In this document: positions 1 through 27,723 of the stretch, in pieces
How the letters are laid out: each line of letters begins with the position of its first letter
Numbering within the stretch: the first letter of the stretch is position 1
From: a virus
DNA: 27,723 bases
IMG/VR virus record: IMGVR_UViG_3300025300_000077
Span: 1-27,723 of that record
Direction: 5' to 3' (one strand)
Notes under the pieces: model-generated
Database searches by the model: none
What the model saw: the letters and a program-made list of their open reading frames with translations, nothing else
Told to the model about the DNA's origin: nothing
Program-made: the position numbers and the translations under genes

Positions 1-783
1 GTTCATCCCACCGCCAATAATAACATCGCCAGTTCCGTTTGGCGTGATGGCAATATTGCGGTTACTCGTACTGACGATGGAATTAGTTTGAACATCCAGA
101 TCACCGCCAAGCTGTGGCGAAGTATCTTCAACGACATTTGCCATGCCGCCGCCAGTAGCACCTGTAGCACCAGTTGCCCCGGTTGCCCCGGTGACAACGC
201 CAAACGCAAGTGCGCCTGTTGATGCTGTAAAAGCAACTGTTGGCGACCCTCCAGCAGCAACGGCTGATGCGCTGACTGACACAACTCTTCCATCTGTATT
301 CTCAAGCGCGTCAGCATCGCTGTTCCAACTTAACAGCTTCGATGCACTGGGCTCTGGCATTGTAATTGATGCACCGCCTGTGTAAGTATCTGGAAACCGA
401 AACGCCTGACTGATGTCGCCGTCACGCTCTTGTCCACTCATAGCCAAACGGTCAATGTCGCCTTCTAAAGTGTCGGCAGGAAAAGGGTCATTGGTGACAT
501 AATTTGACGTTTGTGTCGTCGTGGTCTTGCGTCTTATATGCCATTGCACCGTGTCAGCCGGTGCGGAGCCAGCAACAACGGCGCCTGTTGATCCACTGCC
601 GCCCGTCACCGTGTAATGCGTACTATAGGACTTAGTGACTTCCGCGCCTGTCGCAATCGTGCGTTCAACGACCTCAAGTTCTGCTGTTGACCCTGTTCCA
701 AAAAATGGAAAAGTAACTGCAAAACTTGTTGTTGATCCATTGCCCGTATAGCTAACAGAAGTAGTTGTAGTTGATACCGTCAT
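1..783 (-). CDS. Tail fibre protein, N-terminal part (3' end beyond window)
   Basis: The open frame runs from ATG at 783 without a stop to base 1, so 261 residues are visible and the C-terminal receptor-binding part is missing. The first 130 residues (VSYTGNGSTTSFAVTFPFF near the start, then ELEVV, then TLEGDIDRLAM) look like the virion-anchoring N-domain of T7 gp17-type fibres. Residues about 196-211 form a short collagen-like Gly-Ala-Thr repeat (GATGATGATG), followed by the widespread fibre motif DTSPQLGGDLDVQTNSI and AITPNGTGDV. GGAG lies 7 nt before the ATG. It is the last visible gene of the leftward tail operon, directly after the ejection proteins, which fits a fibre. Family assignment is firm; receptor specificity cannot be judged. 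Confidence 0.85.
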   Translation of the reverse strand, partial: MTVSTTTTSVSYTGNGSTTSFAVTFPFFGTGSTAELEVVERTIATGAEVTKSYSTHYTVTGGSGSTGAVVAGSAPADTVQWHIRRKTTTTQTSNYVTNDPFPADTLEGDIDRLAMSGQERDGDISQAFRFPDTYTGGASITMPEPSASKLLSWNSDADALENTDGRVVSVSASAVAAGGSPTVAFTASTGALAFGVVTGATGATGATGATGGGMANVVEDTSPQLGGDLDVQTNSIVSTSNRNIAITPNGTGDVIIGGGMN

Positions 784-795
784 AGTGTCACTCCA

Positions 796-3336
796 TTATC
801 GCACGGCTTCGGTTGGTCTTACGGCGTCAAAAAACTCTTGGCCGGTTTCGTCTTTAATTCGTCTTTCATAGTTTCGCGCCCATCCAGGGTTTAAATATTC
901 GCTTATGTTCCAGAAAAGCAGATAGTCCAGAGCCATGCGGGCATAAAAGATGTTGGCACCTGGAAGCATAGACTTGGCTATGCGGTATCCTGTTTGACCA
1001 GCGCGGTCAAAATCTCCTTCAATAAACTGCTTTGGCATTTGGCTGACACGGGCAAGGTTTCCAACAACAGGACCGCCTAAAATTTCAGCCATACCTTCGC
1101 CAAACCGCGCATCGCCAGCCGCCATGCCCATTATAGTGTCGCCGTAAAACCCAAGCCCACCACCCTGAGCAAGGCTCCTAAACATTACTTTTCCAAAGTT
1201 TTTAGGGCTTTCTATTAGGTTTATTGGCTCCTTGCCTTTGACTAAGTCTTTAAGCGTTGATGCAATGTAGCCATACACCATTGAGGTTAGCAGTATTTTG
1301 ACTAGCATTCCCGTTCGGTGACCTTCATTAGACTTGCTAAACCCACGCGATAATATTTCCATGCCGTAGGTAACGGAAAATGATTTAAGGTGCATAAAAA
1401 GGTTTCTAAATTCTGTAAAAAGATCGCCTCTACGCCCTTGGCCCCGTGCCGCAACATTTGCCTGTGCCCCAGGCGTTAGGATTGCGCTGTTCGCAAAGCC
1501 AGTAAAGAAACCGTTGATGCGTATTTGCGCGTCAACATCATCAATGGCACTTATATCGTGGAACTTAACGCCATCGACCTCACGCACCACACTGTTCATT
1601 AGATCAAAGTCTTCCGGCGTCAGGCCGTAGGCTTCCATTTCGCTGCGAAGCGAAAGGTTTAAATCGTCAAATTTCTTGCCCGCCTGTTTGGCAATAAAGT
1701 TGGACAGACTAAGGGACGCGGCTGTTTTAAGGCTGTCGTTCATCCAGTTCATTCCAGTAACACGCATAACGGCACTTACAAAATGCGCCCCTTGGCCATT
1801 GATTGCGTCATTACCAAGCCATCGACTTTGAACCCCCGCCACTAGAGAATCCATGCCAACACCCAAGCTATCAGCTATTTCTCGCGCTTCGCCTGTACGG
1901 CGCCCGCCGCGTCCACCTACAGCTTCTGGAATTAGTCCACTAAGAACAGAAGCGTTTGCCTCAAAGAACGGAATACCAACTTCATTTAACCGAATAGACG
2001 CTGTGCCTATGTCACCAATAGACGCTATAGTTGTGCCGCCTAGAAGTGCAGCAGAACTTAAATTCTTAGCCCAGTTCGCTCCCCGCGCAATGTAATAACG
2101 GGGACCAGATGTTCCCCAGCTTGGTAGCGCGTTTCCTTGCCCTGTCACCTCGTCGTACATGAAATTTAAAGTTGCAACATAACTTGGGTCATTTAATTGT
2201 GCGGCAACATCAATGTTGCCTTCGTCTATTGCTCTATTAACTGCCAACGCATGAAACCCGTTAGGCCCAGTAAACATGTGTTTAGGGTTTGGCCCTAAAT
2301 GCATCATGGCCGCAACGGAATCAGACATCCCAACTAATTGGTTAAAAAAAGCTGTGCCTATGTGTTTGTCGCCATAGGCTTGCATATATGTCCACGCGCT
2401 CTTTCCATCTTGCTTGAAATGTAAAGATCGTGCGCGGGACAGTCTTTTGCCCATGTTAGCAGGACCAGTAAATCCAGGCGGTTCGTCAAGATCGCTCATC
2501 AAATCTGTACGTTTGCCAACAACAATGTGTTCCCAAGTGCTTTTAAGAAACGCTTTTTTGCTTGCCTCGCTCATTGGGGCTTCCCCAAAAGTACGATCTT
2601 CGTCTAACAATTTACTAATATCGTTGTACCACGTTTCAAACCCAGCTTTTGCAACGCGAGTTTTATCATGTGATTGTTTGGCAATACGGCCAATAATACG
2701 GGCTATGTCGGCTCCACTACGGTTTCCCTGTTTTCGTAGGAACTCATTAGTGGCTTCCATTGCTTTAGCCACTGCTTCTGCCGTTGGATCACCTGATCCT
2801 TTTAACCTGGCTGCTGGATTTTCTTTATCCGCTGTTGCCAGCCTATCCACTTCCGCAACTAATTTTTCGCCACTTTTAGATCGTTGCAGAAACCCTATAG
2901 CTACATTTCTTGGGACGCCATTAGCTTCAACAGTACGCATAAACACAGACATCGCCATTGATGCCAAACCACGGGATGTGCTTTCAATAGATTGCTTGTA
3001 TTGGCTTTTGCCCATTTTGCCCGCCATAATTGCATTAAGCATTACAGGCACTTCTTCAATGGGCGTTTCTCTCAGTTTTGTAATAAACGCTAATTTTATA
3101 CGGTAATTAATTGCAGCGTTGCGTTTTAAAATTGCCGCCTCGCGCACAGCATCTTTTTTTCGAGCGTTTATCGCTTCGTCCACAGCGGCTTGAAGATCGG
3201 TTACTTTCTGCGCTGCGTTGTTGCTTTTAATGGTGTCAACAATATCGACAACCTCTTCTAACAACGCTTCAGCTTGCTTTTCGTCTAGATCGGGCATGGC
3301 ATCGCGGACTGTCTGGATGCACTTATCAATGGCCAT
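796..3336 (-). CDS. Large internal virion / DNA-ejection protein (846 aa)
   Basis: Large, mostly helical protein in the position where BPP-1/T7-like podophages encode their biggest internal core protein, which is ejected into the host with the DNA. The N-terminal 90 residues are charged and predicted coiled-coil-like (DMP DLDEKQAEALLEEVVDI region). Hydrophobic stretches occur in the last third (SMVYGYIASTL). The C-terminus has the recurring signature NISEYLNPGWARNYERR and ETGQEFF seen in ejection proteins of many podophages. No lysozyme or transglycosylase active-site motif was recognised. The ATG at 3336 was chosen over an upstream in-frame GTG because it shares its A with the TGA of the preceding gene (TGATG) and has GGAGG about 10 nt upstream. 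Function rests on context plus the C-terminal signature. Confidence 0.75.
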   Translation of the reverse strand: MAIDKCIQTVRDAMPDLDEKQAEALLEEVVDIVDTIKSNNAAQKVTDLQAAVDEAINARKKDAVREAAILKRNAAINYRIKLAFITKLRETPIEEVPVMLNAIMAGKMGKSQYKQSIESTSRGLASMAMSVFMRTVEANGVPRNVAIGFLQRSKSGEKLVAEVDRLATADKENPAARLKGSGDPTAEAVAKAMEATNEFLRKQGNRSGADIARIIGRIAKQSHDKTRVAKAGFETWYNDISKLLDEDRTFGEAPMSEASKKAFLKSTWEHIVVGKRTDLMSDLDEPPGFTGPANMGKRLSRARSLHFKQDGKSAWTYMQAYGDKHIGTAFFNQLVGMSDSVAAMMHLGPNPKHMFTGPNGFHALAVNRAIDEGNIDVAAQLNDPSYVATLNFMYDEVTGQGNALPSWGTSGPRYYIARGANWAKNLSSAALLGGTTIASIGDIGTASIRLNEVGIPFFEANASVLSGLIPEAVGGRGGRRTGEAREIADSLGVGMDSLVAGVQSRWLGNDAINGQGAHFVSAVMRVTGMNWMNDSLKTAASLSLSNFIAKQAGKKFDDLNLSLRSEMEAYGLTPEDFDLMNSVVREVDGVKFHDISAIDDVDAQIRINGFFTGFANSAILTPGAQANVAARGQGRRGDLFTEFRNLFMHLKSFSVTYGMEILSRGFSKSNEGHRTGMLVKILLTSMVYGYIASTLKDLVKGKEPINLIESPKNFGKVMFRSLAQGGGLGFYGDTIMGMAAGDARFGEGMAEILGGPVVGNLARVSQMPKQFIEGDFDRAGQTGYRIAKSMLPGANIFYARMALDYLLFWNISEYLNPGWARNYERRIKDETGQEFFDAVRPTEAVR

Positions 3337-5156
3337 CAGGTAAGCCCTCCAAGCACACACACGGCAGCTTGTTCCCAAGCCTTCTGACTTTCGCGTGTCT
3401 TCTGCAACCCTGCTGTTGCCTCATCCAAAAATTGTCGCGCTTCTGGGTCATCGCCGGCTTCAGCTTTCATAATTTCAATCTGTGCTTCGAGTTCGGCAAT
3501 ATCTGCTTCAATCTGGGGAACATCTGCCGCTTCGGTAATGTTCTCCATAACGCGCTCAACTTCCGCCACCAACTCACGCTCTTGCATTTCACCGAAAAGC
3601 GTATTGTCGGAATTGGCGTCCCGAACATCCTGTTGGGCAATCTCTTGAATAGTGGGGCCTTCAACATCGGGGTTAATTTCAGAGCGGACAACAGGCACTT
3701 CCAACGGCATTTGGATTTCATCACCGCTGGCATCCAACGCCCGCTGTGTTTCTTCTCTCAGCCCCATTGCCTGTTTAAGTTGAGCGGCAGTGCGTGACCT
3801 TGTGTTTAATTCATACAGAAGATAGTCATCCCCAATTCTAACAACGTGCATAGCTGTATCAGGGTCTTTGTTTAGTTTTGCCGCATACTCAGCCGTTGCC
3901 TTATCAGGATAGGTGACATATTCACCATCCGGCTTGCGGACAAATGTATTCTCAACTGTCAGATCGATGCGGTGATCGTCCTCGCCAAGCGAACGGACTG
4001 TTGTGCTAAAACCTTTCTTCTCTAGCTGTCTTGCTTTTTTCTCAGCATCGGCAACATTGCGAAACGAAATCTGTACACCGTCGCCATCACTAGCCGTTAC
4101 CGTAATAGCGCGGCCTTCACCTAGAGCCGGATCATTGTTGAACCTGATCTCTGCCGGATCAGAAATAACATCCCGATTCGGCCTTGGCCCAGGTGCAGTC
4201 CCTTCGTTTTCTTCCAAACTTTTCCGCAAGGCGGTATCAACGCCAACGGGCCGACGCCCTGACATAACCTGGGCAACTGCCGCTTGCATAAGTTCACGCC
4301 GCGATTGCTCATCGATTATTTCAATGGCCTTGCTGATACGTTGCGCGGCAAATGCATCCTGTGTAATGCCGCCCGTCTTGTCACCAATAGCACCAATGAC
4401 GCCGTGCATACTGCCGCCAAGGACCATACCAAAAGCCAGGTTGGCAAAACTGTCGTAGAGATCGTAATCGTATTGGGTGGCTTCTGTTGCCGCCAATACA
4501 AGCGGTTCAATCATTGCCGTTCCAACGGCACCTTCAAAGGCGCCAACGCCGGTGCGAACAGCCGCACGGCCCGCCCAGGATGCCTGTCGTGCAAGCATCT
4601 GGCTATACCGCGCTGCACCAATAACAGGAATAAATCCAACTGCTACGTTCAGCGGGTCAAGCAAACTTGCAAACAAGCCCACGCCAAATTGGGCAAACAT
4701 AGTGGATACATCGCCATCGGAATTTGCAAGAATGCCTTGTCTTAGTAATTCCTCTTTTTTCCATTTAACGCGAAGCGCAAGACCTTCTTCAGTTTCGCCT
4801 TCAACCGGCGTTAGCTTGCCTTCAAGTTTCTGTTCCTTGATAAGTTCATTTTGTCTGTCTTCTGAAATAACATCGGGTTCGCGTATGGGCCGTTGTGCCA
4901 GCCGGTCAAACATACGTTGCGGCGTGTTTGTTGGTTCCGCATCGTCAGCATCACCCAAATTATAATCAAATTGCGGCTGTAAATCTCCCGCCCGCTCACC
5001 AGTTAATTCGTTCCACCGCCAAAGCTGGGTAAGAGGGTTAGTGGCCAGGGCTTCGTCAAAGGTTGTGCCCAATACCGTGCTTGTGTCAAACGCACCCTGA
5101 TGTTGCAACAAACCAAATTCATTTGTTGGCCCAATAGGATTAAAAAGTTGGGGCAT
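3336..5156 (-). CDS. Internal virion protein with membrane-active segment (606 aa)
   Basis: Second of the large ejection-type proteins. After a charged N-terminal 140 residues, residues about 150-250 contain several hydrophobic, Gly/Ala-rich segments (GVGLFASLLDPLNVAVGFIP, FANLAFGMVLGGSMHGVIGA) that could insert into or cross the host envelope. The C-terminal 60 residues are a probable coiled coil rich in Glu/Ala (ADIAELEAQIEIMKAE). The gene couples to the next gene by TGATG at 3336. The ribosome-binding site is weak. Such membrane segments are typical of proteins forming the trans-envelope channel in podophages, but here that role is inferred from composition and position, not from a recognised domain. 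Confidence 0.65.
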   Translation of the reverse strand: MPQLFNPIGPTNEFGLLQHQGAFDTSTVLGTTFDEALATNPLTQLWRWNELTGERAGDLQPQFDYNLGDADDAEPTNTPQRMFDRLAQRPIREPDVISEDRQNELIKEQKLEGKLTPVEGETEEGLALRVKWKKEELLRQGILANSDGDVSTMFAQFGVGLFASLLDPLNVAVGFIPVIGAARYSQMLARQASWAGRAAVRTGVGAFEGAVGTAMIEPLVLAATEATQYDYDLYDSFANLAFGMVLGGSMHGVIGAIGDKTGGITQDAFAAQRISKAIEIIDEQSRRELMQAAVAQVMSGRRPVGVDTALRKSLEENEGTAPGPRPNRDVISDPAEIRFNNDPALGEGRAITVTASDGDGVQISFRNVADAEKKARQLEKKGFSTTVRSLGEDDHRIDLTVENTFVRKPDGEYVTYPDKATAEYAAKLNKDPDTAMHVVRIGDDYLLYELNTRSRTAAQLKQAMGLREETQRALDASGDEIQMPLEVPVVRSEINPDVEGPTIQEIAQQDVRDANSDNTLFGEMQERELVAEVERVMENITEAADVPQIEADIAELEAQIEIMKAEAGDDPEARQFLDEATAGLQKTRESQKAWEQAAVCVLGGLT

Positions 5157-5186
5157 TGATCTATCTTTTTACCTTGGCAACCATCA

Positions 5187-7610
5187 CTAAGGCGTCGCCA
5201 TAGCTGGATTGGCGCCAAGCAAGCGTTCCCAAGTTTGGGTTGCGCTTCGTAATTTGCCGCTACGTCCACGCGCTCCAAAACTATCCATTTGTATGCTGCT
5301 GATAGGCACAACAATCGGAACACCGTTGATGTCATTAACAGGCGTGTCTAAAGCCGTTGCCAGTGCCACGCTTTCGCCATCCGGCGTCAGTGTCCATTGC
5401 GCGTTTTGTCTTAAAAATAACTTTTTCTGGTCATCACTGGCGCCTTGTGTAATCTGGGTTAAATCGACGTTTTGCATATTTTCGTCATTTTTTAACCACT
5501 CACTTAGCCCGTACATTAACTCCCGTGGACGCTCAATAGACCCCTTTGGCACGATACCTTTTAATTTACCGTCCCTGATAACCTGGTATTGATCTTCCAC
5601 AACAATCTTGATTGCTTTTTCAACAGCATCGCCCACGCTGTCGCCGCCTCTTACATCATTTGTAGCAAGCAACCGTGCCGCTTCTCGCAACGTATTTACC
5701 ATCATGATGTTATTAGAACCGGCAATCTGGATCATGTTCTCCATTTTTTTCTTAATGGAACTGTCTATGTCTTTTGTAACGCTGCTGTCTTGCAATAAAT
5801 CTTCAAGATTTTTCATGCCGCCATCGCGAATAATGCCCGCAAGGGTTTGCCTTGCCCTTGGGTTTTCCACAACGGCAAGGGCACTTGCCTCTTTTGACAA
5901 CCCATTCGTTTGCATTTCACCAAGCATAAAGCGCCAATCGTTTTTACCCATTGTTTTAGAAAGATTGTTAAACCGTTCGGCAATTTGTTCTGGCGTTGTA
6001 TTTTCGGTTTCCATAAATGCGACTTGCTGTTTGACAAAACTTTTAGGCAGCTTCCTTCGCATTGTGCTATCCATGCCGGACAAGGCGTATGCCGCAACAA
6101 GGGACGCCGCATAGTTCGCATAAGCACCGGCTATGTCTTCAGCGGGAGCATTTGCAATAATAAGCCTGTTCCATTCCGTAAAATTTGCCGATACATCATC
6201 GTTAGTTGTAATTACATATTGGGCTGGGTCTGCATTTCGCAGCTTAATATCCCGCGCTTTTGCCGCACGAAACTTTGCCAGTTGCTGCTGGTCTTGTGAC
6301 GCCATGCCTGGAATAGTGCGAACCCGCTTCGTGTCGGCAACAAGTCTTTTTTCCATTGCCATAATTTGTGAGGGATGTTTTCCCGTAATAAATTCCTGAT
6401 GCATCGCGCCATCTTGAACATCCACACGCAAGGCTTTCATCATTCGTCGTTCTTCGGGGTCAGAAATATTAGCGTCTATTTCTGCATCGCTAATACGCTT
6501 TGTTAATTCCAAAGATAGCGTGGCGTCATTAGCTACATCTTCAATTATAGCCTTGAAACCACGACGAAACTTAACAGCCCTTGCATTGGCTTCCGTCTGT
6601 ATTTTTGCTGCCGCCCGATCAACCAAACCTTGTGCGCGAATAGCATAAATAGACCGCTGCTTACTCTCTAAATTTGGAAGGTATTTTAAGTTTTTTTCCA
6701 GTTTTAAAAACTTGGCAGGGTCTTCGCCAATCTGTTGATTGGCCATCGCATCATCAACCTCAGATAAAAATTTAATTCTTTGCTGTTGTGCCATCTTGCG
6801 CGACGTTGCCCCGAACTCCACGGCTTCCTTTAATGTCGCATCCAGCTTGGCTAATCGTGCCGTTGCCGCGCCTGGTTCTTCATCAAGATCGACGTTTCTT
6901 ATTCCTTCAGCGGCAGCAATAACAATGTTTTCGTTAAGCCTGTCACCCTTAACCTTGTCCATATTCTGCCGAAATGTTTGCCGTAACTTTTCAGCTTTTT
7001 TCGGCCCGATCTGGCGATTGACCTCAAGGCTATCAATGCTGTCGATACCTTTCTTTAGCGATGCTACCCACACGGCTTCGGTGCCATCTTTTACGGAACC
7101 TTTTACAAGCGTGTTCAAAACAGCAAGGTTATGCGCTTGCAATTCCGAATTGTCGCGGGCCACTTGTTCGCGGCGAATTTCAATCTGTCCCTTGGCCGAC
7201 AGCATAGAATAATCTTTATCAAACTTTTCACGTCCATAGGGTGACAAGCCCTCAGAAGCAGTTTCATAAATCTGGGCCATCCGCGCCTTAACATCTTCGG
7301 GATCAGCCGTTGGCGCCACAGCGCCTGGATTAAACTGACTGCTTTTAGGGTCTGATTCCCAAGACAAAGTTTTGTTTGTGTCAATGCTCTGCTTTAATTC
7401 ATCCATCTTAAGCGTGGCATTAACAAAAGATTGCGTAACCATTGCATCGGCCCGCGCCCGCAACTGGTTTTCCCCAATGTCTGAAACTATCTGGCCAGCC
7501 GCTTGCAAACTCTGTCCTGTTTTATCGTCAAGCAAAACAACAGGGGCAGCAGGGACGCCCGTAGTTGTTGGAAGCGTAGCGCGACGCTGAATTGTGGGAA
7601 TACGAGCCAT
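5187..7610 (-). CDS. Internal virion protein (807 aa)
   Basis: Highly charged, largely alpha-helical protein beginning MARIPTIQRRATLPTTTG, an N-terminus recurrent in ejection proteins of BPP-1-like and aquatic podophages. It lies between the gp14-like protein and the 606-aa protein, where T7 has gp15. Many Lys/Glu/Gln-rich helices (for example LDATLKEAVEFGATSRKMAQ) and no hydrophobic membrane segment suggest a soluble core or periplasmic tunnel component. No enzyme motif was seen. Start ATG 7610 follows GGGGTAAAAGTAT and the upstream stop is only 6 nt away, so the gene is tightly packed. The role is inferred from position and composition. Confidence 0.7.
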   Translation of the reverse strand: MARIPTIQRRATLPTTTGVPAAPVVLLDDKTGQSLQAAGQIVSDIGENQLRARADAMVTQSFVNATLKMDELKQSIDTNKTLSWESDPKSSQFNPGAVAPTADPEDVKARMAQIYETASEGLSPYGREKFDKDYSMLSAKGQIEIRREQVARDNSELQAHNLAVLNTLVKGSVKDGTEAVWVASLKKGIDSIDSLEVNRQIGPKKAEKLRQTFRQNMDKVKGDRLNENIVIAAAEGIRNVDLDEEPGAATARLAKLDATLKEAVEFGATSRKMAQQQRIKFLSEVDDAMANQQIGEDPAKFLKLEKNLKYLPNLESKQRSIYAIRAQGLVDRAAAKIQTEANARAVKFRRGFKAIIEDVANDATLSLELTKRISDAEIDANISDPEERRMMKALRVDVQDGAMHQEFITGKHPSQIMAMEKRLVADTKRVRTIPGMASQDQQQLAKFRAAKARDIKLRNADPAQYVITTNDDVSANFTEWNRLIIANAPAEDIAGAYANYAASLVAAYALSGMDSTMRRKLPKSFVKQQVAFMETENTTPEQIAERFNNLSKTMGKNDWRFMLGEMQTNGLSKEASALAVVENPRARQTLAGIIRDGGMKNLEDLLQDSSVTKDIDSSIKKKMENMIQIAGSNNIMMVNTLREAARLLATNDVRGGDSVGDAVEKAIKIVVEDQYQVIRDGKLKGIVPKGSIERPRELMYGLSEWLKNDENMQNVDLTQITQGASDDQKKLFLRQNAQWTLTPDGESVALATALDTPVNDINGVPIVVPISSIQMDSFGARGRSGKLRSATQTWERLLGANPAMATP

Positions 7611-7616
7611 ATACTT

Positions 7617-8282
7617 TTACCCCAATAAACTTGTGCCAGCGCCGTAGCGGTATTGCGTATAGGCACCTTTGGCCAATTCCTTTGTTGCACCTATTGCCGC
7701 ACTTGTGCCCGCCATCTGTGCATTTAAGCGATAACGGGCGGCGGCAGCTTCCTGTCCTACCGCCTGTTGCAGATACGCTTCAGCCTGTGTTTCGCCCTTA
7801 TATAGAATGGCAAGGCGTTCTAATTGGGCTTCGGATGCCGTTTCAGCAGAAATGTCCAGCGGTGTATCCTGGTCAATAACCACGCCGCTTTTGGCGTAGC
7901 CAGTGCGCTGCCGTGACAACATCCGACGTTTGTCCAAGTCAAATGTATCCGCATCAAATTCAGAAGCGCGACGGGCCATCAGCGCGTTGTTTTCAGAAAT
8001 CTTTTTATTATATTGCATCATACCGGCCTGATATTCGTAATTTGCTGATTGAACGGCGCCTTGGTAAGCAGCGCCATAAGCCGATGTTCCCGCTCCAAAC
8101 AGATTAGCTGCTGTACCCAGCCCCATGTTTGCAACGGAACTATATAAGCCGCTCGTAAGCGTCCCTGTTGCCAAGCTAAACGAACCAGCAGAACCAATAA
8201 GGCCAGCAGTGGCACCCGCTCCGACTCCGCCAAACGCGCCAGCCATTTGGGCCGTGCCAAATAATGTAACAGGATCGCACAT
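7617..8282 (-). CDS. T7 gp14-like internal virion protein (221 aa)
   Basis: Begins MCDPVTLFG, the characteristic opening of gp14-like internal virion proteins in podophages. Residues about 10-75 are Gly/Ala/Ser-rich and hydrophobic (GAFGGVGAGATAGLIGSAGS), compatible with outer-membrane insertion during ejection, which is the role of gp14 in T7. The rest is helical and charged (SEFDADTFDLDKRRMLSRQR). In this position downstream of tail tubular B it matches T7 gene order 12-14-15-16. A GGATAA sequence precedes the ATG, so the ribosome-binding site is moderate. Length is close to the family norm of about 200 residues. Confidence 0.8.
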   Translation of the reverse strand: MCDPVTLFGTAQMAGAFGGVGAGATAGLIGSAGSFSLATGTLTSGLYSSVANMGLGTAANLFGAGTSAYGAAYQGAVQSANYEYQAGMMQYNKKISENNALMARRASEFDADTFDLDKRRMLSRQRTGYAKSGVVIDQDTPLDISAETASEAQLERLAILYKGETQAEAYLQQAVGQEAAAARYRLNAQMAGTSAAIGATKELAKGAYTQYRYGAGTSLLG

Positions 8283-8287
8283 ATTAT

Positions 8288-11038
8288 TTATCCATCATGG
8301 GTTATGATACGGGTTATAAGCGCGGTAATGTGGGCGGGCAGGGGCTCGTCATTGGTGTACACCATCTGGCCCGTTGTATCCCATCCTCCGCGAATGTTTA
8401 CTTTCTTGTCGCCGGTAAACAGCGGCGGTGAACTGTCCATCGGATCAGACCCCGTTCGGAATATAATTTCATCCAGGTTAGATGTGTTCGGCCCAACCTT
8501 GCCGCCCAGCGTATCAATCAGGCGAAGGGTGACTTCAAAATCGCGCTTGGTCTTGCCCTGTGCCGTGCCATCATCGCCGCCAGCTTCGGGCCGCAATGTC
8601 TTCATGGTGCATTGTTGCGTCAGTCCAATCTGTGCCTTCGTAACCGTCGGATCAATTGAAGTGATAGCACCCGAAGATATATTGCGTTTAGTGTAGACTG
8701 AACCGTTGCCCAAAATGCTGACAGCTTCACCCTCAAGGTGATCAAGGCCACTGATAGATGAAGCCGCCGTACTTGAATAACTGAGGCCACTATCGACAAA
8801 AAACGCATCAGCTTTTGTTTCATTTTCTTCAGTGTCAAACTGATTTGAGAGATATTCAACATAGCGCCTCGTTGTTCCGTTGATGGTTCTTTGGACAATC
8901 ATCCAGACCTCTTCCTCGCCGGTTGTTGACGAAGGGATGATGGCTAGGCTTTCGACAACTGCAATTGCCTGATCAGTTGTGGTTAGCCGCGTTGTGTCAC
9001 TTGACGTTACCGTGAGCGGTCCCGCACCGGCTCTTGTTGTTTCTTCAACAGTAACAACCGCTGCTGCCGGATTGGCTACGGTAAAATCTGCATGGGCATT
9101 GATGGCCGTATAAATATTATCTGCTGTCGTATTGTTATTGGTTTGCGTTCTAAATTCATCTGTTCCGGCAGTTCCCGTCGTAGATGTAAACGTCACGGTT
9201 GACCCATCAGATTTCGTAAACGTTAACGTGGTTCCGGCGGCAATGTTTGCATAATCGGATACGGTAATTGTACACGCTGCCGACGTGCCGCCAATCTTGT
9301 GTCTGTGCCATGCAACAACCTGTTGATCGCGTAGGTACGTCATGCCAACTAACTGGCCATCAGCTTTTACGCCCCACACAACCGTGCTTGGCTCTTGCTG
9401 ATAAGCAATTTCTGTAATGCCGCCTTTACTTACTTGATTAGATAAAATTGTAAGGTCTGGTGATTGAAAACTGTCGCTTTCAAATGCATACACAAACTCG
9501 CGCAACTTCCGCTGCTGGCGTTGAATAAATACCACTACGTTATCAATACGAATAGGCCGGTGCGATGCCGACCCCCGTGTGCCTTCTCGCACAACTCTGA
9601 CATTCGTTGGCGTTAGCGCGTCAGCCGTAGTTGATCCAGAAATAACAAACTCACCACCAACGGTTCCAATAGCCATCACCTTGCCTGGTGACAACCAACG
9701 GATCGCGTTTACCTGGTCTGTCGCTAACGTATAGATAACAGGGTCATCATCCAAAGTGCCTGGAGTATGATTTTCATAATCGCCTGACTTACTGCCAAAC
9801 AACGTCTGTGGCTGTTCTGTTGTGCCCGCAAAAAATAATCGTTGTTCGTAAAACGCCACTGCTGCTGGAAACCCTGTTGTGTCCGAAAACGCGCCAAGGC
9901 GCCATTTGGTTTCAGCCGTTGTGCCGCCAAATGTAGCATTAACGGTGACCGTTACCTCTGTTGTACTGGTGCGGCCCGTAACCGTGGCGAACCCCCACTG
10001 GATGCCGCCGTCGCGCAAAAACTTCCAGGTGCAACCATTGTCAACGATCTCGTCGCCTTCGCCGCTTGGCCCGCCTGATCCGGCAGACGTTCCGGCCTTA
10101 ATGCATTCGTAGACGTTTCCGCTATTACGCTTAACGTCACCTACGGCATAGGCTGTGCTTGCCGCCCAAGCTGCTGCCTGATGGCCAATCGATATAATGC
10201 GGCCAACATCTGTTGTTTGAAAACCGTCGCCATTATTAATGCCGGTAACGGCAGAAGCTGTAATTGTTCTTGACGAACCTGACGCATGGCTTGGCGTTAG
10301 AGTTGTGTCGGTTATGTTTTCATCCAAATACGGCCCGTCAGTAAACGTAATGTCAGAGATTGTCCAAGACGTATGGCCGGTGCGCGTTAATTTTCTTGGC
10401 GTGTAGCCAGAGTGCGCGATGTAAAGAACGTCAGCCGATTGAGCAAATTGCAAATTAAACAAGTCTGCCGTGGCATAGGTTGTTGTGACCGTGTACACCC
10501 GCGCTGCCGTCCCGCCGGAAGAGTAAGCTGTAAAACCGCTTGAATTAATGTTTGTGTCATCAATGTCGGTCAGTTCAAACGTGTTCGTTGTCTTGTTTTT
10601 TATCTTGTAATATTTGCCGTTTAGTTCGGTCATACCAACGACACTGGCAATATAGATTTCGTCGCCATTGTCATAGCCATGTGAGGTTGCGGTCACAACG
10701 CACGGGTTGGCCTGTGTCGCTCCGCTAATTGTCTTGTTGGCTTCAAGAATTATGCCGTTGTCCTTGTAAAAACGGACATACAAATTGCCGAACTCAATGC
10801 AATAGGCTTGTGTGGTTGAAAACTCAAAAGGGATCAGGCGCGTCTTTGCGCTTGATGTCTTAACCTCTTTAACAAACCGTGTGCCTGGACGACGGGTAAT
10901 GCCGCCGTGAGGCTGCACAATAAAATTCTCCAGCGTTTCGGCGCCGTTGGCATATTTGGTAATATCGACACGGCCATAGAGGTCTTTAGCTAACTCACCG
11001 GCAGTCCAGTTTGTTTTAATAATCGAAACGCGGGACAT
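8288..11038 (-). CDS. Tail tubular protein B / tail nozzle (T7 gp12-like, 916 aa)
   Basis: The N-terminus carries the nozzle signature: FTAGEL-like NWTAGELAKDLYGRVDI, ENFIVQPHGGITRRPGTRFV and RLIPFEFSTTQAYCIEFG. This protein forms the distal tube of short phage tails. Three accessory modules are visible: residues about 104-178 (a GDEIYIASVVGMTELNG-type beta module), 288-341 (a WAASTAYAVGDV...CTWKF module resembling small carbohydrate-binding domains) and about 582-688, a Thr-rich beta insert placed between WHRHKIGG and AVVESLAIIP, which are usually close together. GAGGTCGTAA precedes the ATG at 11038, directly after the stop of tail tubular A. Length is greater than T7 gp12 (about 790 residues) because of the inserts. 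Confidence 0.88.
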   Translation of the reverse strand: MSRVSIIKTNWTAGELAKDLYGRVDITKYANGAETLENFIVQPHGGITRRPGTRFVKEVKTSSAKTRLIPFEFSTTQAYCIEFGNLYVRFYKDNGIILEANKTISGATQANPCVVTATSHGYDNGDEIYIASVVGMTELNGKYYKIKNKTTNTFELTDIDDTNINSSGFTAYSSGGTAARVYTVTTTYATADLFNLQFAQSADVLYIAHSGYTPRKLTRTGHTSWTISDITFTDGPYLDENITDTTLTPSHASGSSRTITASAVTGINNGDGFQTTDVGRIISIGHQAAAWAASTAYAVGDVKRNSGNVYECIKAGTSAGSGGPSGEGDEIVDNGCTWKFLRDGGIQWGFATVTGRTSTTEVTVTVNATFGGTTAETKWRLGAFSDTTGFPAAVAFYEQRLFFAGTTEQPQTLFGSKSGDYENHTPGTLDDDPVIYTLATDQVNAIRWLSPGKVMAIGTVGGEFVISGSTTADALTPTNVRVVREGTRGSASHRPIRIDNVVVFIQRQQRKLREFVYAFESDSFQSPDLTILSNQVSKGGITEIAYQQEPSTVVWGVKADGQLVGMTYLRDQQVVAWHRHKIGGTSAACTITVSDYANIAAGTTLTFTKSDGSTVTFTSTTGTAGTDEFRTQTNNNTTADNIYTAINAHADFTVANPAAAVVTVEETTRAGAGPLTVTSSDTTRLTTTDQAIAVVESLAIIPSSTTGEEEVWMIVQRTINGTTRRYVEYLSNQFDTEENETKADAFFVDSGLSYSSTAASSISGLDHLEGEAVSILGNGSVYTKRNISSGAITSIDPTVTKAQIGLTQQCTMKTLRPEAGGDDGTAQGKTKRDFEVTLRLIDTLGGKVGPNTSNLDEIIFRTGSDPMDSSPPLFTGDKKVNIRGGWDTTGQMVYTNDEPLPAHITALITRIITHDG

Positions 11039-11593
11039 TTACGACCTCGCTTCAAGCCATGTGTTTTCGCTGGCAGACGTTGTTTCCTGGGCATCAACCA
11101 ACCGCGCTTCTTGTATTAGTGATGCATAAGCTGTCGATGCAGCCGTCACCACGGTTTGCGAAGACGTAATTTCATACGCCACATCAGACGCAAGACGCAT
11201 GGCATAGGCTTCCGTAAACTTTGCATCATAGATTGACGTGTCCGTAACGTCGGCAATGTAAAGGATGTTTAAAGGCGCAGCAGCATCGGTAACAATGTTG
11301 CGGCCTTCCACTGACCATTCCTCTGTTGTATCTACCTCAATGATGCGAAGGCAATCAGACGGCCACGGGAAAGAATTAGAATATTCCCAAACAGGTGCGG
11401 TTGTGTCAGCCGCCAAGGCGACACGGGTCATGGCAAAATTCCAAGGATGATCGCGCAAGCAATATTGCCGCGACTGTTCATGGATGCGGTTAATTGCGCG
11501 GCCTTCAACCGTATCATCTGTCAGCGCCGTAATAGGATCGGCGCCCAAATAGGTCAGACCTTTGTTGGCAATGTCTACGATTGATCCGGCCAT
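11039..11593 (-). CDS. Tail tubular protein A (T7 gp11-like adaptor, 184 aa)
   Basis: Short adaptor that joins the portal to the nozzle. Its hallmarks are visible: IANKGLTYLGADPITAL at the N-terminus, RQYCLRDHPWNFAMTRVAL and FPWPSDCLRIIEVD in the middle, and a helical C-terminal half (AYAMRLASDVAYEIT). Length is typical of the family (about 180-200). The ATG at 11593 has GGAG 9 nt upstream, and its stop abuts the start of the nozzle gene. It is the first gene of the leftward tail block, after a 267-base non-coding gap that follows the opposing plus-strand cassette, so a separate promoter or readthrough is needed to express it. Confidence 0.88.
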   Translation of the reverse strand: MAGSIVDIANKGLTYLGADPITALTDDTVEGRAINRIHEQSRQYCLRDHPWNFAMTRVALAADTTAPVWEYSNSFPWPSDCLRIIEVDTTEEWSVEGRNIVTDAAAPLNILYIADVTDTSIYDAKFTEAYAMRLASDVAYEITSSQTVVTAASTAYASLIQEARLVDAQETTSASENTWLEARS

Positions 11594-11731
11594 ATAAAAT
11601 CTCCAAATTTCTGATTTTTGTCAGAAACACCAAAATCCCGAAAAAGCGTTTTTTTCAGCAATCATTTCATTTTTACGTTTTTAAAATCAGTCACTTAATT
11701 TTTTGACTTTTAAAAAACCCAGCGTTTCTGC
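11594..11731 (-). promoter_or_regulatory. AT-rich leader of the tail operon with hairpin
   Basis: Gene-free, very AT-rich stretch upstream of tail tubular A. A perfect 7-bp stem (TTTCTGA, 11608-11614, with TCAGAAA, 11621-11627) lies just before the ribosome-binding site, and A5-GCG-T7 at about 11641-11655 forms a weak AT stem. I found no convincing sigma70 promoter on the minus strand here, so either a phage-specific promoter or readthrough drives the tail genes. Confidence 0.4.
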
Positions 11732-11760
11732 ATGTTTCAGCCATTTTTCAAAAGTGCGTG

Positions 11761-11769
11761 TGGTATAAT
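11761..11769 (+). promoter_or_regulatory. Extended -10 promoter of the plus-strand cassette
   Basis: TGGTATAAT is a perfect extended -10 element (TGnTATAAT, with TATAAT at 11764-11769). No good -35 exists, as is usual for extended -10 promoters. Predicted start of RNA is near 11776, upstream of the left inverted repeat and of the gene at 11861. It points against the surrounding late operon. Confidence 0.6.
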
Positions 11770-11806
11770 GGGTCAACAAGCGGAAAAACCCGTGCCGCTA
11801 TTTTAC

Positions 11807-11836
11807 ATTGTGAATACAAAACCGTGTTGCCGTGGC
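11807..11836 (+). repeat. Left arm of 30-nt inverted repeat
   Basis: Pairs with 12275-12304 over 30 positions with only four differences. Each difference is a transition that gives a G-U or U-G wobble in plus-strand RNA (and C-A mismatches in minus-strand RNA). It encloses the ribosome-binding site and gene at 11861-12220. Its inner end (CGTGGC, 11831-11836) can alternatively form a local 6-bp hairpin with GCCATG at 11841-11846, right beside the AAAGGAG ribosome-binding site. Confidence 0.85.
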
Positions 11837-11860
11837 TTTTGCCATGAAAGGAGAATTGTC

Positions 11861-12220
11861 ATGGCTAACTCAAAAGACTTTCTTTGCTACATCCCGATGA
11901 TGACGGGCGGCTCATATGGTCGCCATAAAAATCGGGGTGAAGCGATCCTTATGGCTTTTCGATATTTTTCAAGTGATTGGGGCAGCATGTATGATGTCTT
12001 CAATCGAGAGATCAAAGGCTACGTTGCCGAGATTACCGGCTTTAACGAAGTTCAATTTGGACCTGTCGAAGGTATTTGGGCCGACATTGAGGACGGTGGT
12101 AAACATCGTTTTGAGCTTGAGAAAATTTCTGTTCAGATGCCTCCGCTCAGAAAGAACCAACGTGCAACCGGCGATGCCTTTCGCCGTAAGCTAAAGCAGG
12201 CTGTTCTGGCCTCTCAATAA
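11861..12220 (+). CDS. Unknown 119-aa protein in inverted-repeat cassette
   Basis: I do not recognise this protein. ATG 11861 is preceded by a strong AAAGGAG at 11847-11853, which rules against the longer in-frame start at 11732 that lies upstream of the predicted transcription start. It is soluble, with no membrane segment, an aromatic N-terminal half (FRYFSSDWGSMYDVF) and a basic C-terminus (PLRKNQRATGDAFRRKLKQA). There is a single cysteine near the N-terminus and no known catalytic pattern. It is the only rightward gene inside the leftward structural block, has its own promoter and terminator-like structure, and is framed by a 30-nt inverted repeat. This is the pattern of a phage moron or accessory cassette. 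An early or lysogenic role is possible but not shown. Confidence 0.75.
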   Translation: MANSKDFLCYIPMMTGGSYGRHKNRGEAILMAFRYFSSDWGSMYDVFNREIKGYVAEITGFNEVQFGPVEGIWADIEDGGKHRFELEKISVQMPPLRKNQRATGDAFRRKLKQAVLASQ

Positions 12221-12268
12221 AGAAGCGCTTAGGGCTGCAACCCTAGACGCCTCTAACTAACTTCTTTT
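12221..12268 (+). terminator. Terminator-like structure after the cassette gene
   Basis: Begins at the stop codon of the 119-aa gene. AGAAG (12221-12225) pairs with CTTCT (12261-12265), and inside it GCGCTTAGGG (12225-12234) pairs with CCCTAGACGC (12241-12250) with one mismatch and one G-U. TTTT follows at 12264-12267. A branched, moderately convincing intrinsic terminator for the plus strand; readthrough would be needed to transcribe the right inverted-repeat arm. Confidence 0.5.
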
Positions 12269-12274
12269 AACTTC

Positions 12275-12304
12275 GCTACGGTAGCACGGTTTTGTATTTA
12301 CAAT
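12275..12304 (+). repeat. Right arm of 30-nt inverted repeat
   Basis: Complement of 11807-11836 as described for the left arm. It contains an internal near-palindrome GCTAC-G-GTAGC at 12275-12285. No target-site duplication is visible outside the two arms (TTTTAC on the left, CAATTA on the right), so a simple transposon insertion is not supported. Confidence 0.85.
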
Positions 12305-12337
12305 CAATTAAAGAGGAAAGGGGGGTCGAAACCCCCC
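12305..12337 (-). terminator. Terminator of the capsid block
   Basis: Six G (12320-12325) and six C (12332-12337) form a perfect GC stem with a 6-base loop. Read leftwards it is followed by TTTCCTCTTTAATT, a U-rich tail; read rightwards there is no T run. It lies 6 bases after the stop of the 159-aa gene. It should end or attenuate transcription coming from the capsid gene before the tail block. Confidence 0.75.
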
Positions 12338-12343
12338 AATCCG

Positions 12344-12823
12344 TTAGTCAACGATGTAATGAATGATGAAACTCATATCACCGCCGGTGCCACCTTCCGC
12401 GTGCATCGTTGCCGCGACATAGTAGAAACCGCCTGGATCAGTTGAATCACCAGCCAATTCATACATCTTCTGGCCGCAAGTGTTGATGTCTGCCGCTTCA
12501 TGGCGAACATCAGCCATTGCCCCAGCATCAGCAACGGCAGTAGCAAAAACGTCTTCGTCTTTGACCACGCCAGCCGATGTGTAGATGCCTACGTTGAACG
12601 TGCAGCTTCCACCAAACGTATCGGACCCAACAAAGATATGGGGCACAGATGCGTTCGACGGGATGGGCGCCAACATAACGATGTCGTTATCGTTGGTATC
12701 CCCAGCCGCAAGCGCCACACTACCTTGTGCAATTCGCACACGGCCATGTAATTCGGCACTGTCGTTCAGCGTTGGAGGGGTTGCCTCAAAATTGGCAACC
12801 AAGTCGGTGTTTTTAGTACCCAT
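12344..12823 (-). CDS. Probable head decoration-type protein (159 aa)
   Basis: Beta-rich, acidic protein directly downstream of the major capsid protein, 12 nt away, with AGGAGGGATGACC before the ATG, one of the best ribosome-binding sites in the window. Visible patterns are alternating hydrophobic strands (RVRIAQGSVALAAGDTNDND, CTFNVGIYTSAGVV, DMSFIIHYIVD) and no enzyme motif. Small beta proteins in this slot are common in aquatic podophages and are usually annotated as hypothetical; a capsid-stabilising or head-fibre role is inferred from position and the strong translation signal. It is the last gene before the capsid-block terminator. Confidence 0.6.
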   Translation of the reverse strand: MGTKNTDLVANFEATPPTLNDSAELHGRVRIAQGSVALAAGDTNDNDIVMLAPIPSNASVPHIFVGSDTFGGSCTFNVGIYTSAGVVKDEDVFATAVADAGAMADVRHEAADINTCGQKMYELAGDSTDPGGFYYVAATMHAEGGTGGDMSFIIHYIVD

Positions 12824-12835
12824 TGGTCATCCCTC

Positions 12836-13717
12836 CTATGTTGGATCGCATTCGATGTAGCCCACCAACTTTTCCTGCATACGGGTTGCCCCGATAGCCA
12901 TCGATGCGAAGACTTGCGTCGCATGATTTTTATCGGCCCGCTCAGAAATCTTGATGGACGGTTCAGCGCCTATGGCCAGCTTCATTCCGGCTTTCTGCCA
13001 GAACAAGACTTTGTGGTCAGAGTTGCTATCTGCACCAATGAGTTCCGTTCGGATAAAGGTAAACCCCATGAAGGAATCCACTTCCCCGTTTACCAAACTT
13101 TTCACAGTGGCAAAATCGGAACTAGTGACTTCAGTTTGACCTAAAAGGTTCTGAAGCTGTTTGGCGTTGATGATCATATACCGATCACCATCTTCTGCCT
13201 CATTGGCGTCGAGGATTTGCTTGGCAGCGCGTAACTTGCCGACGTTCAAACCCGTATCAGCAGCAGGGCTGATACCGACCTGGACATCAACAGTGTTAGA
13301 ACTGTCGTAGCTTGTTGAGGTGCCACCGGCAACGCCCGTAAAAGCGGTCCCGTCAGCAGCAGCAACAATTTGCTCATCCATCGCACGGCCCATAGCCCAG
13401 GCAGCAGCCGAAGCATAGGGGCTTTGCGGATCGATAAGCATACGAACACGATCTTCATCATCGATGAGATCTGCCCAATCAAAGTCGATAAGGCTGACAC
13501 GACGCCTTGCGTGGGGCGTGTCCATCCTTGGAGTGTCACTGTGACGTGACGTGCGCTGTTGAGCGGCAGTGCTTCCCACTTGCTCAAAGAAAGCATTCTT
13601 GCCCACGACGGTTTCAACTCCAACCGACTCACGCAGACGAGAACCTTTCTGTTGAACAAGGTGTTCGACATTCCCTTTATATTGCTCAACGAACGCTGTA
13701 GTGATTTGAACTGACAC
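12836..13717 (-). CDS. Major capsid protein (293 aa)
   Basis: Forms the icosahedral head shell. The N-terminus MSVQITTAFVEQYKGNVEHL, the segment DTPHARRRVSLIDFDWADLI and the C-terminal FASMAIGATRMQEKLVGYIE match the capsid family of BPP-1-like podophages (Phage_capsid_2 type). The central region (DGTAFTGVAGGT, RDYKxI-like DRYMIINAKQLQNLL, FMGFTFIRTEL) is typical as well. The start is GTG at 13717, supported by GAAGGAG 9-10 nt upstream; no closer ATG exists. It follows the scaffold gene after a 102-base gap holding two hairpins, and precedes the decoration-type gene. Length is close to the roughly 300-330 residues of relatives. Confidence 0.9.
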   Translation of the reverse strand: MSVQITTAFVEQYKGNVEHLVQQKGSRLRESVGVETVVGKNAFFEQVGSTAAQQRTSRHSDTPRMDTPHARRRVSLIDFDWADLIDDEDRVRMLIDPQSPYASAAAWAMGRAMDEQIVAAADGTAFTGVAGGTSTSYDSSNTVDVQVGISPAADTGLNVGKLRAAKQILDANEAEDGDRYMIINAKQLQNLLGQTEVTSSDFATVKSLVNGEVDSFMGFTFIRTELIGADSNSDHKVLFWQKAGMKLAIGAEPSIKISERADKNHATQVFASMAIGATRMQEKLVGYIECDPT

Positions 13718-13768
13718 TGGTCAATTCTCCTTCTTCACTGGTTGCGTTTAGGGTGAAAGTGGTTGTCC

Positions 13769-13798
13769 CGTGTGGGGCCACGCGCCGTCTTTCCGGCG
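13769..13798 (-). promoter_or_regulatory. Two tandem hairpins in the capsid gene leader
   Basis: CGTG (13769-13772) pairs with CACG (13779-13782), and CGCCG (13783-13787) pairs with CGGCG (13794-13798). Neither has a T run, so they are not intrinsic terminators. Stable stems between scaffold and capsid genes could stabilise or process the capsid mRNA; that role is inference. Confidence 0.4.
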
Positions 13799-13819
13799 GT
13801 CAAGTGTCGGGCCGAATGG

Positions 13820-14656
13820 TTATCCGACAGATACGTTTTGCGCTACGACATCAGTGCCGTAGGCCAATTCTGCTAATCTCTTATCTTTTGCCACCAGGGC
13901 TTTATGCTCTGGATGGGCGTTATCCCAGAAAGCGGGGTTTGCCCGTAGCTGGGCCATTTGTTCCTTGGCCATTTCCGGCGTTGTGCCAAACTGTCCGGCG
14001 CTCTCGCCTTCCTTGAATTGCGGACCACTGCCCAACGTCATGCCAATTTTGGCAAAGGCGCGGACAATATGCGGGTTTGATCCCAAGCCGGATTGATCTA
14101 AAACCTGTCGCAATTCATCGGAACCGTATTCTCTCAAGGCACGTTTGGCCGCTTCTACCCGTTGCGGAAATGCGTTGCCGTATTCCTTCTGCAATTCGCC
14201 TTCCCATTCGGCTTGCTGGTCTGCCGCCTGTGTCTGCGCGGTTTGCGCTTGGCCCATCATGTTTTCAACAAAACGGTCATGCAGCCCTTGAGCCATTGAC
14301 GCTGGTAATTTCATTTCATGGGCGGCAGTGCGAAACCAATCGGACAAATCCTGATTGTACGCTTCAAAATTCTCCGGCGCGGCCAGTTGGTAATCTTCAG
14401 CCTTTTCCGGCGTTCCCAGCTTCTGCCAGCCTTCCCATTCAGAAAGATCGCTGCCGTCCGTTGGCAAAACAACTTTGTCGGCGCCCACCTGTTTTTCCAG
14501 GTTGACGTAAGATTTTAGAACGTCATCGGCGCCTTTCCATCCTTTGGCTTCAATGACCTCATGGTAATCATCCAGACCTTGCGTCCAATCGGCTGCTACT
14601 TCTGGGTTGCCCGCATCTTCCGTAAGGATTGCGGACCCTTCAGTTTCATTCGGCAT
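13820..14656 (-). CDS. Scaffolding protein (278 aa)
   Basis: Acidic, Gln/Glu/Ala-rich helical protein immediately upstream of the major capsid gene, where the scaffold is encoded in podophages. Visible features are a WKGADDVLKSYVNLEKQVGA motif near residue 45 that recurs in such proteins, a TPEKAEDYQL segment, a central coiled coil (GQAQTAQTQAADQQAEWEGE) and a C-terminal helical stretch (KALVAKDKRLAELAYG). It guides capsid assembly and is lost from the mature head. AGGAGAAGATATTA precedes the ATG at 14656, and the start overlaps the end of the Bbp19-like gene by 11 nt, indicating coupling. Confidence 0.85.
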   Translation of the reverse strand: MPNETEGSAILTEDAGNPEVAADWTQGLDDYHEVIEAKGWKGADDVLKSYVNLEKQVGADKVVLPTDGSDLSEWEGWQKLGTPEKAEDYQLAAPENFEAYNQDLSDWFRTAAHEMKLPASMAQGLHDRFVENMMGQAQTAQTQAADQQAEWEGELQKEYGNAFPQRVEAAKRALREYGSDELRQVLDQSGLGSNPHIVRAFAKIGMTLGSGPQFKEGESAGQFGTTPEMAKEQMAQLRANPAFWDNAHPEHKALVAKDKRLAELAYGTDVVAQNVSVG

Positions 14657-14906
14657 TAATATCTTCTCCTATGCTAAGTGATAAAAGTTTGTCTTCATCA
14701 ATACAAAGGATCGATAAAATCCTTCGCACTATGTCCTGTGAGCCGTGCATATGCTGTAACTCACTGTTTTCCCGATGCCCGCTGATGGTTAGGATGCCGC
14801 TAGCCTTAATTAGGTCCAGCAGAATAGCCTTGCCTTGCGGGGTGTAGAGAAAAATTTCCTTATAAGCCTGGGCTAGTTCGGCCTGGGCCTTATGTTGTTC
14901 CGGCAT
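14646..14906 (-). CDS. Bbp19-like phage protein (86 aa)
   Basis: The central pattern AYKEIFLYTPQGKAILLDLI matches the small Bbp19-type domain (first seen in Bordetella phage BPP-1), which is encoded between portal and scaffold in this phage group. The conserved core (aromatic, then T-P-x-G-K/R-x-V/I-L-x-D-L) is intact. Start ATG 14906 has only GGA followed by a run of A's as ribosome-binding site. The 120-base gap on its upstream side holds a plus-strand promoter, a probable small RNA and a bidirectional terminator, so this gene probably starts the capsid block. The molecular role of the family is unknown. Confidence 0.75.
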   Translation of the reverse strand: MPEQHKAQAELAQAYKEIFLYTPQGKAILLDLIKASGILTISGHRENSELQHMHGSQDIVRRILSILCIDEDKLLSLSIGEDINAE

Positions 14907-14927
14907 ACTTTTTTTTCCAAAAAGCTG

Positions 14928-14955
14928 TTGACTAATTTGTGGCTACTGCTAATAT
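14928..14955 (+). promoter_or_regulatory. Sigma70-like promoter for a small RNA
   Basis: TTGACT (14928-14933), 16-base spacer, TAATAT (14950-14955). It matches the -35 consensus at five of six positions and the -10 at four of six. It faces right, against the capsid genes, and there is no rightward reading frame downstream, only about 65 bases to a terminator. Confidence 0.5.
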
Positions 14956-14961
14956 TTTTTT

Positions 14962-15028
14962 GGAACAAACTTTGAGCACGCTGCTTGTAGCGTATCAGAT
15001 AGAAAAAGCTCCTTCGGGAGTTTTTTTT
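14962..15028 (+). ncRNA. Candidate small RNA between portal and Bbp19-like genes
   Basis: About 65 nt from the predicted start at 14962 to the end of a T8 run at 15028. Two stems are visible: ACGCTG (14978-14983) with TAGCGT (14988-14993) around a CTTG loop, where the G-U pair is possible only in the plus-strand RNA, and the terminator CTCC-TTCG-GGAG (15009-15020). The final bases overlap the end of the portal gene in antisense. No coding frame of any length fits. The RNA is predicted from promoter, structure and terminator only; a plain minus-strand terminator region is the alternative. Confidence 0.45.
15002..15028. terminator. Bidirectional terminator with UUCG tetraloop
   Basis: CTCC and GGAG enclose TTCG with a C-G closing pair, giving the very stable cUUCGg loop in plus-strand RNA, followed directly by eight T's (15021-15028). 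Read leftwards the stem is CTCC-CGAA-GGAG followed by CTTTTTC, so it can also terminate transcripts leaving the portal gene, whose stop codon overlaps the T run. Confidence 0.8.
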
Positions 15029-16646
15029 ATTGTTGACCCATTTCCGCTATCTGGGCGACTTTCAGACCGGCATCGGCCAGTTGCGGTGCAGAGTTCATAG
15101 CCGTCTGGGCCATTTCCGCTTGCTGGCGCTGGCCGCGCATTTCGGCAACTTCTTCTTCATCGCGGAGAATACGTTGCGGCGCCCCGTTAATCTCAGCCAG
15201 AGAGCGCGTGATCTCATCAGTGTTAAAGTTGTCCATGACCGATGGGTCAACGGCGGCGATGGCCTGGACACTCTCAAGAGTACGCAAGATGCCGATACCC
15301 TCTGGTGCCCGCATGGCTTGTGTTAATGGCGAAACATACTCAACCTCGTATTCGCCCGCCGCTTCCTCAAGAATAGGTGGCGGTGGAGGAATAACGCCCT
15401 GTTCGGCAAGAACGGCAAATTCACGCTCAATCAATGGCCCCAACGCTTCCGACTGCTGTCGGCCCACCGTAGGCGCTAACAGGGCGCCTTTTTCCTGGGC
15501 ACGTTGCAAAACTTCCGTTGCCGTCATTTGTGGGCTTTCTACAAGGATTTGAAATAAAGTTACAAGAAAGCTGTCGTTAATCATCTTTCGGCGTTGTTCC
15601 ATCATTTCAAAACCGATGTCTACACGGGCGCCGGTATAAAGAGGTTGAATAGGCGGTTGGGACCGCCCATCCATCCTTGCAAACGTCGCCGCTCCAGGCT
15701 TGGCGTTCACAGGGAGAATGACGCCGTCGTCTGCAATAATGAGAGGGGGATCGACGGCCTTCTGCCCAGCGCGGATAACCGTCTTTGACATTTCGTTAAT
15801 CATCTTAATGTCCGGCAAGATCGTCATGGCAGGAGATCGTCCGTAGACCTCACGCGGGCCGGTTACATAGCGGCTGACAATATAGGGCATATCGTCAAAG
15901 CCGCCTTCCTCTATAAGCTGCTGTTCCTTGACTTCATAGTATCCCGAAAACCACGGGCGGTTACGCCGGTCCCGTGCAGACATGTCGCGGTCAGTGCGCG
16001 GGCAAACAAGATGCATCAATTCAATTTTGTCATCAGGTTTGTCTTCTGCCATTTTGCGAAGATTGTCGGACAAGTCACCGTCTTCAAACATTCTAAGGGC
16101 TTGCCGTGCCGTTACCTGAAACTTGCGGAACACCGTATCAACGCGGCCCATTTCGTTTTCGGCAATATACAGATCGGACAAATGGACTTGCCGGTACATC
16201 AGGCCACCATCGGGATGCTCATCAACAAAGAGAGCGCCCGTTCCAAAAGCACCAAGGGCCATGTAGCCCTCATGCATTTCCTTGGAAAAACTGGCTTTTG
16301 GAGAATAGCGGTAGCCAAACATGATGCTTGTGACCTGGTCAAACCAAAGCCGGACATCATGGTCACGATTAAGAGAAGGATCAGTAGACCGCAACTGGTG
16401 CCAGCGGGAACCGCGAGGGGTCAACAAACTTTCAATGGCAGAGGCAAAACGCTCACAGGCGAGTGCAGCCGTGGCGTCATATAATTTTGATGTGCGTTTA
16501 TCGCCCGCTGTCAACTCACCCGTGAATATGCGCGAACGCGGCAGAACACGTTCGGCTATCTCTTCCCAATGCCCTTCCCATACGGATCGGTCATTCTTGA
16601 GGCGGGCATAGCGGGTAAAAACTTCTTTTGTATCAGGAGCAGCCAT
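15027..16646 (-). CDS. Head-tail connector / portal protein (539 aa)
   Basis: Dodecameric portal through which DNA is packaged and ejected. Family signatures of the podophage head-tail connector are present: YARLKNDRSVWEGHWEEIAE and LPR near the N-terminus, SAIESLLTPRGSRWHQL, GYMALGAFGTGALFVDE, SRYVTGPREVYGRSPAMTIL, and the C-terminal ATEVLQRAQEKGALLAPTVG. A proline run (GVIPPPPPILEE) precedes the C-terminal crown region, which ends in a Gln/Ala-rich helix. Length is within the usual 500-560. Start ATG 16646 overlaps the TGA of the preceding gene (TGATG) with GGAGG 5-6 nt upstream. Confidence 0.92.
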   Translation of the reverse strand: MAAPDTKEVFTRYARLKNDRSVWEGHWEEIAERVLPRSRIFTGELTAGDKRTSKLYDATAALACERFASAIESLLTPRGSRWHQLRSTDPSLNRDHDVRLWFDQVTSIMFGYRYSPKASFSKEMHEGYMALGAFGTGALFVDEHPDGGLMYRQVHLSDLYIAENEMGRVDTVFRKFQVTARQALRMFEDGDLSDNLRKMAEDKPDDKIELMHLVCPRTDRDMSARDRRNRPWFSGYYEVKEQQLIEEGGFDDMPYIVSRYVTGPREVYGRSPAMTILPDIKMINEMSKTVIRAGQKAVDPPLIIADDGVILPVNAKPGAATFARMDGRSQPPIQPLYTGARVDIGFEMMEQRRKMINDSFLVTLFQILVESPQMTATEVLQRAQEKGALLAPTVGRQQSEALGPLIEREFAVLAEQGVIPPPPPILEEAAGEYEVEYVSPLTQAMRAPEGIGILRTLESVQAIAAVDPSVMDNFNTDEITRSLAEINGAPQRILRDEEEVAEMRGQRQQAEMAQTAMNSAPQLADAGLKVAQIAEMGQQ

Positions 16647-16855
16647 CAGACCTCCAAAAGCGTATTCTTGCGGATTGCCGCCACATCAGTGTTGCGCGGC
16701 GCTCCCATTAATGTTGTCTGCACACCGTTACGCGGAGCGGACCCGCCGCCGTATGCTGCCGACGCATTGCGTTGTGCCGTATCTAAGCGGGCGCCCATCG
16801 ATGTTGGCGGTAGCTTTTTACCCGCCGATTGACGCTGCATGGTCGGCACACACAC
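16646..16855 (-). CDS. Small hypothetical protein upstream of portal (69 aa)
   Basis: I do not recognise a domain. The chosen start is GTG at 16855, because AAAGG lies 8 nt upstream; an ATG at 16840 would give 64 residues but lacks a ribosome-binding site. The sequence is polar and Ala/Gly/Arg-rich (ARLDTAQRNASAAYGGGS) with no membrane segment or cysteine pair. Its TGA overlaps the portal ATG, and its start follows the stop of the 25-aa gene by one base, so it sits in a fully packed set of small genes between terminase and portal that is conserved in layout in related podophages. Confidence 0.65.
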   Translation of the reverse strand: MCVPTMQRQSAGKKLPPTSMGARLDTAQRNASAAYGGGSAPRNGVQTTLMGAPRNTDVAAIRKNTLLEV

Positions 16856-16856
16856 G

Positions 16857-16934
16857 TTACTTGCCTTTAGGTTTCATTGGCTTCTTCGGTGGTCTTCCGC
16901 GTTTAGACCCATACGTTCCTTTACCTTTAGGCAT
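16857..16934 (-). CDS. 25-aa basic peptide with AT-hook-like motif
   Basis: Encodes MPKGKGTYGSKRGRPPKKPM followed by KPKGK, too short for ordinary gene finders. It has a strong ribosome-binding site (TAGGAG, 6-7 nt before the ATG) and sits exactly between two other small genes with no spare bases. The core KRGRPPKK resembles an AT-hook (Arg-Gly-Arg-Pro flanked by basic residues), which binds the minor groove of AT-rich DNA. I recall very similar peptides beside portal genes in other podophages, which supports it being real. A DNA-packaging or DNA-condensing role is conjecture. Confidence 0.7.
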   Translation of the reverse strand: MPKGKGTYGSKRGRPPKKPMKPKGK

Positions 16935-16943
16935 AGCGCACTC

Positions 16944-17090
16944 CTATTTCTTTTTTGCTTTAGATTTGGGAAAGCCAGCTTTCATGTTGCTGTAGGCTTT
17001 TGATGAAATTGTCGATTTGCTTTTGGGCCGTGAAGTTCCCGCCGCACGGCGCTTGTTAATATTGGCATACAAGCCAGGTTTCTTGGCCAT
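16944..17090 (-). CDS. 48-aa conserved basic phage protein
   Basis: Begins MAKKPGLYANINKRRAAGTS, a highly recurrent N-terminus of small proteins encoded next to portal genes in many podophages and siphophages. Thirteen Lys and several Arg make it strongly basic, and it ends in KAKKK. AGGGGG precedes the ATG at 17090. It has no cysteine or membrane segment. The function of the family is unknown; strong positive charge and position suggest nucleic-acid contact in the virion or during packaging. The stop TAG lies within the ribosome-binding site of the 25-aa gene, implying coupling. Confidence 0.78.
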   Translation of the reverse strand: MAKKPGLYANINKRRAAGTSRPKSKSTISSKAYSNMKAGFPKSKAKKK

Positions 17091-17091
17091 A

Positions 17092-17400
17092 TCAGCCCCC
17101 TAATAAACTTTTGCCGCTGCCGGACCCCAGCAAGCCGCCATGTGAACGCAATCCAAGAGTACGAAGGCCGCCAAGGATTAACCCTCCTGGTGCGGCAAGT
17201 TGGACTGCCGCCAACCCTTTTTCTTGCGGCGAAGCCATTTTGGATGCGGGATTTAAAGCGATGTCCGCTGCTTCCAATGTTGATAATCCGCTGTGACCAA
17301 GGTCACTGACAGAGCCGACATTGCGCGTATTGGAAAACGTATCGACTTCTGTTTGACGCTCAACAGTATTGCTGTCGTTGCTATTTGATCCAGCGCACAT
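17092..17400 (-). CDS. Hypothetical protein, MCAG-type N-terminus (102 aa)
   Basis: No known domain recognised. The ATG at 17400 has AGGAAG 5-6 nt upstream, and the stop at 17092 touches the start of the 48-aa gene, so translation is well supported. The N-terminal half is polar (Ser/Asn/Thr/Glu), while residues about 55-102 are Gly/Leu/Ala-rich with a hydrophobic patch (AAVQLAAPGGLILGGLRTLG) that could be membrane-interacting. Short Cys-starting proteins (MCxG) occur repeatedly here (see also 17402-17620), but their roles are unknown. Confidence 0.65.
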   Translation of the reverse strand: MCAGSNSNDSNTVERQTEVDTFSNTRNVGSVSDLGHSGLSTLEAADIALNPASKMASPQEKGLAAVQLAAPGGLILGGLRTLGLRSHGGLLGSGSGKSLLGG

Positions 17401-17401
17401 A

Positions 17402-17620
17402 TCAGCTTCCTAACAATGTCTTTTTGCCAATATTGGCTTCAGTTGTATCGCCCATTGATCCCGTTAGGATCGTGGATTTCCGGCCTTTCATAGCCAGCCG
17501 ACGACGCCGTAATGCAGACGCTTCCTCGTTGACACGGGGATCATCCCGCGTAGGCGGGGCTATCGGCGTCGGCGGGGGTGGCGGCGCGGGCATTCTGGGC
17601 ACCGATGGTCCAATGCACAT
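17402..17620 (-). CDS. Hypothetical Pro-rich N-terminus protein (72 aa)
   Basis: Begins MCIGPSVPRMPAPPPPPTPI, continues into a basic middle (RVNEEASALRRRRLAMKGRK) and ends KKTLLGS. Proteins with this plan (MC-x-G, proline run, basic patch, short hydrophobic end) occur near the portal in other podophages. ATG 17620 was chosen over the ATG one codon upstream, because GGAG then lies 7 nt away. The first 80 bases overlap the end of the GNAT-like gene in another frame. Function unknown. Confidence 0.65.
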   Translation of the reverse strand: MCIGPSVPRMPAPPPPPTPIAPPTRDDPRVNEEASALRRRRLAMKGRKSTILTGSMGDTTEANIGKKTLLGS

Positions 17621-18104
17621 CATCACTCTCCAATCTTGTTCGAGTCCAGCTATAACAGTGATAGGGCACTCTGTTCTGCCCGTAATCCTCAACGGTGGCT
17701 TCGCGGACGGCGCCTAGCAGTTCCAGCCAACGATGGGCCACATGATGGTTGTCATGGCTCCAGCATTCCGCTCTCACGCATCCCGCGCTCATCAGGATTG
17801 GCATTACCGTCCTGTTGATGTGGCGGGTTACGCTGAGTGCCACTTTCGGCCACCTGTCCGTTGCGAACATCCAGACGCTGGCCACCCGTGGCCTGACTTC
17901 CGATGCTCCCCAGGTAGCGACAGGGACCGCCCCACAACGCGCAACAAACTTCAAGCCGTTTCCAGCTACAGTTGCCACTGCCAGCGTTTCCGGCGTCCTT
18001 GCATTCGTCACGGGCCATATTTCTTCCGCATCCAGTTCACGCATATTCCGCGCAATCTCAACAACATCAGGATAGCGGGCATCGATAATATTAACCGAAC
18101 TCAT
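17541..18104 (-). CDS. T7 gp13-like GNAT-fold protein (187 aa)
   Basis: In T7 gene 13 encodes an N-acetyltransferase-like protein needed for correct virion maturation. Here the same order of elements is visible: an N-terminal helix (YPDVVEIARNMRELDAEEIW), strands with GNGLKFVARCGAVPVATWG, a VWMFATDRWPKVALSVTRHI segment and the distal AECWSHDNHHVAHRWLELLG, typical of GNAT motif B/C regions in this phage family. ATG 18104 lies inside the end of the terminase gene (14-base overlap) without a clear ribosome-binding site, so coupling is likely; an upstream GTG at 18113 is the alternative. The C-terminal 26 residues overlap the next gene. Whether acetyl-CoA is bound is not shown. Confidence 0.75.
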   Translation of the reverse strand: MSSVNIIDARYPDVVEIARNMRELDAEEIWPVTNARTPETLAVATVAGNGLKFVARCGAVPVATWGASEVRPRVASVWMFATDRWPKVALSVTRHINRTVMPILMSAGCVRAECWSHDNHHVAHRWLELLGAVREATVEDYGQNRVPYHCYSWTRTRLESDDVHWTIGAQNARAATPADADSPAYAG

Positions 18105-19434
18105 TATAATCACTGATTATAACGGGCTGGCCCCCAGGCTGGCGCCCTGTTTGTGCCATCATGGCGTAATCACTTGCATCGCCGTCGCGTAATCCTATAG
18201 CCGCATAGCGCATGGCGTCGGCAGAATGGGAACTCGAATCGTGGTTGGGTTTTTCCCGCCACGTCTGGTTTTTATCATTCCACTGCCTGTGGTAATGCCG
18301 CAAATACTTCAGCCCCAACGCGCAGTTTTGGCGGTCAAAATGAAGGGTAGGGAGCAAGGCCCTTACCGCTTCGATCCCGTCTTGAAGAGATAACTTGGCG
18401 ACAATGGTCGGGCGTACCCCAAGGCCCTGGAGCATTTCGTAACGACTGCTGCCACTGCCCAACTCACGCACAAGCACATCATGAGGAAAATAATGATCAC
18501 CATAGACATAAGGTTGAGCGCGAAGGTGGCCAATGTAGTGATGCAATCCTTCGCCGCTGCTTTCATAATAATCAATAATCCTGTGTCCAACTTCCCCGCG
18601 TATGGACTGCCCGAACCATATGGCCGTACTGTCCCGCATTCCCAGATCAAAAGCGGTCCAGACGGGCGCGTTCGGCTCCCAGGGAACCGATCCGATCTGG
18701 CTCTGCAATTCCATTCTGTCCAGTGTCTTGGCGTAGTAGGCGCCCACAAGGGCTGCTGACCAGGAACATTCAAATTCCTGTTCAAACTGGCTCTCATCCA
18801 TCGTATCCCGTGCGGCCTTCAATTCTTTCTCAGGAATAATCTCTGTCTGGCTGGCAGGGAAGCGCATGGCAAACCACTCGTTATCGCCGTCTTCCATATT
18901 GCGAATGGCCGTATCGTAGATCGTTCTAAATTGGTTGTCGCCTCTGGGTGTCCCGATCCACAAACATTTGCCGGTGCCAAAATCAGAAAGCGCGGGTCTT
19001 ACAATCTCAGGAAACAGCCGCGCATTCATGTCCGCATATTCATCCAATACGGCAGCATCAAGGCGTAACCCCCTAAGAGCATCGGGATTTTCCGATCCCA
19101 GCAGCCATATCCGCTTGCCGTCAGGCAGATCGCATCTTAGTTCGGCCTCGTTAAACTTAACCCCTGGTATAACCCCCGCATATTCCCGCAACATAATCCA
19201 GGCTATCCGCTTTGCCGCCGAATATGTGGGCGCCACATAAGCCCCCTGGGCGTTCTTGCGGTCACAGGTAAGGATTTCACGCAATAACCAGTTGATGGCC
19301 ATCACCGTCTTGCCAAAACGCCTGTGACACACCGCCACGTTGAACCGTCGGCATTGTTCATGAAACGTCTGCTGCAACGGCCTGGGCGTATAGGGGATGA
19401 TTACTCTATTCGGCTGCGCCACTTGACCCACCAT
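18091..19434 (-). CDS. terL: Terminase large subunit (447 aa)
   Basis: ATP-driven DNA packaging motor and headful or site-specific nuclease. ATPase motifs are Walker A CHRRFGKT (residues 36-43), Walker B AAVLDEYAD (127-135, with Asp131 and Glu132) and coupling motif WIGTPRG (159-165). The nuclease half shows AFDLG (Asp263), YFPHDV (Asp319) and HSADAMRY (Asp406), the expected three acidic positions of the RNase H-like fold. All key residues are present. The start at ATG 19434 overlaps the upstream zinc-ribbon gene by 29 bases and has a weak ribosome-binding site. The probable small subunit is 3.7 kb away, beyond the plus-strand island. Confidence 0.95.
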   Translation of the reverse strand: MVGQVAQPNRVIIPYTPRPLQQTFHEQCRRFNVAVCHRRFGKTVMAINWLLREILTCDRKNAQGAYVAPTYSAAKRIAWIMLREYAGVIPGVKFNEAELRCDLPDGKRIWLLGSENPDALRGLRLDAAVLDEYADMNARLFPEIVRPALSDFGTGKCLWIGTPRGDNQFRTIYDTAIRNMEDGDNEWFAMRFPASQTEIIPEKELKAARDTMDESQFEQEFECSWSAALVGAYYAKTLDRMELQSQIGSVPWEPNAPVWTAFDLGMRDSTAIWFGQSIRGEVGHRIIDYYESSGEGLHHYIGHLRAQPYVYGDHYFPHDVLVRELGSGSSRYEMLQGLGVRPTIVAKLSLQDGIEAVRALLPTLHFDRQNCALGLKYLRHYHRQWNDKNQTWREKPNHDSSSHSADAMRYAAIGLRDGDASDYAMMAQTGRQPGGQPVIISDYNEFG

Positions 19435-19567
19435 TAGGCAAGTAAACCTCTACATAACTTTTACATTCGGGGCATGACAGATTAGTGACTATCATAAAAT
19501 CTTCGTTGTCCTCATCATCGTGATCCCCTCCCCAAATCAATGGGGTTTGGCAATGCCAGCAATTCAT
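19406..19567 (-). CDS. Small zinc-ribbon protein upstream of terminase (53 aa)
   Basis: Four cysteines in two knuckles, Cys3-Cys6 (CWHC) and Cys32-Cys35 (CPEC), fit a single structural zinc site. Between them is an acidic stretch (GGDHDDEDNEDF), then IVTNLSCPECKSYVEVYLP, a pattern I recall from small proteins next to terminases in aquatic phages. AAGGTG lies 5 nt before the ATG, which overlaps the TGA of the oxygenase gene (ATGA). Its end overlaps the terminase start. It may help packaging or transcription, but position is the only guide. It is easily missed in annotation because of its size. Confidence 0.78.
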   Translation of the reverse strand: MNCWHCQTPLIWGGDHDDEDNEDFMIVTNLSCPECKSYVEVYLPNGGSSGAAE

Positions 19568-19986
19568 GCGTCACCTTGCAAAAACATCAGTAAGCACACT
19601 CTCCAGCCATCATGACTGGAAACCCTGTGCCGGTTCTCTGCCTGTGTATCCCACATCCATAACTCCCCAGGCTTCTGGTCCGGCACAAAATCATGAAACT
19701 GTAAAATCCCCCCCACCGCATCGGCAGGGCGCTCTGTCAGCAAAACGGATACCGACACCGCGCACCACGGCATATGCGGCCCGTTATCCAAATGCCAGTC
19801 ATGGCCTTCCTTGCGGCACTCCACCCTGACATACGAAGGCTCCCGATGCGTGATATCAAACCTCGCAAGCACGGCATCAATAACCGGCTCCACAAGCGGG
19901 TCATCAAACCCCCTATACCCAACCTCTTTCGCCAGCAAAGCGCACTGTGTGGCGTCCAGAACGTCAGGGACAACAACTCTAGCCAA
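19564..19986 (-). CDS. 2-oxoglutarate/Fe(II)-dependent oxygenase (140 aa)
   Basis: The double-stranded beta-helix signature is visible: iron ligands His65-x-Asp67 (WHLDNG) and distal His120 (NRHRV), with Arg129 (GWRVCLLMFL) positioned to hold 2-oxoglutarate. It is a minimal prolyl-hydroxylase-like form, shorter than the usual 180-200 residues. The N-terminus starts at a TTG (19986), because no ATG or GTG occurs before the catalytic core; the TTG lies inside the end of the preceding gene, so translation is probably coupled. Such phage enzymes are common, but substrates are mostly unknown. Neighbouring methyltransferase and packaging genes allow a nucleic-acid or virion-protein substrate. Confidence 0.82.
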   Translation of the reverse strand: MARVVVPDVLDATQCALLAKEVGYRGFDDPLVEPVIDAVLARFDITHREPSYVRVECRKEGHDWHLDNGPHMPWCAVSVSVLLTERPADAVGGILQFHDFVPDQKPGELWMWDTQAENRHRVSSHDGWRVCLLMFLQGDA

Positions 19987-20191
19987 TCAGCTTGCCATTA
20001 AGATACCGCCCACCAACGGACCTCTGAGCCTCTCTCTGAACCTCTGGGGCCGGTTCCTGAACAAAAGCCTCATTAACATCAGGCGTTTTAGGATCATCAG
20101 CCATAAACGTCCCGTCATCCTTCTTGGCCCTGGCCCTACGCCTTGCCGGTTCCTTCTTGGTCGATACCTTCTTCGCTGGTGCTTTAGCCAT
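19979..20191 (-). CDS. Basic Lys/Arg-rich protein (70 aa)
   Basis: The first 25 residues are dominated by Lys, Arg, Ala and Pro (MAKAPAKKVSTKKEPARRRA), followed by KKDDGTFMADDPKTPDVNEA, a combination found in small proteins of many tailed phages. No fold is recognised; the N-terminal tail resembles histone H1-like DNA-binding tails. ATG 20191 is supported by GGGAG about 9 nt upstream, and longer in-frame starts lack one. It sits between the methyltransferase and oxygenase genes with direct abutment on both sides. Function unknown. Confidence 0.7.
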   Translation of the reverse strand: MAKAPAKKVSTKKEPARRRARAKKDDGTFMADDPKTPDVNEAFVQEPAPEVQREAQRSVGGRYLNGKLIG

Positions 20192-20192
20192 A

Positions 20193-20723
20193 TCAAACTC
20201 TCCCGTAAAATTGCGATGGCCCCTCATGCCAGGGACAAAACAGATACCAGCAACAATTATCCTTGCCAGTATGCGGACTGTCTGCAATCCACCTCAGACG
20301 CCCTATAGACACCACAGACGCACACAACCGCATATACCCAGCCGATTGCCTGGTATGTGCCCAATCCGCGTCTATGAGCAACCACGCCTGTCGCTGCAAA
20401 TACATCAAATGGTCAATAATGCTGTGTAAATCCGGCCTGTTCCAAGGCGGGTTGGTAATAAATATATCCGCATCCACATCAAGCAAACGTCGGCAGTCAA
20501 CCCCCGCCCTTACCTTCGGATGATACCCGTGATCCTCAATATCACTGGCACCCGCACAAACATGGCCAAACCTCTCCAAATGATCGATTAACTGGCCATC
20601 GCCAGCGCAAGGCTCATAAAACCTTGTGCCAATCATCAAATGATCAAGAAGCGGTAAAACCCCCGCTTCCGGCGTAGGATAAAAGTCCTTAACCCGCCGA
20701 TCAAAAACACTGCGTTTTCCCAC
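20193..20723 (-). CDS. SAM-dependent DNA methyltransferase-like protein (176 aa)
   Basis: Start is GTG at 20723, giving MGKRSVFDRRVKDFYPTP, with GGAG 7 nt upstream; a longer frame from 20765 lacks a ribosome-binding site. Motif I EPCAGDG (residues 37-43) would bind S-adenosylmethionine, and NPPW (91-94) is the catalytic motif IV of N6-adenine or N4-cytosine methylases. The YPTP segment is typical of phage members of this group. It is much shorter than a full restriction-type methylase and lacks an evident target recognition domain. It is the first gene of the leftward packaging operon, and its product may modify phage DNA against host restriction. Confidence 0.82.
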   Translation of the reverse strand: MGKRSVFDRRVKDFYPTPEAGVLPLLDHLMIGTRFYEPCAGDGQLIDHLERFGHVCAGASDIEDHGYHPKVRAGVDCRRLLDVDADIFITNPPWNRPDLHSIIDHLMYLQRQAWLLIDADWAHTRQSAGYMRLCASVVSIGRLRWIADSPHTGKDNCCWYLFCPWHEGPSQFYGRV

Positions 20724-20826
20724 AATGTTTCTCCAACTGTAGTGAGATACGGGTTGTGGTCCCATCCAACTGTCTGCGCGTCGGTGCCAGCGGGGGTACC
20801 CCTGGTCAACGACCCCCTGCCGTCAA

Positions 20827-20857
20827 AATATAAGAGTAACCCAATAATTTATGACAA
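20827..20857 (-). promoter_or_regulatory. Possible promoter of the packaging operon
   Basis: Read leftwards: TTGTCA (complement of 20852-20857), a 19-base spacer and TATATT (complement of 20827-20832). Each hexamer matches consensus at five of six positions, but the spacer is 2 bases longer than ideal. It would start RNA near 20820, about 100 bases before the methyltransferase gene. Confidence 0.35.
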
Positions 20858-20967
20858 CGGCGACGACAACCTAGGATTGCCGCGCCTTTTGACTTTTATA
20901 GATTGAATGATTGCGATCGATCGATGCTATTGATTGTGATTAACCAGGGCATTTAAACAGGGCGACG

Positions 20968-20981
20968 TTCGCGGCCGCGAA
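20968..20981. repeat. 14-bp perfect palindrome TTCGCGGCCGCGAA
   Basis: Perfect twofold symmetry centred at 20974/20975, in the gap between divergent operons and near the terminase genes. It could be a protein-binding operator or part of a packaging recognition site. No second copy was noticed in the window. Confidence 0.6.
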
Positions 20982-21054
20982 AAGAGTGATACATGGTGGC
21001 GAACTATCCATTCCCAACATCCCAAAATAATTTATCTTTTTTCGCTCTTAATGT

Positions 21055-21083
21055 TTGACACCATTTATATATGTATATACAAC
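21055..21083 (+). promoter_or_regulatory. Promoter of the plus-strand island
   Basis: Perfect -35 TTGACA (21055-21060). The -10 is either TATACA (21076-21081, 15-base spacer) or TACAAC (21078-21083, 17-base spacer). The palindrome GTATATAC (21073-21080) overlaps the -10; the same 8 bases overlap the -10 of the rightward promoter at 27213, suggesting a shared operator. Confidence 0.65.
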
Positions 21084-21093
21084 AGTATTCATA

Positions 21094-21107
21094 GGGCGAT
21101 TGTGCCC
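21094..21107 (+). repeat. Leader hairpin GGGC-N6-GCCC, copy 1
   Basis: GGGC-GATTGT-GCCC, ending 23 nt before the ATG at 21131 and followed by an A-rich stretch and AAGGA. First of three near-identical leader elements in the island (others at 21819 and 22657). Confidence 0.75.
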
Positions 21108-21130
21108 ACTAGAAATAAGGAAACAAAACA

Positions 21131-21232
21131 ATGTTAGATTTAATAATCGGAATTTCCCTTGTTGTTGGTCCCGTCTTATTTCCCTGGCTATTAATCAAGG
21201 CCTTGGAAATTGTTACCGATGCGACGGTGTAA
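21131..21232 (+). CDS. 33-aa single-span membrane peptide
   Basis: MLDLIIGISLVVGPVLFPWL followed by a short polar tail (ALEIVTDATV after LIK). About 20 consecutive hydrophobic residues make one transmembrane helix with a very short N-terminal side. AAGGAAA lies about 9 nt before the ATG, and the leader hairpin and promoter are directly upstream, so it is the first gene of the island transcript. The next gene starts 2 nt after its stop. No family is recognised. Small phage membrane peptides can be holin-like, superinfection-exclusion or anti-host factors; none is demonstrated here. Confidence 0.6.
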   Translation: MLDLIIGISLVVGPVLFPWLLIKALEIVTDATV

Positions 21233-21234
21233 CA

Positions 21235-21426
21235 ATGGAAAACAGAATAAACACAGCAAGCGACATTCTCTATCGTTGGGCTTGCGATCTTATCCCAACC
21301 AATGACGCCAAGGAACAATGTAAGCGCCTTGCAGGTTTCGACGTTGATTTTCGTCAACCTGATATTGGCGCTTATGTTCATGCTTTTGATATTGCTTCCG
21401 GCAATTTCGTCGAAATTCACTTTTAA
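21235..21426 (+). CDS. Hypothetical protein (63 aa)
   Basis: Not recognised. Starts at ATG 21235, two bases after the stop of the 33-aa peptide, probably coupled; longer in-frame starts would lie upstream of or inside the promoter and leader. It is soluble and slightly acidic, with two cysteines (WACDLI, EQCKRL) and a C-terminal half alternating hydrophobic residues (AYVHAFDIASGNFVEIHF), suggesting beta strands. There is no enzyme or DNA-binding motif. Followed after 15 nt by the second small membrane peptide. Confidence 0.55.
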   Translation: MENRINTASDILYRWACDLIPTNDAKEQCKRLAGFDVDFRQPDIGAYVHAFDIASGNFVEIHF

Positions 21427-21441
21427 GAGGGAAACCGAACA

Positions 21442-21543
21442 ATGGATATTTTTATCACAATTTACCTAGTCTTTTTATTCCTGGCCATTTGGGGCGCTTT
21501 CGGCGCTGTCATTTACTTTGGAATAAAGGCGTCGCTGTCATGA
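21442..21543 (+). CDS. Second 33-aa single-span membrane peptide
   Basis: MDIFITIYLVFLFLAIWGAF followed by GAVIYFGIKASLS: nearly the whole chain is hydrophobic, ending with a single Lys and Ser residues. AGAGGGAAACC precedes the ATG, and the TGA overlaps the next ATG (ATGA), so it is probably translated. It has the same length as the peptide at 21131 but different sequence; the pair flanks the 63-aa protein. No family recognised. Confidence 0.58.
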   Translation: MDIFITIYLVFLFLAIWGAFGAVIYFGIKASLS

Positions 21544-21761
21544 ACAAATACAAACTCAAAACATATTGCTTAAACATCACACCACACCGCGAAACGTGTG
21601 AAACTGTTTACGCTAAAACCGCCGTTGATGCCATTCGCACTGTTCCATTCTGGAAGGGCGCCATTGGATTTGTTGTTGATATAGAAACTAATGGTGAAAT
21701 TAAAGCACATACACAAGACGGCAACGGTTGCAATGGGGCTTATGCTGAAATCATAAATTGA
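21540..21761 (+). CDS. Hypothetical protein (73 aa)
   Basis: Not recognised. ATG 21540 overlaps the stop of the membrane peptide (ATGA), which fixes the start. The sequence begins MNKYKLKTYCLNITPHRETC and has predicted beta strands and one helix (TVYAKTAVDAIRTV), ending CNGAYAEIIN. Four Cys are present (positions about 10, 20, 62 and nearby) but no knuckle spacing. It is the last gene of the first transcription unit of the island: the following 90 bases hold a direct repeat GGCGCGTC-GTTTC-GGCGCGTC and the second leader hairpin. Confidence 0.6.
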   Translation: MNKYKLKTYCLNITPHRETCETVYAKTAVDAIRTVPFWKGAIGFVVDIETNGEIKAHTQDGNGCNGAYAEIIN

Positions 21762-21818
21762 TTATATCGCAAGGCGCGTCGTTTCGGCGCGTCTAACGAT
21801 GTAATTAGCATCAACCAA

Positions 21819-21832
21819 GGGCAATTGTGCCC
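21819..21832 (+). repeat. Leader hairpin GGGC-N6-GCCC, copy 2
   Basis: GGGC-AATTGT-GCCC, ending 20 nt before the ATG of the Gp88-family gene, again followed by an A-rich stretch and AAGGA. Differs from copy 1 only in the first two loop bases. Confidence 0.75.
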
Positions 21833-21852
21833 GCCTAAAAAAGGAAAATATA

Positions 21853-22587
21853 ATGTATTTCTATTTAAACCCGAAATCCGCAAACAAAAAGACCGGCAAA
21901 ATGCCTGTTTCCACAAGTGATCGTAACACTTGTCCCGATTCTTGCCCTTTCAAGAACAATGGATGCTATGCGGAAGGTTACCCGTTAAAAGGGCGTTGGG
22001 ATGAAGTAACAGACGGCAAACGTGGCGGGTTGTTTTCCGATTTCGTTAACCAGGTTTCCGCATTGCCCGCCAATATCCTATGGCGCCACAATCAAGCGGG
22101 CGATTTACCAGGCGACGGTAAAAATATAGATCGTGGCGGGCTTTTAGCACTTGCTGGCGCGAACGCCGGAAAGCGTGGGTTTACGTTTTCCCATTACGAC
22201 GTAGAAACAAACAAACATAATCGCGCCGCTATTGCTACGGCGAACGCCAAAGGCTTTACAATTAATTTATCTGCTAACAATTTAGATCATGCGGACAAAT
22301 TAACGGACCTGGACATTGGTCCCGTCGCGACGGTTTTACCTATCGAATACGAGCGCCAAAGCAAAAAGGGCGTTTGGCAAGAAACGATGCATGAATATCG
22401 CGAACGCCTTAAAACATTGCCGGAAACGACGCCTGATAAAAACAAATTTGCCGTATGTCCGGCGACGTATCGTGACGACGTAACTTGTAAAACGTGCGGA
22501 CTATGTCAAAAGCAATCGCGCAAAGTTATTGTGGGCTTTCCAGCACATGGTAACAGCAAGAAAAAAGCAAGCGCCGTCGCTTCATAA
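21853..22587 (+). CDS. Gp88-family cysteine-rich protein (244 aa)
   Basis: Matches a family widespread in phages of Actinobacteria and Proteobacteria, named after mycobacteriophage gp88. Diagnostic segments are MPVSTSDRNTCPDSCPF, NGCYAEGYPL, LWRHNQAGDLPGDG, GFTINLSANNLDHAD, CPATYRDDVTCKTCGLCQ and KVIVGFPAHG. Seven conserved cysteines (27, 31, 38, 202, 212, 215, 218) lie in two clusters, suggesting a metal or Fe-S site joining the two ends of the protein. The biochemical role of the family is not established. AAGGAAAATATA precedes the ATG, and the leader hairpin copy 2 lies just upstream. Length and motifs look intact. Confidence 0.85.
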   Translation: MYFYLNPKSANKKTGKMPVSTSDRNTCPDSCPFKNNGCYAEGYPLKGRWDEVTDGKRGGLFSDFVNQVSALPANILWRHNQAGDLPGDGKNIDRGGLLALAGANAGKRGFTFSHYDVETNKHNRAAIATANAKGFTINLSANNLDHADKLTDLDIGPVATVLPIEYERQSKKGVWQETMHEYRERLKTLPETTPDKNKFAVCPATYRDDVTCKTCGLCQKQSRKVIVGFPAHGNSKKKASAVAS

Positions 22588-22617
22588 ACGCGCTCACATT
22601 GCGATTGATCGCCATTG

Positions 22618-22646
22618 GCGGGATTCCCCAGGGATTGCCCGCTTTT
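22618..22646 (+). terminator. Terminator after the Gp88-family gene
   Basis: GCGGG (22618-22622) pairs with CCCGC (22638-22642), with an inner CCC/GGG able to pair, followed by TTTT (22643-22646). A further small palindrome GCGAT-TG-ATCGC (22601-22612) precedes it. It separates the Gp88 gene from the last unit of the island. Confidence 0.55.
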
Positions 22647-22656
22647 GGTGTTAGTA

Positions 22657-22670
22657 GGGCAATGGTGCCC
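22657..22670 (+). repeat. Leader hairpin GGGC-N6-GCCC, copy 3
   Basis: GGGC-AATGGT-GCCC, ending 17 nt before the ATG at 22688 and followed by GAGAGGA. Third copy of the island leader element. Confidence 0.7.
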
Positions 22671-22687
22671 ATGTGAGAGGATACGAA

Positions 22688-22957
22688 ATGAAAATTATAG
22701 AAATACAGCCTGAAACAATAGAAGCATTCCGGCGCCAATGGCCATGTAGCGGATTGCATGACGTTAATCACATTGTCGCAGCATTTGCAGAAAATGGCGA
22801 TTTAGTAGACTATGATTGTTGCGACGAATTAAGCAATCCCATAACTAACACCTGGGAAGAGTCCGGCGCTTTACCGGCGTTATTAGACGACGCAAAACAA
22901 AACGCCGAAATTATACCAATGCCCGCCGGAACAATAGGCCCAATTTGGAAATATTAA
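22688..22957 (+). CDS. Hypothetical acidic protein (89 aa)
   Basis: Not recognised. ATG 22688 is chosen because AGAGGA lies 7 nt upstream; a GTG at 22673 would place the ribosome-binding site inside the gene. Visible features are an N-terminal strand (MKIIEIQPETIEAFRRQWPC), a hydrophobic helix (HDVNHIVAAFAENGDLVDYD), a CC pair and a C-terminal MPAGTIGPIWKY. It is acidic overall with no membrane segment. It is followed 3 nt later by the HTH gene and shares its leader hairpin type with the other island units. Confidence 0.6.
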   Translation: MKIIEIQPETIEAFRRQWPCSGLHDVNHIVAAFAENGDLVDYDCCDELSNPITNTWEESGALPALLDDAKQNAEIIPMPAGTIGPIWKY

Positions 22958-22960
22958 ATT

Positions 22961-23161
22961 ATGACACCCGATGAATTAAAAAGCATTCGCTATGCCTTGG
23001 GCCTAACGGTTCGGGGCTTGGCCGATGCATTGTCAGAACCTGGGCATAAACCCGTAAACCCGCGAACGGTTAGACGTTGGGAAACCGGCGAACAAGATAT
23101 ACAAAGCCCCGTTGCCGTCGCTTTGCGTTTACTTTTGCGCGAAAAAAAGCGCGAAAATTGA
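22961..23161 (+). CDS. XRE-type helix-turn-helix protein (66 aa)
   Basis: The chain is essentially one DNA-binding domain: LKSIRYALGLTVRGLADAL is the first part of an XRE/Cro helix-turn-helix, and NPRTVRRWETGEQDI contains the recognition helix and the W-E-x-G hallmark. The C-terminal PVAVALRLLLREKK helix may dimerise. It could repress the island promoter or another phage promoter. The ribosome-binding site is poor (GGAAA about 10 nt upstream), so it is probably coupled to the 89-aa gene. It is the last plus-strand gene before the convergent terminator. Confidence 0.75.
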   Translation: MTPDELKSIRYALGLTVRGLADALSEPGHKPVNPRTVRRWETGEQDIQSPVAVALRLLLREKKREN

Positions 23162-23169
23162 ATAAATTT

Positions 23170-23207
23170 GGACTAGTGGGCTAATCGCGGATCACTAGTT
23201 CCTTTTT
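23170..23207 (+). terminator. Terminator of the plus-strand island
   Basis: GG plus ACTAGTG (23170-23178) pairs with CACTAGT plus CC (23193-23202) with one bulged T, followed by TTTTT (23203-23207). It overlaps the end of the convergent small-terminase gene, whose last codons are read from its complement. Confidence 0.75.
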
Positions 23208-23607
23208 CCTGGGTTGCGTTTTCGCCAGCGTTTGGCGTTTCGTTTTCCCAGCCGATTATCATAGGTCCGCTATGTGTAACTTCGCTTTTCTGAATTGGTT
23301 GAAAATCTTTAAGCAATTTTTCCGCTTCCCAGCGACTATGTGCCAAGCATTCTTTTGCCCGCAAAATGTCGTCACGGCTAATCGCCGACTCAAGCGCCAG
23401 CTTATCCGTTTCCAGGCGGGCAAGTATGCCGTCGCGCCTTGCCTCGTTGACCATTGCCCGCAATTCGGGGTCTTGACGTTTCCATATGCGGACGTTCGTC
23501 GGATGTACATCCAGTTCCGCACACAACTCGTTTTCATACCGCCCAGCCTCAAGCCCAAGCAGCAATTTATCGATTAATTTTTGATTACGTTTCGTTGGAC
23601 GGCCCAT
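23173..23607 (-). CDS. Terminase small subunit-like DNA-binding protein (144 aa)
   Basis: Residues about 24-44 (YENELCAELDVHPTNVRIWK) form a helix-turn-helix, followed by RQDPELRAMVNEARRDG and a helical oligomerisation region (DDILRAKECLAHSRWEAEKL), the plan of Sf6/P22-type small terminase subunits that recognise the packaging site. The C-terminal 35 residues are polar and disordered-looking. ATG 23607 has GAGGTG 6 nt upstream. It is separated from terL by about 3.7 kb including the plus-strand island, and preceded by tandem hairpins, so its expression may be attenuated. A regulator with similar HTH is the alternative. Confidence 0.7.
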   Translation of the reverse strand: MGRPTKRNQKLIDKLLLGLEAGRYENELCAELDVHPTNVRIWKRQDPELRAMVNEARRDGILARLETDKLALESAISRDDILRAKECLAHSRWEAEKLLKDFQPIQKSEVTHSGPMIIGWENETPNAGENATQEKGTSDPRLAH

Positions 23608-23628
23608 CGCCTACACCTCAAAAGGAAA

Positions 23629-23652
23629 GTGGCTGGTTTTTACGCCAGCCAC
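23629..23652 (-). terminator. Hairpin upstream of the small-terminase gene
   Basis: Perfect 8-bp stem GTGGCTGG (23629-23636) with CCAGCCAC (23645-23652), loop of 8. Read leftwards it is followed by TTTCCTTTT, then GAGG of the ribosome-binding site. It looks like a terminator or attenuator for RNA entering the small-terminase gene. Confidence 0.65.
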
Positions 23653-23675
23653 CTTAAAGACCAAAACAAAGGCAT

Positions 23676-23694
23676 TGGCGGGACAATCCCACCA
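23676..23694 (-). terminator. Second hairpin upstream of the small-terminase gene
   Basis: TGGTGGGA-TTG-TCCCGCCA in minus-strand RNA, an 8-bp stem with one U-G pair that becomes a C-A mismatch in the plus-strand RNA, so the structure suits the leftward transcript. The tail is ATGCCTTTGTTTT. It works in tandem with the hairpin at 23629. Confidence 0.5.
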
Positions 23695-23749
23695 TATTTA
23701 ATTTAGCCTAATCGGAGTCGCTTTGTAAACTAGGGCATTTCATTGATAA

Positions 23750-24226
23750 TTACATTTTATAGTAGTTTTTTAGCCCTTCTAGCACTAAACGTAGTGTTTC
23801 AACGGTTGCTTTTCCTGTTTTCCAGGTACTAATCGGGTTGGAATTTCCGATTGAATGCTCTGCCAGCGACGCCAGCGGATAGCCTAAATGCTTAAGGGCT
23901 AATCGCACCTCGCGCTTGGCCCTGGTCACCACTTCCAGCATTTCAATGTTTTGCGTCGCCGGTATGTGGCCAAAGCGCACCGTGGCATACACCTCAACCA
24001 GCATAGCCTTGCGGAACACTTCGGCAAATCGCTGGCCAGCTTGGTATTGAGAGCCGTCAATCAAGTCCCGCCGACGCAAGGTTTCAATGGGATCGATAGT
24101 GGTATTGCGGGCACGTTTCATGCCAGCAATCATCGTTTCCTCAAGGATATAATCGCCGTGACTTTTGGCTTCCGGCGTCCCTAAATCGCTGTGTGGCGCC
24201 TTCAGCTTTTTCTTACGCCGGACCAT
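23750..24226 (-). CDS. DUF6456-like protein (158 aa)
   Basis: The pattern DLIDGSQYQAGQRFAEVFRK, then TRAKREVRLALKHLG, a PLASLAEHSIGNSNPIS segment and the C-terminal TVETLRLVLEGLKNYYKM follows the arrangement of DUF6456, a domain found in alphaproteobacterial chromosomal and phage proteins with a probable helix-turn-helix. The N-terminus is very basic (MVRRKKKLKAP). ATG 24226 overlaps the TGA of the SSB-like gene (TGATG), which fixes the start. It may act as a regulator; similarity is judged by eye and is moderate. It is followed by 140 bases with two hairpins before the small-terminase gene. Confidence 0.55.
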   Translation of the reverse strand: MVRRKKKLKAPHSDLGTPEAKSHGDYILEETMIAGMKRARNTTIDPIETLRRRDLIDGSQYQAGQRFAEVFRKAMLVEVYATVRFGHIPATQNIEMLEVVTRAKREVRLALKHLGYPLASLAEHSIGNSNPISTWKTGKATVETLRLVLEGLKNYYKM

Positions 24227-24561
24227 CAAAACGGAATATCGTCACCAAGGTCATCGTCAATGTTGTCTGGCTTGTCATCAGGTAAAGGGCTAACCGTCGC
24301 GTCCTTTGTGACCTTCCAAGCCTTCACATCCGTGTACCATCGCCCGTTGTACTCGCGGCTTTCGAGGTCAATGCCAACGTCAACAACGTGCCCTGCCTTG
24401 ATAGCAAACTCGTCAATTTTGTCGTTCCAGGCCATGAAACAAACCTTCTTCGGATATTGGCCGTCGGTTTCCAGAACGTACTCTTGCTTTCGCCACGGCC
24501 CTTTAGCTGATTCGCCAGACTGTTCGTCAATCACCTGGATGATTTTCCCTTGCAAATTCAT
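24226..24561 (-). CDS. Single-stranded DNA-binding protein, DUF3127 type (111 aa)
   Basis: Binds single-stranded DNA during replication. The OB-fold region starts MNLQGKIIQVIDEQSG and continues with WRKQEYVLETDGQYPKKVCF and VDVGIDLESREYNGRWYTDV, the DUF3127 pattern. The end is the classic SSB tip: an acidic tail (DDKPDNIDDDLGDDIPF) that in bacterial SSB recruits partner proteins. Length suits a minimal phage SSB. AAAGGG lies 9 nt before the ATG at 24561. It sits in the replication block, downstream of the DUF1376 protein, and couples to the DUF6456-like gene. Confidence 0.85.
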   Translation of the reverse strand: MNLQGKIIQVIDEQSGESAKGPWRKQEYVLETDGQYPKKVCFMAWNDKIDEFAIKAGHVVDVGIDLESREYNGRWYTDVKAWKVTKDATVSPLPDDKPDNIDDDLGDDIPF

Positions 24562-24565
24562 GTTG

Positions 24566-24763
24566 TTAGCCCTTTCTTGACATTATCTTTCGTTGTTTTG
24601 ATGCTTCCGCACGACGCGCAGATCGGTTGTTTATTTCCATCGCTCCTTCAAAATCTTCGTCTAAATCATTAAGCCCTTGATTGTTTGGAAGTAACCTCTT
24701 GCTATGGGTGTTTCGCGAAAAATCAGGTGTACGTGTATGCGTTGATCGCAATTTTTTACCCAT
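24566..24763 (-). CDS. Small basic hypothetical protein (65 aa)
   Basis: Not recognised. MGKKLRSTHTRTPDFSRNTH opens a very basic chain, with an acidic middle (NDLDEDFEGAMEI) and basic end (RRAEASKQRKIMSRKG). It has no cysteine and no membrane span, and is probably disordered or nucleic-acid-binding. Start overlaps the stop of the preceding gene as TAATG, with AGGAAAGG just upstream, and the gene ends 4 nt before the SSB-like start, so it is well embedded in the replication operon. Confidence 0.6.
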   Translation of the reverse strand: MGKKLRSTHTRTPDFSRNTHSKRLLPNNQGLNDLDEDFEGAMEINNRSARRAEASKQRKIMSRKG

Positions 24764-25287
24764 TAACCTTTCCTAATCGCCTGATTAATAACGGATTGCG
24801 TTCTGTCCGGCGTCAGCTTCTTTTCCAACGCCGCCTTGATTTTGGCGCGATTATTACGCCAATCGATTTCCTCTTTCAGTTCATGCCAGGATGGCCACCA
24901 CATGGACTGATCCGGCCACTTGCTGAGAACCTCATGCACGATGTCGGCAGGGTATTGCTCCAGGCGCGAACCGTAAGCCTCAACGGCCAGATCCAGCGTG
25001 ATCTGATCGTCCTTCTTGCGCTTGGTCAGGCTGAATACTTCGGCAATCAGCATTCCCAACGCCTTGGCTGGCATCGGCTGGCTGGCGGCATCGATAGCTG
25101 CAATGGCCGCATTGATGTCATCAACGGGGCAGGGGCCGTCGATGGTGTAAGCGACCACGTTAAAATCCCTGTCAACCACTGCGTCTAGCGACGAAACCAC
25201 TGACTGCGGCAGCGATGCTTGCAGATTGTGTTCCGTTTCCACTACGGATCGGGATTGCTGGCGTTGGATTAATTGCTGTTGTGTCAT
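24763..25287 (-). CDS. Replication-associated protein overlapping the DUF1376 gene (174 aa)
   Basis: The segment YPADIVHEVLSKWPDQSMWW followed by PSWHELKEEIDW is a recurring element of phage proteins encoded after DUF1376 genes, usually annotated as hypothetical or replication-associated. The N-terminus is Gln-rich (MTQQQLIQRQQSRSVVETEH), and the middle is an Ala/Asp-rich helix (DDINAAIAAIDAASQPMPAK). The ATG at 25287 has AGGAG about 10 nt upstream. The first 116 bases overlap the end of the DUF1376 gene in another frame. A helicase-loader or accessory role is inferred only from neighbours. Confidence 0.65.
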   Translation of the reverse strand: MTQQQLIQRQQSRSVVETEHNLQASLPQSVVSSLDAVVDRDFNVVAYTIDGPCPVDDINAAIAAIDAASQPMPAKALGMLIAEVFSLTKRKKDDQITLDLAVEAYGSRLEQYPADIVHEVLSKWPDQSMWWPSWHELKEEIDWRNNRAKIKAALEKKLTPDRTQSVINQAIRKG

Positions 25288-25906
25288 CAGACCATCGCTC
25301 CTGGTTCAACCATGTTGACGGGTAGGGAATATAATTTTTGTCCTGACCGATAGCCGCTTCGATAAATCGATCACGGCCCTGGCAGAGGGTTTCAAAATCA
25401 GTTTTTTTGAGGGCGGTTTTGAACGCTTTTCGGGCGCCACCTTTGCCGACTTTTCGCGGCCAGGGTTCATACCAAACCTCGAACAAATCGTCAGATTTGG
25501 GCGATATAGTTACGTTAGTAACTATACTAGGTGTAGGTGTAGGTATAGGGGCATTGCGTTCGCATACCTGTTTTTCCTTTTGCCACCGTGACTTAGCGGA
25601 AACGCTATTCTTTTTCGCTTTTTTCTTCACATACTCATATTCTTCTTTAAGACGCTTTTGTGTGATGTGATTTCCTGTCGTTGTGAAGAACTCATCCAGC
25701 AGATTTTTGACCAGGTTTTCCATCTGATCATCGGTGGCCCGAAGGCGCCTTTTTACCCACTCCAAATCGTTCGGAATTTTGCAGTCTGGCGACCGCCAGA
25801 TCGTCATCAAAAGCATCAAATACAGACCATGCTCCTCATGCGTCAGGTGCAACGTGTCGGCCATGTAGGCGTCGGTCCAAAGGGGTAGGTGAGGAAATTT
25901 AGCCAT
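25172..25906 (-). CDS. DUF1376 replication protein (244 aa)
   Basis: The N-terminal 85 residues are a clear DUF1376 domain: FPHLPLWTDAYMADTLHLTH, EEHGLYLMLLMTIWRSP and DLEWVKRRLRATDDQM. A coiled, basic linker follows (EEYEYVKKKAKKNSVSAKSR), then a second domain with FEVWYEPWPRKVGKGGARKA, KTALKKTDFETL and NYIPYPSTWLNQERW, the tail seen in phage replication organisers that combine a winged-helix with a helicase-loading part. It probably directs phage replication initiation. AGGAGG lies about 10 nt before ATG 25906, and the start overlaps the end of the upstream gene. Confidence 0.82.
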   Translation of the reverse strand: MAKFPHLPLWTDAYMADTLHLTHEEHGLYLMLLMTIWRSPDCKIPNDLEWVKRRLRATDDQMENLVKNLLDEFFTTTGNHITQKRLKEEYEYVKKKAKKNSVSAKSRWQKEKQVCERNAPIPTPTPSIVTNVTISPKSDDLFEVWYEPWPRKVGKGGARKAFKTALKKTDFETLCQGRDRFIEAAIGQDKNYIPYPSTWLNQERWSDDTTAINPTPAIPIRSGNGTQSASIAAAVSGFVARRSG

Positions 25907-26345
25907 CGTTTAATTCCTCCTGGGGCACAAAGTAGGCTGGGCGCCCGCCCACAGGGTCTTTCCACCACTTGTCCTGTTTGGCGTCGGCCCCTTTAATCCA
26001 GCCTTTAATTTCATATTGGCCATGCATCCCCACTAACAGATAAAACAATCGGTCATCTGCATCGTATGGATGGACAATTAAACTGCCGTTTTTATGGCTG
26101 GTTGCGCGACAATCCACGTCGCCAACATCAGGGATTTCCCTGTTCGTATGGTCTGCAAGAAACACGTTTAAATGTTTCGCCAGCGCCATTTCACTGATGG
26201 CCCCTTCAATTGACCGCTCCCAGGTGCCTGTTGGGGGTGTATTGCGGAGTTCCGAACGCTTCGCTTTATTCCTTCTAAGCAACCGCATTACGCCGATCAT
26301 GGCGCCCTGGAAGACTTCCGCATATGACAATTCGACTTTAGCCAT
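25899..26345 (-). CDS. Conserved phage hypothetical protein (148 aa)
   Basis: I recognise the pattern but not a proven function: RSIEGAISEMALAKHLNVFL, GDVDCRATSHKNGSLIVHP, DRLFYLLVGMHGQYEIKGWI and a C-terminal GGRPAYFVPQEEL recur in phage proteins located in replication blocks. The arrangement of Glu (GAISEMA), Asp (GDVDCR) and later strands resembles a restriction-endonuclease-like fold, though the usual E-x-K is replaced by C-R-A, so catalytic activity is doubtful. ATG 26345 starts one base after the stop region of the 42-aa gene. The KGADAK segment is typical. Confidence 0.65.
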   Translation of the reverse strand: MAKVELSYAEVFQGAMIGVMRLLRRNKAKRSELRNTPPTGTWERSIEGAISEMALAKHLNVFLADHTNREIPDVGDVDCRATSHKNGSLIVHPYDADDRLFYLLVGMHGQYEIKGWIKGADAKQDKWWKDPVGGRPAYFVPQEELNDG

Positions 26346-26474
26346 CTAATTAGCGCACTCGTCATCGGGAACTTCGCCCAGTGACTGCCAGCAATACGGG
26401 CAGGGGACTTCATAAGGTCCATTCCAGTTAACCCGTTCGATGTATCCTTCGCCTTGGCAATCAGGGCAGGTCAT
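26346..26474 (-). CDS. 42-aa zinc-ribbon protein, DnaJ-knuckle type
   Basis: MTCPDCQGEGYIERVNWNGP carries Cys3-Cys6 in the CxxCxGxG form found in DnaJ zinc fingers, and CPYC (Cys25-Cys28) supplies the second pair. The rest is acidic (SLGEVPDDECAN). The ATG overlaps the TGA of the neighbouring 71-aa gene (ATGA), and its TAG directly precedes the next ATG, so it is fully packed in the operon although very short. It probably holds one zinc ion and mediates protein or nucleic-acid contact; no specific partner can be named. Confidence 0.72.
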   Translation of the reverse strand: MTCPDCQGEGYIERVNWNGPYEVPCPYCWQSLGEVPDDECAN

Positions 26475-26686
26475 CGCTGCCATCCCGTTTGTTGTTCCGC
26501 ACCAAACTCAACTTCACTTTTCTTGACGCAAGCAGGGCAGATGTCCCAGGCGCCTTCAATGACGGTTGAGCGCACTTCTTTTTGTTCCACGCCGTAAGCC
26601 ATCACCCTCACAATTCGGTCCACTGTCCGCTGATTACGCCAGATCATGTGTTCATCACGGCATCTTTCACATTCAAAATATCGCAT
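26471..26686 (-). CDS. 71-aa zinc-ribbon protein
   Basis: Cys6-Cys9 (CERC) and Cys50-Cys53 (CPAC) form the two knuckles of a zinc ribbon, separated by a basic middle (RNQRTVDRIVRVMAYGVEQK). The first knuckle, MRYFECERCRDEHMIWRNQR, resembles small zinc proteins common in phage early operons. The start overlaps the stop of the DUF1064 gene (TAATG), indicating coupling. Function unknown; a transcription or replication accessory is plausible. Confidence 0.68.
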   Translation of the reverse strand: MRYFECERCRDEHMIWRNQRTVDRIVRVMAYGVEQKEVRSTVIEGAWDICPACVKKSEVEFGAEQQTGWQR

Positions 26687-27006
26687 TAGTAAACCTCTTG
26701 AATCTTGACGCCTGGAAACAAGGCTTCCACCAGCTTTTTTTTGAGCCGATAAACGGGCGTTTTAACGCCTTTCACATCCTCAACGATGCTTTCTCTCGCA
26801 GTGAAATACCTAAAGTCCGCTTTGTATGTGCAAATTTTTTTGCCATCGATCCGGCACTCAAATGCGGGCTGTAATTCCAAATGTGAGATTTCGCCAGCGC
26901 GTTCCAGCAAAACAAGTTCCATGTACCGTGCAGCCTCGCGCTTACTGTGGAACACGATGCCATCGACCTCCGTTTTGACGGCTTTGTATTTGCTCCTAAA
27001 GGCCAT
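26686..27006 (-). CDS. DUF1064 PD-(D/E)XK-type nuclease (106 aa)
   Basis: Matches the DUF1064 phage nuclease family: FRSKYKAVKTEVDGIVFHSK with REAARY (Glu24), LELQPAFEC, TYKADFRYF (Asp64) and IVEDVKGVKTPVYRLKKKL, where Glu76-Asp77-x-Lys79 forms the E-x-K-like active-site end. These acidic residues and lysine fit a restriction-endonuclease-like fold, probably used as a resolvase or junction nuclease in phage replication. ATG 27006 (MAFRSKYKA) was chosen over an upstream in-frame start because GGAA precedes it and family members start here. It overlaps the end of the ribbon-helix-helix gene by 11 bases. Confidence 0.82.
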   Translation of the reverse strand: MAFRSKYKAVKTEVDGIVFHSKREAARYMELVLLERAGEISHLELQPAFECRIDGKKICTYKADFRYFTARESIVEDVKGVKTPVYRLKKKLVEALFPGVKIQEVY

Positions 27007-27187
27007 CTTTATTTTCCGGCATATGATCTTCCAGGTTAACGACATTGCCCCTCAGTGGGCCAAATTGGGCATCCAGGGCACGTTCAATAATCATGGTCAT
27101 GGTCATACCCCTGCGCTCCGACTCTTCCCGTAAGATGTCCATCAGGTCCGCTCGCAACCGAATATAAAAAGGGGTCTTGGTTTTCAT
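26996..27187 (-). CDS. Ribbon-helix-helix (Arc/MetJ-type) regulator (63 aa)
   Basis: The first 42 residues form the compact fold: a strand FYIRLRADL, helix MDILREESERRG, turn MTMT and helix MIIERALDAQF, the Arc/CopG arrangement in which a dimer reads a palindromic operator with its beta strands. A 20-residue acidic tail follows. It is the first gene of the leftward early operon, directly after the face-to-face promoters at 27213-27281 that carry palindromes at their shared start region, so autoregulation is likely. The ribosome-binding site is weak (A-rich), giving low expression. Confidence 0.75.
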   Translation of the reverse strand: MKTKTPFYIRLRADLMDILREESERRGMTMTMIIERALDAQFGPLRGNVVNLEDHMPENKDGL

Positions 27188-27212
27188 GCGTCAAACTTTT
27201 TTTATTTAAAAC

Positions 27213-27241
27213 TTGACACTCTTATAGCACACCAGTATATA
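27213..27241 (+). promoter_or_regulatory. Rightward promoter
   Basis: TTGACA (27213-27218), 17-base spacer, TATATA (27236-27241). Nearly ideal sigma70 promoter; predicted RNA start near 27248. It drives the gene at 27307 and runs through the leftward promoter. Confidence 0.75.
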
Positions 27242-27249
27242 CCCGTATA
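27235..27249. promoter_or_regulatory. Candidate operator at the shared promoter start
   Basis: GTATATAC (27235-27242), identical to 21073-21080 at the island promoter, overlaps TATAC-CC-GTATA (27238-27249). The element covers the -10 of the rightward promoter and the start region of both promoters, a natural place for a repressor such as the neighbouring ribbon-helix-helix protein. Confidence 0.5.
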
Positions 27250-27252
27250 GGC

Positions 27253-27281
27253 ATTATGTTTTGATGACATTGGGTTGTCAG
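27253..27281 (-). promoter_or_regulatory. Leftward promoter of the early/replication operon
   Basis: Read leftwards: CTGACA (complement of 27276-27281), 17-base spacer, CATAAT (complement of 27253-27258). Each hexamer matches consensus at five of six positions. Predicted start near 27246, about 60 bases before the ribbon-helix-helix gene; it faces the rightward promoter. Confidence 0.7.
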
Positions 27282-27306
27282 AACATTTACAGAGGAGAAT
27301 ATACTA

Positions 27307-27723
27307 ATGACAAACGCAATTACGATTGAGCAGACTTGGAAACTGAACCCAGGTAAAGATGATTGGGATCATCTTGGTTATAAGACGATCACCGTCCACA
27401 CGATATATTTGTCGCGAGTGAGGGTGCGGCCAGATTACATGGCTGACAATCGGCGTATGCGGTGGGCAACTGTAACCAGAATCCTCTTCAATCTGGGAAA
27501 TGAGGGACACCACTGGAAAGGTAAATCTTTGGCAGAACGGTGGGAAATTATTCGCGGCATAGAAAAACGCTGGTTCCCGCAAGTATGGCCCCGTCCAAAA
27601 ATTCATATTTACGAATATGCGGGCATTGCAACGTGCGATGGTGAATTGGACACATTCTTTGATTGGGATGATTTTCAAGAACTGCTGTCATACGACGTGT
27701 ATTCGCCAGTGAAGTCCAAGACC
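27307..27723 (+). CDS. Unknown rightward protein, 3' end beyond window (139 aa visible)
   Basis: Open from ATG 27307 to the window edge without a stop. AGAGGAG lies about 9 nt upstream, and a near-ideal promoter ends about 60 bases before it. I do not recognise the family. The visible part is soluble, Trp-rich and mixed charge (WKLNPGKDDWDHLGYKTITV, RVRVRPDYMADNRRMRWATV, EIIRGIEKRWFPQVWPRPKI, FDWDDFQELL), with no membrane segment, HTH or metal cluster. It is divergently paired with the ribbon-helix-helix operon, which suggests an early or regulatory gene. Confidence 0.7.
   Translation, partial: MTNAITIEQTWKLNPGKDDWDHLGYKTITVHTIYLSRVRVRPDYMADNRRMRWATVTRILFNLGNEGHHWKGKSLAERWEIIRGIEKRWFPQVWPRPKIHIYEYAGIATCDGELDTFFDWDDFQELLSYDVYSPVKSKT

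Follow-up and report, generated by a model that had tools for sequence, protein, structure and literature searches.

A mobile phage cassette whose transcript may imitate the layout of a ribosomal RNA operon

A small antisense gene closed by a predicted long RNA helix

The window analysed here (the whole stretch of DNA under study) comprises the 27,723 bases of a viral record and encodes a capsid protein that is 50–58% identical to those of HTVC010P-type pelagiphages. Between a tail protein gene (11039–11593, minus strand) and a small structural-type gene (12344–12823, minus strand) lies a short antisense gene, the cargo of a cassette with the parts listed in Table 1. Elsewhere in the window, a plus-strand cluster (21489–23161) encodes a DUF7227 family protein (21853–22587; E 1.7e-85) and a small helix-turn-helix protein (22961–23161).

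Table 1. Features of the cassette in the window, and arm sequences of the comparable families in other phages
Feature	Position	Strand	Remarks
Mobile shell	~11632–12308		~680 bp
AT-rich left part of shell, upstream of promoter	11632–11757	+	Conserved in five cassettes differing in cargo and flanks
Extended -10 promoter element, TGGTATAAT	11761–11769	+	Sequence evidence; TATAAT in 5/5 aligned cassettes
boxB-like hairpin	11780–11798	+	GCGG..CCGC in the window; GCGGG/CCCGC and GCGAG/CTCGC in relatives
rRNA-operon-type boxA, GCTATTTTACATTGTGAATA	11797–11816	+	20 nt
Arm 1, leader strand of enclosing helix	11807–11836	+	Overlaps 3' half of boxA
Shine-Dalgarno AAAGGAG	11847–11853	+	7 nt before ATG; inside helix-closed loop
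Cargo ORF, 119 aa	11861–12220	+	No known family
Hairpin right after stop codon	12222–12253	+	Conserved; precedes arm 2
Arm 2, trailer strand of enclosing helix	12275–12304	+	
Right end of mobile shell, ACAATCAAT	12305–12308	+	Between-cassette similarity ends here
Late-operon intrinsic terminator adjoining insertion site	12320–12337	-	Phage backbone, not cassette; present in relatives' empty sites
Arms of family F2, AAACCCTTTGAGTGAGCCCGTGGCC			L204, L177, L181, L176
Arms of family F3, GTAAGCTGTTTAGATGAGCCGTGGGCC			L194, L184, L187, L193, L185, L180
Arms of family F4, GACTCCGACCTGTTGAGTGACCCGTGGGCC			L174, L198
Arms of family F5, TTTGCCTGATTGAGTGGGCCGGAGCC			L186
Arms of family F6, GACTAGGGGCTTTCATGGCCGCAAGGC			L203, L192

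The left part of the shell has a G+C content of 30%, against 49% for the window, and could be a UP-element-like region, although this is only inferred. A promoter scan at the cassette found no good -35 element next to the extended -10 sequence. The stem of the boxB-like hairpin changes on both sides among cassettes, and its place upstream of boxA is that of the hairpin in rRNA operon (rrn) leaders. The hairpin following the stop codon also shows changes on both sides (4 of 13 pairs in six cassettes), with a covariation of 0.308 compared to 0.147 in shuffled alignments. Only minus-strand terminators were found, and none for the cassette on the plus strand; its transcript may possibly run on against the capsid genes. 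Rfam gave nothing above gathering score in 11600–12400, and what is enclosed is an ORF rather than an rRNA.

The 119-aa cargo protein has no Pfam, PHROG or PADLOC match, no relative in a scan of bacterial genome contigs, and only a weak match to a Citromicrobium phage (24% identity, E 0.03). A fold prediction was uninformative (AlphaFold2 with five sequences, pLDDT 40). The dN/dS ratio is 0.21–0.32 between diverged alleles (0.50 for the closest pair), which indicates purifying selection on the ORF.

The two arms pair over 30 nt with four differences (arm pairs 6, 21, 23 and 28), all of which read as G-U or U-G wobble pairs in RNA of the plus strand and as A-C mismatches in that of the minus strand. 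A sequence-only reading of the window had described the arms in exactly these terms, together with a promoter outside them and the 119-aa ORF, and all of this held. Scored at +2 for Watson–Crick pairs, +1 for G-U and -3 for mismatches, the repeat reaches 56 and is the top inverted repeat of the whole window, while the best repeats in 40 dinucleotide shuffles of the window had a mean of 32.7 and a maximum of 40. In the predicted minimum-energy structure of the plus transcript all 30 arm pairs form (mean pair probability 0.99), compared to 18 of 30 in the minus transcript (0.72), and the duplex energies are -47.5 and -30.4 kcal/mol, respectively. A leader–trailer helix that links the two ends of the enclosed RNA is thus well supported as a structure and is backed by the covariation described below, but without RNA data. 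What the earlier reading missed was the rRNA-type boxA overlapping arm 1, the hairpin preceding it and the second hairpin behind the ORF; the stem belongs to a larger leader that resembles that of an rRNA operon.

Mobility and exchange of cargo

That the shell is mobile and exchanges its cargo is shown by comparison of related phages. In L019 and L020 the neighbouring capsid and 159-aa proteins are 98–99% identical to those of the window, yet there is no cassette, and the insertion spot holds only the late-operon terminator and a ribosome-binding site. Such empty sites in relatives measure 47–68 bp. Alleles of the 119-aa gene that are 64% and 62% identical occupy the same spot in L012, L013 and L014, and an 88% identical allele is found in a different phage (L009, L010), the capsid of which is only 24% identical. 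Among cassettes in different flanks, similarity starts near 11632 and ends at 12308. The L009 cassette adjoins another terminator and has a 37-nt direct repeat (92%) on either side; these copies (L009:955–991 and 1677–1713) represent a duplicated terminator bracketing the cassette, and hint at the route of insertion.

A search with the leader arm recovered 13 contigs, and a separate search with the trailer arm recovered the identical 13. Two of these carry unrelated cargo: L195, at the window's spot, has a 153-aa cargo matching phrog_3754 (unknown function), the only hit in protein family searches of the cargoes, and L196, a third phage with the cassette beside other late genes, has a 93-aa cargo. 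The shell has therefore been seen in three phage backgrounds and with three unrelated cargo genes. Its modules also reassort, since the left part of the window's shell is 93% identical to that of the unrelated phage L196 but 74% to that of L012, which has the same cargo, and in L009 the distal leader is 94% identical to L012 while the ORF is 93% identical to that of the window. Spread by recombination at late-gene terminators and through homology of the shell itself would be the simpler explanation, although this remains an inference.

These comparisons bear on the sequence-only reading, which had proposed selection on a long-range stem enclosing the message in the cassette's own transcript, with an invertible segment or a mobile cassette as alternatives. 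The checks it suggested support the stem: the arms change together in relatives, and no homologous cassette lacking them was found, all 13 leader-arm contigs keeping the trailer arm. Close relatives without the cassette exist, so that it is a mobile cassette as well, with no target duplication at the window site. The invertible segment is not supported, as all copies at the window site, and those in other phages for which the flanks were read, have the same antisense orientation.

A host-type boxA and the same layout in other phages

The boxA pattern has a single match in the window, the one in the cassette. In bacterial genome contigs the pattern CTMTTTKACATTGTGAATA recovered 57 stretches, mostly alphaproteobacterial. 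It lies about 120–140 nt upstream of 16S rRNA in five contigs (L114, L122, L123, L147 and L156) and between tRNAs and 23S rRNA in L148, and a BLAST comparison added further 16S boxA matches in L151 and L168. As 16S leaders and the tRNA–23S spacer are the places of boxA in rrn operons, the cassette motif (19–20 nt) is the rrn boxA of marine alphaproteobacteria. The match to the host consensus is shown at the level of sequence; binding of Nus factors and resistance to Rho are inferred from it. The motif occurs once per record in eight boxA phages and not at all in nine relatives of the window phage without the cassette (up to 39 kb), indicating that it arrives with the cassette.

Sites of a similar kind were also seen in other settings. 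Two Robiginitomaculum-like MAGs (G021 and G022, contigs L164 and L129) carry 28 and 24 dispersed boxA-like sites, respectively, and a Magnetovibrio MAG (G023, contig L136) carries 11. In Robiginitomaculum, a TATAAT-type promoter is followed by the boxA-like site and then by conserved CAATGAAACATGGGTTT and DnaA-box-like TTATCCACTGGGAAA. None of the dispersed sites has an Rfam match at gathering score, and it could be inferred that they represent an unnamed family of small, boxA-led transcripts. In the proteobacterial MAGs L118 and L146, repeated boxA motifs precede conserved GGAAWAACTCRAACCCCGCCGGTGGCGTCGGTTTG; those of L118, at 3162 and 3712, are 550 bp apart and show no rRNA match. Small genes in four AT-rich phages (L178, L179, L201 and L202) are preceded by a promoter, a strong TTATAAATTTTAATAGATTTATAA hairpin and boxA, with no enclosing helix.

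When the 60 nt after each phage boxA site were compared to downstream sequence within about 1.5 kb, counting scores of at least 40, a partner arm was found at 17 of 35 distinct sites but in only 5 of 2500 random windows from the same contigs. No long partner arm was present at the other 18, and the arms of gene 1 in L101/L175 were too weak to be counted (score 25). The common order begins with a promoter, in many cases followed by a hairpin, and continues with boxA, the first arm, the gene and the second arm. Of 36 phage boxA sites, 28 have a TATAAT-like hexamer (at least 5/6) at 25–80 nt upstream, where shuffles expect 16.6. With the window's arm family designated F1, the arms of F2–F6 (Table 1) are unlike those of the window in sequence. 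In F1–F6 they start 0–25 nt from boxA, and in F1 the first arm overlaps it. The helices are 25–31 nt long and, in F1–F5, enclose a ribosome-binding site (10–20 nt inside the helix), one gene and its stop codon. In both L184 and L174 the first helix-closed gene is followed immediately by another, the two sharing a single boxA upstream. Within the F2–F5 group the same arms occur with different genes, and the boxA unit stands at the front of a longer operon of the same direction; behind F1 cassettes there is no such operon. Because they share downstream small-terminase-like and nuclease-like genes (judged by eye), F2–F5 are apparently related and count as one lineage, from which F1 and F6 are separate.

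The cargo proteins of L204, L177, L181, L176, L185 and L186 share conserved NRYCGPSVIS and GWHWQL motifs, with no Pfam match, and possibly have a cysteine-peptidase-like fold, an inference from sequence alone. Homologues of this cargo are found without the shell in the cultured Roseobacter phage CRP-901 and Erythrobacter phage XM05. Since neither boxA nor helix is present in these two or in Sinorhizobium phage Phosso, another with a cargo homologue, the shell is not tied to a gene family. Comparison of the leader sequences to cultured phages gave nothing useful.

Between families the arm sequences diverge completely and pairing is retained. In the F2–F5 group (15 units), 86.7% of cells pair and both sides have changed in 21 of 30 pairs; the covariation score is 0.507, compared to a mean of 0.199 in shuffles, none of which reached the observed value, and to at most 0.150 when the partner was slid by 1–3 columns. 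Among the eight close F1 sequences, 96.7% of cells pair and three pairs change on both sides. The arms change jointly (CAA, CGA and GGT-type variants on both sides), but the covariation of F1 is modest, at 0.104 against 0.072 for shuffles (4 of 500 reached 0.104), and two of five measures were not above shuffles.

Covariation alone cannot separate RNA from DNA. As to strand, cells with G-U outnumber those with A-C by 26 to 4 in F1 (plus 4 others) and by 27 to 5 in the F2–F5 core. Counted as distinct column states, which are nearer to independent events, the excess is weak (6 to 3 and 13 to 5, respectively). By duplex energy, 17 of 20 units are more stable in the sense strand and two in the antisense strand, with one tie, although many units share ancestry. 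That every difference is a G-U pair, as had been claimed, is true of the window but not absolute in relatives: broken pairs include A-C in L014, L095, L009 and L196, and a U-U mismatch in four. The direction agrees with selection in the sense transcript.

A proposed rRNA-like expression shell and its alternatives

The layout, the selected sense-RNA pairing, the identity of boxA with that of host rrn operons, mobility and cargo exchange are shown by the present analysis. The best explanation, which we favour without regarding it as settled, is a mobile phage cassette with a transcript that copies the layout of an rRNA operon.

Of the alternatives, the one that survives best, although unlikely, is that the helix is real and under selection in RNA for another role (a stem for RNase III processing or for insulation, or a translation switch), with boxA independently doing no more than antiterminating an operon downstream. 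In its favour are the longer co-directional operons headed by F2–F5 units, the lack of a helix at about half of the phage boxA sites, and the position of the ribosome-binding site just inside the helix. Against it are the closeness of the arms to boxA in all six families, extending to overlap in F1, and the F1 cassettes, which have no such operon to antiterminate. It is very unlikely that the arms are DNA inversion sites that flip the gene off its promoter. Inverted repeats do flank an ORF with its promoter outside, but no inverted copy exists among same-site cassettes, with one orientation wherever flanks were read; arm 1 is transcribed and overlaps boxA, the differences favour pairing in sense RNA, the arms of other families are unrelated in sequence and show compensatory changes, and no invertase was noted nearby. 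If the arms were instead the terminal inverted repeats of something transposon-like, this would suit a mobile cassette with sharp borders and the direct repeat flanking that of L009, but the idea is equally improbable: the left arm is set about 175 bp in from the left border, there is no transposase, cargo varies between copies, and no target duplication is seen at the window site or in L196. Facing copies of one protein-binding site (an operator or phage-polymerase promoter) are also very unlikely. The two 30-nt copies in opposite orientation and the nearly palindromic TTGTAAATACAA in arm 2 speak for such a site, but the window has no third copy, five of these phage records gave no match to T7-type RNA polymerase (weak evidence, the controls being unable to detect the family), and arms diverge fully between families with pairing kept. 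As for integron cassettes, no RYYYAAC/GTTRRRY pair was seen by eye and no integrase was noted, without a dedicated search.

The favoured reading, an rRNA-operon-like shell, draws on what is known of E. coli, where the sequences flanking rRNAs form long leader–trailer helices, more than 17 bp of which are critical for 30S biogenesis, and boxA is the key element for the antitermination complex (PMC10250234). In a model discussed there, NusB holds on to boxA, and the leader strand is thereby retained at the RNA exit channel for as long as the trailer has yet to come out. As the order of parts is the same, we propose the same course for the phage message, by analogy only. Host RNA polymerase would start at the extended -10 promoter; the published pelagiphage Skadi-1, from a study that covers HTVC010P as well, has no RNA polymerase gene of its own (PMC10504331). 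The nascent RNA would present the boxB-like hairpin and then boxA, which is inferred from its sequence to recruit the host NusB–S10/NusA/NusG/SuhB antitermination complex. With the leader strand immediately behind boxA still tethered near the polymerase, transcription of the gene would extrude it as a loop, and the trailer strand, once out, would pair with the leader strand. The closed helix, with ribosome-binding site and ORF in its loop, would seal both ends of the message and shield it from 5'-end-dependent and 3' exonucleolytic decay, and RNase III may cut the helix, freeing the mRNA from longer transcripts. The shell would thereby provide Rho-resistant expression of a small accessory gene by host polymerase, independent of site and even antisense between late genes. 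There are no RNA data of any kind, and Nus recruitment, antitermination, folding order, folding in the cell, protection, RNase III cleavage and cargo function are all inferred.

Among known systems the closest is the rrn leader (boxB-boxA-boxC, with the 16S leader–trailer helix), which has the same order of parts and, in alphaproteobacteria, the same boxA. The terminal helix of the phages exceeds the length required in E. coli, and the tandem sealed genes of L184 and L174 behind one boxA parallel 16S and 23S behind one leader. Unlike the rrn leader, the phage shell encloses a protein-coding message, is phage-borne and mobile with exchangeable cargo, and has no identified boxC, the arms starting at or within 25 nt of boxA. 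Nus-dependent antitermination of phages (nut sites of lambda, with N, and put of HK022) likewise rests on a phage RNA element whose boxA and hairpin would modify host RNA polymerase, but in nut boxA precedes boxB, whereas the shell has the rrn order and so does not qualify as a nut site, and its gene is enclosed by a long helix. No N-like protein was identified for the shell, although such proteins vary too much for a search to rule them out. The suhB mRNA also has boxA in its 5' leader, where it represses expression of its own gene, with no enclosing helix described (PMC5725501); the boxA of the shell, in contrast, abuts a leader–trailer helix. Like morons, the cassette is an extra gene with its own promoter between late genes, absent at the same site from close relatives, but it is antisense to the operon, has no terminator of its own that could be found, and its rRNA-like RNA shell is common to different cargoes. 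The icaR mRNA of S. aureus has long-range 5'–3' UTR pairing that is short and gene-specific, as opposed to a covarying terminal helix beside boxA in unrelated phages. A search of the open-access literature found no boxA with enclosing helix around a phage mRNA, which is no proof of absence. Each part is known singly; to our knowledge, their joint occurrence in a mobile shell whose cargo can be exchanged has not been described. The shell fits no known family and, as far as function can be inferred, acts like the leader and trailer of an rRNA operon without being one.

A bolder reading, which we consider rather more plausible than its negation, is that marine alphaproteobacterial phages carry an undescribed class of mobile, rRNA-operon-mimicking expression shells, with coevolving arms, an end-sealed and antiterminated message, and interchangeable cargo, sometimes with two sealed genes in tandem. 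If this is true, phages dependent on host polymerase would imitate the host's most privileged transcript, rRNA, and gain a Rho-resistant, end-protected mRNA for small accessory genes. It would represent a new mRNA architecture that can be recognised computationally, as boxA followed by a covarying terminal helix, and a testable case of the roles of boxA and the leader–trailer helix outside ribosome assembly. The shell would also be a marker for undiscovered accessory genes of phages, the cargo families found here being nearly all unknown.
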